From an uncultured Archangium sp. (GTDB lineage: Bacteria; Myxococcota; Myxococcia; Myxococcales; Myxococcaceae): 64,000 nucleotides of DNA. Shown here piece by piece: positions 1 to 64,000 of this stretch; position 1 is the stretch's first letter; the number at the start of each line of letters is the position of its first letter. Below the pieces are notes generated by a model. That model worked only from the letters and a program-made list of their open reading frames with translations. It ran no database searches and had not been told where the DNA came from. The translations under genes were made by a program, and so were the position numbers. The stretch spans positions 62,001 to 126,000 of the forward strand of contig CAIVGN010000097.1 of NCBI GenBank assembly GCA_903905455.1. Direction: 5' to 3'.

Positions 1-558
1 CCGGTGATCCTCTTCCTCCACGGGAGCGGCGAGCGCGGTGACGACACACAGGCCCACCTCAAGAACGGCGTCGAGTCGCTCGTGGGCCAGCCGGCGATCA
101 TCGTGGCGCCGCAGTGCCCGGCCGACGACACCTGGGGCGGCAGTTGGTACGGCGGCGACTCGCGCACCCAGCGCACCGTGGTGAGCCTGGTGCGGGAGCT
201 CGGGCGAAGGCGCTCCGTCGACGCGGGGCGGATCAGCCTCATCGGCTACTCGATGGGGGCCATCGGCTCGTGGGCGATCATCGCGCGCTACCCCGAGCTG
301 TTCTGCGCGGCGGTGCCCATCGCGGGCGATCTCGAGCCCGAGTCGGCCCGCGGCCTCGCGCAGTTCCCCCTCTGGGCCTTCAATGGCGCGGACGATCGCC
401 TCGTGTTGCCCGAGCACACCCGGCAGGTCGCCTCGATGATGAAGCAGCTCGGGGGCGTCTTCCGCTACACCGAGTTTCCCGGGGTGGGCCACGACGCATG
501 GAAGCCCGCGTTCGCCACCCCGGAGCTGATGCCCTGGCTGCTCAGCCAGCGTCGCTGA
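1..558 (+). CDS. Alpha/beta hydrolase (esterase/depolymerase-like), 5' end cut by window
   Basis: The reading frame is open from base 1, so the true start lies upstream; about 185 residues are visible. The fold is the dienelactone hydrolase/phospholipase-carboxylesterase type. The visible N-terminus carries the oxyanion-hole strand ILFLHGSGERG, the nucleophile elbow is GYSMGA, the acid sits in NGADDRLV and the histidine in GVGHDAW, so the catalytic triad is complete. The GSGERG element resembles secreted peptidase/PHB-depolymerase-like esterases of the COG4099 type. Substrate and presence of a signal peptide cannot be judged because the N-terminus is missing. The next gene is on the same strand about 60 bases downstream and looks functionally unrelated. 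Confidence 0.85.
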   Translation, partial: PVILFLHGSGERGDDTQAHLKNGVESLVGQPAIIVAPQCPADDTWGGSWYGGDSRTQRTVVSLVRELGRRRSVDAGRISLIGYSMGAIGSWAIIARYPELFCAAVPIAGDLEPESARGLAQFPLWAFNGADDRLVLPEHTRQVASMMKQLGGVFRYTEFPGVGHDAWKPAFATPELMPWLLSQRR

Positions 559-618
559 GCTTTTCCGCTTCGGATCTTCAACTGGGGCATGGTGGGTCCG
601 TCCGGAAAGGGGCGTCCC

Positions 619-2640
619 ATGCCTTCAGCCCACGACTTCCTCGTCACGCTCGCCCTCGTCCTGGGGGTGGCGGCCGTGACCACGGTCGTCTTCCACTCGC
701 TGCGGCAGCCGGTGGTGCTGGGGTACCTGGTGGCGGGCGTGCTGGTGGGGCCGCACTTCTCGGCGTTCCCGCTCACCGCTGACACCTCGCTCATCCAGGC
801 CCTCTCGGAGCTGGGCGTCATCTTGCTGATGTTCTCGCTGGGCCTCGAGTTCAGGCTGGGGGCGTTGGCGCGGGTGGGGCCCACCGCGCTGGTGACCGGG
901 CTGTTCGAGAGCAGCGCCATGGTGTGGTTGGGTTACCTCGCGGCGCGCGCCTTCGGGTGGACGTCGCTGGAGAGCATCTTCACGGGCGCGGTGGTGGCCA
1001 TCTCCAGCACCACCATCGTCGCGCGGGCCTTCGACGACCTGAAGGTGAAGGACCCGGTCAAGGGCCTGGTGGTGGGCGTGCTGCTGGTCGAAGACCTCGT
1101 GGCCATCGTGCTCATGGCCTCGCTGACGGCGCTGGCCACCGGGGCCGGGCTCTCGGCCGGCGCGGTGGGGCTGACCCTCGCGCGGTTGGGAGCGTTCCTC
1201 GCGGCGCTGCTGATCGGTGGGTTGTTGCTGGTGCCGCGGGTGATGCGCCTGGTGCTCCGGCAGGGCCGCGACGAGATGGTGGTGGTGACCGCGGTCGGGC
1301 TCTCGTTCGGCTTCGCGCTGCTCGCGTCGTCCGCCGGCTACTCCGTGGCCCTCGGCGCGTTCATCGCCGGCTCGCTGGTGGCCGAGACGGGCGAAGGGCA
1401 CCGCGTGGAGCGCGCCGTTCGCCCGGTGCGCGATCTCTTCGCCGCGGTGTTCTTCGTCTCGGTGGGCATGCTGCTCGACCCGGCGCTGCTGACGACCGCC
1501 TGGCCCCTGGTGCTGGCCCTCGCGGCGCTGGTGCTGGTGGGCAAGGTGGTGCTGGTGACGCTGGGCGCCTTCATCACCGGCAACGGGGTGCGCACCGCGG
1601 TGCAGTCCGGCCTGAGCCTCGGGCAGATCGGCGAGTTCTCCTTCATCATCGCCGGCCTGGGTCTCTCGCTGGGCGCGACGGGACCCTCGCTGTACCCGGT
1701 GGCGGTCGCCGTCTCTGCGCTGACCACGCTGGTGACGCCGGCGCTCATTCGCGCCTCTCCGAAGCTGGCCGACGCGGTCGATCGCCGGCTGCCGCGCCGG
1801 CTGCAGACGCTGGTCTCGCTCTACGGGAGCTGGCTCGAGCGCCTCAAGCTGCACCGCCCGGGGTCGGTGTCCGCGGTGCGCAAGTACGTGCGCCTGCTGT
1901 TGATCGACGCGGGCTCGATCGTCGCCACCTTGATCGGCCTGTCGTTGCTCGAGTCGCGGCTGGTGGGCCTGTGGCGTTTCGGGTTGTTCGCGCTGGGCGG
2001 CGGCGTGCTGTTGACGGTCGGCTTCGGGCTGGCCCGTGGGCTGCGGGCGCTGGGCGACGCGCTGGCCACCCAGGCCTTGCCTGCGGCGGGGCGGGTGGAT
2101 CTCGCGCGGTCTCCCCGGGCGGCGCTGGCGGCCCTCTTCCGCGTGGTGGTGATGGTGCTGGTGCTCGCGCCGGCCCTCGCCCTGCTCACGCCCTTTCTTC
2201 CCCCGCTGTGGCTGACGGCAATGACGGTGCTGCTGCTGCTCTCGCTGCTGGTGTCGTTCTGGCGTCGCGCGACGGACTTCGAGGGGCACCTGCGCGCCGG
2301 CGCCGAGGTGGTCGCGGCGGCCTTGAGCCAGAACCGCGCGGCGTCGCACGCCGACCCGCTCCACGCCGTGCGCGAGCAACTTCCGGGGTTGGGCGAGCCC
2401 GCGTCGTGCGTCATCTCCGAGGGCAGCGCCGCCGCGGGGAAAACCCTCGCCGAGCTCAACCTGCGCGGCCTGACGGGCGCGACGGTGCTGGCGATCCATC
2501 GGGGCGGGGGGGACGTGGTGCTGCCCACCGCGAAGGAGCAGCTGTCCGTGGGCGACGTGCTCGCGCTGGCCGGCACCACCGCGTCGGTCGAGGCCGCGCG
2601 CGCCCTGCTCGGCGCCGCGGGAGCACCCGCGGTCGGCTGA
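619..2640 (+). CDS. CPA2-family cation:proton antiporter with C-terminal TrkA-C domain
   Basis: A 673-residue inner-membrane protein of the KefB/YbaL type exchanging K+ or Na+ for protons. The N-terminal half (about residues 10-390) is the Na+/H+ exchanger domain, with FHSLRQPVVLGYLVAGVLVG near the start and typical segments such as SSTTIVARAF and LVEDLVAIVLM. A second hydrophobic block (about residues 425-560) adds several more membrane segments. The last 70 residues form a TrkA-C ligand-binding domain; no Rossmann-type TrkA-N domain is visible, unlike KefC. I chose ATG 619 over an in-frame ATG at 589 because a purine-rich ribosome site (GGAAAGGGG, 603-611) precedes it at good spacing. Ion specificity is inferred only from the family. 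Confidence 0.9.
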   Translation: MPSAHDFLVTLALVLGVAAVTTVVFHSLRQPVVLGYLVAGVLVGPHFSAFPLTADTSLIQALSELGVILLMFSLGLEFRLGALARVGPTALVTGLFESSAMVWLGYLAARAFGWTSLESIFTGAVVAISSTTIVARAFDDLKVKDPVKGLVVGVLLVEDLVAIVLMASLTALATGAGLSAGAVGLTLARLGAFLAALLIGGLLLVPRVMRLVLRQGRDEMVVVTAVGLSFGFALLASSAGYSVALGAFIAGSLVAETGEGHRVERAVRPVRDLFAAVFFVSVGMLLDPALLTTAWPLVLALAALVLVGKVVLVTLGAFITGNGVRTAVQSGLSLGQIGEFSFIIAGLGLSLGATGPSLYPVAVAVSALTTLVTPALIRASPKLADAVDRRLPRRLQTLVSLYGSWLERLKLHRPGSVSAVRKYVRLLLIDAGSIVATLIGLSLLESRLVGLWRFGLFALGGGVLLTVGFGLARGLRALGDALATQALPAAGRVDLARSPRAALAALFRVVVMVLVLAPALALLTPFLPPLWLTAMTVLLLLSLLVSFWRRATDFEGHLRAGAEVVAAALSQNRAASHADPLHAVREQLPGLGEPASCVISEGSAAAGKTLAELNLRGLTGATVLAIHRGGGDVVLPTAKEQLSVGDVLALAGTTASVEAARALLGAAGAPAVG

Positions 2641-2656
2641 GCGGACCGCGCGTCGC

Positions 2657-2947
2657 TCACTTCACGGTGACGCGGAACACCTGGCGCAGCCCGTTGATGG
2701 AGCGCGCGGAGCAGGTCGTCGTGCCGGCCTTCACCCCGACGATCTGCAGGCCCTTCTGTCCCTCGCGCTGCGTGGCGACCGCGGTGTCGTCGCAGATGCC
2801 CGAGTCGGCCGGGCACACGACCTTCCCCGACGCGCACAGGTCGTACGTCTCGCCCACCTTCAGCGAGAGCGGGACCGCGTCGTCAGCGCGCACGCCGAAG
2901 CTCAACAGGCACAGCGTCACGGCGGCGGTGCGGACGGTGGAGTTCAT
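2657..2947 (-). CDS. Small secreted protein resembling the pilus-assembly N-terminal domain
   Basis: 96 residues starting at the ATG whose complement is at 2945-2947. A Sec signal peptide is clear (TAAVTLCLLSFGVRADD), leaving a mature domain of about 75 residues. That domain has the layout of the secretin/CpaC N-terminal domain (Pfam T2SS-T3SS_pil_N): an LKVGETYDL strand, a central DTAVATQ segment and the closing VGVKAGTTTCSA turn. Four mature cysteines could form two disulfides. It stands alone, not in a pilus locus, and faces the antiporter gene convergently. A periplasmic location is well supported; the domain assignment is tentative and the function unknown. Confidence 0.7.
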   Translation of the reverse strand: MNSTVRTAAVTLCLLSFGVRADDAVPLSLKVGETYDLCASGKVVCPADSGICDDTAVATQREGQKGLQIVGVKAGTTTCSARSINGLRQVFRVTVK

Positions 2948-3046
2948 GGCCCGACCATAACGGCTCGAGCACTTCCCACGGCCCCACGCGCACATTCTTC
3001 GCCGAGATAACGGGGCGGGGCGCTGTCGAGCGGGTGAGAGAGCCCC

Positions 3047-3598
3047 ATGAAGTTCCATCGCACGACGGCGCTGCTGGTGTTGGCCCTTCTCTCGTCATCT
3101 GCGTGGGCCCAGCCGGTCCAGAGCGCTCTCGGGCCCGAAGATCCGGGGCGTCGCATCCGCCTGGGGTTCTCCGTCGACGGCGGCCTCCACCTGCTCGAGC
3201 CCATGGGCGTCTTCGGCGTCGAGGCGCACATCGGGTTCCAGGTCACCAACATGTTCGGCGTCTTCGGCGTGGTGGGGGGCAAGTTCGGCTTCGGCGCCCC
3301 GGGCACGCGGATGATCTCCGGCTACCTGGCCACGCTCTCGGAGCTCTTCCTGCTCGACCTGATCTACGTCGCCGCGGGGCCCGCCCTCGGGGTGACGGCG
3401 ATCTCCACCCAGGCCTTCGCGACCACGGGCTTCGCCCCCGGCATCGACCTGCGCTTCGGCATCGGCATCGGGCGTGAACGCCTGGGCTGGTTCGGTCGCG
3501 GCGGCTTGAACGTCGGCCTCGACGCGCTGCTGCTGTTTCACCCGGCGGTCGGCCTCAGCTTCGTGCCCATGGTGCAGGTCGGCTACGAGTGGAGGTGA
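3047..3598 (+). CDS. Outer-membrane beta-barrel-like secreted protein
   Basis: 183 residues with a textbook signal peptide (TTALLVLALLSSSAWAQ) cleaved after AWA. The rest consists of alternating hydrophobic/glycine-rich strands (VDGGLHLL, FGVFGVVGGKFGFGA, LRFGIGIG, MVQVGYEWR), ending in an aromatic-containing strand as expected of a small outer-membrane barrel. No catalytic motif is visible. It is divergent from the preceding small secreted protein, with about 100 bases between the starts. I cannot assign a specific family. Confidence 0.75.
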   Translation: MKFHRTTALLVLALLSSSAWAQPVQSALGPEDPGRRIRLGFSVDGGLHLLEPMGVFGVEAHIGFQVTNMFGVFGVVGGKFGFGAPGTRMISGYLATLSELFLLDLIYVAAGPALGVTAISTQAFATTGFAPGIDLRFGIGIGRERLGWFGRGGLNVGLDALLLFHPAVGLSFVPMVQVGYEWR

Positions 3599-3657
3599 GC
3601 CCGCATCGAACTGATGCCATGGCGGCTCTCTCCGCGACTACGTCGCCACCCAGGTAG

Positions 3658-3669
3658 CAGTGATCACTG
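3658..3669. promoter_or_regulatory. 12-bp perfect palindrome in the intergenic region (possible operator)
   Basis: CAGTGATCACTG is its own reverse complement and lies about 65 bases before the start of the 30-residue membrane protein. It could be a dimeric regulator site, but palindromes of this size arise by chance several times in 64 kb, so the call is weak. Confidence 0.2.
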
Positions 3670-3734
3670 GAGTCGCGGTCGTGGCCCCGATTGCGCAAGG
3701 ACCTCCTCGAACCGCAACACCCAAGGGGTCCACC

Positions 3735-3827
3735 ATGAGCAACACCACGCTGATCCTCGTCATCGTCCTGGCCGTCGTCGTCTTCGGTGGTGGCGGCGGC
3801 TACTACTGGTCGCGCCGCGGCCGCTGA
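3735..3827 (+). CDS. 30-residue single-span membrane protein
   Basis: A very short gene: ATG at 3735, TGA at 3825, preceded by an AAGGGG ribosome site at 3723-3728. The product is a hydrophobic helix (TLILVIVLAVVVFGGGGGYY) with a short N-terminus and an Arg-rich end (WSRRGR), so it should insert with the basic end in the cytoplasm. It resembles tiny single-span proteins of the DUF3309 kind in size and composition, but I cannot confirm membership. The stop is only a few bases from the convergent stop of the Mpo1-like gene. Codon use and the ribosome site support a real gene; function unknown. Confidence 0.6.
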   Translation: MSNTTLILVIVLAVVVFGGGGGYYWSRRGR

Positions 3828-3832
3828 GTCGC

Positions 3833-4363
3833 CTACTTCGCCGTGACGCGGAGGTCCTGACGCAGCCGGGTCGGTCCGGAGATGCGCTCGACCTCCGCCT
3901 TCACCTCGCTGCGCAGCCCGAGCATGAAGCCGGCCTCGGCGGTGACGAACAACGGCCCCACCAGCAGCCCCACGAGATCGTCGACGAACGCGGGCTTCTT
4001 TCCCTCGAAGTAGTGGCCGACGAACTGGATCACCCAGCCCACCACGAACAGGCCCACCGAGCCGCCCAGCCAGACCGCCGTGGCCTGCGCCGCGAGGAAC
4101 GACGAGGCGAAGGCACACAGTCCGAGCAACGCCGCCATCACCGCGCCGAAGCGCAGGTCGAGGCGCAGGTAGAAAACGGTCGCCGCGGGCACCGCCAACC
4201 ACACCGGCGAGAGCACCACGCCGCCCAACTCGAAGCCCGGCCGTGACAGCAACGAGGTGACCGCGAGCACGATCATCGGCACCCCGAAGAAGTGGGTGGC
4301 GATGTTGCGCGGGTCGCGGTGGTACGCGGCGTAGGTCGAGAGCTGCTTGATGAGCGGGTTCAT
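3833..4363 (-). CDS. Mpo1-like (DUF962/YGL010w) integral membrane protein
   Basis: 176 residues, the usual size of the Mpo1/COG4539 family. The yeast member is an Fe(II)-dependent dioxygenase that removes one carbon from 2-hydroxy fatty acids. Family marks are YHRDPRNIATHFFGVPM near the start (His15, His24), four to five membrane segments, and FVGHYFEGKKPAF before the last hydrophobic block, which supplies further conserved histidines for metal. Bacterial members are usually annotated only as DUF962; the reaction in this organism is inferred. The start ATG has an AGGAC ribosome site upstream. It is divergent from the Crp-type regulator. Confidence 0.85.
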   Translation of the reverse strand: MNPLIKQLSTYAAYHRDPRNIATHFFGVPMIVLAVTSLLSRPGFELGGVVLSPVWLAVPAATVFYLRLDLRFGAVMAALLGLCAFASSFLAAQATAVWLGGSVGLFVVGWVIQFVGHYFEGKKPAFVDDLVGLLVGPLFVTAEAGFMLGLRSEVKAEVERISGPTRLRQDLRVTAK

Positions 4364-4437
4364 GGGCGGGTCCTGTGTGAGAGACTATGCACTCCCGGCC
4401 CCAGTCCACTCTGTCGGCTCCGCGACATTCTCTGAAG

Positions 4438-5142
4438 ATGCCCAAATCTGTTCGTGATTACCGGCAGTTGTTGCTCGCGGGGCGCTGGTTCCAGGGGCTC
4501 CCGGCTCCGTTCCAGGACGCGCTGCTGGCGGCCGCGGTGCTCCGCGAGGTGCCCGAAGGTGGGCGCCTGTTCTCGCGGGGCGACGCGCCGGACGGGCTCT
4601 ACGCGACGCTCGAGGGCGGCTTCTGCGTCACCGGCCTGGGGGAGGGCGGCAAGGAGGCGGTGCTGGCGGTGGTCGAGGCGCCCCAATGGTTCGGGGAGAT
4701 CGCGGTCTTCGACGGGCTCGCCCGCACCCACGACGCCACCGCCGCCGTCGACTCCACGGTGCTCCACGTGCCGTCTGCCGCGCTCGATGCGCTCTTGCAG
4801 GCGCACCCCGCGTGGTGGCGCGACCTGGCGCTCCTGGTCACCGCCAAGCTGCGGCTGGCCTTCGTGATGATGGAAGACACCGCCCTGTTGCCGCTGGCCC
4901 CCCGGGTGGCCCGGCGCCTGGTGCTGATGGCCGAGGGCTACGGTGAGTGGAGCGATCGCTCGCGCCGCGTGGTGCAGGTGCGCCAGGAGCTGCTGGCGGC
5001 CATGGTGTCCTCGTCGCGCCAGACCACCAACCAGGTGCTCAAGGAGCTCGAGGCCCGGGGGCTGCTCAAGCTGGCCTACGGGGAGATCGAGATCCTCGAC
5101 CTGGCCGGCCTGCGCGCGGTGTCCGCTGGCGGTGCCCTGTGA
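4438..5142 (+). CDS. Crp/Fnr-family transcriptional regulator
   Basis: About 234 residues from ATG 4438; an in-frame ATG at 4387 would add 17 residues and cannot be excluded. The N-terminal cyclic-nucleotide-binding fold runs from LFSRGDAPDGLYATLEGG through WFGEIAVFDG; the C-terminal Crp-type winged helix contains VRQELLAAMVSSSRQTTNQV as recognition helix-turn-helix. The phosphate-binding cassette lacks the canonical RTA of cAMP-binding Crp, so the ligand is uncertain, and there are no N-terminal iron-sulfur cysteines as in Fnr. It ends 24 bases before queA on the same strand, so it may be co-transcribed with that block without necessarily regulating it. Confidence 0.88.
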   Translation: MPKSVRDYRQLLLAGRWFQGLPAPFQDALLAAAVLREVPEGGRLFSRGDAPDGLYATLEGGFCVTGLGEGGKEAVLAVVEAPQWFGEIAVFDGLARTHDATAAVDSTVLHVPSAALDALLQAHPAWWRDLALLVTAKLRLAFVMMEDTALLPLAPRVARRLVLMAEGYGEWSDRSRRVVQVRQELLAAMVSSSRQTTNQVLKELEARGLLKLAYGEIEILDLAGLRAVSAGGAL

Positions 5143-5166
5143 GTTGGCGTACGCGCTGACCCCGCC

Positions 5167-6228
5167 GTGCACACCGACGACTTCGACTTCTCGCTCCCGC
5201 CCGAGCTCATTGCTCAGGGCCCCCTGGCCGACCGCGACGCGAGCCGCTTGTTGCACGTGCGAAGGCCCAGTGGGCGGGTGCAACATCGCTCGTTCCGCGA
5301 GCTCCCAGCGCTGCTGCGCGCAGGCGACGTGTTGGTGTTCAACGACTCGCGCGTCATCCCTGCGCGGCTCCTGGGCAAGAAGAAGGGCAGCGGCGGCAAG
5401 GCCGAGCTGCTGCTCATCCGCCCCAGCACCGACGTCGACACCGAGGCCGCGCTCAAGGCCCAGGCCGGCGGCACCGTGTGGACCTGCCTGGGCCAGTCGT
5501 CGAAGGGCTTCCGCCCCGGCATGGAGCTCGAGTTCGACGCCGGCCTCACCGCCACCGTGCTCGAGGCCGCGGGCGGCGGCGAGTACCGGGTGAAGTTCAC
5601 CTCGCCCATGGCCACCCTCGAGGAAGCCATCGCCCGCGCCGGCAAGCTGCCGCTGCCCCCGTACATCACCCGCGACGTCGAGCTGTCCGACGCCGAGCGC
5701 TACCAGACCGTGTTCTCCCGCCGCGTGGGCTCGGTGGCCGCGCCCACCGCCGGGCTGCACTTCACCGAAGGCACGCTGGCTGAGCTGGCGGCCAGGGGCG
5801 TCGAGGTGCGCTTCGTGAGCCTCGAGGTCGGCCCGGGCACGTTTTTGCCGGTGCGAGAGGGGCCTGTTGCAGAGCACAAGATGCACGAAGAGCGGGCGCG
5901 CATCAGCCCCGAGACCTGGGCCGCCATCGTCCGGGCGAAGGCCGAGCAGCGGCGGGTGATCGCCGTGGGCACCACCGTGGTGCGCACCCTCGAGAGCGTG
6001 CCGGCCGACCGGGCCCACTTCGCCACTTCGATCTTCATCACCCCCGGCTTCCAGTTCCGCGTGGTGGACGCCCTGTTCACCAACTTCCACCTCCCGAAGT
6101 CGACGCTGGTCATGCTCGTCAGCGCCTTCCTGGGTCGCGAGCAGACGCTGGCCGCCTATGCCGAGGCGATCCGCGAGCAGTACCGCTTCTTCTCCTACGG
6201 CGACGCCATGTTCATCGAGGCCGACTGA
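5167..6228 (+). CDS. queA: tRNA preQ1(34) S-adenosylmethionine ribosyltransferase-isomerase
   Basis: 353 residues, full length for QueA, which transfers and rearranges the ribosyl group of S-adenosylmethionine onto preQ1 at tRNA position 34 to give epoxyqueuosine. Recognisable blocks are DFDFSLPPELIAQGPLADRD at the N-terminus, VLVFNDSRVIPARLLG, a PLPPYI element, the central VAAPTAGLHFT and the C-terminal ALFTNFHLPKSTLVMLVSAF. Translation starts at GTG 5167; no ATG fits. The stop is only two bases before the tgt start, so the two steps of queuosine synthesis are translationally linked. Confidence 0.97.
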   Translation: MHTDDFDFSLPPELIAQGPLADRDASRLLHVRRPSGRVQHRSFRELPALLRAGDVLVFNDSRVIPARLLGKKKGSGGKAELLLIRPSTDVDTEAALKAQAGGTVWTCLGQSSKGFRPGMELEFDAGLTATVLEAAGGGEYRVKFTSPMATLEEAIARAGKLPLPPYITRDVELSDAERYQTVFSRRVGSVAAPTAGLHFTEGTLAELAARGVEVRFVSLEVGPGTFLPVREGPVAEHKMHEERARISPETWAAIVRAKAEQRRVIAVGTTVVRTLESVPADRAHFATSIFITPGFQFRVVDALFTNFHLPKSTLVMLVSAFLGREQTLAAYAEAIREQYRFFSYGDAMFIEAD

Positions 6229-6230
6229 AA

Positions 6231-7394
6231 ATGCCCCTTCCTTCCCCTGAGCTGCGCGGCGACCAGCGCGTGCCCCCGTCTTTGGTGAAGTTCGAGCTGC
6301 TGCACGTCTGCGCCCAGACCGGCGCGCGGCGGGGCCGGCTGCACACCCCCCACGGCACCATCGAGACCCCGGTGTTCATGCCGGTGGGGACGGCCGGATC
6401 GGTGAAGGCCATCGCCCCCGACGATCTCCACACCCTGGGGGCGAAGATCATCCTCGGGAACACCTACCACCTGATGCTCCGCCCCGGAGAGCAGCTGATC
6501 GGCGACCTGGGGGGGCTCCACAAGTTCATCTCGTGGGACCGGGCGATGCTCACCGACTCCGGCGGCTTCCAGGTCTACAGCCTCTCGGAGAAGCGGAAGA
6601 TCACCGAGGAGGGCGCGGCCTTCCAGAGCCACCTCGACGGCAGCAAGCACATGCTCACCCCCGAGCGGAGCATCGAGATCCAGGAGGTGCTGGGCGCCGA
6701 CATCATCATGGCCTTCGACGAGTGCCCGCCGGCCCTGTCGGAGCGCAGCTACATGGAGCCCTCGCTCGACCGCACCACGCGCTGGCTGCACCGCTGCGTC
6801 AAGGCGTGGAACCGCCAGCGCAGCTCGCTCTTCGGCATCGTGCAGGGCGGGCTCTTCGAGGACCTCCGCCGGCGCCACGCCGAGGAGATCTGCGCCCTCG
6901 ACCTGCCCGGCTACGCGCTGGGGGGCTTCGCCGTCGGCGAGGAGCCCGCGCAGATGCACGCCGGGGTCGCCTTCTCAGCCCCGCTGCTGCCGAAGGACAA
7001 GCCGCGCTACCTCATGGGCGTGGGCACGCCCCTGGACCTGGTGACCTGCGTCGGCTCGGGCGTGGACATGTTCGACTGCGTGCTGCCCACCCGCAGCGCC
7101 CGCAATTCCCTGCTCTTCACCTCCGAGGGGAAGCTGGTCATCAAGAACGCCCGCTACGCCCGGGACGAGCGGCCCCTGGACCCGAAGTGCGGCTGCTACA
7201 CCTGCCGCAACTTCTCGCGGGCGTACCTGCGCCACCTCTTCGTCTCGCAGGAGCTGGTGGCGATGCGCCTCAACACCCTGCACAACCTGCACTTCTTCCT
7301 GAACCTCATGACCGAGGCCCAGGCGGCCATCGAGGCCGACCGCTACGGCGACTTCCTCAAGGAGTTCCACGCAAGGCCGCAGACCCCCCCCTGA
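6231..7394 (+). CDS. tgt: tRNA-guanine(34) transglycosylase
   Basis: 387 residues. The enzyme exchanges guanine 34 of tRNAs with GUN anticodons for preQ1. Visible marks: TPVFMPVGTAGSVKA, the base-binding DSGGFQVYSL, AFDECPP, the GIVQGGLF loop, FDCVLPTRSARNSLLF with the nucleophile aspartate, and the zinc site beginning CGCYTCRNFSRAYLRHLF. It is somewhat longer than E. coli Tgt because of about 20 extra N-terminal residues before VKFELL; an internal start at GTG 6282 is possible. It follows queA with two bases between. Unlike in E. coli the next gene on this strand is not immediately yajC, because an antisense lipoprotein gene lies between. Confidence 0.97.
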   Translation: MPLPSPELRGDQRVPPSLVKFELLHVCAQTGARRGRLHTPHGTIETPVFMPVGTAGSVKAIAPDDLHTLGAKIILGNTYHLMLRPGEQLIGDLGGLHKFISWDRAMLTDSGGFQVYSLSEKRKITEEGAAFQSHLDGSKHMLTPERSIEIQEVLGADIIMAFDECPPALSERSYMEPSLDRTTRWLHRCVKAWNRQRSSLFGIVQGGLFEDLRRRHAEEICALDLPGYALGGFAVGEEPAQMHAGVAFSAPLLPKDKPRYLMGVGTPLDLVTCVGSGVDMFDCVLPTRSARNSLLFTSEGKLVIKNARYARDERPLDPKCGCYTCRNFSRAYLRHLFVSQELVAMRLNTLHNLHFFLNLMTEAQAAIEADRYGDFLKEFHARPQTPP

Positions 7395-7408
7395 GGGCGG
7401 GTGTCGGC

Positions 7409-7759
7409 TCAGCGGGGCTGCGTCGCCAACCAGGCCGCCGACGGGCGGCAGGCGCTCTGGGTGCCACCCGGGTGCGTCAGCACGCACTCGAAGTTGGCCC
7501 GGCAGTCGCTGTCGAGCTGGCAGGGCGTGCTGCACACCAACTGGTCGGCGCCGAAGTTGCTGCACAGGGTCCCCGTGGGGCAATCCCGGGTCTGGCCGGG
7601 CTCGGTGCAGCCCCGGGTACAGAAGCCACCGGGCGCCGCGTGGCATTCCTGGGCCGGTTCGCAGTCGTCGCGGTTGTTGCAGGCCACCCCCGCACTGGTG
7701 AGGTTGCAGCCAGCAAGGACGAGCAGCGAGACCGCGCCAAGGAGCAGGTGCCGTTTCAT
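7409..7759 (-). CDS. Small Cys-rich lipoprotein
   Basis: 116 residues, started at the ATG just before the signal peptide KRHLLLGAVSLLVLAGC; LAGC is a lipobox, so the mature N-terminal Cys should be lipidated. The mature part has twelve further cysteines in short modules such as DCEPAQECHAA, FCTRGC, DCPTGTLC and DCRANFECV. These resemble the Cys modules in the giant lipoproteins at 21664-28727 and in the lipoprotein at 40477. It lies antisense between tgt and yajC, 14 bases from the tgt stop, and is divergent from yajC. Function unknown; disulfide-stabilised, membrane-anchored display is the reasonable inference. Confidence 0.75.
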   Translation of the reverse strand: MKRHLLLGAVSLLVLAGCNLTSAGVACNNRDDCEPAQECHAAPGGFCTRGCTEPGQTRDCPTGTLCSNFGADQLVCSTPCQLDSDCRANFECVLTHPGGTQSACRPSAAWLATQPR

Positions 7760-7797
7760 GAGCGAGCGCGCGTAGCACAACTCTCATTTGTGTGCGC

Positions 7798-7826
7798 TTG
7801 CCGCGTACCCCCCTCGGGGCTATACG
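7798..7826 (+). promoter_or_regulatory. Candidate sigma-70 promoter for yajC-secD-secF
   Basis: TTGCCG at 7798-7803 and TATACG at 7821-7826 are separated by exactly 17 bases; each matches four of six consensus positions. Transcription would start near 7833, leaving a leader of about 36 bases before the yajC ATG. The position fits the need for a separate promoter, because the lipoprotein gene between tgt and yajC runs the other way. Confidence 0.45.
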
Positions 7827-7868
7827 GCGCGCCTCTTGATCACCACGTCACTCCCGACACTTCCCGTG

Positions 7869-8201
7869 ATGTTCGCTCAAGCCGCTCCCGGCGGCGGCGG
7901 CCTCATGAACATCCTCTTCTTCGGCGCGCTCTTCGCGATCATGTACTTCGTGTTGATCCGCCCGCAGCAGCGGCAAGCCAAGGAACAGCAGGTTTTGCTG
8001 TCCGCCCTGAAGAAGGGCGATGACGTGATCACCACCGGGGGAATCCTCGGGAAGATCTACGCAGTGGACGAGAAGGTCATCACGCTCGAGATCGCCTCGG
8101 GTGTGAAGGTGCGGATGCTCAAGGGCTCCGTGCAGGGAAAAGTCACCGTCGAGCCGGCGAAGTCGCCTGAGTCGACCGAAGCCAAGAAAGAGGAGAAGTG
8201 A
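7869..8201 (+). CDS. yajC: Preprotein translocase subunit YajC
   Basis: 110 residues, the normal size. YajC is a small single-span partner of SecDF in the inner membrane. The helix NILFFGALFAIMYFVLIRPQ is followed by the family hallmark RPQQRQAKEQQ and by a cytoplasmic domain with LKKGDDVITTGGILGKIYAV. I chose ATG 7869 (MFAQAAPGGGG), which gives the usual short N-terminus; an upstream in-frame ATG would add 27 unrelated residues. The Lys/Glu-rich tail ends three bases before secD, so the genes are co-transcribed. Confidence 0.95.
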   Translation: MFAQAAPGGGGLMNILFFGALFAIMYFVLIRPQQRQAKEQQVLLSALKKGDDVITTGGILGKIYAVDEKVITLEIASGVKVRMLKGSVQGKVTVEPAKSPESTEAKKEEK

Positions 8202-8204
8202 GCG

Positions 8205-9983
8205 ATGGACCGCAACTGGTACACGCGCCTCGGCGTCATTCTCGCCGTCACCCTGGGCACTTTGTGGATGTTGGTGCCCTCGTATTATTCGTTCTTCGTT
8301 CTCGACCGTGCTGATCGCAACAACGTCGAGAAGCTGAAGAACGTGCTCCCCTTCTGGGCCCCTCCGGCGAAGTACCGCCTGAGCCTCGGCCTCGATCTCC
8401 AGGGTGGCATTCACCTCGTGATGCACGTCGACATGAAGACGGCGCTCACCAAGCGCGCCGAGCGGCGCGCCTCGCAGATGGTCTCGTGGGTCGCCAGCAA
8501 GAAGCTGGGCGAGCTCGAGAACCCCGAGGTCGACCCCGAGAACAACCGGGTCACCTTCACCGTGAAGGACCCGGCGACGACCGACGCGATCGAGAAGGGT
8601 CTCGTCGACACCTTCACCGACTTCAAGCTCAAGGGCCGCGACGGGGCGAAGATCAGCATGGCCCTCGACGAAGGCTCCCTCGAAGGCATGACCACCGAGG
8701 CCCTCGACATGGCGCTGCTGCGCATCCGCGAGCGCATCGACAAGTGGGGCGTCGCCGAAGTGCAGATCGCCAAGCTGGGCAACGACCAGATCCAGATCTC
8801 GCTCCCCGGCCAGTCTGACCCGGAGCAGGTCAAGCAGCTGATCGGCGAGACCGGCCAGCTCGAGTTCCGCCTGGTGGCCACCGACTCGTCGGCCTTCGCC
8901 AGCATGTACACCTCGACCCCCCCGGCCGACACCACGCGCATCCGCCTGGTGCAGTCCGGCACCACCGCCGACAGCCCCCCGGGGCCGTTCCTCGAGAGCG
9001 AAGACCGCAAGGCGCTCCTCGAGTACGTCGCCGGCAAGGTCGCCGCCCCCCAGCGCGTGCTCACGCACTGCGTGAAGGACGTGGGCCCCAAGTCGAAGTG
9101 CCTCAAGTACCAGACCTACCTGCTCGACACGCAGTCGGTGCCCGGCGATCTCCTCAAGGGCGCCTGGTTCCCCGGGTCTCCCAACAACCAGGGCCAGTAC
9201 TACGTGGCCTTCGAGATGCAGCCCGAAGGCGCCAAGCAGATGGGCGAGCTGACCGGCAAGAACATCCGCCGGCAGATGGGCATCATCCTCGACGACAACG
9301 TGATGTCGGCTCCCAGCATCCAGTCGGAGATCACCGACAGCGGCACCATCACCTTCGGCCGCATGGGCTCGGAGGCCAAGGAGTACGGCAAGCTGCTGAG
9401 CATCACGCTGCAGTCCGGCGCGTTGCCGGCGCCCGTGTCCATCGGCGAGATCCGCGTCGTCGGCGCTTCGCTGGGTGACGAGCTGATCAAGAAGGGCACC
9501 TTCGCGGCCTTGCTGGGCCTGGCGATCGTCGTCCTCTTCATGGCGCTCTATTACAAGGTGTCGGGCCTGGTGGCCGACGTGGCGTTGGTGCTCAACGGTG
9601 GGCTCATCCTCGCGGGCCTCGCGGCCTTCGGCGCCACCCTGACGCTCCCGGGCATCGCCGGCTTCGTGCTCACCCTGGGCATCGCCGTCGACGCCAACGT
9701 GCTCATCAACGAGCGCGTGCGTGAAGAAATCGCGGCGGGCAAGTCGGCCCGGGCCGCGGTCGATGCAGGTTACGACCGCGCCTTCTGGACCATCTTCGAC
9801 GCCCACGTGACCACGCTCATCGCCGGCCTCGTGCTGATGTTCACGGGCACCGGCCCGGTGCGCGGCTTCGCCACCTCGCTCATCATCGGCATCGTCGCGT
9901 CGCTGTTCACGTCGATCGTCGTGACCCGGCTCATCACCACCTACTTCGTGCACGGTCGCAACGCGTCGACCGTGTCGGTCTGA
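8205..9983 (+). CDS. secD: Protein translocase subunit SecD
   Basis: 592 residues. SecD with SecF uses the proton gradient to pull exported proteins through SecYEG from the periplasmic side. Marks: first membrane helix near residues 6-28, the LGLDLQGGIHLVMHVD motif, periplasmic P1 domain with LRIRERIDKWGVAEVQI and GQLEFRL, and the C-terminal RND-type block with AGFVLTLGIAVDANVLINER and TLIAGLVLMFTGTGPVRGFA. The P1 domain carries an insert (about residues 225-305) with two cysteines, THCVKDVGPKSKCLK, not found in E. coli SecD. It sits between yajC (3-base gap) and secF (14-base gap). Confidence 0.97.
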   Translation: MDRNWYTRLGVILAVTLGTLWMLVPSYYSFFVLDRADRNNVEKLKNVLPFWAPPAKYRLSLGLDLQGGIHLVMHVDMKTALTKRAERRASQMVSWVASKKLGELENPEVDPENNRVTFTVKDPATTDAIEKGLVDTFTDFKLKGRDGAKISMALDEGSLEGMTTEALDMALLRIRERIDKWGVAEVQIAKLGNDQIQISLPGQSDPEQVKQLIGETGQLEFRLVATDSSAFASMYTSTPPADTTRIRLVQSGTTADSPPGPFLESEDRKALLEYVAGKVAAPQRVLTHCVKDVGPKSKCLKYQTYLLDTQSVPGDLLKGAWFPGSPNNQGQYYVAFEMQPEGAKQMGELTGKNIRRQMGIILDDNVMSAPSIQSEITDSGTITFGRMGSEAKEYGKLLSITLQSGALPAPVSIGEIRVVGASLGDELIKKGTFAALLGLAIVVLFMALYYKVSGLVADVALVLNGGLILAGLAAFGATLTLPGIAGFVLTLGIAVDANVLINERVREEIAAGKSARAAVDAGYDRAFWTIFDAHVTTLIAGLVLMFTGTGPVRGFATSLIIGIVASLFTSIVVTRLITTYFVHGRNASTVSV

Positions 9984-9997
9984 CTGGACTCAAAGCC

Positions 9998-11134
9998 ATG
10001 CACATCATCGGCAAGACGAACATCGACTTCATCGGCAAGCGGAAGATCGCGCTGTTCATCAGCTCCGTGCTGAACATCGCGATCCTCGTCGGCATCGCCA
10101 TCTTCGGCTTCAACTTCGGCGTCGACTTCGCGGGCGGTACGCTCGTGGAGATCAAGTTCAGCCCCAGCACCACGGCTGAGCAGGTGCGCGAAGGCGCCGT
10201 GAAGGGCGGCCTGCAGGAACCGCAGGTGCAGGCCATCGGCGAGCCCGGCAACTTCATCTTGCGCATGGGTGGCGTCACCCAGCTCAACGAAGAGAACGAG
10301 AAGGCGGCCGAGACCGCCCTTCGCGGCCTGGGCGACGTGACGTCGATCACCAAGAACCTCGACACCGGGCTCATCAACGTTCGCTACAAGGCGGCCGTGG
10401 ACCCCGAGGCCATCAAGGCGGCCGTCGTGGCCACCGGCACCGGCGTCACCCAGGTCAGCAAGCTGGGTGAGTTCGACTACCAGGTGAAGGCCGAGGGCAT
10501 GGCCGCCAAGGTCACCTCGGCGCTCAAGTCGGGCCTCGCGGGCGCGGAGTTCGAGGTGCGCCGCACCGACTACGTCGGTCCGCAGGTCGGCAAGCAGCTG
10601 CGCAACAAGGGCGTCATGGCGCTGGTCTGGGCCATGCTGTTCATCCTCATCTACGTGGCCTTCCGCTTCGACCTGAAGTTCGGTCCCGGCGCGCTGGTCG
10701 CCATGCTCCACGACGTGGTGATGGTCTCGGGCTACTTCCTCATCACCCGCCGCGAGTTCAACCTCACCTCCATCGCCGTGCTGCTGACCATCGTCGGCTA
10801 CTCGATCAACGACACCATCGTGATCTACGACCGCATCCGCGAGGAGATGGTCAAGTACAAGGGCAAGCCGCTGCCGGAGATCATCAACATCGCGATCAAC
10901 GACACGCTCTCGCGCACCATCCTCACCAGCGGCGTGACGGCGCTCTCGCTGGTCGGCCTGCTCATCTTCGGCGTCGGCGAGATCTTCGACTTCGCGGCGG
11001 CGATGCTCCTGGGCATCTTCGTCGGCACGTACTCGTCGGTGTACATCGCCAGCCCGCTCGTCATCTGGCTCGACGATCGCGAGCACCTGAAGGAAGCCTC
11101 TTCAGGCAGCACCGCGGCCCCCAAGCCGGCCTGA
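9998..11134 (+). CDS. secF: Protein translocase subunit SecF
   Basis: 378 residues, partner of SecD. The N-terminal helix (KRKIALFISSVLNIAILVG) leads into FNFGVDFAGGTLVEIKF, the SecF form of the D-G-G motif; after a periplasmic domain the five remaining helices contain LTIVGYSINDTIVIYDRIRE and the repeated NDTLSRTILTSG segment. It is longer than E. coli SecF, largely in the periplasmic region between residues 65 and 190. Only four bases separate its stop from the next small gene. Confidence 0.97.
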   Translation: MHIIGKTNIDFIGKRKIALFISSVLNIAILVGIAIFGFNFGVDFAGGTLVEIKFSPSTTAEQVREGAVKGGLQEPQVQAIGEPGNFILRMGGVTQLNEENEKAAETALRGLGDVTSITKNLDTGLINVRYKAAVDPEAIKAAVVATGTGVTQVSKLGEFDYQVKAEGMAAKVTSALKSGLAGAEFEVRRTDYVGPQVGKQLRNKGVMALVWAMLFILIYVAFRFDLKFGPGALVAMLHDVVMVSGYFLITRREFNLTSIAVLLTIVGYSINDTIVIYDRIREEMVKYKGKPLPEIINIAINDTLSRTILTSGVTALSLVGLLIFGVGEIFDFAAAMLLGIFVGTYSSVYIASPLVIWLDDREHLKEASSGSTAAPKPA

Positions 11135-11138
11135 ACCC

Positions 11139-11603
11139 ATGACGGTGAGCGACCGGCTCACCGTCCATGCCGTGATCATCTGCGCCGTCGCCCTGGTGGG
11201 TGGCGGCGCAGTTTTTTTGGGCCGGGAGTGGAAGGCGCGCGAGGTCGAGCGGGAGCGCCTCGCCTGGCTGAGGGCCGAGTCCAATGACGGCGAGCGCTTC
11301 GCGGTGCGCCACGGGTGGAGCGCCTGCCTGCCCGAGGCCCTGCGCCGCGCCGAGCTGGCGCGAAACTGGGAGCGCGCGGTGTTCTCGCAGTTCTTGCCCA
11401 GCTGCCTGCGCGTCGCGCCCGAACCCCTCGACGGGGGCTGCGCGGGCGTGCCTGCGCCGGGGCAGGCGCGCGGCTGGATGGACGGCCAGTGCGTGGGCTC
11501 GAAGGCCCCCGATGATCGCTGCGCCCGGGTCGTGGGCGCGCTGGTGCGTCACTGCGACGAGGCGCCGGCGCTGCGCGACGCGGGGTTGCTCAGGGCGCGT
11601 TGA
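11139..11603 (+). CDS. Hypothetical single-span protein following secF
   Basis: 154 residues with one N-terminal membrane helix (VIICAVALVGGGAVFLG) followed by a charged, Arg/Glu-rich segment and a C-terminal domain with seven cysteines. The gene starts four bases after secF and is probably read as part of the same transcript, but I see no known Sec accessory domain. Its last 14 bases overlap the end of the convergent channel gene. The mature domain probably lies in the periplasm, given the cysteines. Function unknown. Confidence 0.7.
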   Translation: MTVSDRLTVHAVIICAVALVGGGAVFLGREWKAREVERERLAWLRAESNDGERFAVRHGWSACLPEALRRAELARNWERAVFSQFLPSCLRVAPEPLDGGCAGVPAPGQARGWMDGQCVGSKAPDDRCARVVGALVRHCDEAPALRDAGLLRAR

Positions 11604-12825
11604 CCACGTGCACGGTGCGGGTGGGGTAGGCCACGTGCGCGCCGGCCTTCTCCACCACCTCGAGAAAGCCCAGCAGCACCGCCTCGCGAATGCCGCGGTA
11701 CTCGTTGAAGTCGGCGGTCCCGAACCAGGCGCCGATCTCGATGTCGAGCGACGAGTCGCCCAGGCCCACCAGGGCCACCGACATGCTGTCGGGCCAGAGC
11801 CGGGGCTGCGCCTCGAGCACGGCGCGGCAGCCCGCCATCACCTCCTTGAGCTGCGCTGCGGTGGCCCCATAGGTGAGCCCGAGCTTCATGTTGAGGCGGA
11901 TGCGATCGCGCGCGGCGAAGGTCTCGAGGCGCATGTCGGCCAGCTTCCCGTTGGGGATGGTGATCAGCGTGCGATCGAGGGTGCGGATGCGCGTGCTGCG
12001 CAGCCCGATGTTCTCCACCACCCCCATGAAGTCCTCCACGCGCACCAGGTCGCCCTCGCGGATGGGCTGGTCGACCGCCAGGGCGAAGGCGCCGAACACG
12101 TTCTCGAGGGTCTTCTGCGCGCCTAAGGCCAGGGCGATGCCGCCGATGCCCAGGCCGGCCAGCACGCTGGTGACCGAGTAGCCAAACTCCGAGAGCGTCG
12201 CCAGCACGCCGAAGCCCACCAGGGCGAAGCGCGCCACCCCCGTGAAGAGGCTCACCAGCGCCCGGCTGCCCGGCCGCGAGAGGGCGAACTCGCTGGTGCC
12301 GAAGTGTTCGCTCCACGCGGTCACGGCCCGCAGCGCGCCCCAGAAGAAGGCGAGGCCCAGGCCGAGGCGGAAGCCGCGCTGCCAGACCGCCTCCGACTCA
12401 GCCGAGAGCGACAGCACCGGGAGGGTGATGCGTGCCAGGAGGGACGCCCACCACAGCTGCAGGGGCCCGTGGAGCCGGGCCAGCACCGCGTCCGCAGCCC
12501 CGCGCCCCCGGCCCAGGCGCCTGGCCACGAGGAGCGTGCCCCGCGCGAAGAGCAGGGTCAGCAGGGCGACCAGCACCAGGAGAATGGGCACGGCCAGCCA
12601 CTGCCACCGCTGCAGCCCCAGCCACGCCGGCGTCTGCCAGCTGGCCGGCAGCAGGGCCTTGAGCCCGTCGCCGGCCTCGCCCATGGCCGCCTCGGCCTGC
12701 TTCACCGGCGCCGTCTGGGTCACGTCGAACAGCCGACGCGCCTGGGGGCCCGCGTCGGCCACCCCCGCATCGTCGGCGCGCGCGACCGCGGCCCCCAGCA
12801 ACATCACCATCAGCAGCGATCTCAT
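11590..12825 (-). CDS. MscS-family mechanosensitive channel protein
   Basis: 411 residues from the ATG giving the signal peptide MRSLLMVMLLGAAVARADD. After an Asp/Ala-rich periplasmic stretch come four membrane segments; the last is the pore-lining helix and carries the MscS signature LAGLGIGGIALALGAQKTLENVFGAF. The beta domain follows (QPIREGDLVRVEDFMGVVENIGLRSTRIRT), then the C-terminal alpha/beta domain. The family opens on membrane tension to release solutes. The region between it and the divergent YceI gene contains a TGAGAG repeat cluster that could act on both promoters. Confidence 0.93.
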   Translation of the reverse strand: MRSLLMVMLLGAAVARADDAGVADAGPQARRLFDVTQTAPVKQAEAAMGEAGDGLKALLPASWQTPAWLGLQRWQWLAVPILLVLVALLTLLFARGTLLVARRLGRGRGAADAVLARLHGPLQLWWASLLARITLPVLSLSAESEAVWQRGFRLGLGLAFFWGALRAVTAWSEHFGTSEFALSRPGSRALVSLFTGVARFALVGFGVLATLSEFGYSVTSVLAGLGIGGIALALGAQKTLENVFGAFALAVDQPIREGDLVRVEDFMGVVENIGLRSTRIRTLDRTLITIPNGKLADMRLETFAARDRIRLNMKLGLTYGATAAQLKEVMAGCRAVLEAQPRLWPDSMSVALVGLGDSSLDIEIGAWFGTADFNEYRGIREAVLLGFLEVVEKAGAHVAYPTRTVHVVNAP

Positions 12826-12861
12826 GGCGCGGCATGATGCCACCGTGCCCCCCGGTCGCTC

Positions 12862-12910
12862 GACTCTCAATGATGCTCTCGAAATGAGAGTCGTCTCACC
12901 TTTTTGAGAG
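12862..12910. promoter_or_regulatory. Cluster of CTCTCA/TGAGAG inverted repeats between divergent genes
   Basis: GACTCTCA (12862-12869) pairs with TGAGAGTC (12885-12892), and TCTCA (12894-12898) with TGAGA (12905-12909). The hexamer occurs as CTCTCA at 12864 and as TGAGAG at 12885 and 12905, that is at 21- and 20-base spacing, about two helical turns. It lies 37-85 bases upstream of the MscS-type gene start and about 130 bases before the YceI gene. A multi-site operator is the likely reading; the regulator is unknown. Confidence 0.45.
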
Positions 12911-13042
12911 GCGATGCAGCCGGGGCGAATGTCGGGCGCACAGAAATCAGTGGGTTAAACAGTGGCCGCAGCTTTGCTTTGTGTACGTCACCGTAGGCCG
13001 TCACCAAGACCCTCAACGCAGCACCTTCCAGGAGCCACACCC

Positions 13043-13657
13043 ATGAAGAAGCTCATCCTCTCTGCCGCCCTGACCCTCTCGTCCTTCTCCTTCGCCTCGA
13101 CCTGGGACATCGACGCGGCCCACGCGGCGGCGAACTTCGCCGTCAAGCACATGATGGTCTCGACGGTGAACGGCACGCTGGGCGACGTGACCGGCAAGGT
13201 CGAAGTCGACGACAAGGACATCACCAAGTCGAAGATCGACGTCAGCATCGACGTGAAGGGCATCAACACCAAGCAGGTCAAGCGCGACGAGCACCTGCGC
13301 AGCGCCGACTTCTTCGACGCCGAGAAGTTCCCGGCGATCACCTTCAAGTCGACCAAGATCGAGAAGGGCGAAGGCAGCAAGCTCAAGGTCACCGGCGACC
13401 TGAAGATCAAGGGCGTGAGCAAGTCCGTCGTCCTCGACGGCGAGCTCTCGGCCGAAGTGGCCAACCCCTTCACCAAGGCGAAGACCCGCGGCTTCTCGGG
13501 CTCGACCACCATCAACCGCAAGGACTTCGGCCTGTCGTGGAACGCGGCCCTCGAGACGGGCGGCGTGATGGTCAGCGAAGACGTGAAGGTCACGGTCGAG
13601 GCCGAGGTCACCAAGAAGGAAGCGGCGGCCCCCGCGGCGGCCCCGGCGAAGAAGTAA
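13043..13657 (+). CDS. YceI-family periplasmic lipid-binding protein
   Basis: 204 residues. The ATG at 13043 follows a good AGGAG ribosome site (13030-13034) and opens a signal peptide (KKLILSAALTLSSFSFAS). The mature protein is a full YceI lipocalin-like barrel: WDIDAAHAAANFAVKHMMVS, then DEHLRSADFFDAEKFPAITF, the LKIKGVSKSVVL strand and NRKDFGLSWNAALETGGVMV near the end. Family members bind isoprenoid or other long lipids in the periplasm. An Ala/Pro/Lys tail closes the protein. A strong terminator follows within 30 bases, so this is a single-gene unit. Confidence 0.95.
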   Translation: MKKLILSAALTLSSFSFASTWDIDAAHAAANFAVKHMMVSTVNGTLGDVTGKVEVDDKDITKSKIDVSIDVKGINTKQVKRDEHLRSADFFDAEKFPAITFKSTKIEKGEGSKLKVTGDLKIKGVSKSVVLDGELSAEVANPFTKAKTRGFSGSTTINRKDFGLSWNAALETGGVMVSEDVKVTVEAEVTKKEAAAPAAAPAKK

Positions 13658-13683
13658 TTCGCCTCCACGCTTCGTGAAGTGCG

Positions 13684-13718
13684 AACCCGCTCCGGTCCGT
13701 CGACCGGGGCGGGTTTTG
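13684..13718 (+). terminator. Intrinsic terminator after the YceI gene
   Basis: AACCCGC (13684-13690) pairs with GCGGGTT (13709-13715) and CCGGT (13692-13696) with ACCGG (13703-13707), with one T-G wobble between them: a 13-pair stem with a 6-base loop, followed by further T residues to 13717. It serves the rightward YceI gene; the opposite strand has no T-run. Confidence 0.85.
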
Positions 13719-13740
13719 TCTTGCCCGCGAGGCGGCCGGC

Positions 13741-16020
13741 TCAGCGCTGGTGCTTCTTCTTCTTTCCCTCGGGCACGGCGGCGACGGCGGCCGGGGCGAG
13801 CAGCAGCGCCGGCGGCTCCGCGGGCGCCACGGCGTCAGCGGCGAAGCGGGTGAACAGCCACCAGATGCCGCCCACCGCGAAGAGCGCCGCCAGCGACATG
13901 GTCACGTACTGCTCGTCGAGCCAGTGGGACATCCACGTGATGGGGCCCCAGTTCAGGTAGTGCGAGACGGCGGCCAGCGCGCACAACAACGCGCCCACCT
14001 CGCGCCTCTTCTCGTGGAGCACCGCGAGGCCCAGCAGGAAGCAGTAGTAGTAGTTCGTCAGCTCGGCGCCGATGACGATGAAGCCCACGCCCATGGCCGC
14101 GCCCACCCACGGGTCTGCGCCGGTGTGCTTGAGAGCCAGCCACACCAGCACCAGGCCGGCGAGGAAGGTGAGCCACATCACCGGCTTGGCTTCCTGCCAG
14201 TTCTCGAGCCGCGTCGACTTCCACAGGTGCCAGCTGTCGATCAGCCCGGGACGCACCGTCTTCTGCCCGATGGCGTCGGGCCGCCACGAGAGCGCGGTGC
14301 GCAGGCCCATGTGGTTGGTGAGCGGGGTGTTGGCGTGCTTGATGGTGTTCTGCGCGAGGCGCTGCCAGGTGGAGGGCCCGCCGAAGAAGGCGAACGAGGC
14401 GCCCACCAGCAGCCCCGTGGCCACCACGCCGCCCACCACGTAGCGCACGAAGCGCGGGTCGAGCTTCTTGTGGACCCGGAAGTACTCGAAGGCCGCCACC
14501 GCCACGCCGGCCGCCGCGAGCCCGGGGAAGAGGCGCAGCAGGGTGGTGTACGCGAAGGCCGCCCCCGCGAGCCCCGGCCGGTTCTTGCGCAGCAGGGCGA
14601 TCGACGCGACGAAGTAGAACAGCCAGTCGTGGCGGAGGAACGCGCCCCCCGTCCAGTAGTACCGGTTGGGGAAGTGGCAGCCGAGCACGATGGCCGCGAT
14701 GGCGAAGGTCCTCGGCCCGAAGGCCCACCAGATCATCGCCAGGGTCAGCGCGAGGTAGATGGGGTCGATGAGGTTGAGCCGCGTCAGCTGGGCCATCGTC
14801 ACCGGGCCGTGGCCGTTGGTGAGGAAGTAGCCGGCCAGCGTCCACACCGGCGTGGCGTTGTACCCGTGGTCCAGGTGGATATCTCTCCAGCGCGGCTCGC
14901 CCACCATGGCGCGGAAGGCGAAGATGTCCTTGCGGTAGGCCTCCCAGCGCTCGGCGCTGAAGTTCTCCTTGCAGCGCTCGGGGTGGGCCAGCACCTCGTC
15001 GGTCTTCACGATGATGTTGGTGCGCAGGTCGGTGATGGTCTGCCGCACCACCTCGTCGCGGCGGCCGTTCTCGGCGTTGGCCACGGCCGCGCAGTCGTAC
15101 ATCTTCTCGTAGCCCAGCTCGGGGAAGTACTTGGCGCCCATCACGTAGTGGTACGTGTCCCACACGTGCACGAAGTTGCCGAAGTGCAGGTGCCCGAAGT
15201 TGAAGTATCCGAGGAAGCCCAGCAGCCCCAGCACCACCAGCACCCGGTCGCGCAGCAGTTGCTTGAAGCGGCCCTGGCCTTCCCACTGCAACTTGAGCCC
15301 CCAGCCGATGATGCCCAGCGCGCCCAGCGAGATGGCGAACTGCACCAGCTGCGCGGTGTTGTCGTTGTCGGCGGCGAAGTGCCAGCGGCCGAACTGGAAG
15401 TTGAAGGGCGTGCCCACGAAGCGCACCGCGAGCACGATGCCCAGGCCCAGCACCCCGAGGGGAATCAGCCAGTCCCTGTCGTCGTCGGCCGCGGCCACGC
15501 GCGGGGTCACCCCCGGGGGCTTGACGGGCGTCGACTCGACGAGGGCCTGCAGCTTCGCCCCTTCCTCGGGCGCGAGCACCCGCACCGCCTGGTCGAGGTC
15601 CAGCTGCCACCGCCGGCTCGCCTGGGCCGCGACGACGACGCCCAGCGGGGCGCCGAGCAGCAGCCCGACCTTGCCCAGGCCCCCCAGCGTCGCGACCACC
15701 CCGGTGAACAGCTCGCCGAGGTCCACGCCGTGGAAGGTGAAGAGCACGAAGAGCGTGAAGCCGGTGCACGTGGCCAGGGCCAGCAACGCGCGCTGACCCC
15801 AGAGGGCGGCGGTGCGATTGGCGCGCGCCTGCTCGTCGGCCTTCCCACACGCGGGGCAGCGGCCCAGGGGCCCGAGCTCCCGCGCGGTCTCCACGAGGCG
15901 CTGGGGTCGCACCTGCGGCGTGGTGACGACGGCGACGCTGGCCTTGCCGCAGTGCACGCACGTGAACGGCACGGCCTGACCCCCCTCATGGGGGATGGTC
16001 CAATCGGAGGGGAACGGCAT
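13741..16020 (-). CDS. Polytopic membrane protein with N-terminal zinc ribbon, GT-C-like
   Basis: 759 residues from the ATG whose complement is at 16018-16020. The first 60 residues contain a zinc-ribbon pattern, CVHCGK (Cys21, Cys24) and CPACGK (Cys55, Cys58). About a dozen membrane helices follow, the first two flanking a cytoplasmic stretch, then a soluble loop with HVWDTYHYVMGAKYFPELGY near residue 300. That acidic/aromatic loop after an early helix, and the overall layout, resemble GT-C glycosyltransferases or O-antigen-polymerase-like proteins, but I see no decisive family motif. A Lys-rich tail ends the protein. It is divergent from the VIT/vWA gene with 96 bases between. Function unknown; a surface polysaccharide role is only an inference. 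Confidence 0.8.
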   Translation of the reverse strand: MPFPSDWTIPHEGGQAVPFTCVHCGKASVAVVTTPQVRPQRLVETARELGPLGRCPACGKADEQARANRTAALWGQRALLALATCTGFTLFVLFTFHGVDLGELFTGVVATLGGLGKVGLLLGAPLGVVVAAQASRRWQLDLDQAVRVLAPEEGAKLQALVESTPVKPPGVTPRVAAADDDRDWLIPLGVLGLGIVLAVRFVGTPFNFQFGRWHFAADNDNTAQLVQFAISLGALGIIGWGLKLQWEGQGRFKQLLRDRVLVVLGLLGFLGYFNFGHLHFGNFVHVWDTYHYVMGAKYFPELGYEKMYDCAAVANAENGRRDEVVRQTITDLRTNIIVKTDEVLAHPERCKENFSAERWEAYRKDIFAFRAMVGEPRWRDIHLDHGYNATPVWTLAGYFLTNGHGPVTMAQLTRLNLIDPIYLALTLAMIWWAFGPRTFAIAAIVLGCHFPNRYYWTGGAFLRHDWLFYFVASIALLRKNRPGLAGAAFAYTTLLRLFPGLAAAGVAVAAFEYFRVHKKLDPRFVRYVVGGVVATGLLVGASFAFFGGPSTWQRLAQNTIKHANTPLTNHMGLRTALSWRPDAIGQKTVRPGLIDSWHLWKSTRLENWQEAKPVMWLTFLAGLVLVWLALKHTGADPWVGAAMGVGFIVIGAELTNYYYCFLLGLAVLHEKRREVGALLCALAAVSHYLNWGPITWMSHWLDEQYVTMSLAALFAVGGIWWLFTRFAADAVAPAEPPALLLAPAAVAAVPEGKKKKHQR

Positions 16021-16116
16021 GCGCGCCGTGTAGCACCGAGCCCAAACCCCGCGAAAGCTGAAGAGAAACGAAGGAATGTGAGATCGTCCGCGGCACTCAA
16101 CCGTTGCAGGGGGCCT

Positions 16117-18432
16117 ATGAACCGACTGATTCTGCTGGCGTGTGTCCTGGTAGCGCCGCTCGCGCTGGCGCAAGGCATGTTGAGTCCCACCGATGCGTCG
16201 CTGGGCCCGCTGGGCATCAAGTACCAGCGCGTGTCCGCGGAGATCGTCGACGGCGCGGCCGTCACCCGGGTCGAACAGGTCTTCGTGAACACCTCGAACC
16301 GGCAGCTCGAGGCGCACTACGTCTTCCCGCTCCCCAAGGGCGCCGCGCTGCAGGAGTTCTACCTGTGGATCAACGGCAAGCGCACCAAGGGCGAGATGCT
16401 CGAGAAGCAGAAGGCCACCGACATCTACGAGGGCATCGTGCGGCGCCTGCAAGACCCCGGGCTCCTCGAGTACGTGGACACCGACGCCTTCCGCGCCCGC
16501 GTCTTCCCGGTGCCGGCCAACGGCGAGCAGAAGATCGAGCTGACCTTCAGCCAGGTGCTCGACTTCAACGCCGGCCTCTACCAGTACCATTACCCCCTGG
16601 GCGCCTCGACGCGCGGCGCGCCGAAGCTCACCGTGCGCCAGGACTTCACGTTCTCGGCGACCATCAAGTCGAAGGTCCCGCTGCGCAGCATCTACTCGCC
16701 GACCCACAAGCTGGGCGTCTCGCGCAAGGGTGAGAACGAGGCGGTCACGGGGCTCGAGCAGGGGGCCGGCGCCGACATCTCGAAGGACCTCGACCTCTTC
16801 TACACCGTGTCCGACAAGTCCATCGGGCTCACCTTCATGTCGCACCGGCCCGACCCCGAGCAGCCGGGCTTCTTCATGGCGCTCATCTCGCCGAAGACCG
16901 ACATGAAGGCTGACGAGGTCATCGCCAAGCGCATCACCTTCGTCATCGACACCTCCGGCTCGATGATGGGCGATCGCATGAAGATGGGGCGCGACTCGCT
17001 CAAGTACTGCGTGCAGAAGCTCAACGCCAAGGACGAGTTCAACGTGGTGCGCTTCTCGACCGACGTCGAGGCGCTCTTCGACAAGCCCCAGCTCGCCACC
17101 GAGGCCAACGTGAAGAAGGCCATCGACTTCGTCGCAGGCCTCGAGGCCATCGGCGGCACGGCCATCGACGAGGCCCTGGTGCGCGCGCTCAAGGACGGCG
17201 CCAACCGCGGCGACCGGCCGCACATGGTGATGTTCATCACCGACGGCCACCCCACGGTGGGCGAGACCGACGAGGCGGCCATCAGCAAGGACGCCAAGGC
17301 CGCCAACACCGGCTCGCGGGTGTTCACCTTCGGCGTCGGTGACGACCTCAACGCGCGCCTGCTCGATCGCATCGCCGACGAAGGCGCAGGCACGGCCGAC
17401 TTCGCCCGTGACGGTCGCGACTTCGAGGTGAAGATCGGCGGCTTCTACGACAAGGTCGCCAACCCCGTGCTCGCCGACCTCGCGCTCGACCTGGGCGCCT
17501 TCGGGGCCTACGACGTGTACCCCAAGCGCCTGGGCGACCTCTTCAAGGGCAGCCAGCTGGTGGTCATGGGCCGCTACCGCACCCCGAAGGACGGCACCGT
17601 GCTGCTCACCGGCTCGTTCAACGGCAAGAAGCAGGTCTTCGAGTACCGCGGCGACGCCACGAAGGACTCGAAGCAGTTCGACTTCGTGCCCCGGCTCTGG
17701 GCCATCCGCAAGGTGGGCTACCTGCTCGAGGAGATCCGCCTGCGCGGCGAGAAGCCCGAGCTGCGCGAAGAGATCGTCGCCCTGGGCAAGAAGTACGGCA
17801 TCGTCACTCCGTACACCTCGTACCTGGTGGTCGAAGACACCCCGATGCCGGTGGCGCAGAACCGTCCGCCGCCGCCCCCGCGCCCCGACCCGTGGATGTT
17901 CCGTGGCGAGGAGAAGACCGCGGCACCCAGGGGCTCGGCTGGTGGGTTCTCGGGGCTGGGCGCGGGCGGTGGCGGGACCAGGGGCCTTTCGCCTTCAGCG
18001 CCTGCGGCCGCTGCCGACAAGGCGCCTGACGACTTCGCCAGCGCGTTCAAGGGTGGCCCGGCGCGGGAAGAGGCGATGAAGAAGTCGGACGGCAAGGAAG
18101 GCATCGCCATGAGCCAGGCGGTGCGCAAGATGAAGGAACAGGTCGAGAGCGAGAACGTCTCGGAGCCGGTGCGCTCGGCTTCCGGTCGCACCTTCCTCTA
18201 CCGCAATGGTGGGTGGGTCGACTCCGAGGCGCAGTCGGGCACGGCGAAGCAGCTGAAGGTGAAGTACCTCTCGGACGCCTACTTCGCGCTGCTCAAGGCC
18301 CGGCCCGATCTCAAGGCCGCGCTCGCCCTCTCGGACCGGTTGGTGATCGTGATCGGCAAGGACAAGAGCGTGATCATCGAGCCCACCGCGGGCGAGACCA
18401 AGGCCGAGGCCGTCACCGCGTTCCTGAAGTGA
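16117..18432 (+). CDS. Secreted VIT and von Willebrand factor A domain protein
   Basis: 771 residues with a signal peptide (RLILLACVLVAPLALAQ). Residues about 20-145 are a vault/inter-alpha-trypsin (VIT) domain, recognisable from EQVFVNTSNRQLEAHYVFPL and YEGIVRRLQDPGLLEYVDTD. The vWA domain follows with an intact metal-ion-dependent adhesion site, DTSGSM at 278-283, and the second-strand element MFITDGHPTVGETDE. Then comes a low-complexity Pro/Gly/Ala region (about 585-650) and a small C-terminal domain with GRTFLYRNGGWVDS. The pairing is typical of inter-alpha-trypsin-inhibitor-like bacterial proteins thought to act as Mg-dependent adhesins or scaffolds outside the inner membrane. ATG 16117 follows a GCAGGGGG ribosome site. 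Confidence 0.92.
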   Translation: MNRLILLACVLVAPLALAQGMLSPTDASLGPLGIKYQRVSAEIVDGAAVTRVEQVFVNTSNRQLEAHYVFPLPKGAALQEFYLWINGKRTKGEMLEKQKATDIYEGIVRRLQDPGLLEYVDTDAFRARVFPVPANGEQKIELTFSQVLDFNAGLYQYHYPLGASTRGAPKLTVRQDFTFSATIKSKVPLRSIYSPTHKLGVSRKGENEAVTGLEQGAGADISKDLDLFYTVSDKSIGLTFMSHRPDPEQPGFFMALISPKTDMKADEVIAKRITFVIDTSGSMMGDRMKMGRDSLKYCVQKLNAKDEFNVVRFSTDVEALFDKPQLATEANVKKAIDFVAGLEAIGGTAIDEALVRALKDGANRGDRPHMVMFITDGHPTVGETDEAAISKDAKAANTGSRVFTFGVGDDLNARLLDRIADEGAGTADFARDGRDFEVKIGGFYDKVANPVLADLALDLGAFGAYDVYPKRLGDLFKGSQLVVMGRYRTPKDGTVLLTGSFNGKKQVFEYRGDATKDSKQFDFVPRLWAIRKVGYLLEEIRLRGEKPELREEIVALGKKYGIVTPYTSYLVVEDTPMPVAQNRPPPPPRPDPWMFRGEEKTAAPRGSAGGFSGLGAGGGGTRGLSPSAPAAAADKAPDDFASAFKGGPAREEAMKKSDGKEGIAMSQAVRKMKEQVESENVSEPVRSASGRTFLYRNGGWVDSEAQSGTAKQLKVKYLSDAYFALLKARPDLKAALALSDRLVIVIGKDKSVIIEPTAGETKAEAVTAFLK

Positions 18433-18436
18433 GCTG

Positions 18437-18595
18437 CTAGAGCGGCTCGTCCGCGCCTTCGGTCGGTGGTCCTTCGACCGGAGGCGGCTCGTCGGGGAGG
18501 TCGGCGGTGACGTACCCCCGAGGGTCGAACACCAGCACCCCGTCGATCTTCTGGGCGGGGCACATGGGCGGCGGCTTCGGGCTTTCGTCCGTCAT
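18437..18595 (-). CDS. 52-residue Pro/Glu-rich protein at the end of the desaturase operon
   Basis: A short frame with ATG (complement at 18593-18595), a CAGGA ribosome site directly upstream and a TAG stop. It lies 50 bases downstream of the desaturase on the same strand. The product is acidic and proline-rich with one short ordered-looking stretch (KIDGVLVFDPRGYVTADLPD) and a single Cys. No signal peptide, no membrane helix, no known domain. Position and codon bias suggest a real gene read with the three genes upstream, but no homologue could be checked. Confidence 0.5.
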   Translation of the reverse strand: MTDESPKPPPMCPAQKIDGVLVFDPRGYVTADLPDEPPPVEGPPTEGADEPL

Positions 18596-18645
18596 TCCTG
18601 TACTGGACTCGGGTGGTCCAGCGCAGGCCACGCGCCGATGTGGGT

Positions 18646-19770
18646 TCAGGTCTGCATGCTGGCCCGGCCCGTGGCGATGGACACCAGCTGCCGGACCCGC
18701 GCGAAGACCGATTCCTGGCAGTAGGTCACGCCGTACTTCTCGCAGAGCGCCTTCACCTTCGGCTGCAGCAGCTGGTACTGGCGCGGCGGCAGGTCGGGGA
18801 AGAGGTGGTGTTCGATCTGGTAGTTGAGGAAGCCGTGCAGGTAGTCGTTGAGATCGCCGCCGGTCTTGAAGTTCACCGAGCCGCGCACCTGCCGCAGGTA
18901 CCACTCGCGGCGGCTCTTGGTCGGCCCGGTGAAGCGCTGGAGATCGTCGCCCGCATGGTTCGGGGTGACGATGGCGTAGGTGTGGAGGTTGGTCAGCAGC
19001 TCCGCGCCCAGCGAGTTGAGGAACACCGAGAGGCTCGCCAGCGGGCCCAGTGGCGTGAACAGCGCCGGGATCGCCACGAAGCGGGCCAGCACGTAGGGCA
19101 GCAACGAACGGCGCCACAGCTCGCGCCCATCCTTCGTGCGCGGGTCGAAGGCCTCGAGGGTGGTCTCGGGCCCGCGGGCGTCGTCGCGCGCCGTCAGGTT
19201 GTCGCCCGGCTGCCGGCGGCGCTTGCGCTGGAGCACCTGCGTGGTGTTGGGCGCGTAGTAGCTGAACTTCCACGTCGCCGCGGAGATCGCGAGGATCAGC
19301 ACCTTGACCGGCTGCGGCAGCTTCGAGCGGCGCATCGGCTCGAGGTTGAGCTCCACCAGGTCGGGGTCGGCCGGGTCGTTGGTGTACGCATGGTGGAGCA
19401 CGTTGTGCTCGTAGGACCACGCCTCGGGCTGGAGCCAGTCGAACCAGTCGAGCAGGCGGCGGCGGCCCTGGGCGAAGCCGGCCGAGGTGAGCCGGGGCGG
19501 GGTGCCGGGCACCTGGTCCATGCCCTTGTGCAGCACGTGGTGCGCCATGATCGCCCAGCGCGACATCGCGCCCGTCGAGATGAGCACCATGCTCAGCGGG
19601 TTGGGGAAGAGCCAGGCCGTGGCGTAGCCGGCGGCGGTACAGGCCCGGCCCCAGCGCTCCATCTTCCTGAGGTGCGCGAGATCCGCGGGGCCCAGGGAGG
19701 CCAGGGCCTCGGTCTTCAGCGCGTTGAGCTCTCGCTCGAAGCCTTCCAGATCAATTTCAGTCGACTGCAC
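18646..19770 (-). CDS. Membrane fatty acid desaturase
   Basis: 374 residues, the usual size for a di-iron membrane desaturase. The three histidine boxes are intact: HHVLH (77-81), HNVLHH (122-127) and QIEHHLF (318-324), giving the eight-His metal site. The third box with Gln (QxxHH) is typical of acyl-lipid or front-end-type desaturases; no cytochrome b5 domain is fused. Hydrophobic stretches lie around residues 50-75 and 220-260. It starts six bases after the dehydrogenase stop, in an operon with a universal stress protein upstream, suggesting lipid remodelling under stress. Substrate and double-bond position cannot be read from sequence. Confidence 0.93.
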   Translation of the reverse strand: MQSTEIDLEGFERELNALKTEALASLGPADLAHLRKMERWGRACTAAGYATAWLFPNPLSMVLISTGAMSRWAIMAHHVLHKGMDQVPGTPPRLTSAGFAQGRRRLLDWFDWLQPEAWSYEHNVLHHAYTNDPADPDLVELNLEPMRRSKLPQPVKVLILAISAATWKFSYYAPNTTQVLQRKRRRQPGDNLTARDDARGPETTLEAFDPRTKDGRELWRRSLLPYVLARFVAIPALFTPLGPLASLSVFLNSLGAELLTNLHTYAIVTPNHAGDDLQRFTGPTKSRREWYLRQVRGSVNFKTGGDLNDYLHGFLNYQIEHHLFPDLPPRQYQLLQPKVKALCEKYGVTYCQESVFARVRQLVSIATGRASMQT

Positions 19771-19776
19771 TTGGAA

Positions 19777-20697
19777 CTACCTCTCTCCCCAGCTCGCTGC
19801 CCCGTGAGGCGCGAGGGTGTTTCGGTCAATGGGTGCTTCGTGGGTCCACGGGACGAAGTGGGTGCGGGCGCGCTGGCGATCGAACCAGAACTGCCCCGAG
19901 ACGCCCTGGACCCGCGGGCAGGCCGCGAGCCAGGTGATGGTGTCCGCGCCCTCGTCGGCGGTGCGCAGGAGCGCGCGGGTCACGGCGTGAAACCGCGGCA
20001 GCGAAGCCTTCACGCCCCCGGTGTCCGCCCAGCCGGGGTGCATCGCGGCGAAGGTGACCTGGGGTTCCCGGGCGGCCCACAGCTCGTTCAAGATGACCTC
20101 GGCGCGCTTGGTCTGGGCGTAGGCCGTCACCCCGTCGTATTTCTTCACGTCGCCACGGAGCGCCCGCAGGTCCAGCTTCACCGGGTACATGCCGCCGGAA
20201 GAGACGGTGATCACCCGGCCCTTCGTCGCGCGCAGGCAGGGCAGCAGCCCCTCGGTCAGCAGCACCGGCCCCACGACGTTGGTGGCGTACGCCAGCTCGA
20301 GGCCCTCGGGCGTGCGCTGGAGGCTGGTGGGCAGCACGCCGGCGTTGTTGATCAGCACGTCGAGGCGCCGGTCGCCCCAGGCCAGCACGAAGCGCTGCAC
20401 GTCGTGGCGGGACGAGACGTCGAGGGCGAGCAGCTCGGTCTTCCCCGGCACCCCCGCCCGCGCCTGCTCGCCGCGCTGCAGGTCGCGGCACGCCATCACC
20501 ACCGTCGCCCCGAGCTTCGCCAGTTGCTTCGTCGCCGCCAGCCCCAGGCCGGTGTTGGCCCCGGTGATGAGCACGGTCTTCCCGGCCAGGTCGACGGCGA
20601 GATCATTCTCGAGGAAGTGCCGCGCGTGCCGGCGGAACCCGTTTCGGTCGAACGAGAAGAGCACCGAGGCGTCGAGGGTGGCGTCGAACCAGCCCAC
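19777..20697 (-). CDS. Short-chain dehydrogenase/reductase (DHRS12/retinol dehydrogenase-like)
   Basis: 306 residues starting at GTG. The NAD(P) glycine motif is TGANTGLG (45-52), followed by NNAG (117-120), the catalytic serine in VSSGGM (166/167) and the YAQTK pair (Tyr193, Lys197), so the classical SDR active site is complete. The MYPVKLDL segment after the serine and the HPGWADTGGV element recall DHRS12-type dehydrogenases. It starts one base after the universal stress protein stop and ends six bases before the desaturase start, so it belongs to the same transcript. A lipid aldehyde or alcohol substrate is plausible from context but not shown. Confidence 0.93.
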   Translation of the reverse strand: MGWFDATLDASVLFSFDRNGFRRHARHFLENDLAVDLAGKTVLITGANTGLGLAATKQLAKLGATVVMACRDLQRGEQARAGVPGKTELLALDVSSRHDVQRFVLAWGDRRLDVLINNAGVLPTSLQRTPEGLELAYATNVVGPVLLTEGLLPCLRATKGRVITVSSGGMYPVKLDLRALRGDVKKYDGVTAYAQTKRAEVILNELWAAREPQVTFAAMHPGWADTGGVKASLPRFHAVTRALLRTADEGADTITWLAACPRVQGVSGQFWFDRQRARTHFVPWTHEAPIDRNTLAPHGAASWGER

Positions 20698-20698
20698 G

Positions 20699-21568
20699 TC
20701 AGCTCCTCGTCACCAGCACGTCGCAGGGGGCATTGCCCAGCACCCACTCGGCCACGCTGCCCAGGAGGATGCGCTTGGCTCCCTTGACGCCGTGGGTGCC
20801 GACGACGATCAGCTCCGCCTGCCGGGCCTTCGCCTCTTCGATGATCAGCAGCCGGGCGTCGCCGCCGAGCACCCTGGCCTCGGCGCGCACCAGGCCCGAC
20901 CGGGTCAGCAGCGTGGTCAGGCTCTTCTTCGCGGTCTTGATCGCCGCGGCGCGGAAGTCCTCGGCGCGCTCGGCGGGCATGACCACGAACTCCTCGTAGG
21001 GCACCGAAGAGGCGTGCAGCACCTCGAGATCCATCGCGTCTTCGACGAAGGGCCGGGCGGCCTTGAGTTGCTGGATGCTGCCCAGGGTCAGGTCGACGGC
21101 GATCACCGCGCGACGGTACATGTCCACGGGGGGCGTCCGCACCAGCAGCACCGGTACATCACCCAGCTTGACCATCTTGCGCGCGGTCGAACCCAGCAGC
21201 AGGTTCGCCAGCGAGCGACGGCCATGGCGGCCCATGCAGATCACGTCGGCCTCGACGGTGTGCGCGCGCTTGAGCACCTGCGCCGTGGTCTCGCCTTCGA
21301 CCACGTCGGCCACGAACTGCCGCGGCGCCAACCCCTTGCGCAGCGCGAGCTGGTGTACCCGGGCCAGCGCCTTCTCGAGGCTGCGCTCGGCTTCGACGAT
21401 CGCCTCCTTGCGCAGCTTCCCGGGGATGTCGTCGGGCAGCACGTGCAGCAGGGTCACCTTCGATTTCGGCCCCAGCGGAAGGTGGAGCGCGCGCTCGACG
21501 GCCTGCTGCGCGCCCTCGGAGAAATCAGTCGGCACGACCACGCTCGAGAGCACGTTTCGAGAAGCCAT
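20699..21568 (-). CDS. Tandem-domain universal stress protein
   Basis: 289 residues made of two UspA domains. Each starts with a strand (SVVVPTDFS; RAVIAVDLT) and ends with a nucleotide loop: GRHGRRSLANLLLGSTA in the first and GTHGVKGAKRILLGSVAEW in the second, both matching G-2x-G-9x-G-S, the ATP-binding form. Such tandem proteins are cytoplasmic and respond to starvation or redox stress in other bacteria. It is the first gene of the operon with the dehydrogenase, desaturase and 52-residue protein, and is divergent from the giant lipoprotein gene with 95 bases between them. Confidence 0.93.
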   Translation of the reverse strand: MASRNVLSSVVVPTDFSEGAQQAVERALHLPLGPKSKVTLLHVLPDDIPGKLRKEAIVEAERSLEKALARVHQLALRKGLAPRQFVADVVEGETTAQVLKRAHTVEADVICMGRHGRRSLANLLLGSTARKMVKLGDVPVLLVRTPPVDMYRRAVIAVDLTLGSIQQLKAARPFVEDAMDLEVLHASSVPYEEFVVMPAERAEDFRAAAIKTAKKSLTTLLTRSGLVRAEARVLGGDARLLIIEEAKARQAELIVVGTHGVKGAKRILLGSVAEWVLGNAPCDVLVTRS

Positions 21569-21663
21569 GCGGGGATTCGTAGCACTACAAGGGCACGGGG
21601 GCGCTGTGTATGGTCCGCCCGGTTCGCGACGTTGGCCGACGCCGCAAAGGATTTACACCCGTC

Positions 21664-24600
21664 ATGGCATTTTCCAGGTGGTTGGGCCTCGTGGCGTTGG
21701 TCTCGCTGTCGTCGTGTTTTGCGCCGACGCGCGAGCCGGACTGTCTTCTCGACCAGACCTGCGAGTGCAAGGTGCAGGCGGACTGCGCCACGGGGGCGCT
21801 GTGCGTCAACGGGCAGTGCCTCACCATTCCCGACGCGGGGCAGCCCGGGGAGCTCGGCTGGCCGTGCACCGCCGACAGCGAGTGCCTCTTCGGGCCCTGT
21901 CTGCCTCCGGGGCCCGGGAACGGCCGGGTGTGCAGCGCGGTGTGCGCCGTGGACGGCGGGCTGGGGTGTGACAAGGGCTGGGAGTGCAAGCAGTCGCCGG
22001 CCGCGACGAACTTCCTCTGCGCGCCCCCCATTCGCGTGCAGTGCCTTGCCTGCGAGCGCGACGCCGACTGCAACACCATCGGCGATCGATGCACCCGCAT
22101 CGGTGACGGCTCGTTCTGCACCACCGACTGCGCGCTCACCGGCCAGTGCCCCACCGGCAGCGTGTGCCGCTCGGTGCCCAACGACGGCGGGCTCGCGCTG
22201 CGCCAGTGCATTCCCCAGAGCAACACCTGCGAGTGCAGCGCCATCTCGGCGGGCCTGACCCGCGCCTGCAAGCGCACCAACCCGCGCGCCACCTGCTTCG
22301 GCGTCGAGACCTGCCAGCCCCAGGGCAGCTGGAGCGGCTGCGACGCGTTGGCCGCCAGCGACGAGCTGTGTGACGGCATCGACAACGACTGCGACGGGCT
22401 GACCGACCAGGCCGACCCCGACCTGGTGACCTCGTCGCTGCCCACGTACCCCGCCTGCCGCAAGGGCCTGACCTGCACCGGCGCCTGGAGCTGCGGTGGC
22501 TCCCCCGACGCCGGCTACGCGTTCTCGTGCTCCGCGCCCGACCCGAAGGCCGAGCTGTGCAACGGCGCCGACGACGACTGCAACGGGCAGGTCGATGACG
22601 GCCTCGTGGACGGCACCGGCGCCTACGTGAGCGCGCGCGCGTGCGGCACCTGCGCCACCGACTGCTTCGTGGTGCTCCACAACCTCGAGAACGACGCGGG
22701 CGTGGTGACCGACGGCGCGGCGGCCTGCGAGGTGCGCAGCAGCGTGCGCCAGTGCGTGCCCAGGAAGTGTGAACGCGGCTACTTCCTCTCGCCTCCGGGG
22801 GCGCCGCAGATCTGCGAGAAGGCCGTGACCTCGCAGTGCCGGCCCTGCACCACCAGCGCCGACTGCCGCGTGCCGGGCGACGAGTGCGTCACCGTGGGCA
22901 CCGACACCGACACCTTCTGCGCCCAGTCCTGCGACGTCACCGCGGTGATGCCCAACTGCACCGGCCGCGTCGGCGAGCAGGGCTGCTGCCCGGCCGACAA
23001 CACCTGCCAGGCGATCAACGGCAAGAAGCTCTGCGCGCCCAACGGCAACAGCTGCCAGTGCACGCCGGACCGCGCGGGCCTCTCACGCTCGTGCTTCGTG
23101 ACCTCGGGCCCGGCCACCTGCATCGGCAACCAGACCTGCACCCCCCAGGGCCGCTACGGCGTGTGTGACACCACGCTCACCTCGCTCGAGTTCTGCGACG
23201 GCCGCGACAACGACTGCGATGGAGTCATCGACGACGGCTTCATCAACACGCGCAACACCGGCACCTACGACACCGACGCGCACTGCGGCGCCTGCAACAA
23301 CAACTGCACGGCCCGCTGGAGCCCTACCATTCAGCACGCCAACGGTGGCTGCGCGGTGGGCGGCGGTATTCCCCCGAAGTGCGCCATCGCCAGCTGCACC
23401 ACCGAGCGCGTGGGCGGCGGCGGGGCCTGTCGCGTGGACAGCGAGTGCACCGGCGGAGCGATCTGTCACCCCACCTACCGGCAGTGCGTGCGGGCCTGCA
23501 GCACCACGCAGCCGTGCCGCACCGGCGAGACCTGCGACACCGGCTTCTGCACGCGCACCTGCACCAGCGCCTCGGACTGCACCGCGTCATTCGGTCCCAA
23601 CTCGGCCTGCACGCTGGGCACCTGCAGCCTCTCGTACCAGTTCGTCAACGCCGACCTCGACGAGACCAACGGCTGCGAGTGCGCCTCCACCACCTCGGCC
23701 GTCGACGAGCCCGAGCGCTACGCGACGTACCCCACGGCCGGGTTGCCCTACGTCGATCGCGACTGCGACCGCGTCGACGGCGTGGCCGCGCGATCGCTCT
23801 TCGTGTGGGCGCAGTCGACCAGCAGCCTCGGCACGCGCGCCGCGCCCTTCCGCACCATCGCCGAGGCGCTCGCCGCGTTCCGGCCGGCGGTGCACACCTC
23901 GATCCTCGTGGCCCAGGGCACCTACGCCGAGCAGGTGGTGTTGACCGACGGGGTGCAGCTCTACGGGGGCTACTCGGCCGACTTCACCCGGCGCGACATC
24001 ATCCTCTTCCCCACGTTCATCGAGGCGGCCGAGCCCACGGGCACCCAGCCGCGCGGCACGGTCAACGCCGAGGGCCTGGGCTCGCGCACGGTGATCTCCG
24101 GCTTCACCATTCGCGGCTACGACGTGAACTCGCGGCCGCTCCCGGGCGTGCAGGCGAAGAACAGCTACGCGGTCTACGTGAACGGCTCGGCGGGACTGGT
24201 CATCCAGAACAACCACGTGGTCGGGGGGCGCGGCGGTGACGGCACCCCGGCGCTCCCGGGCATCGCGGGCTTCAACGGCGTCGCGGGCCAGGGCGGCGTC
24301 AACGCGCGCGAGTGCAACACTCCCGACTGCGCCGGTGAGACGCAGGCCGGTGGGCAGCCCGGGGCGAACCCCGCGTGCCCCACTCAGACGCGCGGCAACC
24401 CCGGCGCCGGGTCGGACCTCCAGCTCGACCCGCAGGCCTACAACGGCGGCGGGCTCAACGGCGCGGGCGGCTCGAACGCCGTCTACCGGCACTCCGACCC
24501 CTCGCAGACCTCGTTCTGCAAGTACGACTGCACGGTGCCCGGCAACGGGCTGGCCGGCGGGGCGGCGCAGAATGGCTCGGACGGCGTGCCGCTCGGCGCG

Positions 24601-25269
24601 GGCGTCGGCTGTGGCCTCGCGCGCGGGTCGATCGTCAGCGGTGAATGGACGACCGGCGCCGGAAGCGCGGGCAACGACGGCGCCGCGGGCCTGGGCGGTG
24701 GCGGTGGTGGCGCGGGCGGCTGCGTGCGCAACGCGAACCCGGCGACCTGCACCATCGGTCGGCTGGTGGGCGACCTCGGAGGCACCGGTGGTGGCGGTGG
24801 CGCAGGCGGCTGCGGAGGTGGGCGCGGGAGCGCGGCTTCGGGCGGTGGCGGGTCGTTCTCGATCTTCATCGTCGGCGCGGCCCCGGCCATCGACGGCAAC
24901 CTCATCGACTTCGGCTTCGGCGGGTTCGGCGGCAACGGCGGCGCGGGGGGCTACGGCGGCCTCGGCGGCCAGGGCGGGCGTGGTGGGCTCAACACCTCGG
25001 TGGCGTGGTGCGCGGGGCAGGGTGGCCCCGGCGGGCGCGGAGGGAACGGCGGCGCCGGCAGTGGTGGTGGTGGCGGCTGCGGCGGCAGCGTGTTCGGCAT
25101 CGCCGGTGAGGCGATCGCCGCGCAGAACTACGCGCCTCGCAACAGCATCCCCGCGGCGCCGGTGCTCGCGGTGGGCGCCGGTGGCGTCGGTGGGGCTTCG
25201 CCCGCTGGCACGGGCTTCAAGGGTGGCGACGGTGCTCCGGGCGTCCTCGTCACCGTGGAGAGCTTCTGA
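21664..25269 (+). CDS. Giant Cys-rich lipoprotein with MopE-type repeats, beta-helix and Gly-rich tail
   Basis: 1201 residues. ATG 21664 opens a lipoprotein signal (LGLVALVSLSSC). Residues 20-690 are Cys-rich and include three MopE/metal-binding-type repeats: CDGIDNDCDG at 236, CNGADDDCNG at 299 and CDGRDNDCDG at 511, plus DRDCDRVDG at 699-707. Small modules such as DCATGALCVNGQC (from 40) lie between. From about 715 a DUF1565-like right-handed beta-helix begins (APFRTIAEAL, LVAQGTYAEQVVL, LYGGYSADF). The last 370 residues are Gly/Ala/Asn-rich. MopE of Methylococcus binds copper, but these repeats are also common in myxobacterial surface proteins, where no ligand is proven. The next gene starts two bases after the stop and encodes a paralogue. 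Confidence 0.88.
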   Translation: MAFSRWLGLVALVSLSSCFAPTREPDCLLDQTCECKVQADCATGALCVNGQCLTIPDAGQPGELGWPCTADSECLFGPCLPPGPGNGRVCSAVCAVDGGLGCDKGWECKQSPAATNFLCAPPIRVQCLACERDADCNTIGDRCTRIGDGSFCTTDCALTGQCPTGSVCRSVPNDGGLALRQCIPQSNTCECSAISAGLTRACKRTNPRATCFGVETCQPQGSWSGCDALAASDELCDGIDNDCDGLTDQADPDLVTSSLPTYPACRKGLTCTGAWSCGGSPDAGYAFSCSAPDPKAELCNGADDDCNGQVDDGLVDGTGAYVSARACGTCATDCFVVLHNLENDAGVVTDGAAACEVRSSVRQCVPRKCERGYFLSPPGAPQICEKAVTSQCRPCTTSADCRVPGDECVTVGTDTDTFCAQSCDVTAVMPNCTGRVGEQGCCPADNTCQAINGKKLCAPNGNSCQCTPDRAGLSRSCFVTSGPATCIGNQTCTPQGRYGVCDTTLTSLEFCDGRDNDCDGVIDDGFINTRNTGTYDTDAHCGACNNNCTARWSPTIQHANGGCAVGGGIPPKCAIASCTTERVGGGGACRVDSECTGGAICHPTYRQCVRACSTTQPCRTGETCDTGFCTRTCTSASDCTASFGPNSACTLGTCSLSYQFVNADLDETNGCECASTTSAVDEPERYATYPTAGLPYVDRDCDRVDGVAARSLFVWAQSTSSLGTRAAPFRTIAEALAAFRPAVHTSILVAQGTYAEQVVLTDGVQLYGGYSADFTRRDIILFPTFIEAAEPTGTQPRGTVNAEGLGSRTVISGFTIRGYDVNSRPLPGVQAKNSYAVYVNGSAGLVIQNNHVVGGRGGDGTPALPGIAGFNGVAGQGGVNARECNTPDCAGETQAGGQPGANPACPTQTRGNPGAGSDLQLDPQAYNGGGLNGAGGSNAVYRHSDPSQTSFCKYDCTVPGNGLAGGAAQNGSDGVPLGAGVGCGLARGSIVSGEWTTGAGSAGNDGAAGLGGGGGGAGGCVRNANPATCTIGRLVGDLGGTGGGGGAGGCGGGRGSAASGGGGSFSIFIVGAAPAIDGNLIDFGFGGFGGNGGAGGYGGLGGQGGRGGLNTSVAWCAGQGGPGGRGGNGGAGSGGGGGCGGSVFGIAGEAIAAQNYAPRNSIPAAPVLAVGAGGVGGASPAGTGFKGGDGAPGVLVTVESF

Positions 25270-25271
25270 TC

Positions 25272-28200
25272 ATGAACTCCACGACCTCACGACGACTGCT
25301 CTTCCTGGTGCTCGCGGTGGCCGCGCTGTTCACGGCCTGTGGGCGCACGCTGTACTTCCCGCGCGAAGAGAAGTGCGTGTTCGACGCGGACTGCACCGAC
25401 GGCCTGCGCTGCGTGAACCAGGTGTGCACGACGCTCAACATCCCCGACGGCGGGCCTGACTTCGGCAAGAAGCGCTTCGGCGAGCCCTGCGACGCGGGCA
25501 CCCAGTGCGCGTCGGCCTTCTGCATTGGCGGCCCCACGGGCGACTTCTGCAGCACCCGGTGCGGCTTCGGGGACGCGGGCTGCCCGGGCTCCTATGACTG
25601 CAAGGACGTGCGCGACCCCAACCTCGGTGACGGGGGCGGCTTCGTGGACCTGTGCACGGTGCCCCAGCCGCTGCTGTGCCAGTCGTGCACGGGCGATCTG
25701 GACTGCGGTGCTTCCGGCGCCGACAAGTGCCTGGGCCTCGACGGCGGCGCGTTCTGCGGCCGCGACTGCACCTTCACGGGGTGCCCTGCGCAGTACAGCT
25801 GCCAGGCGTTCCCCGACGGGACGAAGCAGTGCGTGCCCGAGGGCCGCACCTGCGACTGCGTGCCCGAGACGGTGGGGCTCCAGAAGTCCTGCCGCGGCGA
25901 GGCCAACGCCTTCGGCCGCTGCCTGGGCAACCAGCTCTGCCAGGCGGACGGCGGCTTCACCTCGTGCCTCGCGCCGGTGGCGCAGCTCGAGACGTGCAAC
26001 GGCGCCGACGACGACTGCAACGGGGCCATCGACGACTTCGTGCCGCCGTCCTGCTCGCGCACGGTGGGCAACGTCACCTGCGTGGGACCCCAGGTGTGCT
26101 TCGCCTCCGCGGGCCTGGTGTGCACCGCGCGGGCGCCGGCCTCCGAGGCCTGCAACTACGAAGACGACGACTGCGACGGCCAGGTCGACGAAGACTTCCG
26201 CAACCTCCGCGGCGCGTACACCACGTCGCAGCACTGCGGCGGCTGCAACAACGACTGCGCGAAGGTCATCCCCCACTCGGTGACCACCTCGTGTGACAGC
26301 AGCACCGACGCCCCCCGCTGCCGCGTGACGGCCTGCGAGCCGGGCTACTTCCCCTTCGACAACGGCACCATGTGCCTGCAGTTGCCCGACACACTGTGCT
26401 CGCCCTGCATGGCCGACGCGGACTGTGTCGGTCCCGGCAGCCGCTGCGTCACCGTCGACGGCAAGCTGGTCTGCGGCCGCGACTGCAGCGCCGCCAGCGT
26501 CTACCCGGCCGGTTGCCCGGGTGGCTACTCCTGCCAGGCCTTCAGCGGCGGCACGGCGCAGTGCGCCCCCAACACTGGCAGCTGCAGTTGCACCGCCTCC
26601 ACCCTGGGCACCACGCGGGCTTGCCAGGTCACGGCGAGCGCGCGCACCTGCTCGGGCTTCTCCACCTGCGGCCCGGGGCCCCAGTGGAGCTCCTGCGACG
26701 TCAACACCTTCAACCCGGAGATCTGCGACGCCCGCGACAACAACTGCGACAACCGCATCGACGAGGGCTTCCTCAACCAGGCGACGGGTCGCTACGAGGC
26801 CGCGGCGCACTGCGGCTTCTGCAACAACGACTGCACCAAGTACTTCTCGGCGACGCTGCAGCACACCACCGGGGTGTGCGATCTCGCCCCGACGCTGCCT
26901 CGCTGCGCGATGGGTCCGTGCCTCACCGAGGTGATCGCGGGCACCACCTTCGAGTGGGTCAACGTCAACGGGGAGACCAGCGACGGCTGCGAGTGCCGGC
27001 GGGTGCAGGGCAACCTGACCGTCGATCTCCCCGACCGCGTGCAGGCCAACGGCGCCGCGGCTTCGTGGGTCGACGAGAACTGTGACGGCATCGACGGCGT
27101 GGTGGGCGACGCGATCTTCGTGTCGGCCAGCGCGGCCGCCGGCGGCAATGGCACCCGCACCGCCCCCCTGCAGACCATCGCGGCGGGCGTGGCGGCGCAG
27201 CAGGCACAGGCGAAGCGCTACGTGCTCGTGGCCCAGGGGCTGTACCGCGAGAACGTGCGGCTCTTCGACGGCGCGCAGGTCTTCGGCGGCTACGCCCAGG
27301 ACTTCCTCAAGCGGGATCCGCGGCTCTACACCACGACCTGGCAGGGCGTGGCGCCCACGGGCACGGCCGTCGCGCCGGTGCACGCCGAGTCGCTGGGCGT
27401 CGCGGGCGCGGCGCGGGAGACCGTGGTGTCCGGCTTCTCCATCGTCGGGTGGGACGCGACGCAGACCGCGGCGCCGGGCGCGAACGGGGCCACGTCCATC
27501 GGCGTGTACCTGCTCAACGTGGGGCCGCGCTTCGTGCTGCAGTCCAACGACGTGCTGGCAGGTCGCGGTGGCGCGGGCGGGCGCGGGTCGACGGGCAGCC
27601 AGGGCTTCGGTCGCCAGTCCGGGGTGACGCTCAACGGGCAGCGGGGCATCAACAGCACCTTCTTCCCCAACGGCAGCTGCGCACCCGCGGACCATCGCGT
27701 GGGTGGCGTGCCCGGCACCAACGCGGCGTGCACCGGCGCCAACGGCGCGGCCGGCGGCAACGTGGTGTGCCCGGCGTACACCTTCACCGGCAACCAGGGC
27801 ACGCAGCAGATGTACCAGCTGCCCACCGTGGCCAGCCGCAACGGCGCGGGCGGCTTCGACTGGAGCTTCGACAACCTCTCGTCGCCCGGCTGCAACCACG
27901 TCACCGAGTCGGGCTTCCCCACCACCATCCAGCAGCACGACGGCGAGGACGGGAAGCCGGGAGCCGATGGGACGGGCGGTACCGGTGGCGCGGGCGCGGC
28001 GACGTTGGCGCGCTTCGGTACCTTCGTCGCTGGACGCTGGGTGGCCTCGCCGGTGGCGGCGGTCTCGGGCCAGGCGGGGCTCACGGCGCAGGGCGGCGGC
28101 GGTGGCGGCGCCGGCGGCGGCGTCGCGCGCTTTACCTTCGGCGGTTGCCAGGGCTGGGAGATCGGCGCGACGGGCGGCGGGGCCGGCGCGGGTGGCTGCG

Positions 28201-28727
28201 GCGGCACGGGCGGCGACTCGGGCGGTGCGGGCGGCGGTTCCTTCGCCATCCTCCTGAGCTCGACCACGGCGGGCGCGGCCTTGCCCACGTTGCTCAACAA
28301 CCGCGTGCAGCGCAGCGTGGGCGGCATCGGCGGTGACGGCGGTTTCGGCGGCGCGGGTGGCCTGGGCGGCGCCGGTGGCTTCGGTGGCGTCGCGGCGCGC
28401 TGGAGCAGCTCCGTCGGTGGCAAGGGCGGCGAAGGTGGCAACGGCGGGCCCGGCGGCGGCGGCGGCGGTGGTGTCGGCGGCCCCTCGTTCGGCGTGTTCT
28501 CCTTCAACGTGCCCCTGGGCTCGTTCTCGGCGACCAACACCTTCCTCACCTCGGGCGCGCTGGACACGGGCGGGCTCGGAGGCGCGGGCGGCAGCTCACC
28601 GGGCTCCACCACCAGCACGGGCACGTCGGGAGCCCGCGGGGCCTCGGCGAACCTCACCGCGCTCAGCAGCTGCGCGATGGCCTGCGCGGGGACCTGCGAC
28701 GCCAACGCGGTGTGCGTGCCGAACTGA
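25272..28727 (+). CDS. Paralogous giant Cys-rich lipoprotein with MopE-type repeats
   Basis: 1151 residues with the same order of parts as the protein just upstream: lipobox signal (VAALFTAC), the Cys module DCTDGLRCVNQVC starting at residue 40 as in the paralogue, three MopE-type repeats (CNGADDDCNG at 242, CNYEDDDCDG at 294, CDARDNNCDN at 485), DENCDGIDG near 604, then a DUF1565-like beta-helix (TAPLQTIAAG, LVAQGLYRENVRL, VFGGYAQDF) and a long Gly-rich region. It differs by ending in a Cys-containing tail (CAMACAGTCDANAVC). The two-base gap means co-transcription and probably coupled translation. Outer-membrane or surface anchoring through the lipid is likely; ligand unknown. Confidence 0.88.
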   Translation: MNSTTSRRLLFLVLAVAALFTACGRTLYFPREEKCVFDADCTDGLRCVNQVCTTLNIPDGGPDFGKKRFGEPCDAGTQCASAFCIGGPTGDFCSTRCGFGDAGCPGSYDCKDVRDPNLGDGGGFVDLCTVPQPLLCQSCTGDLDCGASGADKCLGLDGGAFCGRDCTFTGCPAQYSCQAFPDGTKQCVPEGRTCDCVPETVGLQKSCRGEANAFGRCLGNQLCQADGGFTSCLAPVAQLETCNGADDDCNGAIDDFVPPSCSRTVGNVTCVGPQVCFASAGLVCTARAPASEACNYEDDDCDGQVDEDFRNLRGAYTTSQHCGGCNNDCAKVIPHSVTTSCDSSTDAPRCRVTACEPGYFPFDNGTMCLQLPDTLCSPCMADADCVGPGSRCVTVDGKLVCGRDCSAASVYPAGCPGGYSCQAFSGGTAQCAPNTGSCSCTASTLGTTRACQVTASARTCSGFSTCGPGPQWSSCDVNTFNPEICDARDNNCDNRIDEGFLNQATGRYEAAAHCGFCNNDCTKYFSATLQHTTGVCDLAPTLPRCAMGPCLTEVIAGTTFEWVNVNGETSDGCECRRVQGNLTVDLPDRVQANGAAASWVDENCDGIDGVVGDAIFVSASAAAGGNGTRTAPLQTIAAGVAAQQAQAKRYVLVAQGLYRENVRLFDGAQVFGGYAQDFLKRDPRLYTTTWQGVAPTGTAVAPVHAESLGVAGAARETVVSGFSIVGWDATQTAAPGANGATSIGVYLLNVGPRFVLQSNDVLAGRGGAGGRGSTGSQGFGRQSGVTLNGQRGINSTFFPNGSCAPADHRVGGVPGTNAACTGANGAAGGNVVCPAYTFTGNQGTQQMYQLPTVASRNGAGGFDWSFDNLSSPGCNHVTESGFPTTIQQHDGEDGKPGADGTGGTGGAGAATLARFGTFVAGRWVASPVAAVSGQAGLTAQGGGGGGAGGGVARFTFGGCQGWEIGATGGGAGAGGCGGTGGDSGGAGGGSFAILLSSTTAGAALPTLLNNRVQRSVGGIGGDGGFGGAGGLGGAGGFGGVAARWSSSVGGKGGEGGNGGPGGGGGGGVGGPSFGVFSFNVPLGSFSATNTFLTSGALDTGGLGGAGGSSPGSTTSTGTSGARGASANLTALSSCAMACAGTCDANAVCVPN

Positions 28728-28744
28728 AGGTCAGCGCCGGGAGG

Positions 28745-29776
28745 TCAGTTGATCTGCACCGGCGCGCAGGTCGACACGCCGGCGCCGACGATGCGCCGAC
28801 CCGACATCGGCACCACGTTGGTCAGCGCGCCGGTCTGCCCGTCCAGCTTCCACACGTTGGTGGAGAGGTCGGTGTCGCGCTCGAGGAACAGGAAGAAGTC
28901 CCCGCCCCAGAAGGCGAAGGCCCAGGCGCGCGGGGCGCCGGTGAGCTGCGGCGCGAGGAACGCGGAGACGGTCGAGCCGCCGGCCTTGGAGAGCTGGGCC
29001 ACGCGCGGGGGCGAGACGTTCGGGAAGAAGGCCCACAGCTTGCCGTCACCGGTGCCGGAGATCTCCGGGGCGCCGGCCAGCGTGCCCAGCACCGAGACCC
29101 GGTACGGAGGCACCGTCTCGAGCGTGCCGAAGCGGGTGGTGGTCAGCGAGCCCGTCAGCTCGCTGCCCGCGATGAACAGGGTCTCGTCGTGCGAGCCGGC
29201 CGCGTTCGAGACGAAGCCCATGCCGAACTTCGCGACGCCGCCCTGCGGGGCGAAGGAGGTCTTCACGCAGGCCAGGGGCTGGGTGCGCACGTCGGCGGTG
29301 AAGAGCTCGCCGCTGTCGTAGATGATCCACGCCGTGGCGTTGCGATCGACGGCCATGGAGAACGGCTCGGCGCCGGCCTTCGCCGCGCAGCCCAGGTGGC
29401 CGACCTCGACGAAGGGGTCGCTGGTGCCGATGGCGCGGGGGTTGAACGAAGACAGCGTGCGGTTCTGATCGACGACGTAGACGAGCCTGGCCTCGGCCGA
29501 GCAGTCATCGACGCCGCCGTCAGCGCTCGGCGTGCCCCCGTCGGGCGAGACCACCGTGCCGCCGGCGAGGCACGCCCCGGCGCCGCACGACTGGCCCGTG
29601 GTGCACGCGACGCACGCGGCGCCGGAGGTGCCACAGGCCTGCTCGGTGGTACCCAACAGGCAGAAGCCCTGGGCATCGAGGCAGCCGGCGCAGGTCTGGC
29701 CCCTCACCGTGACGCTCGTTCCGCCGCACGACAGCACCAGGGCCGCCAGCACGACCAGGGAATGGGGGTGTTTCAT
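28745..29776 (-). CDS. Lipoprotein with Cys-rich N-terminus and predicted beta-propeller
   Basis: 343 residues from the ATG at the signal peptide KHPHSLVVLAALVLSC; the Cys is followed by GGTS, a standard lipobox context. Residues 25-75 hold a Cys-rich module (CAGCLDAQGFC, CVACTTGQSCGAGAC), then an Asp/Gly/Ser linker and about 250 residues of repeating strand patterns (LVYVVDQNRTLSSFNP, WIIYDSGELFTADV, KLWAFFPNVS, FAFWGGDFFLFLERD) suggesting a six- or seven-blade propeller. It is convergent with the giant lipoprotein pair, 18 bases apart. No catalytic residues can be named; a binding or scaffold role at the cell surface is inferred. Confidence 0.75.
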   Translation of the reverse strand: MKHPHSLVVLAALVLSCGGTSVTVRGQTCAGCLDAQGFCLLGTTEQACGTSGAACVACTTGQSCGAGACLAGGTVVSPDGGTPSADGGVDDCSAEARLVYVVDQNRTLSSFNPRAIGTSDPFVEVGHLGCAAKAGAEPFSMAVDRNATAWIIYDSGELFTADVRTQPLACVKTSFAPQGGVAKFGMGFVSNAAGSHDETLFIAGSELTGSLTTTRFGTLETVPPYRVSVLGTLAGAPEISGTGDGKLWAFFPNVSPPRVAQLSKAGGSTVSAFLAPQLTGAPRAWAFAFWGGDFFLFLERDTDLSTNVWKLDGQTGALTNVVPMSGRRIVGAGVSTCAPVQIN

Positions 29777-29844
29777 CAGGCGCTCGCTCCAGCCACCAGC
29801 GACCTGTACCACCGCGGGCGCCGCTGTCGAGAGGACCTGTCCGT

Positions 29845-30462
29845 TCAGCGGTTCGCGGCGACGATCTGCGATGCGGGGCGGGCGCGGAAGCCCTCGATGT
29901 GTTCCCAGCGCTGCACCACGAAGACGTAGGGCTCGACACCCGTGCGCTCGAGCTGCACCAGCTTGTGCTTCACCTGGCTGCTGAGCATCGGGTCCGCGGC
30001 GGCCGTGAGCAACAGCTCGACGAAGGCGCGCTGGAGCATCGGCTTCTTGAACAGCGAGTGGAGGCTCATCGACACGTCGCCGTAGTCGCAGGCCGTCCCG
30101 CGGCCCTCGTCGCGCGGCCACGACGACCAGCCCGCCTTCTGCAGCCGCTCGCAGGCAATGCGCACCAGCTGCAGCGTGGGGCCCTGGCCGTAGATCTGCG
30201 CGCGCACCAGCGCGTCCACGCGGCGCTCGTAGGCCACGCGCTCTTCATGGCTCCCGAAGCCGGGCACGCCCGAGACGACCACGCCGTCGGCGTCGATGGC
30301 GTCGACCTGGTGCAACTCCCCCACGGCCTCGGCCAGCGCCGCGCGGGCGATCTCCGCGTCCGTCATCACGTCATAGGAGGTGGCGGCGAGCGCCTGGTCC
30401 CGGTTGACGTGCGCACACCCAACCACAGTGAATGACAGGAGAATTCCGAGCACGTTTCGCAT
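29845..30462 (-). CDS. Hypothetical lipoprotein
   Basis: 205 residues; signal peptide RNVLGILLSFTVVGC with lipobox VVGC. The mature part is mostly helical and charged, with two cysteines (IACERLQ and TACDYGD) that may pair. No domain is recognised. It lies in a leftward series of three or four envelope genes (28745-32015), but the gaps of about 40-70 bases leave co-transcription open. Codon bias is typical of its neighbours, so the gene is real; function unknown. Confidence 0.7.
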   Translation of the reverse strand: MRNVLGILLSFTVVGCAHVNRDQALAATSYDVMTDAEIARAALAEAVGELHQVDAIDADGVVVSGVPGFGSHEERVAYERRVDALVRAQIYGQGPTLQLVRIACERLQKAGWSSWPRDEGRGTACDYGDVSMSLHSLFKKPMLQRAFVELLLTAAADPMLSSQVKHKLVQLERTGVEPYVFVVQRWEHIEGFRARPASQIVAANR

Positions 30463-30504
30463 GGCGGGGAAGAGACCCAGCCCGCCCCTCGCGTGTGCAA
30501 GGAA

Positions 30505-31200
30505 TCACTTCACGTCGAAGAACAACCCCACCTGGAGCTGGATGGCCCCGTTCGAAAACCGAGTCGGATCGGTGAGATAGCCCAGCTGGACGCCGATGCC
30601 GGCGGGGTTGCGCTTGAAAATGCCCAGCGAAAAGCCGACCCGCGCAGTGTCGGTGGAGGGCGAGACCGTGGGGCTGTGGACGAAGCGCTGGCTCAAGGTT
30701 GCGCTCGCCACGAGCTCCAGGTGTTCGAACTGGAGACCGTAGAAGAGGGGCACGCCCCACTCGATCTGGGTCCACAGGGGGAGCGAGAGCCGGCCGGCCA
30801 CCGCGGCGCCTCCCAAAAGCCCCACCGACACGAGGTGCGTGGGCCCGGAGGTGGGAATGCGCAGCAGTTCGCCCTTCACGTCGGCGGTGAGCCCGAGCTG
30901 AAACGAGCGCTCGGGGGCGATGAGCTGCCCTTGCCCCTGCAGCGAGAGGCCGACGTCGAAGGCGCGGGCGAAGCCGTAGCGGCCGTTGAGGCGCAGCTCG
31001 GGCAGCGGAATGCCGTCCGGGTATTCGGTGCAGCTGGTCATGCCCAGCACGCCGCCGGGGATCGAGCCGCAGAAGCCGGCCGCCGAGAGCTGACCTCCGA
31101 GGCGCAGGTGGCCGGGGTCGACGACCGACGCGGTCTGCATGGGAGTGACGGTGCTGCAGGCGCTCAGGCCGAGGAAGAAGACGACGCCGAAGGTCCTCAT
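30505..31200 (-). CDS. Lipoprotein / outer-membrane barrel-like protein
   Basis: 231 residues; the ATG at the complement of 31198-31200 begins RTFGVVFFLGLSACST, with lipobox LSAC. The rest alternates short hydrophobic strands (LRLGGQLSAAGF, FDVGLSLQGQGQL, IGVQLGYL) and ends in a strand with terminal aromatic residues (LQVGLFFDVK), as in small outer-membrane barrels. Its start overlaps the stop of the upstream esterase gene by four bases (ATGA), so the two are translationally coupled. An alternative ATG lies seven codons upstream. Function unknown. Confidence 0.75.
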   Translation of the reverse strand: MRTFGVVFFLGLSACSTVTPMQTASVVDPGHLRLGGQLSAAGFCGSIPGGVLGMTSCTEYPDGIPLPELRLNGRYGFARAFDVGLSLQGQGQLIAPERSFQLGLTADVKGELLRIPTSGPTHLVSVGLLGGAAVAGRLSLPLWTQIEWGVPLFYGLQFEHLELVASATLSQRFVHSPTVSPSTDTARVGFSLGIFKRNPAGIGVQLGYLTDPTRFSNGAIQLQVGLFFDVK

Positions 31201-32015
31201 CGCGCGTGCCCCTCGAGCCAATCAAAGGCGGCCGCGGGCCAGCGATCATCGAAGGCCGGCAGGTGCCCCACGCCATCCATCGACCACAGCTCGAAGGCGG
31301 GCGTGCAGGTGATGGCCTCGCGGCGGGTCTCCGGGTCGGCGTTCCCCGCGAAGTCGGCCCGATCGACGTCGACCCAGGTGGGCTCGCAGCCGGCACGCCG
31401 GGCGAAGCGGGCGCCGGTCTCGTGCGCGCTCGGGTACAGGCCCTCCCGGCCTTCGTAGGGGATCACCGTGTCGGCCACGCCGTGCACCAGCAGCACGGGG
31501 ATCTTCCGCCCATCAGGGCAACGCGCGAAGTCGTCCCACGTCGAGCCGGAGACGGCGACGATGCCGTCGATCACGTCGCTCGCTTCGCAGGCCAGGCGCA
31601 ACGCCATGAACGCGCCGTTGGAGTGCCCCACCACGAAGACGTGACCGGGCTTCACCGCCCGCTGCGCCTTGACGTCGTCGATCAGCGCCCGGAAGAACGC
31701 CACGTCGTCGACCGGCAGGTCCTGGAAGTTGCAGCAGGCGTTGGTGGCGTTCCAGAAGCGCTTGCCGAGCCGGTCCGGGGTTCCGTTGGGCAGCGCGTAG
31801 AGGAACTGCTTCGCCTCGACCTGCTTGGAGAAGGCGAACACCGCGTCCTGGATGGCGCCGTTGACCGCGTAGCCGTGCGCGAGGATCAGCAGCGGCAGCG
31901 GGGTCTGCGCGTCGGCGCCCTTCGGGACGTGAAGATCATAGGCCCGCCCGAGCACGCTCTGCTCCGGCGCGCAGGCGAACAAGGTGACGAGGAACCCCAG
32001 CTGTAACGCACGCAT
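31197..32015 (-). CDS. Secreted LpqC/PHB-depolymerase-like esterase
   Basis: 272 residues, signal RALQLGFLVTLFAC (probable lipobox FAC). The alpha/beta-hydrolase fold is of the COG3509 type (polyhydroxybutyrate depolymerase, feruloyl and acetylxylan esterases). Visible residues: oxyanion strand LLILAHGYAVNG, nucleophile GHSNGAFMAL, acid VHGVADTVIPY and histidine DGVGHLPAF. Paired cysteines NACCNFQD and the GCEP element match secreted family members. It shares a four-base overlap with the following barrel-like lipoprotein gene and is divergent from the PHP hydrolase with 58 bases between starts. Natural substrate unknown. Confidence 0.88.
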   Translation of the reverse strand: MRALQLGFLVTLFACAPEQSVLGRAYDLHVPKGADAQTPLPLLILAHGYAVNGAIQDAVFAFSKQVEAKQFLYALPNGTPDRLGKRFWNATNACCNFQDLPVDDVAFFRALIDDVKAQRAVKPGHVFVVGHSNGAFMALRLACEASDVIDGIVAVSGSTWDDFARCPDGRKIPVLLVHGVADTVIPYEGREGLYPSAHETGARFARRAGCEPTWVDVDRADFAGNADPETRREAITCTPAFELWSMDGVGHLPAFDDRWPAAAFDWLEGHAR

Positions 32016-32073
32016 GACACGCACCGTAATGGGCCCCGCGACCTCGCGCACGACGCAGGTGATACTGGGCGCC

Positions 32074-33546
32074 ATGCGTCTGCCCGGCTGTCTCCTGCTG
32101 CTCTCCTCCCTCGCGAACGCGGCCCCACTGGTGCTCGAGGGCGAGCTCCCGGTGATGGGGCCGGACTTCGTGATGATCCCCTTCGAGGTGCCGGCGGCCA
32201 CGGTGGAGCTCTCCGTCACCCACCCCAACCTGCAGCCGGAGAACATCCTCGACTACGGGGTGTTCGACCCGGCGGGCTTTCGGGGCTGGGGCGGGGGCAA
32301 CTCGGAGCCGGCGGTGGTGGGCGCCGAGGCCTCGTCGCGCAGCTACCTCCCGGGCGCGCTCACCGCGGGGACGTGGAGCGTGCTCATCGGCAAGGCGAAG
32401 GTGATCAGCGCCCCGGCGCGGTACCGGCTGGAGATCGACCTGCGCACCACGCCGCTGCTCCCGGCGCAGTCGACCCGCGCGCCCTGGGGGCCCGCCCGCT
32501 TGAGCGACGAGGCGCGGTGGTACCAGGGCGACTTTCACGTGCACTCCCTGGAGAGCGGCGACGCGCAGCCCACGATGGACGCGGTAGCCACCTTCGCGGC
32601 CTCGCGGGGCCTCGATTTCGTCGAATTCTCCGAGCACAACACCACCTCGCAGCTCGGCTTCCTTCACGACGTGCAGGGCCGGCACCCCAACGTGCTGCTG
32701 CTCCCCGGCGTGGAGTTCACCACCTACGCGGGTCACGCCAACGGCATCGGCGCGACGAGCTACGTCGATCACCGGCTGGGCTACGGCGAGGTCACCCTCG
32801 ACAGCGCGCTCGCCCAGTTCGCCACGCAGGACGTGGTGTTCTCGCTCAACCACCCGCTGCTCGATCTCGGCCAGTCGTGCATCGGCTGTGCGTGGAAGCA
32901 CCGCATCCCGCGCGAGCAGATGAAGGCCGTGGAGATCGCCACCGGTGGCTGGGACAAGACCGGGGTGATTTTCACGAAGCAGACCATCGCCTGGTGGGAG
33001 CGGTTCTCGGCCCAGGGGCTCCACTTCGCGCCGGTCGGTGGCAGTGACGATCACTCGGGCGGGCAGGGCACCGGCGCCTTCGACAGCCCCATCGGCAGCC
33101 CCACCACCGTGGTGTTCGCCAACGGCCTCGAGGCGTCCGCCATCGTCGCGGGTGTTCGCGCAGGGCACACGGTGGTGAAGCTGCAGGGCCCCACGGATCC
33201 CATGGTCGACCTGCGCGTCGGCGCGGCCATGGTGGGCGACGACGTCGAGGTGAGCGAGGCCGACCTGGAGATCACCGTCATCGACGGCGTGGGCGCGAAG
33301 CTGGTGCTCTTCCGCGACGGCGCAGAGTACCGGACCGCCGACGTGACGAGCACGCCCTTCGAGTTCAAGGAGCCGCTCACCGAGGGGGGCCGGTACCGCG
33401 CCGAGGCCCAGCTCGACGGCCAGCCGCGCACGGTGACCAACAACCTGTGGGTCACCGTGGTGCCGAAGAAGAGCGGGTGCAGCACGGGCGACGGGCTCGC
33501 GCTGCTCTCGGTGCTGGCCTTCTTCCTGCGTTACCGCGCGACCTGA
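32074..33546 (+). CDS. Secreted CehA/McbA-type PHP-domain metallohydrolase with MYXO-CTERM-like tail
   Basis: 490 residues with a signal peptide (LPGCLLLLSSLANAA). A pre-peptidase-like sandwich domain precedes the PHP domain. Metal ligands are visible as FHVH (155-157 region), EFSEHN with His188, GVEFTTYAGHAN, SLNHPL with His260 and GGSDDHSGG with His327, the pattern of CehA/McbA-like phosphoesterases. A small beta domain follows. The last 22 residues are a tripartite tail: Cys469 in SGCSTGDG, a hydrophobic stretch (LALLSVLAFFL) and Arg residues, resembling MYXO-CTERM signals cleaved by myxosortase and used for surface anchoring. The last 16 bases overlap the macroglobulin gene convergently. 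Substrate unknown. Confidence 0.88.
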   Translation: MRLPGCLLLLSSLANAAPLVLEGELPVMGPDFVMIPFEVPAATVELSVTHPNLQPENILDYGVFDPAGFRGWGGGNSEPAVVGAEASSRSYLPGALTAGTWSVLIGKAKVISAPARYRLEIDLRTTPLLPAQSTRAPWGPARLSDEARWYQGDFHVHSLESGDAQPTMDAVATFAASRGLDFVEFSEHNTTSQLGFLHDVQGRHPNVLLLPGVEFTTYAGHANGIGATSYVDHRLGYGEVTLDSALAQFATQDVVFSLNHPLLDLGQSCIGCAWKHRIPREQMKAVEIATGGWDKTGVIFTKQTIAWWERFSAQGLHFAPVGGSDDHSGGQGTGAFDSPIGSPTTVVFANGLEASAIVAGVRAGHTVVKLQGPTDPMVDLRVGAAMVGDDVEVSEADLEITVIDGVGAKLVLFRDGAEYRTADVTSTPFEFKEPLTEGGRYRAEAQLDGQPRTVTNNLWVTVVPKKSGCSTGDGLALLSVLAFFLRYRAT

Positions 33547-36500
33547 CCTTCGGGCGCGTCGCGCACTTCGAAGCGCATCTCGTCGGCGGTGGCGGTGATC
33601 TCCGGGGCGTACATCGCCTCGACCCGCGCCGGCAGCGCCGCGAAGCGACCGGGCACCTCGGCGCGCAGCTCGTAGCTGAGCCTGGTGACGCCCACGGGGA
33701 TCTGCTGGAGGAACATCGCCACCCGGTCGGTGCGCAGCTCGGCATGGGCGCACGCGTAGTTGCACACCGCGGGACCCGACTGGAGCTGCACCGCCTCGAA
33801 GCCCGCGGGCTTGAGGTCCTCGAGCATCACGAACTCCACGGCCTTGTTGGCGGTGATCTCCACGTCGACGCGCACGCGCACCCCTGACTCGACGGGCATG
33901 CCGTACTCGGCGCTGGTGGGGGCCGGGCGATCGGTGCTCGGCTTGCCCAGCACGGTGTAGGTGCGCTTGACCTTCACGTCGCCGCCCACGCCCTTGATGA
34001 AGTCGTTCATGTTGAACACGTCGACGGTGGCCCCGAAGTAGCCGGTGCCCGCGCCGTCGTGCTTCACGGTGACGGTGTTCTTCCCGGCCTTGAAGACCGA
34101 GTCGGCCAGGGTGATGGGCGCCGTCAGGTCGAGCCCGCCCTTGGTGTAGGCCACGCGCTTGACCTCCTTGCCGTTGACCAGCACCACGAAGACGCCGGTC
34201 TTGGTGGCGGCGTTCTCCTTCCGCGCCAGGTCGGCGAGCGCGTAGACGGCGAAGGCGGTGTCACGGGTGTTGCGCCAACGTCCTCCGTTGCGGCGCAGCA
34301 CGAGGAAGTCGGTGAGCGGCTTGATGAGCGGCGACTTGATGTCGTAGCGGACGTAGGCCATCAGGGTGAACGCGGTGGCCTCGATGGCCGCCGAGGTGCT
34401 CCACGCGTCGGTGGCATCGCCCACGGCCGCGTCCGGGCGCGACGAGGCAGCCTTCACCACGTCATCGAGGTTCTCCACGGCCACGCGGGCGCGGGCATCG
34501 TTGGCGTGCAGCAACGAGAGCGCGAGCTGGGCGCGGGCGCGCGGGGTGAGCGTGGTGCGCCGGCCGTAGACGGTGTCGAGGGCGGCCTTGGGCGCGCCGC
34601 CGGTGCTCGCCAGCGCGTAGACCATGTACGCGTGGGTCTCCGGCGAGTTGAGGCCTTCCCCGAGGTGGCCCTTCAGGTACTCGCGGCCGCGGGTGATGAC
34701 GTCGGGGCGCACGTCGAGGCCGGCCGACTTCGCCAGCGAGAGCGACGACACGACGTACGAGGTCATCCACAGGTTGGTGTTGTCCGTCTGCCACCAGCCC
34801 CAGCCGCCATCGGAGTGCTGGAAGCTGTAGAGCCGCTCGAGGCCCTTCTGGGTCATGTCGTCGAGCTCGGCCGGGACACGCGCCGAAGGCAGCCCGAGGT
34901 CCTTCACCGCGCGCCGCGCGATGGTGGCCGGGACGAAGCGGGAGAGGGTCTGCTCCACGCAACCGTAGGGGTACTGGGCGAGGTAGGGCAGGGCGTCGAA
35001 CATCACCGCCAGCAGCGTCGGCGAGAGGCTCACCTCGAGCCGGGTGAGCGAGGCCTTGCGCTTCTCGGGCAGCTCGAAGTCGAAGCTCTGCGTCTCCTGC
35101 ACGCGGCCGGCGAAGAACTGCCGCTGGGCCGAGCCGTGCACGAAGGCCGGCAGCTTCCACTCCATGCCGTCGGAGGTGCCGCCGCCCTTCACCGTGGCGC
35201 GCACCACGCGCTCGCCGAGGTCGACCACCTTGAACCGCGCGTCGAAGCGCAGCACCTGCTCGGGCTCCACGCGCACGGTCTTCTTGCCGGGCGTGAGCTC
35301 CTTGAAGCCGGGCGCGCCGAGGTTCACCTCGACGTCCACGGCCTTCGGGAGGTGGCTCTCGATCACCGCCGAGAGCACCACCTCGTCACCTTCGATGAAG
35401 AAGCGCGGGGCCTGCAGGCGCACCATGAGCGGCTTGGCGGTGCGGATCTGCGTGCTGCCCTGGCCGAGGTTTGCGCCTTCGGTGACCACGGTGGCGACGG
35501 CCTTCCACGAGGTCAGCGAGTCCTTCAGCTTGAGGCCCTGGCTCAGCGGCGCGCCGGCCTTCGAGGTGAGCGCCGAGTACCAACCGGCCGAGGTGCTGAA
35601 GTCGGTGCGCACCTTGATCGGCTCTTCCGCTGCGCCGCCCTCGGCCTTGTCCTTCGCGCCGCCGGGGCCCGCGGCTTCCTTCTTCGACGCCTTCTCCGAG
35701 GGCGCGCTGAGCGACTCAGCGGACGCGTCGTCAGCCATGGCCGACTTGGCCCGCGACGGGGCCGCGCTCGGGGCCGGAGCGCCACCCGCGGCTGACTTGC
35801 GCTCTTCTTCGCGGTTGGCGCCGACCACCACCGGGCTGACCTGGGAGTCGGGCTTGCTGTGCGCGACGACGACCGGCCGCGCGCGGTGGTACCGCTGATC
35901 GTACGAGGTGTGCATCACCACCCGCTGCTGCCGGCTGGTGCGGCCGAAGAAGGAGAGGAAGTCCTTCCGCTCGGGGGCGATGGCGAAGAGCGACTCGTCG
36001 ACCACGGTGAGCGCAGTCTCCATCGCAGCTCCGGCCGGGGCACCCGTGGTCTTCACCACCGCGGTCACCGCGCTGCCCGGTTCCGCCGAGGCGCGACCGA
36101 AGTCGACACCGACGCCGATCTCCACCTCGCTGCCCTGCACGCGGAAGGGCAACTGGCGCTGCTGCAGGTTGATGTCTTCGAAGCGCACCGCGTGGAGCCA
36201 CCCGTTGGGCGACACCTCGGCGGGTAGCTTGAACTCCACGAAGCGGGCGCGGCCCTTGAGCTCGACCATCTGCGAGGCGGCGATCACGTCGCTCTCGAGG
36301 GTGAGCAGCACGTGGCCACCGGGGCGCGAACCCGCGACGAGCACGCGCAGCCCCTGGCCGACCTTCAGCGGGGCGCGATCGACGAAGAGCTGGAAGCCCG
36401 GGGCGGGGACGATGGGCTTGGTGTCGCTGGTCAGCCAGAGGTCGGTGCTGGCGAGCACGGTCTCCTCGGCCTTGCTGCCATCGAGCACCTCCACGCGCAC

Positions 36501-38822
36501 TTGACCGACGGCGTCAGCGTCGAGCACCGCGCGACCGATGCCCTTGCTCAGGCGGGTGCGGGTCTCGGTGATGCGGCTGGCCTGGCCGTTCTCGCCGATG
36601 CGCATCAGGCGCAGCACCACGTCGGGGTCCGAGGGGCGGCCGTTGGCGTCTTCCGCGCGGAGCTTCACCACCACCCGTTCGCCGGGCCGGTAGAGGAAGT
36701 GATCGGTCTTCAAGTCGACGAAGAAGTCGGGCTTCGCGAGCTTGATGGACCCCGTGCCCTGGATCTCCCGGCGCGAGCTGTCGGTCACCAACACCTGCAC
36801 CGCGTACTGGAGCGCCTGGTAGCCGCCTTCCTGCGCGGGTACCTCGACCTCGGCCGTGCCATCGGCGCCGGTCTTGAACTGCAGCGTGTGCTGGGAGAGC
36901 ACGCCGTAATACGGGTAGTAGCCGCGTCCGCCGCGCCGCGAGCCGTACTCCTCGTCGTCGTAGCCGCCGTACTGCTGCTGCTGATCTTCTTCGGTCGGAT
37001 CGTCGGGCCACTTGCCGAACTGGTGCTGCCAGGGCTGCACGCTGACCATCGCCCGGCCGCTGGCGTTGGCCACGGCGCCACCGGAGTAATAGGCGGCCTT
37101 CACCTTGAACTTCACCTTGTCGCCGGGCTTCGGGCTGCCGATGGGCTCGACGGAGACGATGTACTCGGGCGGCTTGTACTCCTCGACGCGGAACTCCATC
37201 GGCGCCTGGACGAAGTACTGCCCGTCGGTCTGCACGTTGATGCGGTAGGCGCCCAGGGTGACGTTCTTCGCCAGCGCCAGGGTGAAGCTCGCGGTGCCAA
37301 ACGAGTTGGTGGTGACCGTCTCCCGCACGAGCTGCTTGCCCGTGGGATCGGACACGGTGACGTAGGCCTTCTGCCCGGAGATGGGCGTCGACGGCCCGCC
37401 TTCACGCGAGCGCAGGAAGAGCTTGAGCCCCACGGTCTCGCCCGGCTTGTAGAGCGGCCGGTCGGTCATCACGTAGGCGAGGTTCTCGCGGTTGTAGTTG
37501 TTCCAGTACGAGCTGCCCGCGGTGCTCCAGGCGAGGTTGTTGCCCTTCTTCGTCCAAATCAGCATCGAGTCGTTGGTGTTCTCGGTCTTGAAGGTGGCGA
37601 TGCCCGAGGCGTTGGTCTTGGCCGTCAGGCGCTCGGCGTTGCCGCTGCGGTAGAGGAAGAGCACCACGTCGGTGTCGGGCTGGGCCTGGCCGGTCTCGAC
37701 GTCGAAGGCCGCGACCAGCACCTGGGTGCGATCGTTCTTGGTGACGAGGACGTGCTGGGAGATCAACGCCCACGCGCGGGAGGTCTCGGAGTCGGCGCTC
37801 GCTTCGATCACGTACAGGCCCGGCTCGGTGACCTCGAGATCGAAGCGCGTGCTGCCCGGCGCGTACTTGCCCGGGGCCTCGAGGGTGGTGTTCCAGTTCT
37901 TGATCACCGTGCCCGGGTACGCGGAGGGATCGTTGGGCCACGAGCCGCCCGGCAGGGCCATGGGGTCGGCGCGCTTGACGGTCCACTTCGCGTTCTTCAC
38001 GTTGCGGAAGCTCACCTGGACCTGCGGCTTGACCCCCGGGAGCTCGTTGTTGGGCACGCTCACCGACAGGGAGGGACGGCGGATGTTCGCGGCGCGGCTC
38101 TCGGCGCTGCTGCGCATGTTGCTGGTCTGCGGGCTGAAGCGCTTGACGATGGAGTCGAAGATCTCGAGCGCCTCGACATACTTCGCCTCGTTCTCGCGGC
38201 GCTCGGCGAGCAGGTACAGCGCGTCGTCGGCCACGTCGCTCTTGCCGTCGCCCACGTCACGGAGCTCGGCCTCGGCTTCCTTGAACTTGTTGCCGTTGTT
38301 GAGCCGCGCCCGGGCCCGGCGGAACCGGTACGCCGCGGTGAGCTCGCCGTTGGACTCGAGCGAGAGCCCGAGCTCCGCGAGCTTCTCCACGCGCGCGAGG
38401 TTCCACGTGTTGTTGTCCATCTCGCGGATCACCGCGGCCTCGAGCAGCCCGCGCGCCTCGGTGCCGCGACGACCCGGCTCGCCCATCGCCTGCTTGAGCA
38501 GCGGGGCCATGGTGTCGAAGGCCAGGTTGCCGTTCTCCCAGAGCGCGTGCGAGGCGATGCCGCGGGCGAAGTCCTTCTCACCCTCGTTGGCCAGCTTGCG
38601 GAGCTCTTCGTACGAGCCCTTGCCCGCGCGAGAACACGAGGCCGCCTTCTTCGCCGAGGCTTCACGGGCGAGCGGGGCGGTGGGGTTGGCCTTCAGGAAG
38701 GCGGTGAAGGCGTCACAGGCGCGCGAATAGGAGCGCTCCTGGAGGTACTTGTTGGCCGAATCGAAGTCCTGCGCGAGTGCGGGAAGCGCCGCGATGAGCG
38801 CGAGCACGAAAAGACGTCGCAT
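33531..38822 (-). CDS. Alpha-2-macroglobulin family protein (bacterial A2M/MG2)
   Basis: 1763 residues. A Sec signal (LFVLALIAALPALA) without lipobox is followed by a helical, TPR-like region (about 20-260) and the macroglobulin domains; the MG2 hallmark is YVMTDRPLYKPGETVGLKLF. A long Ala/Lys/Ser linker lies near residue 1020. The thioester region reads YPYGCVEQT with Cys1288 and Gln1291, the C-x-E-Q form also used by E. coli ECAM, so the covalent trap is probably active. The alpha/alpha thioester domain (GGWGWWQTD) and a receptor-binding-like C-terminus follow. In E. coli the class A gene neighbours pbpC; no penicillin-binding protein lies near here. ATG 38822 starts exactly at the signal peptide. 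Confidence 0.95.
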   Translation of the reverse strand: MRRLFVLALIAALPALAQDFDSANKYLQERSYSRACDAFTAFLKANPTAPLAREASAKKAASCSRAGKGSYEELRKLANEGEKDFARGIASHALWENGNLAFDTMAPLLKQAMGEPGRRGTEARGLLEAAVIREMDNNTWNLARVEKLAELGLSLESNGELTAAYRFRRARARLNNGNKFKEAEAELRDVGDGKSDVADDALYLLAERRENEAKYVEALEIFDSIVKRFSPQTSNMRSSAESRAANIRRPSLSVSVPNNELPGVKPQVQVSFRNVKNAKWTVKRADPMALPGGSWPNDPSAYPGTVIKNWNTTLEAPGKYAPGSTRFDLEVTEPGLYVIEASADSETSRAWALISQHVLVTKNDRTQVLVAAFDVETGQAQPDTDVVLFLYRSGNAERLTAKTNASGIATFKTENTNDSMLIWTKKGNNLAWSTAGSSYWNNYNRENLAYVMTDRPLYKPGETVGLKLFLRSREGGPSTPISGQKAYVTVSDPTGKQLVRETVTTNSFGTASFTLALAKNVTLGAYRINVQTDGQYFVQAPMEFRVEEYKPPEYIVSVEPIGSPKPGDKVKFKVKAAYYSGGAVANASGRAMVSVQPWQHQFGKWPDDPTEEDQQQQYGGYDDEEYGSRRGGRGYYPYYGVLSQHTLQFKTGADGTAEVEVPAQEGGYQALQYAVQVLVTDSSRREIQGTGSIKLAKPDFFVDLKTDHFLYRPGERVVVKLRAEDANGRPSDPDVVLRLMRIGENGQASRITETRTRLSKGIGRAVLDADAVGQVRVEVLDGSKAEETVLASTDLWLTSDTKPIVPAPGFQLFVDRAPLKVGQGLRVLVAGSRPGGHVLLTLESDVIAASQMVELKGRARFVEFKLPAEVSPNGWLHAVRFEDINLQQRQLPFRVQGSEVEIGVGVDFGRASAEPGSAVTAVVKTTGAPAGAAMETALTVVDESLFAIAPERKDFLSFFGRTSRQQRVVMHTSYDQRYHRARPVVVAHSKPDSQVSPVVVGANREEERKSAAGGAPAPSAAPSRAKSAMADDASAESLSAPSEKASKKEAAGPGGAKDKAEGGAAEEPIKVRTDFSTSAGWYSALTSKAGAPLSQGLKLKDSLTSWKAVATVVTEGANLGQGSTQIRTAKPLMVRLQAPRFFIEGDEVVLSAVIESHLPKAVDVEVNLGAPGFKELTPGKKTVRVEPEQVLRFDARFKVVDLGERVVRATVKGGGTSDGMEWKLPAFVHGSAQRQFFAGRVQETQSFDFELPEKRKASLTRLEVSLSPTLLAVMFDALPYLAQYPYGCVEQTLSRFVPATIARRAVKDLGLPSARVPAELDDMTQKGLERLYSFQHSDGGWGWWQTDNTNLWMTSYVVSSLSLAKSAGLDVRPDVITRGREYLKGHLGEGLNSPETHAYMVYALASTGGAPKAALDTVYGRRTTLTPRARAQLALSLLHANDARARVAVENLDDVVKAASSRPDAAVGDATDAWSTSAAIEATAFTLMAYVRYDIKSPLIKPLTDFLVLRRNGGRWRNTRDTAFAVYALADLARKENAATKTGVFVVLVNGKEVKRVAYTKGGLDLTAPITLADSVFKAGKNTVTVKHDGAGTGYFGATVDVFNMNDFIKGVGGDVKVKRTYTVLGKPSTDRPAPTSAEYGMPVESGVRVRVDVEITANKAVEFVMLEDLKPAGFEAVQLQSGPAVCNYACAHAELRTDRVAMFLQQIPVGVTRLSYELRAEVPGRFAALPARVEAMYAPEITATADEMRFEVRDAPEGQVAR

Positions 38823-38892
38823 GTGAAGCCCCCGGGGAAGAAGTGCGCGCATGGAAGCACGGAAACGCGCGAACTCACCCGGGGATCTACCG

Positions 38893-39441
38893 TCAGCGCT
38901 CGATGTGCAGCTGCACCGAGAAGCCCACGGGCCCTCGGGTCCACAACACCTGGTCCCCCAGCACGTGTTCCCGCGGGGTGGCGAGGTCGAGGCCGACGCG
39001 CAGGCCGAGCTTGAAGGGGCCGATCTCCCGGAGCAGCGAGAGGCCCAGCATGCCGGTGAGGTCGGCACCCACACCACCCGAGTCGAGCTCGCTGGCCGTG
39101 TAGAAGTGCATGCGCGCGCCGGCGAGGATCTCGGGCACCAGGCTCCAGGCCGAGAAGACGATGGGGATGCGGAAGCCGATGGCGAGGGGCACTTCCCACA
39201 CGGTCAGCGTCTTGCCCGGCGCGATGGTCACGCCCATGAGCACCAGCGGCTCGAAGGTGCCGCCCCGCAACGCGCCGTGGAAGGACAGGGTGGGGTCGGC
39301 GGAGGGCGGACGGATGAGCACGCCCGAGCGCAGGCCCGCGGTGACGTGAAAGGCCGGCGCCTTCGAGGTGGTGGGCATCGCGCCCATCTCTTCTTCGGGC
39401 GTACCGGCGACCAGCAGGAGCAGGAGCGCAGAGGCGAACAC
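38893..39441 (-). CDS. Outer-membrane barrel-like protein
   Basis: 182 residues: short hydrophobic N-terminus (FASALLLLLVAGT) acting as signal peptide, then alternating strands (FHVTAGLRSGVLI, LVLMGVTIAPG, LGLRVGLDLA) and a final strand GFSVQLHIER. The pattern is that of a small beta-barrel. It lies 71 bases upstream of the macroglobulin gene on the same strand and may share its transcript. No family recognised. Confidence 0.7.
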   Translation of the reverse strand: MFASALLLLLVAGTPEEEMGAMPTTSKAPAFHVTAGLRSGVLIRPPSADPTLSFHGALRGGTFEPLVLMGVTIAPGKTLTVWEVPLAIGFRIPIVFSAWSLVPEILAGARMHFYTASELDSGGVGADLTGMLGLSLLREIGPFKLGLRVGLDLATPREHVLGDQVLWTRGPVGFSVQLHIER

Positions 39442-39487
39442 CCGCCTGCCTTACAGGATTGGCGCGGGGAAGGTCCTTTCGACTTGC

Positions 39488-39514
39488 GGTGCTCCATCAG
39501 GGCGATGGAGCACC
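39488..39514 (-). terminator. Perfect 11-bp hairpin after the alpha/beta hydrolase gene
   Basis: GGTGCTCCATC (39488-39498) and GATGGAGCACC (39504-39514) form an exact 11-pair stem with a 5-base loop, 19 bases beyond the stop of the leftward hydrolase gene and before the next leftward gene. There is no T-run on either side, so it may act as an RNA stabiliser or a weak terminator rather than a classical intrinsic one. Confidence 0.4.
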
Positions 39515-39532
39515 TTCAATTCGACGGAGTGC

Positions 39533-40375
39533 TCAGGTGCGCAGGAAGCCCAGCAGGTCTTCGTTGAGGCGGTCCTTGTGGGTGTCGGCGAGGCCGTGGG
39601 GCGCACCGGGGTAGACCTTCAAGGTGGCGTGCTTGATGCGCTTCGCGGAGGCCCGGCCGGCGGCGTCGATGGGGACGATCTGGTCGTCGTCACCGTGGAC
39701 GATGAGGGTGGGCACGTCGATGCGCGCGAGGTCATCGGTGAAGTCGGTCTCGGAGAAGGCCTTGATGCAGTCGAAGGTGTTCTTGTGGCCGGCGAGCATT
39801 CCTTGCCGCCAGAACGAGTCCATGACGCCCTGGGAGACCTTTGCTCCCGGGCGGTTGGCGCCGAAGAAGGGGCCGCTGGCGAGGTCGCGGTAGAGCTGGG
39901 CCCGGTCCGCGAGCGACTGGGCGCGCATGCCGTCGAAGGTCTTCATTGGCAGGCCACCGGGGTTGGCCGGAGTCTGCAGCATGAGCGGGGGGACGGCGGA
40001 GATCAGCGCCACCCGCGCCACGTTCTTGGTCCCGTGGCGGCCCACGTAGCGAGCCACCTCGCCACCGCCTGCTGAGAAGCCCACCAGGGTCACGCGCTCG
40101 AGGGCGAGCTGGGTGATCAGCTCCGCCAGGTCGTCGGCGTAGGTATCCATGTCGTTGCCCAGCCAGGGCTGCGTGGAGCGACCGTGGCCGCGGCGATCAT
40201 GGGCGATGCAACGAAAGCCCAGGGACGCGAGGTACATCATCTGGGATTCCCAGCTGTCGGCGTTGAGCGGCCAGCCGTGACTGAAGACCACCGCGGGGCC
40301 CGTGCCCCAGTCCTTGTAGTGCAGCCGCGTGCCGTCCTTCATCGTCAGTCGTTTCATGAACGGGGGGCGGTGCAT
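39533..40375 (-). CDS. Alpha/beta hydrolase, non-haem chloroperoxidase/arylesterase type
   Basis: 280 residues. The sequence follows the cofactor-free haloperoxidase/arylesterase group: [15 protein letters not shown] at the oxyanion strand, DRRGHGRS, nucleophile [17 protein letters not shown], acid in [11 protein letters not shown] and histidine in APHGLADTH. These enzymes hydrolyse aryl esters and show perhydrolase activity in vitro. No signal peptide, so cytoplasmic. ATG at 40357 would shorten it by six residues. It begins a leftward run towards the macroglobulin gene but is separated from it by a hairpin. Confidence 0.93.
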
Positions 40376-40476
40376 GCGACGGGCCGCTTCAGGCTTCGTG
40401 CTGGGGGCGGGTCGAGGGGTGCCTTAGGGTGCCGACCCTGGAGAGCGGCGGTGTTGGCCTGCTCAGGGGGCGCGCG

Positions 40477-41397
40477 ATGGTGCTGTTGGGGTTCGTGGTG
40501 GTGATGGCGTTGGGTGGGACCGGTTGCGAGAAGGACACCGACTGCAAAGGTGATCGCATCTGTGAGAACAACCGGTGCGTGGCGCCGGCTGCGTCGAGTG
40601 CTCCGCCTCCGGTTCCAGCTCCTGCGCCGGTGGTGCGCGTTCCGCTCAGCGAGCCAGTGCCGTGCGTGGCGCAGGACCAGAGGCGTGCGCCGCTAGGCGT
40701 CGTGGTCGCGCCCTGCCCAGCGCCTGCGAGTGCCCCGCCGCCGCCCGCACCGGACGCACTCGTTCCTCCACCGTTGCCTCCGCCCCAGCAGCAGAAGCGC
40801 ATGCCCCTGGGAGATCCGTCCCCCTTCCGCGCCCCGCCTCCCGTGGAGACCTGCGAGGAGCCGCTCGACGCGGAGGGTCGGCTGAAGCCGGAGTGCAAGG
40901 TGGCGCCGAACCCGGCTCCCGCGAGGTCGCGGCGCAATCGACGAGCCGGGGTCGATGACCAGCCGGTCGCGGAGCCGTTGGCGCGGGCGGTCGGTCTGAT
41001 CGGCGTGATGTATGGCGGTCTGTTCGCGGGGAGTTCCGCGGTGCCGATCTTCGCGTTCACCGGTGCGGCGGGCGTTCGGTTCCGTTCCGGCGTTGGCGTG
41101 GTCGGCGTCGCGCACGGCCGCATCTTCGCGAGCTCAGCGGGGAGCATTCAGATGTACGGGCTCGGCCCGGGCGTTCGCTTCGGGAACCGGACGCAAGTGA
41201 CGCTCGCGCTGACCGGCACGTTCTCCGCGGTGAACGTCGGCGCCATCCAGGCCGCGGGTGGCGGGCTGTTTTCGATGCTGGCGCAGATCGCCATCGTCAT
41301 CGGCGATCACTTCACGCTGCTCGCCCAGCCGACGGTCGACTTCAACGCAGCGGGAGTGCTCGGATCGATCACCGGCGGCATCGGCCTCACGTTCTGA
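40477..41397 (+). CDS. Pro-rich lipoprotein with Cys module and C-terminal barrel-like domain
   Basis: 306 residues from ATG 40477 (ribosome site CAGGGGG at 40463-40469). Signal peptide VLLGFVVVMALGGTGC. Directly after comes the Cys module DCKGDRICENNRC (22-34), like those in the giant lipoproteins. A Pro/Ala-rich stretch (about 36-120) and an Arg-rich segment lead to a Gly-rich, strand-forming C-terminal half ending in GSITGGIGLTF. Codon use looks less biased than that of neighbours, with more T- and A-ending third positions, and the flanks are AT-richer, so recent acquisition or relaxed selection is possible. Function unknown. Confidence 0.7.
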   Translation: MVLLGFVVVMALGGTGCEKDTDCKGDRICENNRCVAPAASSAPPPVPAPAPVVRVPLSEPVPCVAQDQRRAPLGVVVAPCPAPASAPPPPAPDALVPPPLPPPQQQKRMPLGDPSPFRAPPPVETCEEPLDAEGRLKPECKVAPNPAPARSRRNRRAGVDDQPVAEPLARAVGLIGVMYGGLFAGSSAVPIFAFTGAAGVRFRSGVGVVGVAHGRIFASSAGSIQMYGLGPGVRFGNRTQVTLALTGTFSAVNVGAIQAAGGGLFSMLAQIAIVIGDHFTLLAQPTVDFNAAGVLGSITGGIGLTF

Positions 41398-41735
41398 GTG
41401 CTCGCGTGGGACCGGAGCGCGCGTCGTTCACTCGGCACCAACTCCACGTTCCGTGCAGATCACTTCACCTGAGACCGGGGAGGGCGCGCACTCCGAAAGA
41501 GCGGGCCGAAAGCCGGGTTACTGGCGCGAGCCGTGAATCTGCGCGCGTGCCTCAGCCCACTCGGTCAAGTCGGCCTCGCCGTTCCGAACGTCCTCGAGTC
41601 GCACCCGAAGCTCTGCGGTCCACGCGGCTTCAACCGGTGCGGACCCCACGAGGCGCTGCCCCTGCTGGGGCGAGACGACCTGCGCCTTGCTGTCTCCAAC
41701 GCGCTTGGCCATGACGTGCGGGGAGGGAAGGTGAG
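41398..41735. other. Intergenic stretch with no confident gene
   Basis: About 340 bases between the Pro-rich lipoprotein and the tRNA. Its only coding signal is the doubtful leftward frame at 41518-41712. I see no terminator, promoter or repeat here. Confidence 0.5.
41518..41712 (-). CDS. Possible remnant of an addiction-module (Unstab_antitox) protein
   Basis: A 64-residue frame just downstream of the tRNA on the same strand. Its second half, AAWTAELRVRLEDVRNGEAD followed by LTEWAEARAQI, follows the C-terminal pattern of the putative addiction-module family PF09720 (an acidic helix with W-x2-E-L-x2-R, then a Glu-rich helix). The N-terminal half does not match and no partner toxin gene lies beside it. 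No good ribosome site precedes the ATG. It may be a decayed antitoxin or a chance frame. Confidence 0.3.
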   Translation of the reverse strand: MAKRVGDSKAQVVSPQQGQRLVGSAPVEAAWTAELRVRLEDVRNGEADLTEWAEARAQIHGSRQ

Positions 41736-41808
41736 TGGGCCCACCAGGATTCGAACCTGGAACCTAGCGGTTATGAGCCGCCAGCTCTAACCGTTGAGCT
41801 ATGAGCCC
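41736..41808 (-). tRNA. tRNA with CAT anticodon (elongator Met, or Ile2)
   Basis: On the minus strand the cloverleaf folds completely: acceptor GGGCTCA pairs with TGGGCCC (one T-G wobble), the D arm is GCTC/GAGC, the anticodon loop is CTCATAA within GGCGG/CCGCT, and the T arm is CCAGG-TTCGAAT-CCTGG. The discriminator is A and CCA is not encoded. The CAT anticodon fits elongator methionine or, if the C is changed to lysidine, isoleucine-2; the C4-G69 pair leans towards Ile2 and the GCTCATAAC loop context towards Met. It is not initiator tRNA, since the first acceptor pair is normal and the three G-C pairs of the anticodon stem are lacking. Confidence 0.93.
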
Positions 41809-41839
41809 GCGAAGACCCTCCTAGACCGAAGGCGCTGCA

Positions 41840-42457
41840 GTGGCCACGTCGAGACCCCGAAAAAAGCGCGAGACGTACCACCATGGAGATCTCTCCAACG
41901 CGTTGGTCGCCGCCGCCATCGATCTCCTGAGCACCGGGGACGCGGAGCAGCTGACCCTGCGCGAGATCAGCCGCCGCGTGGGGGTCAACCACCGGGCCGT
42001 CTACCGCCACTTCGCCGATCTCACCGCGCTCCTCGCCGCCGTGGCGGAGCAGGGGTACCGGCAGCTGCTCATCGCCCTCGAAGCGAGCCTCGCCGGCGTC
42101 AAGCGCGCGGGCCCCGAGAAGCGCGTCGAGGCGCTCGCCTGCGCCTACGTCGCCTTCGCCCTGGATAACCCGGCGCACTACCGCATCATGTTCGGCCGCC
42201 GGCTCAACGAAGACGGGCGCTTCCCCGTGCTCGAAGATCTCGTGCAGCAGGCCTACGTGTTGATCGACGTGGAGATGGGCGCAGGCATCGAGCAGCGCCG
42301 GTTCATCCAGCGCCCCCGACGCGAGCTCGTCTTCGCCTTCTGGAGCCTGGCGCACGGCTTTGCCAGCCTCGCCCTCGTCGCCCGCATCAACGTCAAGCGC
42401 ACGTTGGTGGAACCCTACGTGCGCCAGATCGTCGCCCCGTTCATCACGGGGCTCTGA
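41840..42457 (+). CDS. TetR/AcrR-family transcriptional regulator
   Basis: 205 residues starting at GTG 41840. The N-terminal TetR helix-turn-helix is clear: HHGDLSNALVAAAIDLLSTG then LTLREISRRVGVNHRAVYRHF. The C-terminal half resembles the WHG/TetR_C_33 domain (YVAFALDNPAHYRIMFG, FWSLAHGFASLAL). The recognition helix residues VNHRAVYRHFAD are typical. No divergent efflux or enzyme gene lies next to it, only the tRNA, so its target cannot be guessed. The promoter of the tRNA must lie within or next to its 5' end. Confidence 0.93.
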   Translation: MATSRPRKKRETYHHGDLSNALVAAAIDLLSTGDAEQLTLREISRRVGVNHRAVYRHFADLTALLAAVAEQGYRQLLIALEASLAGVKRAGPEKRVEALACAYVAFALDNPAHYRIMFGRRLNEDGRFPVLEDLVQQAYVLIDVEMGAGIEQRRFIQRPRRELVFAFWSLAHGFASLALVARINVKRTLVEPYVRQIVAPFITGL

Positions 42458-42468
42458 GTCACTGGTGT

Positions 42469-43047
42469 TTAGCGGCCCGACTTCTTCTTCGCGGGCGCCT
42501 TCTTGGCCGCGACCTTCTTGGCCGCCGGCTTCTTCGCCGGGGTCTTCTTGGCGACGACCTTCGCCGTGACCTTCTTCGCGGGGGCCTTCTTCGCCGCGAC
42601 CTTCTTCGCCGGGGCCTTCTTGGCCGCGGCCTTCTTCGCCGGCGCCTTCTTGGCCGCCTTCGTCGCCTCGGCCGCTTCGTCGGCCTCGAGATCCGCGCGG
42701 ACCCCGTTCATGTCGAGCGCCGCCACGCCGGCGATGATCTCCTCGAACTCCTCGGCGGTCATCAGGCCCTCTTCGCTGGCCACGAGCACGCCATCGCGGA
42801 TGGCGACGATGGTCGGCATGACCTCGATCTCGAACTCGTCAGCCAGCGCCTCTTCAGCGTCGACGTCGACGCGCCCGAACATCACGGTGCCGTGCTTCTT
42901 CGAGGCCGCCTCGAAGATCGGGGCGAACTCGCCGCAGGGCGCACACCACGTGGCCGTGAAGTCGATGAACAGCGTGCCGCCCTTCTGCACGGTCGCTTCG
43001 AAGTTCTTCTCCGTCAGGGTGATCAATCCAGCCATGTCGTTGCTCAT
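42469..43047 (-). CDS. Thioredoxin-domain protein with histone H1-like Lys/Ala/Pro tail
   Basis: 192 residues if started at the ATG complementary to 43045-43047; a later ATG (43035) and an earlier GTG (43083) are possible. Residues 6-110 are a thioredoxin fold with the redox motif WCAPC (Cys35, Cys38) and the cis-proline in EVMPTIVAI. After a Glu/Ala-rich linker, the last 60 residues consist of repeats of KKAPAKK, AAAKK and VAAKK, ending KKKSGR. This composition matches histone H1-like bacterial tails (AlgP, Hc1, myxobacterial nucleoid proteins) that bind DNA. No signal peptide, so it is cytoplasmic. The combination suggests a thiol-disulfide enzyme held on DNA or another polyanion; that is inference. 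Confidence 0.88.
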   Translation of the reverse strand: MSNDMAGLITLTEKNFEATVQKGGTLFIDFTATWCAPCGEFAPIFEAASKKHGTVMFGRVDVDAEEALADEFEIEVMPTIVAIRDGVLVASEEGLMTAEEFEEIIAGVAALDMNGVRADLEADEAAEATKAAKKAPAKKAAAKKAPAKKVAAKKAPAKKVTAKVVAKKTPAKKPAAKKVAAKKAPAKKKSGR

Positions 43048-43095
43048 TTCAGGGGACAGCGGGTTCACCTCGGCGGCTAACACACCTGCCGCGTT

Positions 43096-43380
43096 TCAGC
43101 GTCGACCCTTTCGCGAAGGTAGAACGACACCTTCAGCCGCCAACCGCTTCGCCTGCTCGCCTTCCACCTGCGGAGCCAGGGTGCCGTCGCTGCGGATCAC
43201 CCGCCACCACGGCGCACCCGTCAGGCTGTGCAGCGCCCGCACCACCGCCCGCGCCGCGCCCGGCTTGCCCGCCCTCAGCGCCACCTGCGCGTAGCCCGCC
43301 GTCTTCCCCTCAGGGATCGCGCGCACTGCCTGGTCGACGGCCTGTTGCCACTCCGTGAGCGGGGTCTTGCGGGTGGTCAT
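43096..43380 (-). CDS. Alkyltransferase-like (ATL) DNA-damage-binding protein
   Basis: 94 residues, the size of free ATL proteins, corresponding to the C-terminal domain of O6-alkylguanine-DNA alkyltransferase. The helix-turn-helix part (AIPEGKTAGYAQVALRAGKP, then ARAVVRALHS) is intact, but the active site that reads PCHRV in the repair enzyme is PWWRV here (57-61). The acceptor cysteine is therefore replaced by tryptophan, as in ATL proteins, which bind alkylated guanine and pass it to nucleotide excision repair without repairing it. The gene is divergent from the lipoprotein gene at 43472. Confidence 0.9.
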   Translation of the reverse strand: MTTRKTPLTEWQQAVDQAVRAIPEGKTAGYAQVALRAGKPGAARAVVRALHSLTGAPWWRVIRSDGTLAPQVEGEQAKRLAAEGVVLPSRKGRR

Positions 43381-43471
43381 GAAGAAACCGTGAAGGACTC
43401 GTGAGCCCCTCGTGCAGCGGGTGGGGCGCAGGCATCGCATCGTCCTCCCCGTCTTCTCAAGGAGGAACACC

Positions 43472-44227
43472 ATGCCCCGACTCGTCTTCGTCCCCCTGAT
43501 CAGCCTCGCCGTGGGGTGCGCCGCCGCCCATGCCCCCCGCGCCGTCATGCCCGAGCTCGCCCCGGCGCTCCTCGAGGAGAACCACTTCCGCCGCGACCAG
43601 ATGGCCCTGGGCGAGCCCGAGCTCCGGCAGATCCTCGCCGCGCCCGTGTTCCTCGAGGAGCACGCCCGAATCGGCGTGCTGCCCGTGAGCACCGGCTACG
43701 CCCCCGACGGCGAGGTCCCCGTCGAGGCCGCCCCCGCCACGCTCACCGACGCGCTCGAGGGCAGCGGGTTGTTCGAGCTCGCCTCGGAGCTCTCCTCCGA
43801 GTGGCCCACGTCCTCGGGCATCGGTGGCCTGCGAGAGCTCGCCGCGAGGTACCGCACCGAATACGTGCTGCTCTACCGCCAGCGCTTCGCCGACGCGACG
43901 CACGCCAACGGGCTGTCGGTGGGCTTCATCACCTTGCTCGGGGCGCTGTTCCTCCCCGGCACCACCATCGAGTCCGCCGGCGTGCTCGAGGCCACGCTCT
44001 TCGACGTGAAGACCGGCACCATCCTCTTCACCATTCATGAGCGCGTGCAGCGCGAGGCCATGGCCGCTCCGCCGGCAGTGGAAACGCGATTGGGCGTGAT
44101 GCACCGCGAGATGGTGGGTGAGGCGGCGAAGAAGCTCGCCGTGCAGGTGATCGCGCGGTGTCAGCGGCTCGTGGCGTCTCGCCCCGCAAGCCCTGCACCG
44201 CTCGCCGAGCTCACCCCCAGTCGTTGA
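43472..44227 (+). CDS. Lipoprotein, possibly related to rhombotarget lipoproteins
   Basis: 251 residues from ATG 43472, preceded by a strong AAGGAGG ribosome site (43459-43465). Signal peptide PRLVFVPLISLAVGC with lipobox AVGC. The mature domain has the strand ARIGVLPVSTGY, the segment YRTEYVLLYRQRF, a hydrophobic GFITLLGALFLPGTTIESAG and LEATLFDVKTGTILFTIHE. This order resembles the lipoproteins associated with rhombosortase systems, but no rhombosortase gene or GlyGly-CTERM partner is visible here, so the family call is tentative. Function unknown. Confidence 0.75.
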   Translation: MPRLVFVPLISLAVGCAAAHAPRAVMPELAPALLEENHFRRDQMALGEPELRQILAAPVFLEEHARIGVLPVSTGYAPDGEVPVEAAPATLTDALEGSGLFELASELSSEWPTSSGIGGLRELAARYRTEYVLLYRQRFADATHANGLSVGFITLLGALFLPGTTIESAGVLEATLFDVKTGTILFTIHERVQREAMAAPPAVETRLGVMHREMVGEAAKKLAVQVIARCQRLVASRPASPAPLAELTPSR

Positions 44228-44272
44228 GAAGAGTTCGATGGGGCATGCGCGCTGCACTATGAGGCGCGCACC

Positions 44273-44725
44273 ATGCGCCTTCTTCTCGTGCTCGCTCTCC
44301 TCGCTGCCCCGGCCTTCGCGCAGGGCAGCATCTTCCCCGACAAGGCCACCAAGGACGCCGCCCGCAAGCTCGAACCCGACGTGCTGTCGGAAGAGAGCAA
44401 GCTCTTCCTCAAGGGCAAGATGAAGGGCCACAACAAGGACATGCGCGACCTGTCCATCGCCGTGGCCATCGTCAAGATGAGCGAGATCGAGCGCCTCGCC
44501 CAGGGCATCGCCAACTCGCCCCGGCTGGACCCGAAGATCGCCCAGTCGGCGAAGCTGCCGCAGCGGTTCTTCGAATTGCAGGAGTTGATGCGCAAGACCG
44601 CCCAGGAGCTGTCAGACGCCGGCAAGGCGAACGACATGGTCGGCAGCCTCGAGAAGTACCAGCAGCTGATGGGCCACTGCGTGACGTGTCACGCGGCCTT
44701 CAAGGCGCAGGTACAGGGGAGGTAG
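44273..44725 (+). CDS. Periplasmic c-type cytochrome (c-prime-like)
   Basis: 150 residues with signal peptide RLLLVLALLAAPAFAQ. The mature part is an all-helical bundle, and a single haem-binding motif CVTCH (Cys136, Cys139, His140) sits ten residues from the C-terminus, the arrangement of class II cytochromes (cytochrome c-prime and c-556). It would be exported by Sec and receive haem in the periplasm. The neighbours give no redox context; a palindromic repeat and then rpoD follow convergently. The electron partner is unknown. Confidence 0.88.
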   Translation: MRLLLVLALLAAPAFAQGSIFPDKATKDAARKLEPDVLSEESKLFLKGKMKGHNKDMRDLSIAVAIVKMSEIERLAQGIANSPRLDPKIAQSAKLPQRFFELQELMRKTAQELSDAGKANDMVGSLEKYQQLMGHCVTCHAAFKAQVQGR

Positions 44726-44764
44726 TTCGGGGCAGGGTTGGGGACAGGCGGCCCCTCACCCTGA

Positions 44765-44791
44765 CCCTCTCCCCTCGTTGAGGGGAGAGGG
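44765..44791. repeat. REP-like palindromic hairpin between convergent genes
   Basis: CCCTCTCCCCT (44765-44775) and AGGGGAGAGGG (44781-44791) form an exact 11-pair stem with loop CGTTG. Together with the preceding CCCTCACCCTGA it matches the widespread CCCTCACCC-ACCCTCTCCC type of extragenic palindrome seen in many proteobacterial genomes. It lies between the ends of the cytochrome gene and rpoD and may also stop transcription from both sides, although it lacks T-runs. No second copy is in this window. Confidence 0.65.
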
Positions 44792-44800
44792 AACTTCGAG

Positions 44801-46999
<2,199 letters not shown>

Positions 47000-47088
47000 G
47001 CGGGAGATCTCCGACAGGAACCGTCGTGGTACTGAACCGGCCGCCCTTAGCTCAACTACCGGGCGTGTATCAATGAACGGCTGTCACT

Positions 47089-48840
47089 TCACTTTTGTGA
47101 CTTCAGCTTTTGCTTCAAGACCATGAGGGCACCCTGTTCGGTCAGGAGCTCCCTCGAGTCCTGGGTCAGCTCCGAGGTCCCGCCGGGCGTATTGGCGATC
47201 TCCCGGGCGATGATCTGCAGTCGGTCTTCCACCGACCTCAACTTGAGCCGCGCCGACACCGCGTCGAAGCCCCGCTTGAGCGCCTCTTCGTCGGACGGCA
47301 GCATGTCCTTCGATTTCGTCAGCTGCGCCTTGACCACGTCGGACGCCTCGTAGAGCGCGTCTTCGGGCGACCCGGTGGACTGGATCGCCGCCACAAGGGT
47401 CCGTAATCCCATGTGTTTGAGCTCGTAGGCGACCTTGTGCACGTCGTTCTCGAGGAGCCGCCGATCCTTCAGGATCGCCGCCACCCAGGTGGCCTCGTTC
47501 TGATCAGGCGGGGGCTCGTTGCTCACCGGCTTGGGGGTCGCCTTGACCGCCGGGGGGAGCTTGCTCTTGAGCGCGGTCTCCAGCTCGGAAGCCGGCAGGC
47601 CGAAGTGCTTGGACATGGCCCCGAACAGGGCGCTGCGGGTCAGGCCCACCGGCACCTGGGCGGCGATGGGGCGGAACCGGTCCAGGGCCGCCATTTTTTC
47701 TTCGAATTCCGACTGGATGCCGCCGGGGAGCAGGGTCTCGAAGAGGTGCGCGGTCAGGGACCGGGCCTCGGAGATCATCTTCTGCATGGCCTCGGCGCCG
47801 ATCTTCCGCGCGTACGTGTCGGGGTCTTCGCCTTCGGGCAGCACCGCCACCCGCGAGTTGACCCCGCCCGCCAGCAGGGCCCCGGCGAGGCGCTCCACGG
47901 CCTTGCGACCGGCCTCGTCACCGTCGAGCAGCAGCACCAGCTCTTTCGCCTCGAGGCGCTGCAGCAGCGCCAGGTGGCCCGGGGTGAGCGCCGTGGAGCA
48001 CAGGGCGACCGCGTTCTTCACCCCGGCCTGGTGCATGCCGATGGCGTCGAAGTAGCCCTCGCAGAGCACCGCTGACTTCTTCTTGCGGATCTCGTCCCGC
48101 GCCTGGTCCGTGGCGTAGAGGATGTCCGACTTGTTGTAGAGCCGGTTTTCCTTCGAGTTCAGGTACTTGGGGCCGTCGTCGCCCTCGAGCAACCGGCCTC
48201 CGAAGGCGATGGTGCGGCCTTCCGGCGAGCGGATGGGGATGATCACCCGGCCGCGGAACATGTCGTAGTAGCCGTCGCCGCGCTGGCGGGGCGCCACCAG
48301 GCCGGCCTTCTCGCCGAACGCCAGGAAGCCCCGCTCGCGGAGCTGATCCGCCAGCTCGGTCCACGCCAGCGGCGCCCAGCCCAGCCCGAAGGAGCGGATC
48401 AGGTCGTCGGTCAACCCGCGGCTGTGGAGATAGTCGCGCGCGTGGCGGCCGATCACCGGGTCCCACAGCTTCTCCACGTAGTGCAGCGCGGCGAAGTCGG
48501 TCGCGTCCTTGACCTGCTGCTTCTCGCGCATGCCCGGGTCGACGGCCGCCTCGATGTCGATGCCGAGCTCCTTGGCGAGATCGGACACCGTGTCCACGAA
48601 GGTCTTGCCCATCAACCGCTGCACGAAGCTGATGGCGTCCCCGCCGGCCTGGCAACCGAAGCACTTGAAGCGCTTCTCGTCGGGCCACACGTAGAACGAC
48701 GGCGACTTCTCGCCGTGGAAGGGACACAGCCCCTTGTAGCTACGCCCCGACTTCTTGAGCTCCACCCCGTGGCGCTGGACGAGCGCGATCATGTCGACCC
48801 GCTCGCGCACCTCCTGGATCTTCGTGTCGGGGATGAGCAT
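47089..48840 (-). CDS. dnaG: DNA primase
   Basis: 583 residues, normal for DnaG, which makes RNA primers on the lagging strand. The N-terminal CHC2 zinc site is complete (Cys39, His42, Cys60, Cys63; GLCPFHGEKSPSFYV and KCFGCQAGGD). The RNA polymerase core shows GRVIIPIRSPEGRTIAFGGR, and the TOPRIM motifs are VLCEGYFDAIGMHQAG and LVLLLDGDEAGRKA. The C-terminal helicase-binding domain is less conserved. It lies between yqeY (22-base gap) and rpoD in the macromolecular synthesis operon, so primer synthesis, translation and transcription initiation genes are co-regulated. Confidence 0.97.
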   Translation of the reverse strand: MLIPDTKIQEVRERVDMIALVQRHGVELKKSGRSYKGLCPFHGEKSPSFYVWPDEKRFKCFGCQAGGDAISFVQRLMGKTFVDTVSDLAKELGIDIEAAVDPGMREKQQVKDATDFAALHYVEKLWDPVIGRHARDYLHSRGLTDDLIRSFGLGWAPLAWTELADQLRERGFLAFGEKAGLVAPRQRGDGYYDMFRGRVIIPIRSPEGRTIAFGGRLLEGDDGPKYLNSKENRLYNKSDILYATDQARDEIRKKKSAVLCEGYFDAIGMHQAGVKNAVALCSTALTPGHLALLQRLEAKELVLLLDGDEAGRKAVERLAGALLAGGVNSRVAVLPEGEDPDTYARKIGAEAMQKMISEARSLTAHLFETLLPGGIQSEFEEKMAALDRFRPIAAQVPVGLTRSALFGAMSKHFGLPASELETALKSKLPPAVKATPKPVSNEPPPDQNEATWVAAILKDRRLLENDVHKVAYELKHMGLRTLVAAIQSTGSPEDALYEASDVVKAQLTKSKDMLPSDEEALKRGFDAVSARLKLRSVEDRLQIIAREIANTPGGTSELTQDSRELLTEQGALMVLKQKLKSQK

Positions 48841-48862
48841 CGTCGGAGATCAAGGGTTCAGC

Positions 48863-49321
48863 TCAGCTCAGCTTGCCGAGCTGCAACCGGACCTCGTCGT
48901 TGATGGCCTTGCCCTCGGCCTGGCCCTTGAGGCGGGGGGTGACGATCTTCATCACCGCGCCGAGGTCCTTCGCGGACTTCGCGCCGGCCTCGGTGATGGC
49001 CTTTCCGATCTCGGCGGCGAGCTGCTCGGCGGTCAGCTGCGCGGGCAGGTAGGCCTGGAGAATCGCGATCTCCTGCTCTTCCTTGTCGGCGAGGTCCACG
49101 CGGCTGGCGTTCTTGTACTCGGCGGCGGCGTCGCGGCGCTGCTTCACCAGGGTCGTGATGACCGAGATGATCGCGGGCTCGTCGAGCACCTTGTTCTCGC
49201 CTTCGACTTCCTTGTACTTGATGGCGCTCTTGAGGGCCCGGATGGTCAACAGCTTGACCTCGGCCTTCGCGCGCATTGCATCTTTCAGATCGGAGTCGAG
49301 TCGCTCTCGGATGGTCGCCAT
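48863..49321 (-). CDS. GatB/YqeY domain protein
   Basis: 152 residues from the ATG preceded by an AAGGAA ribosome site. It is the free-standing YqeY form of the tail domain of the GatB amidotransferase subunit: IRERLDSDLKDAMRAKAEVK at the start, then LTIRALKSAIKYKEVE, a helical bundle and DLGAVMKIVTPRLKGQAEGK at the end. This domain binds tRNA in GatB; the role of the free protein is not established. Its place between rpsU and dnaG is conserved in many bacteria. Translation here depends on read-through of the terminator between it and rpsU. Confidence 0.95.
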   Translation of the reverse strand: MATIRERLDSDLKDAMRAKAEVKLLTIRALKSAIKYKEVEGENKVLDEPAIISVITTLVKQRRDAAAEYKNASRVDLADKEEQEIAILQAYLPAQLTAEQLAAEIGKAITEAGAKSAKDLGAVMKIVTPRLKGQAEGKAINDEVRLQLGKLS

Positions 49322-49346
49322 GGCAGTGGTTCCTTTACCGGCTCCG

Positions 49347-49388
49347 TAAAATGAAAACCGGAGGTTGGCAAACGTCGCCAACCTCCGG
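49347..49388 (-). terminator. Intrinsic terminator/attenuator between rpsU and yqeY
   Basis: On the minus strand an exact 12-pair stem (49377-49388 with 49358-49369; CCGGAGGTTGGC and its complement) with a 7-base loop is followed directly by TTTTCATTTT. It lies after the rpsU stop and before the yqeY start. A similar internal terminator in the E. coli rpsU-dnaG-rpoD operon lowers transcription of the distal genes relative to rpsU; the same role is likely here. Confidence 0.88.
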
Positions 49389-49409
49389 GTAGACCTGACC
49401 GCGAGGCGA

Positions 49410-49604
49410 TCAGTACGAGCGGCGGTTCTTCTTCACAGCGCGCTTCTTCGCAGCGATGGCCTTCTTCTTCTTCTTAACGGAAGGCTTCTCGTAGTGCTCG
49501 CGCTTGCGGATCTCGGAAAGGATGCCGGCCTTCTCGGTAGCCTTCTTGAAACGCTTGAGGGCCCCCTCGATGGACTCGCCGTCCTTGAGTTTGATGGTGG
49601 TCAT
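49410..49604 (-). CDS. rpsU: 30S ribosomal protein S21
   Basis: 64 residues, typical S21. Recognisable: [19 protein letters not shown], then [21 protein letters not shown] and a basic tail ending in KKNRRSY. S21 sits on the platform of the small subunit and helps mRNA selection. It is the first gene of the macromolecular synthesis operon and has an almost perfect ribosome site, consistent with much higher expression than the downstream genes. The stop is 21 bases before the attenuator stem. Confidence 0.98.
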
Positions 49605-49607
49605 TTG

Positions 49608-49617
49608 TCACCTCCTT
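49608..49617 (-). promoter_or_regulatory. Near-perfect Shine-Dalgarno site of rpsU
   Basis: AAGGAGGTGA on the minus strand, ending three bases before the ATG, complements the 16S rRNA 3' end over ten bases. It is the strongest ribosome site I saw in the window, in line with high output of a ribosomal protein. Confidence 0.85.
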
Positions 49618-49677
49618 CCGAGAGTTACAACTTTGGGTCGAGGCGTCTGACACAGGCCACGGGGCCCGCGCAAGGAA

Positions 49678-50916
49678 TCATCGCGCGGTGACGCGGAAGA
49701 CCGTGCTGCCCAGCCGCACGCGCATGCCTTCGAGCACGCGGCGCTCACCGCCGGAGGTCAGGGCCACGAAGGTGCCGATGCGCGCCGACCGGTCGAGCAG
49801 CTCGATGGCCGGGCCCGTGGGGCGGAGCTCGGCGTGGGTGCTGGCCATGGTGTCGTCGTCGCTGAAGCGAAGGGTGGTGCCTTCGCGGCCGATGGTGATC
49901 ACCCCGCGCAACACCCAGGTGCGGCCCGCCCGGGCGCCGACCAGCACGTGCTCGAGGCGCCACGAGGCCGCCGGCCGGGGCGCGCCGTAGGGCCAGGGCT
50001 GGTCAGAGAGCGCGGTGTCCAGCGGCCCCAGGTAGAGGAAGCGCTGCATGCCCACCGAGAACGAGTCTCCCGGGGTGAGCCGTTGCGGGCCGTCGATGCT
50101 CAGCCAGGTACCCGAGGCGCTGCCGCCGTCGGAGATCCACAGGTCGCTGCCGCGCTGAAAGAACGACGCGTGGGCGTGCGAGATGAAGGGATCGGCTTCG
50201 ACGTCGAGCACGCCCAGGCCCTTGCCGAAGAGCATCGGGCGCTTGGTCACCGGCATGCTCTTGCCGGTGTGGGGCCCGGTGAGCACCTCCAGCGACCAGC
50301 TCTTGCCCGCGGCCAGCGGCGCGCGGGGCAGGGCCGCCGAGGGGGCCTGGGGCACGGTGGTCTCGGCCGCGAACCGGTCGGCCACGGACAGGGCCAGGTG
50401 CTGATCGGTGCTCGCTTCGCGCTTCTCGGGCGGGCGCACCGTGTCGACCTGCACCCGCACCGTGGGTCGCTCGGCGGGCGGCGGGCCGGTGGGGGCGCTG
50501 GGCGTGGGCAGGAAGGGGAGATCGGCTCCGACCACGGGCGCTTCGCGGCGCTCGAGCACGGCCTGGGCTTCGTCGCCGGTGCCCGGCAGCGTGTGGCGGC
50601 GCATCAGGCCCGGCGGCACCGGGCGCTGGAGCGCGGGCAACGGCTCGAGCGGCGTGGCCTCGGTCACCCGGATGGTGCCGGGGGGGATCACCGGCTGGGT
50701 CTGGTGGGGGATCGGGGCCTTCGGCGCTTCCTGCCCGGGGCTGGTCTGCGCGCCCGTCGAGCGCATGGCCTGCCGCGCACGCTCGTGGGTGGGGTCGATG
50801 CGCAGGACCTGGGCAAGCAACTCCTCGGCGCCAGAGCGGTCGCCCTGCACCATGAGCCAGATGGCTGCTTCGACCATCTGATCGATGGAGCGCGTGCCCG
50901 TCACGGGGGCGCGCAT
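49678..50916 (-). CDS. Double FHA-domain protein with N-terminal TPR-like segment
   Basis: 412 residues. Residues 10-50 form a TPR-like helical pair (AAIWLMVQGDRSGAEELLAQ). A Pro-rich linker of about 150 residues follows. Two forkhead-associated folds close the protein: the first around 215-300 (MLFGKGLGVLDV, DPFISHAHASFF, SGTWLSIDG) and the second around 325-412 (ITIGREGTTLRFSDD, MASTHAELRP, RIGTFVALTSGG). The second keeps the G-R and S-x2-H residues for phosphothreonine binding; the first lacks the usual Arg after Gly and may be degenerate. Such proteins read Ser/Thr kinase signals; a kinase lies at 60522. Cytoplasmic. Confidence 0.88.
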   Translation of the reverse strand: MRAPVTGTRSIDQMVEAAIWLMVQGDRSGAEELLAQVLRIDPTHERARQAMRSTGAQTSPGQEAPKAPIPHQTQPVIPPGTIRVTEATPLEPLPALQRPVPPGLMRRHTLPGTGDEAQAVLERREAPVVGADLPFLPTPSAPTGPPPAERPTVRVQVDTVRPPEKREASTDQHLALSVADRFAAETTVPQAPSAALPRAPLAAGKSWSLEVLTGPHTGKSMPVTKRPMLFGKGLGVLDVEADPFISHAHASFFQRGSDLWISDGGSASGTWLSIDGPQRLTPGDSFSVGMQRFLYLGPLDTALSDQPWPYGAPRPAASWRLEHVLVGARAGRTWVLRGVITIGREGTTLRFSDDDTMASTHAELRPTGPAIELLDRSARIGTFVALTSGGERRVLEGMRVRLGSTVFRVTAR

Positions 50917-50928
50917 AGCACGGCCCCG

Positions 50929-53900
50929 TCAGTGCGTGTCGAAGGCTGCGCCCCAGCGCTGCAACTGCTCTGCGGGGCTCAGCGGGCCGCGCGGGGGGGC
51001 GATCAGCGGCATCGGGGGCGGCACCCGGCTGCGCACGCGCATGAAGGGCGGGTGATCGTAGCCGTTGCCGTCGGCGTCGATGAGGATCGGGTTGCTGAAG
51101 GCGAAGGGGGCGTTGGTCGTGCCCGTGCCGGGGTACGGGTAGAGCACCGGGGCCAGCGAGCGCGAGCCGTAGACCATGGCCACCAGCCAGTTGTCGGTGG
51201 TGGGCGCCGGGAGCCGGAAGTTCACCACCTTGCGGTAGCGGTAGAACTGCTGCGCGCCGTCGGTGGTGACGAGCTGCCGATCACCGGGAGTCAGGGTGAT
51301 GGCCTGGGTGGCGCTGACGCTCGCGGCCGGCCAGTTGGCGTTGGTGACGCCCGCGCACGAGACCCGCGTGGTCCTCGCCCGCGCGCTCATGGGGTCGAGC
51401 GGGCAGGCGCCGTCGTCGCCGGGCACGTGGAGGTACAGCTCCACCTTCGTGAGATCGAGGTACGTCGGCACCTGCATGTCGACCGTCACCCCGAGCTCGC
51501 GGGTGTCGGGAGGCACCGTGCCGCCGATGCCCACCGGGGCGGTCATGATGGTCCCGCTGGCGTCGACCCGGTACGCGGTCACGGACAGGAAGGGGCCGTT
51601 GGAGGTCACCGCCCGCAGCGCATTGAGGCGATCGCTGAGCACCACCGGCGAGAGCTGCCCGGGTTGATCCACGCCTACCTCGACCCAGGTGCGCCAGCCG
51701 GTGGCCAGCAGCGCGTAGTGGGTGTCGGACACGCCGGTGCCGGCCACCAGCAGGCCGCGCGAGAGCAGGGTGAACCAGTCGTTGAACTTGGCCCGCGCCA
51801 GGGTGGTGGTGGCGTCGAAGTGATCGTCGCCGGGGTTCAGGATCTCGAAGGCGTCGAAGTCGGCGCTGATCAGCTTGCTGTCGTCGACCGTGGCGCCGGG
51901 CTGGGCCGCCATGCGGAACACCGAGGGGTCCACGTGCGTGGCCAGGGTGTCGGTGTCGAGCTGCAGGGTGGTGAAGCCGCCCAGCGAGCCGCGGGCATGG
52001 TTGACCTGCACGGTGCGCGCGCCCAGGCGGCGGCCCTCGGCGAAGATCTCCCCGACGCTGAGGGTGGGGCCCTCGCCACCGGCCCAGTCCAGGGCGCCGC
52101 CGTTGGTGCGGTTCGTCGCGTCGAGGGCGAGGGGGAAGAGGTTGTAGTGCCCCCACTCCATGGGGCTGACCTCCTCACCGATGACCGAGGCGAGGAAGGG
52201 GCTGAGGCCGGTCTGCGAGATGATCGGCCCGAAGTCGGTGATCGCGTCGTGATCCGTGCTGACGATCACGTCGAGCCCGTCACCGGCGAAGGTGAGCGCG
52301 CGCCGGGCGTTGTCCACGATGGAGTCGGGGCTGTTGACCGCGTGCACGTGGAAGTCGGCGCTCATCCACCCCGTGGTGTCGAGCACGCGCGCGAGCACCG
52401 CGTTGACCGTGCCGTCGGCCGTGCGCAGGTCGACCGCTTCTCCCGGCGAGGTGGGGTACGCGTTGGGGTGCACCGAGTACTCGGGGCCGCGGCTGACGAG
52501 CGCGAGGTACTGGCCGGCCGGCAGCTCGAAGGTCGCGGTGCCGCTCGGGCCCACCCACGCGATGAGGGCGATCTGCTCGGGAATGGGGTCCTTGGTCACG
52601 TCGGAGAACAGGCCCAGCTGCTTCTGCGAGGTGGCGCAGGGGCCGTTGGGGCAGAGCACGGTGAGCTTCGCCGGCATCGGGCCTCCGTTGGCTTCGCGCA
52701 CGGTGACCGTCAGCTTGCGCGGCGTGTCGAGGGTCAGCGGCACCGCCGCACTCGCGGTCGAGAGGGTGACCGACTGCTTGACGCTCGGGGCGTGCCCGGC
52801 GGCCCAGGCCGAGACCTGGAAGGTGCCCACCGGGAGCGCGCCGCTGAACTGGCCCGCGGCGTCGGTGAAGAAGACCGCGCGGCCGTTGGTGCCCTCGAAG
52901 ACCACGCGGGCCTTCTCGAAGGGCTGGCCATTGCGCAGCACCGTGCCCGAGAAGTTCCCCAGGGTGGTGCCGCTGAGCGGGGCGCGGCTCGTCTCCACGA
53001 GGGTGGAGATCTCCCCGAGATCCTTCGCCACCCAGAAGTCGCGGGCGATCACCGCGTAGCCCCGGGGCGGGAGCCGCAGTTCGCCGTCGCGCGGCACGTC
53101 GCGGCTCTCCTGCACCCACGAGCCCAGGCCCAGCAACCCGTTGGCGCCGATGATCGTGCCGGTGATGCCTGCCACCGAGAGCGTGGCGTTCTGCGGCGAG
53201 GGCAACAGCGGGCTGCCCGCGCGCCAGGGGGAGTAGCCGTAGGCCACGCCGTCACCCTGGTAGCCAAACCACGTCATCTGATCGAGCGAGAAGCACACGC
53301 CGCCGAAGCCGAAGCCGTCGGTGCAGGCGCGCGGGTTGAAGAACTCGAGCACGTAGCCGGGGTCGACCAGATCGCCCACCGCGAGGGCCGTGAAGGTGCG
53401 CGTCTCGGTGCTGCAGAAGGCGGTGATCATCTTCACCCGCGACTCGCCGGGGTTGATCACGAAGTAGTTGGTGATGCGCAGCGGCGTGGCGACGTAGGGG
53501 TCGACGTAGGGCACCCGGCCCAGCGACTCGGCGAGCTTGTTGCGGATCGAGAGGTAGTCGTTGGCCGCGTCGTCGCCGGAGATGGCCACGATGCCCGGGC
53601 CTCCGCTCGCGCCGTCGGCCAGCACCTCGTACTGGTCCGGCTTCACCGTGCGCCCGAAGTTGTAGAGCAGCCCCACCTCGCCGAACTGATCGTTGCCAGG
53701 GCCCGGTCCCGCGAGATCGGCGTCGATGATCGTCCCGCCGTAGGGCAGGGGGCCGAACGCGCGCCCGCCGGCCTGCACCACCACGCGGATCTTCTCGTTC
53801 TCCAGCAGGTAGTCGCCCACCTTGCCCACCGCGTTGGGCCCCGCGAGCAGTTGGCCGGCGAACTCGATCTTCCGCGCGCGCGCCGTCCCGGTGCCCTCGA

Positions 53901-54075
53901 GGAAGGGCGTGAGGTCGATCTCGCAGCGCCCCGTGGGAGGCCCCGCGTCGAAGTCGCCGCCGCCGCCTCCTGCGCCTCCGCCCATGCCTCCGTCGTCGGA
54001 AGGGGTGACGCCGCACGTGCAGCCGGCCACCAACACCAGGAGGAAGGGGATCAGACGTCGTGACACGGGCGACAC
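50929..54075 (-). CDS. Lipoprotein with CehA/McbA-type PHP metallohydrolase domain
   Basis: 1048 residues from GTG 54075; signal RRLIPFLLVLVAGC is a lipobox followed by a Gly/Asp-rich linker. The N-terminal half is strand-rich, then a carboxypeptidase-regulatory-like domain (VLRNGQPFEKARVVFEG, SGALPVGTFQVSAW). The PHP domain starts near 570: DFHVHAVNS (His576, His578), STDHDAITDFG, VNHARGS and GVSDTHYA supply metal ligands. It shares the catalytic domain with the protein at 32074 but is anchored by lipid, not by a C-terminal sorting tail. It starts one base after the TrmJ-like gene stop. Substrate unknown; a phosphoester is likely for the family. Confidence 0.88.
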   Translation of the reverse strand: MSPVSRRLIPFLLVLVAGCTCGVTPSDDGGMGGGAGGGGGDFDAGPPTGRCEIDLTPFLEGTGTARARKIEFAGQLLAGPNAVGKVGDYLLENEKIRVVVQAGGRAFGPLPYGGTIIDADLAGPGPGNDQFGEVGLLYNFGRTVKPDQYEVLADGASGGPGIVAISGDDAANDYLSIRNKLAESLGRVPYVDPYVATPLRITNYFVINPGESRVKMITAFCSTETRTFTALAVGDLVDPGYVLEFFNPRACTDGFGFGGVCFSLDQMTWFGYQGDGVAYGYSPWRAGSPLLPSPQNATLSVAGITGTIIGANGLLGLGSWVQESRDVPRDGELRLPPRGYAVIARDFWVAKDLGEISTLVETSRAPLSGTTLGNFSGTVLRNGQPFEKARVVFEGTNGRAVFFTDAAGQFSGALPVGTFQVSAWAAGHAPSVKQSVTLSTASAAVPLTLDTPRKLTVTVREANGGPMPAKLTVLCPNGPCATSQKQLGLFSDVTKDPIPEQIALIAWVGPSGTATFELPAGQYLALVSRGPEYSVHPNAYPTSPGEAVDLRTADGTVNAVLARVLDTTGWMSADFHVHAVNSPDSIVDNARRALTFAGDGLDVIVSTDHDAITDFGPIISQTGLSPFLASVIGEEVSPMEWGHYNLFPLALDATNRTNGGALDWAGGEGPTLSVGEIFAEGRRLGARTVQVNHARGSLGGFTTLQLDTDTLATHVDPSVFRMAAQPGATVDDSKLISADFDAFEILNPGDDHFDATTTLARAKFNDWFTLLSRGLLVAGTGVSDTHYALLATGWRTWVEVGVDQPGQLSPVVLSDRLNALRAVTSNGPFLSVTAYRVDASGTIMTAPVGIGGTVPPDTRELGVTVDMQVPTYLDLTKVELYLHVPGDDGACPLDPMSARARTTRVSCAGVTNANWPAASVSATQAITLTPGDRQLVTTDGAQQFYRYRKVVNFRLPAPTTDNWLVAMVYGSRSLAPVLYPYPGTGTTNAPFAFSNPILIDADGNGYDHPPFMRVRSRVPPPMPLIAPPRGPLSPAEQLQRWGAAFDTH

Positions 54076-54076
54076 A

Positions 54077-54787
54077 CTACTTCATCGCGGCGTTCTTCTT
54101 CGCGACCACTCTCCAGGCGGCGGTCCACAGCCCGGCTTCCTTCTTCGTGAGCCGCGCGCGGGCCAGGGATGCGAGCAGGTCGTCGACCGCGTGGCGCCCG
54201 TCATCGGCCTCGCGCAGGAACCCGCTGGCGGCCAGCCCCAGGCCCATGGACTCGCGCACCTGCCGCATCTGGGCGTCATCGGCCATGGCCGGCCCCGGAG
54301 CCGTCACCACGCCGCGGCGGCCCATGGCCAGCTCGTAGCCGTAGACCACCAGCGCCTGCGCGAGGTTGAGCGAGGGCTGATCATCGGACGACGGGATGAA
54401 CGAGAGCGCCTGGCACTGCTCGAGGTCCTCGTTGGTCATGCCGTGGCGCTCGTCGCCGAAGACCAGGGCCCAGGTCTCGTCGGGGCGATCGCTGTCGGCC
54501 AGCTCGCGCGGAGTCAGGCGGCGCCGCCCGTCGATGATGCGCATGGTGGTGCCCACCACCCAGGTGCAGTCGGAGATCGCCTCGGCCAGGGTGTCCACCC
54601 GGCGCACGCTCTCCAGCAGGTCGCCGGCCTTCACCGCGAGGCGGTTGAGCCCCGGAACCTCGAGCAGCTGCGGGTTGGGCGAGACCACCACCCAGTCGGA
54701 CAGCCCGAAGTTCTTCATCGCGCGGGCGATGGCGCCGAGGTTGTCCGCGTTGCGGGGCCTGAGGAACACGAGGCGAGGGGGCTTCAT
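54077..54787 (-). CDS. TrmJ-like SPOUT RNA 2'-O-methyltransferase
   Basis: 236 residues. The SPOUT domain is evident: LVFLRPRNADNLGAIARAMK at the start (motif 1 Asn and Arg), TWALVFGDERHGMTNEDLEQ (motif 2) and IPSSDDQPSLNLAQALVVYG (motif 3 knot). The C-terminal 80 residues are helical, as in TrmJ, which methylates tRNA position 32; other TrmH-group targets cannot be excluded. It is followed one base later by the PHP lipoprotein gene, an unrelated function in the same transcript, and is divergent from the membrane protein gene at 54839. Confidence 0.9.
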   Translation of the reverse strand: MKPPRLVFLRPRNADNLGAIARAMKNFGLSDWVVVSPNPQLLEVPGLNRLAVKAGDLLESVRRVDTLAEAISDCTWVVGTTMRIIDGRRRLTPRELADSDRPDETWALVFGDERHGMTNEDLEQCQALSFIPSSDDQPSLNLAQALVVYGYELAMGRRGVVTAPGPAMADDAQMRQVRESMGLGLAASGFLREADDGRHAVDDLLASLARARLTKKEAGLWTAAWRVVAKKNAAMK

Positions 54788-54838
54788 GGGAACGTCATTA
54801 CCTCCCCTTGGCGCCAGTGCGGTATCTCTCGTCGCTCC

Positions 54839-55909
54839 ATGAGCAGCAGTCCCGCGACGCCGTCGCTGTCGATCATCAGCCCGCTGAAGGACTTCCTCTT
54901 CTTTTTCGCCTCGGCCGGCGTGGTGCTGATCGCGTGGTTCGCCTCGTCGGTGATGCACGTGCCGGGGAACACCATCCTCGTGGTCGTCGCCGTGGCCTCC
55001 AACGGCCCGCACCTCGTCTCCACGTGGACCCGCGTGTACTTCGACCCCCAGGAGTGGCGTTCGCGCCGCTTCGCCACCGTCGGCGTGCCGCTGCTGATCT
55101 TCGCCCTGGTGTTCGTCCTCAACTGGAAGCTCGGCGAGCACGGCCCGCGGTTGCTCAACTCGACCATCCTCTACTGGGCGACCTGGCACTTCGCGGCCCA
55201 GAACTGGGGCATCTTGCGCATCTACCAGCGCAAGTCCGGCGAGCCGTTGACCTCGTGGGCCACGAAGCTCGAGCGCCCCCTGCTGCTGCTGATCACGCTC
55301 TTCTGCATCTCCCACCGGCTCTACACCGGCCCCCGCGTGCTCTTCGGCGTGGAGGTCTTCTACCCGCAGCTGCCGTACGCGCTGGTGATGGGGCTGCTGG
55401 CGCCGATGGCGGTGTTGCTGGGCGTGCTGCTGGTGACCCGATTCCGAGAGCGTCACGGGCCGTACGCGAAGGCCGCGTGGCTGCGCCTGGCCTTCATCGG
55501 GTGCTCGTTCGTCGGCTTCTTCGTGCCGTTCCAGTTGATCAAGAGCGACGACACCTCGGCCTTCGCGGCGGCCGCGGCGTGGCACGGGTTTCAGTACCTG
55601 GGCATGGTGCGCCACTACAACCTGAACGTCTGGAAGGGCGGGGTGCACGCGCGGGCGAAGGTGATCTCCTGGCTCTCGCAGCCGGGCTGGGCGCGCGGCT
55701 TCCTCTACTGGGCGCTGCTCATGGCGTTGGCCGGCGCGGTGTACGTGGTGATCTTCGCGCTCTCGCTGGTGACGCCGTGGTCGTTCTACACGTGGGCCGG
55801 GGTGATCTGGGTGAGCCTCACGCTCTCGCACTACTGGGTCGACGGGGTGATCTGGAAGCTGCGCCGGCCGGAGCTTGCGCAGCGCGTGGGCATCTCGGTG
55901 CCCGCCTGA
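54839..55909 (+). CDS. Polytopic membrane protein of unknown function with intramembrane His/Trp motifs
   Basis: 356 residues with about eight to nine membrane helices. Conserved-looking polar residues lie inside or next to the helices: TWHFAAQNWGILRIYQRKSG and AAWHGFQYLGMVRHYNLNVW, plus SNGPHLVSTWTRVY near the start. Such His/Asn/Gln groups in a membrane recall metal- or quinone-binding proteins, and the Brp/Blh-type carotenoid enzymes also have membrane histidines, but the motifs do not match well enough to call. ATG 54839. It ends five bases before the convergent barrel-protein gene. Confidence 0.75.
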   Translation: MSSSPATPSLSIISPLKDFLFFFASAGVVLIAWFASSVMHVPGNTILVVVAVASNGPHLVSTWTRVYFDPQEWRSRRFATVGVPLLIFALVFVLNWKLGEHGPRLLNSTILYWATWHFAAQNWGILRIYQRKSGEPLTSWATKLERPLLLLITLFCISHRLYTGPRVLFGVEVFYPQLPYALVMGLLAPMAVLLGVLLVTRFRERHGPYAKAAWLRLAFIGCSFVGFFVPFQLIKSDDTSAFAAAAAWHGFQYLGMVRHYNLNVWKGGVHARAKVISWLSQPGWARGFLYWALLMALAGAVYVVIFALSLVTPWSFYTWAGVIWVSLTLSHYWVDGVIWKLRRPELAQRVGISVPA

Positions 55910-55913
55910 AGTC

Positions 55914-56783
55914 TTAGAAGGCGAAGCCCATGCCGGCCGTGGGGCCCATGAACACGTCGCGGTGCACGATGCCGTCGACCACGCCGCGATCGTCGAGCAC
56001 CTGCGTGCGCCACCCCAGCTTGAAGCCGATCGGCCCGGCGCCGATCACCAGGCCCGCGCGCCAGTCGAGCTGCCAGAACGGGTACACCGAGGCGTAGACG
56101 CTCGACTCGAAGGCCAGCGGCCCGACGATCCACAGCGTGCCCGAGACCCCGAGCGTGGGCGCGAGCAGCACCGCGCTGGGGGCGAAGACCACGTCTGCGC
56201 CCGCCTCGGCCCGCAGCCGGCCGTACTGACCGGTGAGGAACGCGAAGCTGAGATGCGCGCTCAACTGCTGCAGGTTGTCGGTGGTGCCCGACCCGTCGTC
56301 GGCCTTCACCGAGATGTTCTGGCCCGTGAGGTTGAAGCCGAAGCGCTCGCCCTCGAAGCCCGCGGTCAGCCCCAGGGTGAAGCCGCGCTGTTGGTTCGCC
56401 ACGAAGACCATGAGATCGACGGCCGCGGTCGCGCGCACCGTCGACTCGGTCTCGGCCACCGGCGCCGGGGTCGCCAGCCGCACGCGGGGGCCGTAGCCGT
56501 ACCAGGGCACGAAGGCGCCGCCGAAGTACCCGTACCCGTAGCCGGAGTTCGACCCGTAGCGCGTGCCCCAGCTGCTGCGGTTGCCCGAGCTCGAAGAGGA
56601 GGAGGAGGAACTCGAGCTCGACCCCGAATTCGCCGGGGCCGCGCCGTGGCTGCTCGATGAGGAAGACGAGGAGGACCGTCCCGAGCTCCCGCCGCTGCCG
56701 GACTTGCCGAAGCGCGCCTCGGCGACGCCCGCGTGCAGCAGGGCGACGGTCAACGAAGTCATCAGCCAGTGGGGACACCGCAT
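55914..56783 (-). CDS. Secreted barrel-like protein with poly-serine tracts
   Basis: 289 residues with an AAGGAG ribosome site. After the signal peptide (LMTSLTVALLHAGVAEA) come two serine tracts (nine and twelve Ser) in a Gly/Ser/Asn-rich region of about 50 residues, then a Tyr/Gly-rich part (SGYGYGYFGGAF) and about 190 residues of barrel-like strands ending GPTAGMGFAF, with a terminal Phe. The Ser tracts use mixed codons (TCC, TCG, AGC, TCT, AGT), so they are kept at protein level rather than expanded as DNA repeats. Probably an outer-membrane barrel with a flexible N-terminal linker. Function unknown. Confidence 0.75.
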   Translation of the reverse strand: MRCPHWLMTSLTVALLHAGVAEARFGKSGSGGSSGRSSSSSSSSSHGAAPANSGSSSSSSSSSSSSGNRSSWGTRYGSNSGYGYGYFGGAFVPWYGYGPRVRLATPAPVAETESTVRATAAVDLMVFVANQQRGFTLGLTAGFEGERFGFNLTGQNISVKADDGSGTTDNLQQLSAHLSFAFLTGQYGRLRAEAGADVVFAPSAVLLAPTLGVSGTLWIVGPLAFESSVYASVYPFWQLDWRAGLVIGAGPIGFKLGWRTQVLDDRGVVDGIVHRDVFMGPTAGMGFAF

Positions 56784-56899
56784 GCGTCGCTCCTTTCACC
56801 GCACCTCATGGAAGTCGGCAACCGGAGCATTGTTCCTCTGCGCCTGCTTGTCGACCGCCGCCCCTGCTGGCCGCGAGCGCTTCGTGGCACAGTGACCCG

Positions 56900-57814
56900 G
56901 TGCCTGAGTATCCCGACCTCGAGCTCTACCTCTCGGCGCTCGCGCCGCGCGTCGTCGGGCAGGTGCTGCAGGGCGTGCGGCTCGGCAGCCCGTTTCTCTT
57001 GCGCAGCGTGGAGCCGCCGCTGGCCAGCACCTGGGGCCGGAAGATCGTGGGCCTGCGCCGCATCGGGAAGCGCCTCGTCTTCGAGCTCGAGGGCGAGCTG
57101 TACCTCGTCATTCACCTCATGGTCGCCGGCCGGCTGCAGTGGAAGCCCGCGGGGACCAAGCTCCCGGGGCGCGCGGGGCTGGCGGCCTTCGACTTCGCCT
57201 CGGGCACGCTGCTGCTGACCGAGATCTCCACGAAGAAGCGCGCCAGCCTCTTCGTCACCTCGGGCGAAGCCTCGCTGCGCACCTTCGATCGCGGCGGCCT
57301 CGACGTGATGCACGCCCACCTCGACGACTTCGCCCAGCGCGTGCGCCTCGAGAACCACACGCTCAAGCGTTCGCTGACCGACCCGCGCCTCTTCTCCGGC
57401 ATCGGCAACGCGTACTCCGACGAGATCCTCCACCACGCGAAGCTCTCACCGGTGAAGCTGACGAAGACCCTCACCGGCGAGGAGATCTCCCGGCTCTACG
57501 ACGCCACCCGCAAGGTGCTCACCGAGTGGATCGAGCGCCTGCGCGCGGAGGTGGGGGACGGCTGGCCCGAGAAGGTCACTGCCTTCCGCCCCGAGATGGC
57601 CGTGCACGGAAAACACCAGCAACCGTGCCCCATGTGCGGCTCGCCGGTGCAGCGCATCGTGCACGCCGACAACGAGACCAACTACTGCCCGAGGTGTCAG
57701 ACCGGAGGCAAACTGCTGGCCGATCGCTCCCTGTCGCGGCTGCTCAAAGACGACTGGCCGAAGACCCCCGAGGAGCTGGAGGAATATGTGGCCTCGCGGG
57801 GGACCCCACAGTAA
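56900..57814 (+). CDS. mutM: Fpg/Nei-family DNA glycosylase (formamidopyrimidine-DNA glycosylase)
   Basis: 304 residues starting at GTG 56900, chosen because it places the catalytic Pro-Glu right after the initiator: PEYPDLELYL, where the usual form is PELPEVE. Other marks: the beta-hairpin lysine in RIGKRLVFEL, LMVAGRLQW, the H2TH region FSGIGNAYSDEILHHAKLSP, and a zinc finger with CPMC (243-246) and CPRC (263-266). After the finger it continues for 38 residues, whereas MutM normally ends there. It removes oxidised purines. The deviating motif and tail suggest a Nei-like side branch rather than the main MutM. The next gene follows 14 bases later. Confidence 0.9.
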   Translation: MPEYPDLELYLSALAPRVVGQVLQGVRLGSPFLLRSVEPPLASTWGRKIVGLRRIGKRLVFELEGELYLVIHLMVAGRLQWKPAGTKLPGRAGLAAFDFASGTLLLTEISTKKRASLFVTSGEASLRTFDRGGLDVMHAHLDDFAQRVRLENHTLKRSLTDPRLFSGIGNAYSDEILHHAKLSPVKLTKTLTGEEISRLYDATRKVLTEWIERLRAEVGDGWPEKVTAFRPEMAVHGKHQQPCPMCGSPVQRIVHADNETNYCPRCQTGGKLLADRSLSRLLKDDWPKTPEELEEYVASRGTPQ

Positions 57815-57828
57815 GCCCAAAGGAATCC

Positions 57829-59553
57829 ATGGACTTGCACAGACACTACCGGGGGGCGCTGGTGTGCGCCTTGACCCTCATGTTCGTGGGCTCGACGCCC
57901 GCGTGGGCAGACAAGACCCTGTGGTTGGTGCGCCCGCTGTACCCGGGACAGGAGACGCTGGTCGACCGCACGGAGAAGGCGCTCGACAAGCTGATGCCGG
58001 CCGACGCGCGGCAGGACTCCGTCATCGGTCAGAAGGAGCTCGCCGCCGCCTTCAAGGGCCGCGTTCCCACCGAACTGCCCTGCTTCAGCGCCGAGTCGCG
58101 CTGCACGGACCCCATTGACCCCTTCGTCGCCAGCCTCGGGTTCGAGCGCATCGTGCTCATCCAGGGCGGGCAGGACGAGGCCGGCTTCAAGTTCCGCGTC
58201 GCCGCCTACGAGCCGAAGACCGGCAAGGTGAGCCCCGCGTCTGCCAGCAACGCGAACCTCGAGAAGGCCCTGCTGGGCGCCGTCGCCAAGGTCGTGCCCG
58301 CGGCCTCCACGCTCGAGGTGAAGTCCACGCCTCCGGGCGCCACGGTGTACGTCGACGACGTCAAGGTCGGCACCACGCCGCTCAACACCCAGGTGCTCCC
58401 GGGCGAGCGCGTCATCCGCCTCGACCTCAAGCTCCACCAGCCCGTCGAGGAGACCATCGTCATCCCCATTCGTGGGTCGGCCAGCCTCGAGAAGACCCTC
58501 GACAAGGTCGCCGCGCGCATCGTGATCACCGCGTCGCCTCCGGGCACGGAGATCTTCCTCGACGGCACCTCGATCGGGAAAGACAAGATCGACCGCGGCA
58601 TCGCGCCGGGCGATCACACCATTCGACTCACCGCCGAGAACCACAAGGCGTTCGAGCAGACCGTCTCGGTGAAGGCCGACCAGCAGTACTCGCTCGACAA
58701 GACGCTCGAGCCGGTGCCCGGTGCGGGGGGGCTCATCGTGCCCATGCCGTTGCCCGGCAAGCCGGAGGAGCCGAAGGTGAAGCCCCAGGACGTGGCCGTG
58801 GTCGTGCGCGCGGACCCGCCGCCTCCGACGCCCCCGAAGCCGTCGAGCCCCGAAGACCTGATCTACGAGAAGCGCTCGTACTTCGACGTGTCGTTCGAGG
58901 TCGCCAGCCTGATTGCGTCGAGCCCGGCTGGTGCGACGCTCGTCGGCCGGCGGCTCGATCGCAACGCCTTCGGCCGGACGCACACCTTCATCGGCAACGC
59001 CCCCACCCTTGTCGGCGTGAGCGCGGAATACGGCACCTTCGGGAAGTACTTCGGCGTCACGATCTTCGGCCTCAGCTGGCTGACCAACATCGACGATGCG
59101 CAGATGAACGTGGGCTTCGAGCCCACCAAGATGCGTGAGGCTTTCTCTGGCGTGCAGGGCCCGAGGGGAATCCGCAACGTGCGCATGAACCTCGGCGTCG
59201 TCCGCGCGCTGCAACCGCAATTCCGCGTCGCGTTCTGGAAGTTCCAGTTCTCGGTGCAGGTCGGTCTCGAGTTCCGGTCAGGGCAGATCATCGGGCCGAA
59301 CCGGGCTGACCCTGACCACCCGGAGATTGACCCAGCGGTCACCAGCTACGACTCCGGATTCCTCCCGCTCGACCTGCTCGTCTCCGGCCGGCTCAACCTC
59401 CGATTCTTCATCGCGGAGGGGTTCTTCATGCACCTGCAGGGCAACTACAGCCAGATCATCATCGGCGAGAAGGCCTTCGACGATGTGAGCGGCAAGACCT
59501 TTGGCTCGTCGAGCAGCGCCGGCGCCAACCTCGGAGTCGGCTATGCGTTCTGA
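57829..59553 (+). CDS. PEGA-domain protein with C-terminal outer-membrane barrel
   Basis: 574 residues; ATG 57829 has an AAAGGA site upstream. Signal peptide ALVCALTLMFVGSTPAWA. The N-terminal domain (20-155) contains a Cys pair. Two PEGA repeats follow: TLEVKSTPPGATVYVDDVKV near 161-225 and VITASPPGTEIFLDGTSIGK near 232-295, each with the P-G-A/T turn and the closing G-x-H/R-x-I-R-L strand. After a Pro-rich linker the last 190 residues look like a beta-barrel ending in LGVGYAF. First gene of an operon with a TPR protein (11-base overlap), a Ser/Thr kinase and an acyltransferase. PEGA modules bind envelope components; the ligand is unknown. Confidence 0.9.
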   Translation: MDLHRHYRGALVCALTLMFVGSTPAWADKTLWLVRPLYPGQETLVDRTEKALDKLMPADARQDSVIGQKELAAAFKGRVPTELPCFSAESRCTDPIDPFVASLGFERIVLIQGGQDEAGFKFRVAAYEPKTGKVSPASASNANLEKALLGAVAKVVPAASTLEVKSTPPGATVYVDDVKVGTTPLNTQVLPGERVIRLDLKLHQPVEETIVIPIRGSASLEKTLDKVAARIVITASPPGTEIFLDGTSIGKDKIDRGIAPGDHTIRLTAENHKAFEQTVSVKADQQYSLDKTLEPVPGAGGLIVPMPLPGKPEEPKVKPQDVAVVVRADPPPPTPPKPSSPEDLIYEKRSYFDVSFEVASLIASSPAGATLVGRRLDRNAFGRTHTFIGNAPTLVGVSAEYGTFGKYFGVTIFGLSWLTNIDDAQMNVGFEPTKMREAFSGVQGPRGIRNVRMNLGVVRALQPQFRVAFWKFQFSVQVGLEFRSGQIIGPNRADPDHPEIDPAVTSYDSGFLPLDLLVSGRLNLRFFIAEGFFMHLQGNYSQIIIGEKAFDDVSGKTFGSSSSAGANLGVGYAF

Positions 59554-60505
59554 GTTCCTCCTCGTCGCGCTCGCGGCTTCGATCTCCTTCGCCGACCCCA
59601 TCGTCGGCGCGGGCGTAGGCAACGCCGACACCTTCGTCTCCGAGGGCAGCAAGCTCTTCAACAAGAAGCAGTACGTCAAGGCCGCCGAGCAGTTCCTCAA
59701 GGCCACCCGGGCCAACCCGGCCAACGCGCAGGTCTACGTGCAGCTGGCGCGGGCCGAGATGCTCAGCAAGCAACTCCAGCGCTCCTGCTACGCCTACCGC
59801 GTGTACCTGAAGGCGACGCCCGACAGCCCGGATCGCAAGAAGGCCGCGGCCGAGAGCGACCAGTGCGAGCGCCAGGTCAAGACCATGCGCAAGATGCCCG
59901 AGGACCCCACCAGGGGCTTCGTGGATCTCCGCGCGGCGTTCTTCACGGCCCTCGACGCGAGGGACCTCCTCGGCGCGAACTCGGCGTCGGAGACCCTCAA
60001 GACGCTGGTGCACGACGGCTTCCTCGGGCCCGAACTCGGCGAGATGGCCCAGAAGCTGGGCACCGTCGCCACCTCCGAGGCTGACGGCATTCACCGCCGC
60101 GCGCTGTCCGGCGAGAAGCTGACCTCCGAAGTCCTCCGCAGCGCCCGGCCGCTCTACCAGGTGGCCCAGGAGGTCGGCGCTTCGGTCACCGACGCCAAGG
60201 GACGGATGGCCTTCCTCGACGGCCTCGCGGAGCTCAACGACAAGGCCTGGAAGCGCGCCGAGACGCACTTCTCCGAGGCGGCGAAGAGCGACCCCTCGAA
60301 CAAGGAGTACGCCTACTTCCGCGCGCTGGCGCTCTTCCAGTCAGGTGATCGCGGCCAGGCCCTCAAGGTGCTCGAGGCCGAGCTGAAGGACGACCCCCGC
60401 ACCGTCGTGTTGCGTGCGTCCGTGGCCCTGGGCGATTCTCCCGAGGCCGGCGCCGCGGAGCTCGAGAAGCTCTTGTTCAGCACGCGCTACCCGCCGGAGA
60501 AGTAA
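59543..60505 (+). CDS. Exported TPR-repeat protein
   Basis: 320 residues starting at ATG 59543, inside the end of the PEGA gene (11-base overlap), so translation is coupled. Signal peptide RSEFLLVALAASISFA. TPR-like helices are seen near the start (LFNKKQYVKAAEQFLKATRA, AQVYVQLARAEMLSKQLQ) and near the end (DKAWKRAETHFSEAAK, ALALFQSGDRGQALKVLEAE), with a less regular helical middle. TPRs act as protein-binding scaffolds; here probably periplasmic between the outer-membrane PEGA protein and the inner-membrane kinase tail. The kinase gene starts 16 bases later. Confidence 0.88.
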   Translation: MRSEFLLVALAASISFADPIVGAGVGNADTFVSEGSKLFNKKQYVKAAEQFLKATRANPANAQVYVQLARAEMLSKQLQRSCYAYRVYLKATPDSPDRKKAAAESDQCERQVKTMRKMPEDPTRGFVDLRAAFFTALDARDLLGANSASETLKTLVHDGFLGPELGEMAQKLGTVATSEADGIHRRALSGEKLTSEVLRSARPLYQVAQEVGASVTDAKGRMAFLDGLAELNDKAWKRAETHFSEAAKSDPSNKEYAYFRALALFQSGDRGQALKVLEAELKDDPRTVVLRASVALGDSPEAGAAELEKLLFSTRYPPEK

Positions 60506-60521
60506 CCGAGAGAGAGAGACA

Positions 60522-62273
60522 GTGGCCGTCTTCATTTGCCAGGGGTGCGGCGCCGAGCACCAGAGCTGGGGCGGCAAGTGCCCCCAGTGCGGTACCTCCG
60601 AGACGATTCGCCTGTCGCCTTCCACCGATCGCATGATCGACCGGGTGGTGAAGGGGCGGTTCAAGATCATCCGCAAGCTGGGGCAGGGCGGCATGGGCGC
60701 CGTCTACCTCGCGGAGCAGCTGGGCATCGGCCAGAAGGTCGCGCTCAAGTTCCTCAAGTCGGAGTTCTCCACCGACGTGGAGATCGCCCGCCGCTTCTTG
60801 AACGAGGCCAAGTCCTACGCGCGCGTCGCGCACCCCAACGCCGTCGCGCTCCACGACTTCGGCCAGGACGATGAAGGCAACCTCTTCATCGCCATGGAGT
60901 ACTGCGAAGGCGTCGACCTCAAGAAGATGATCGCCGAGCACGGCCGCCTGCCGATGAACGAGGCGATCGAGATCGTCCAGCAGGTCGCCGAGGTGCTCGC
61001 CAACGCCCACACCAAGGGCGTCATCCACCGAGACCTGAAGCCCGAGAACATCATGATCCGCCGCGGCATCCGCAGCGTGCACGCCAAGGTGCTCGACTTC
61101 GGCATCGCCCGCCTGATGGACGCCGGCACCAAGCTCACCGTCGCCGGCGCCATCGCCGGCACGCCCCGCTACATGTCCCCCGAGCAGGTCGAGGGCAAGG
61201 AGGTCGATCTCCGCGCCGACATCTACTCGCTGGGCATCTGCCTCTACGAGGCGCTCACCGGGCGCCAGCCGTTCGACGGCAACACCATCACCGAGATCCT
61301 CCACCGCCAGGTGCGTGACCCGCTGCCCGCGCTGACCCTGCACTCGCCCGACCTCATCTTCCCGGAGATCGAGGCCGTGCTTCAGCGCGCCTGCGCCAAG
61401 CGCATCGAGGACCGCTGGCCGGACATGGTCGCGTTCTCCAACGCGCTCAACCTGGCGAACCCCACGCAGACGCAAATCCCGGTCTCGTCGTCGCAGCGCC
61501 TCAACGTCACCGGCGGCGCCATGGCCACGCCGCTCCCGGGCTCGAACCTCTCGGGCATCGCCACGCCGGGCACCATGCCTGACGCCGCCTCCACCGATCG
61601 CACCGTGATGCGCACCGGCGAGGCCTCGGCCGTCGAGCGCAGGCCCGTGGGCGTCGGCACCCAGCCGATGACCCTGGACATCGGCGCGGCGCCCCTCGAT
61701 CACCGCCCCGGCACCTCCACGCAGGTGGCCGACAGCTCGCTGCCACCCACCGTGCAGAAGTCGAAGGGGCCGATCATCGCCCTCGTGGTGGTGATCGCGG
61801 TCATCGTCGGCGGCCTGGCCCTCGTCGCCACCCGGCCCCCCGAGGCGAAGCCGGTCGAGCCCGTGGCCGTGGTGAAGCACGACGCTCCGAAGGTCGAGCC
61901 CATCGACGGCCCCGCCGCCGAGGCCCTGCGCCTGCTCCGCGAGCAGGAGCTGCGCACCCGCGAAGAGAACGCCCGCATGAGCCTGGGCAAGGCGAAGACC
62001 GAATTCGAGAACGCCAAGCTCGACGAGGCCGAGACCTACTTGAAGGGCGTCGACCCCACCACCGGCGCCGGGGCCGAGGCGAAGACGCTGCAAGAGAAGA
62101 TCGAGACCATCCGCCAGAAGGTGAAGACCGCGCAGGGGCTCAGCGCCGCGGGTAAGTGCGACCAGGCACTGCCCCTCTTCAAGTCCGTGCTCGAGCTCAA
62201 CGACCGGCTCCAGGACGCCCGGGCCGGTGCGCAGAAGTGCCGGGACAGCCTGGTCAGCCCGACGATGGAATGA
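60522..62273 (+). CDS. Membrane Ser/Thr protein kinase with N-terminal zinc ribbon
   Basis: 583 residues from GTG 60522. Cys6, Cys9, Cys20 and Cys23 make a zinc ribbon. The Hanks-type kinase domain (about 47-310) is intact: glycine loop GQGGMGAVYLAEQ (54-66), Lys76 in VALKF, RD-type catalytic loop HRDLKPEN (Asp171), DFG (Asp192), and activation segment ending GTPRYMSPEQ. A Ser/Thr/Pro-rich linker leads to a single membrane helix (ALVVVIAVIVGGLALVA, about 420-437), and the periplasmic tail is helical, TPR-like, with a Cys pair. The stop overlaps the acyltransferase start (ATGA). Likely a signal transducer for envelope state; partners inferred from the operon. Confidence 0.95.
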   Translation: MAVFICQGCGAEHQSWGGKCPQCGTSETIRLSPSTDRMIDRVVKGRFKIIRKLGQGGMGAVYLAEQLGIGQKVALKFLKSEFSTDVEIARRFLNEAKSYARVAHPNAVALHDFGQDDEGNLFIAMEYCEGVDLKKMIAEHGRLPMNEAIEIVQQVAEVLANAHTKGVIHRDLKPENIMIRRGIRSVHAKVLDFGIARLMDAGTKLTVAGAIAGTPRYMSPEQVEGKEVDLRADIYSLGICLYEALTGRQPFDGNTITEILHRQVRDPLPALTLHSPDLIFPEIEAVLQRACAKRIEDRWPDMVAFSNALNLANPTQTQIPVSSSQRLNVTGGAMATPLPGSNLSGIATPGTMPDAASTDRTVMRTGEASAVERRPVGVGTQPMTLDIGAAPLDHRPGTSTQVADSSLPPTVQKSKGPIIALVVVIAVIVGGLALVATRPPEAKPVEPVAVVKHDAPKVEPIDGPAAEALRLLREQELRTREENARMSLGKAKTEFENAKLDEAETYLKGVDPTTGAGAEAKTLQEKIETIRQKVKTAQGLSAAGKCDQALPLFKSVLELNDRLQDARAGAQKCRDSLVSPTME

Positions 62274-63175
62274 GTCGCGCGGCCTGGCCTTCGCGCGTCG
62301 CCGTGGGGGGCTCCCTCGCGCTGTTGCGCTCGCTTCCCCGTCCGCTCCGCGAGGCCTTCGCCCGCTTCGTGGGCTGGTTCGCGTGGACCTTCCACATTCG
62401 CCGCGCCATCGCCTTCGACAACGTGCGCCACGCCTTCCCTGCGCTGAGCCCGGCCGAGCACCGCCGCGTGGTGCGAAAGGCCTACGGGGCGCTCTCCCAG
62501 GCCATGCTCGAGTCGGTGACCTCCGATCTCCTCTCGGCCTCGGAGCTCGACCAGTTGGTCCAGGTCGATGACTGGAAGGGCCTCGACGCGCTCCTGGCGG
62601 CGCGCCAGCCGGTGCTCATCGCCTCGGCGCACCTCGGCAGCTGGGAGCTCTTCGCCGAGGTCATGGCCCGCCGCGGCTTCGTGTTCTCCGCCGTGGTGCG
62701 CCCCCTGGCCGGCGCCTTCAACGAGTGGTTGGTGCGCAGCCGTAAGCGCGCGGGCGTGGAGCTGCTGCTCCAGCGGGGCGCGCTGCGCGGCATGCTCAAG
62801 GCCCTCAAGCGCGGCCGCGCCGTGGTGCAGCTGATCGACCAGGCGCTGCCCGGGCGCGAGGCCGTGTGGGTGCCGTTCTTCGGGCGCCCGGCGTCGACCA
62901 CCCCGGCGATCTCCATGGCCGCGCTGCGCTCAGGCGCGCCGGTCTACGTGGTGATCGCCGTGCGCGAGGCGGGGCGCCTGCGCATGTCCGTCGACGGCCC
63001 CATCGCCCTGCCCGCGGGTGACGACCGCCGCGCGATCATCGAGGCGCACACCGCCCAGCTCACCGCGGTGATCGAAGGCCACGTGCGCGCCCATCCCGAG
63101 CAGTGGTTGTGGCTCCACCGCCGTTGGAAGGGCGCGCCCCCTCAGATCGACAAGCGCAGCAGCACGCCGGCCTGA
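62270..63175 (+). CDS. LpxL/HtrB-like lysophospholipid acyltransferase
   Basis: 301 residues, the size of Kdo2-lipid A acyltransferases. The catalytic H-x4-E motif is SAHLGSWELFAE (His121, Glu126); the N-terminal part includes RRAIAFDNVRHAFP, the middle VQLIDQALPGREAVWVPFFG, and the end PEQWLWLHRRWK, all standard for the LpxL/LpxM family, which adds a secondary acyl chain to lipid A at the inner membrane. ATG 62270 overlaps the kinase stop by four bases, so the enzyme is co-translated with a Ser/Thr kinase, an unusual partner. Its end overlaps the convergent barrel gene by 34 bases. Acyl specificity unknown. Confidence 0.93.
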   Translation: MSRAAWPSRVAVGGSLALLRSLPRPLREAFARFVGWFAWTFHIRRAIAFDNVRHAFPALSPAEHRRVVRKAYGALSQAMLESVTSDLLSASELDQLVQVDDWKGLDALLAARQPVLIASAHLGSWELFAEVMARRGFVFSAVVRPLAGAFNEWLVRSRKRAGVELLLQRGALRGMLKALKRGRAVVQLIDQALPGREAVWVPFFGRPASTTPAISMAALRSGAPVYVVIAVREAGRLRMSVDGPIALPAGDDRRAIIEAHTAQLTAVIEGHVRAHPEQWLWLHRRWKGAPPQIDKRSSTPA

Positions 63176-64000
63176 AGCATGGGCGGGTAGCGCAGCGAAC
63201 CCAGGGACGTGGTCACCGCGTCGCGCTGGGCCTCGGGGGTGATGCTGGTGATCTCGCCGATGGTCTTCGTGCTCAGGCTGAAGCGCAGCTGCCCGCCCGT
63301 CTGGCCGTAGAACACCGACGCGAAGGCCTGCACCGAGAGGAAGTTGAGCACCCGGAAGATGACGTCCACGCGGGTCAACGCCGACGGATCGTTGATGATC
63401 ACGATGTTCGACAGCGAGATGGTGATCCAGTCGAAGCCCGGAATGCCGGGGGCGGCGAGGGTGACGGCCAGGTTGTGCTTGCCCTGGTACAGCGCCACGC
63501 TCTGGCTCGGGTCGAGCGTCTGGCTCAGCAGCGCCGGGGCGAAGGTCTTCACCTGGTAGCCGGTGGGCGTGTCGTAGCCGGCGGGGTTGTAGAAGTACTC
63601 CACGCCCAGGATCCCGAAGTTCTTGTCGGTGTAGTTGAACTGCCAGCTCGCGCCGCCAGACACCTGCACCATCACGCCCTTGGGCCGGTACGCCTCGATG
63701 TCCCCCAACTTCGAGATGAAGTTGTCCGCGTTGAGATCGCTGGGGTAGCGGAAGAGCACGAAGTCGCGCGCGTCGCGAAACGCGGCCTCGGCGTAGAGAT
63801 CGATGGGCCCCACCGCCGAGCTCACGTCGATTCCGTAGCGCCCGTAACACTCCTTGGGGTCCACGCCGCAGTAGCCGCGCCCCTGCTGCCAGACGCCCGA
63901 CAGGCCGATCTCCGCGGGGCCGACCACGAACTCGGCTCGCACCGCGCCGCCCAGTTGCTCGAACTTCAACCCCGACGAGCTGACGTTCACCGCGTCGAGC
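63142..64000 (-). CDS. Outer-membrane beta-barrel protein, 5' end cut by window
   Basis: The frame is open to the right window edge, so the N-terminus is missing; about 285 residues are visible. They alternate amphipathic strands (AEFVVGPAEIGLSGVWQQG, VMVQVSGGASWQFNYTD, NFGILGVEYFYNPAGY, LRFSLSTKTIGEIT) and end in LQAGVLLRLSI, consistent with a mid-sized outer-membrane barrel. Two cysteines (GYCGVDPKECYG) sit in a probable outer loop. It overlaps the acyltransferase gene tail by 34 bases on the other strand. No family could be assigned. Confidence 0.8.
   Translation of the reverse strand, partial: LDAVNVSSSGLKFEQLGGAVRAEFVVGPAEIGLSGVWQQGRGYCGVDPKECYGRYGIDVSSAVGPIDLYAEAAFRDARDFVLFRYPSDLNADNFISKLGDIEAYRPKGVMVQVSGGASWQFNYTDKNFGILGVEYFYNPAGYDTPTGYQVKTFAPALLSQTLDPSQSVALYQGKHNLAVTLAAPGIPGFDWITISLSNIVIINDPSALTRVDVIFRVLNFLSVQAFASVFYGQTGGQLRFSLSTKTIGEITSITPEAQRDAVTTSLGSLRYPPMLQAGVLLRLSI

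Follow-up and report, generated by a model that had tools for sequence, protein, structure and literature searches.

A thioredoxin with a lysine-rich pentamer tail and an acidified enzyme domain in Archangium

Thioredoxins are enzymes that reduce disulfide bonds. Tails rich in lysine and alanine are known from other bacterial proteins, such as Hc2, which consists of lysine-rich pentamers of two basic residues with mainly alanine and also valine, threonine and proline, and which binds RNA besides DNA (PMC2848022). AlgP, which carries a KPAA tail, has been found with polyphosphate granules (PMC9239181), and polyphosphate is bound by lysine-rich stretches, with the tested positives having 9 lysines in 20 residues together with four consecutive lysines (PMC12077175). 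The PASK motif is defined by 75% D/E/S/K within 20 residues (PMC12345225). Among thioredoxins, Drosophila Deadhead binds DNA non-specifically via charge (PMC7924233). We analysed a 64,000-nt stretch of DNA from an uncultured Archangium, hereafter the window, in which a single gene joins a thioredoxin domain to a tail of the Hc2 type. A preliminary description of this gene knew of no characterised protein with the layout, and in agreement with it, no description of a bacterial thioredoxin with a lysine pentamer tail was found in the literature.

A thioredoxin domain and a basic tail in one gene

The tailed thioredoxin gene (42469..43047, minus strand) encodes 192 residues from an ATG at 43047 according to the open reading frame call and translation. 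Alternative in-frame starts are present at GTG 43083 and ATG 43035, and alignment indicated that a tailed relative in the congener genome G052 and a paralogue in the same genome as the window both begin at the equivalent of ATG 43035. Residues 9-105 (42733..43023, minus strand) were identified as a thioredoxin domain by PF00085 (E 1.1e-21, 77.2 bits against a Pfam cut-off of 23.5), AlphaFold2 and Foldseek; the modelled core had pLDDT values >90 (about 95-98), the Foldseek matches were solved thioredoxins, and the score against the equivalog TIGR01068 was 80.1 bits, below the curated 96.8. Translation and alignment with E. coli W31-C35 located a WCAPC active site at residues 34-38 (42934..42948, minus strand), and the buried aspartate D29 (E. 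coli D26) and the cis-proline P78 (E. coli P76, in MPT) are also present. The PF00085 score, CxxC and cis-proline together place the protein in the thioredoxin fold family. With the catalytic residues intact, we infer a candidate disulfide reductase, and a family match showed that the same genome encodes a member of the thioredoxin reductase family.

Beyond the domain, the AlphaFold2 model contains an extra C-terminal helix at residues 113-134 (42646..42711, minus strand), at the start of which lies the LDM motif of the thioredoxin subfamily (residues 111-113), conserved in homologues. This is followed by the basic tail of KKxxA pentamers (residues 129-192; 42472..42663, minus strand), which has a net charge of +26, a composition of 39% lysine, 34% alanine and 9% proline, and a length of about 58-64 residues, with predicted disorder from about residue 135 (AlphaFold2 pLDDT about 55). 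Tandem Repeats Finder resolved the underlying DNA into 15-nt units (11.7 copies, 73% matches), and because these units encode a KK-x-x-A pattern, with A, V, T or P at the variable places and third bases that vary synonymously, the array is not a product of chance. The synonymous differences among units further suggest that the amino-acid pattern of the tail has been kept. Aspartate and glutamate are absent from the last 64 residues, and the composition falls within the definition of Hc2-type pentamers, namely two basic residues plus A/V/T/P and no acidic residues (PMC2848022), with the HC2 models remaining below their curated scores (PF07382, 32.3 vs 40; NF038053, 33.4 vs 80; NF038052, 26.4 vs 135). 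The thioredoxin with intact WCAPC and the H1/Hc2-type tail of the preliminary description were thus both confirmed.

The preliminary description suggested that redox state or lysine acetylation might regulate the tail, in which no cysteine occurs. The lysine density of the tail rises to 9 in 20 and its longest lysine run is three, KPM-type stretches being characterised by at least three consecutive lysines and high lysine density, and D/E/S/K content in the tail peaked at 10/20, so that no PASK motif was identified. A promoter scan at the gene returned nothing, and two terminator-like sites were detected there, one of them within the tail repeats. As had been described, no signal peptide was apparent by eye in the 192-residue protein, which looks cytosolic from its sequence.

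Distribution, origin and gene neighbourhood

Homologues at E<=1e-20 were found in 127 of the 145 genomes of the order, and besides the window and G052 the tail was absent from homologues in all order genomes examined; those untailed subfamily members that were translated terminate about 6-28 residues past the domain. The search across the phylum that the preliminary description had proposed, carried out in 195 genomes with a profile that included the tail, recovered the architecture in G052 and nowhere else, with scores of 372 bits for the window, 308 for G052 and <=147 for all others. Absence of the tail from all close relatives, named at the outset as evidence against the first interpretation, was nearly what we observed: one of the five other congeners (G052) has a tailed relative and the other four have matches to the untailed paralogue only, two of these four being at about 80% completeness and several of the compared genomes being fragmented. 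Scanning contigs with the full tailed protein yielded no relative, scanning them with a two-sequence domain alignment yielded 80 loci, none with a K/A tail by regex scan, and a viral scan gave one weak match.

The tail itself is widespread. K/A/P pentamer arrays were present in 47 of 59 genomes of the family, with reversed-pattern controls near zero, and an exact-codon search found KKxxA arrays on several further genes of the window's own genome. Reading the open reading frames around matches in G000 and G052 showed that a wide range of proteins carry K/A/P extensions, including unrelated ones confirmed by Pfam (AHSA1, DUF4261 and glyoxalase) and others assigned by reading only (Topoisomerase I-, Obg-, RsfS-, Rho-, SWIB- and valyl-tRNA-synthetase-like). 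The rare feature is the pairing of a thioredoxin with the tail, and the tail itself is not unique. Because similar tails occur on so many other, unrelated proteins encoded alongside it, the earlier proposal that the tail marks a nucleoid redox enzyme does not hold in that form. A sigma-70-like open reading frame in the window (46907-47026, minus strand) starts with a lysine-rich stretch, so that a further protein linked to nucleic acids bears a basic extension. In the same thioredoxin subfamily, L077 from an uncultured Myxococcales (bin-20748) has the C-terminus HHHGDDDNCGGGCGGCGGGCGGH (His, then Gly/Cys), possibly a metal-binding tail; since this protein also ends oddly, the C-terminus of the subfamily seems prone to unusual tails.

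The tailed G052 thioredoxin (160 residues; L014 1504-1986, minus strand) ends in KKKPVAKKKAVVKKPVAKKKAVAKKPVAKKK. Its domain is 57% identical to that of the window protein, and at about 57-62% identity this relative retains the tail, although the pentamers are made up differently. At the active site the sequence is DCEFC, with loss of W31 and G33-P34, and the buried aspartate D26 is replaced by phenylalanine, which suggests that its redox chemistry is altered or lost, so that disulfide reduction may not be the function shared by the pair. The degraded active site of the sole tailed relative counts against the earlier redox-enzyme reading as first worded. A tree built from 62 domains joined the two tailed proteins in a fast-evolving pair (100/99, stem 0.64) nested inside an untailed clade of the family (100/95), and an untailed paralogue (L002, 45% identity) is retained in the window's own genome. 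This arrangement fits a duplicate that diverged fast and gained a tail: an untailed thioredoxin found across the order would have duplicated in or before the genus, evolved rapidly and then acquired a tail of the Hc2/AlgP type.

Upstream and co-directional lies an alkyltransferase-like gene with an O6-methylguanine methyltransferase DNA-binding domain (43096..43380, minus strand; PF01035, E 1.3e-18), and a convergent TetR-family regulator (41840..42457, plus strand) flanks the slot that contains the thioredoxin gene. An evident TetR homologue, identified by reading, occurs in G052 L243, where an alpha/beta hydrolase-like open reading frame stands between it and the alkyltransferase-like gene in place of the tailed thioredoxin seen in the window; the tailed gene of G052 lies elsewhere, near his genes. 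Since the G052 interval holds the hydrolase-like frame instead, there has been turnover of genes at this site. We rejected an operon that would include the alkyltransferase-like gene, because the adjacency was missing in G052 and at the examined G051 locus, which had a different neighbour. The alkyltransferase-like gene is a neighbour and no conserved partner, and gene context differs between the two genomes.

Charge of the enzyme domain and possible roles of the tail

The preliminary description overlooked the strong acidity of the enzyme domain. Splitting the window protein at residue 128 gave -20 for the domain and +26 for the tail (net +6), compared with -13 and +17 in G052 and -6 and +2 in the paralogue from the same genome. 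Over residues 8-120, domain charge was -15 in the window protein and -13 in G052, against -3 to -9 (mean -6.0, sd 1.2) in 34 untailed relatives, figures that are descriptive, as the relatives are not phylogenetically independent and the tailed side consists of two sequences. This acidification of tailed thioredoxin domains is a new observation. Acidic gains common to both proteins fall at positions 40, 66, 70, 71, 75, 92, 93, 100 and, in a poorly aligned part, 123. Several were placed, in E. coli numbering, by alignment to the E. coli thioredoxin sequence (all minus strand): at residues 39-40 (GE; 42928..42933), aligned with K36/M37, a glutamate is gained and a basic residue lost beside CxxC (AE in G052, R-A in the paralogue); E75 (42823..42825; R73) is a basic-to-acidic change three residues N-terminal of the cis-proline; and E92-E93 (42769..42774; K90-V91) are gains by the groove loop, the latter two changes also being present in G052. 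The E. coli equivalents K36/M37, R73 and K90/V91 border the substrate groove. The cores of other tailed proteins are also acidic (-24 to -1), and two small G052 proteins with no Pfam match, L229 and L233, have acidic cores of -17 and -24 with basic tails of +21 and +18.

We favour, with a probability of about 0.5, the prediction that the tail tethers the enzyme to an intracellular polyanion, be it nucleoid DNA, RNA/ribosomes or polyphosphate. The disordered tail would hold the enzyme on the polyanion and concentrate reducing power locally, and the acidified enzyme surface would offset the charge of the tail; Drosophila Deadhead is a precedent for a thioredoxin that binds DNA by charge (PMC7924233). 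Against the tether stand a net charge of only +6 for the whole protein, so that the tail could be masked by the acidic domain, the small number of tailed sequences (two), the DCEFC site of the G052 protein and the different gene neighbourhoods in the two genomes. DNA binding, which the preliminary description had assigned to the tail, is retained here as one candidate among others, given that AlgP is found on polyphosphate granules (PMC9239181) and Hc2 also binds RNA (PMC2848022). Within the polyanion tether, a polyphosphate-granule or RNA/ribosome client in place of nucleoid DNA is tentative and somewhat unlikely: the granule association of the KPAA tail of AlgP (PMC9239181), the polyphosphate kinase encoded in the genome (PP_kinase match) and the RNA binding of Hc2 (PMC2848022) all speak for it, as does a lysine density like that of tested binders, but the longest lysine run is three against four in those positives (PMC12077175), and the D/E/S/K maximum of 10/20 falls short of the 75% of PASK motifs (PMC12345225).

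A role for the tail would be largely dispensed with if AAG/GCG repeats had simply lengthened a short charged C-terminus in a tail-prone, GC-rich genome, the acidic domain then keeping the protein soluble. Short K/A/E-rich ends already present on untailed homologues, the different odd tail of L077, and pentamer arrays that are frequent across the family with the pairing in only 2 of 195 phylum genomes are consistent with such near-neutral expansion. We nevertheless find it doubtful, as the tail has been retained in two proteins whose domains are just 57% identical, its units vary synonymously and both proteins share a strong shift in domain charge. That shift also bears on a distinctly unlikely reading, in which the cationic tail folds onto the acidified surface close to the catalytic site and holds activity down until a polyanion releases it. 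The opposing charges of domain (-20) and tail (+26) favour intramolecular contact, no other domain in the subfamily is as acidic as those of the tailed pair (-15 and -13 vs -3 to -9, n=34), the shared gains at 40, 75, 92 and 93 adjoin CxxC, the cis-proline and the groove loop, the basic residue at 39 is lost, and a precedent exists in Drosophila TrxT, whose flexible C-terminal extension wraps the core and for which active-site shielding was hypothesised by its authors (PMC7924233). However, only these four of the nine gains are placed by the groove, so the shift may reflect general charge balancing; other tailed proteins likewise have acidic cores, the AlphaFold tail is of low confidence with no sign of packing, and the charge difference lacks phylogenetic independence. 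If a polyanion competed for the tail, a gated enzyme would be active only where polyanion is dense, and a polyanion-switched thioredoxin of this kind, its acidified active-site face covered by the tail and reduction confined to the nucleoid or granules, seems to us quite improbable. Were the tail to tether or gate the enzyme, the protein would show in simple form how a low-complexity tail and the charge of its enzyme can evolve together.

Comparison with known systems

The closest relatives are the untailed LDM-motif thioredoxins of the order, such as L002, which share the fold, the region of the extra C-terminal helix and, for L002, 45% identity, but mostly have WCGPC followed by a basic residue, domain charges of -3 to -9 and no long tail. 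Like the window tail, Hc2/HctB of Chlamydia and BpH1 of Bordetella consist of lysine-rich pentamers with two basic residues plus Ala/Val/Thr/Pro (PMC2848022), yet they are without an enzyme domain, and the window tail misses the HC2 cut-off (32.3 vs 40). AlgP and PhaF of Pseudomonas likewise combine a folded N-terminal part with a long K/A/P repeat tail, fragments of which bind DNA in the case of AlgP, and differ in having KPAA tetrapeptides and a helical N-terminus with no thioredoxin.

Chromatin-linked thioredoxins are represented by Drosophila Deadhead and its sister TrxT, which are from animals and not from bacteria. The disordered C-terminal extension of TrxT modulates activity (PMC7924233), and the window extension is also modelled as disordered (AlphaFold2); a lysine pentamer array is not reported for TrxT. 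Deadhead carries its charge on the fold itself, whereas the window fold lacks such a positive surface, being acidic (-15) with its basic charge entirely in the tail. The wider point is that a large variety of unrelated proteins in the family have acquired lysine pentamer tails, and a genome that encodes both a tailed thioredoxin and its untailed paralogue provides a clean natural comparison for tail function. Should the tail tether or gate the enzyme, the window protein would be a bacterial counterpart of the chromatin-linked animal thioredoxins.
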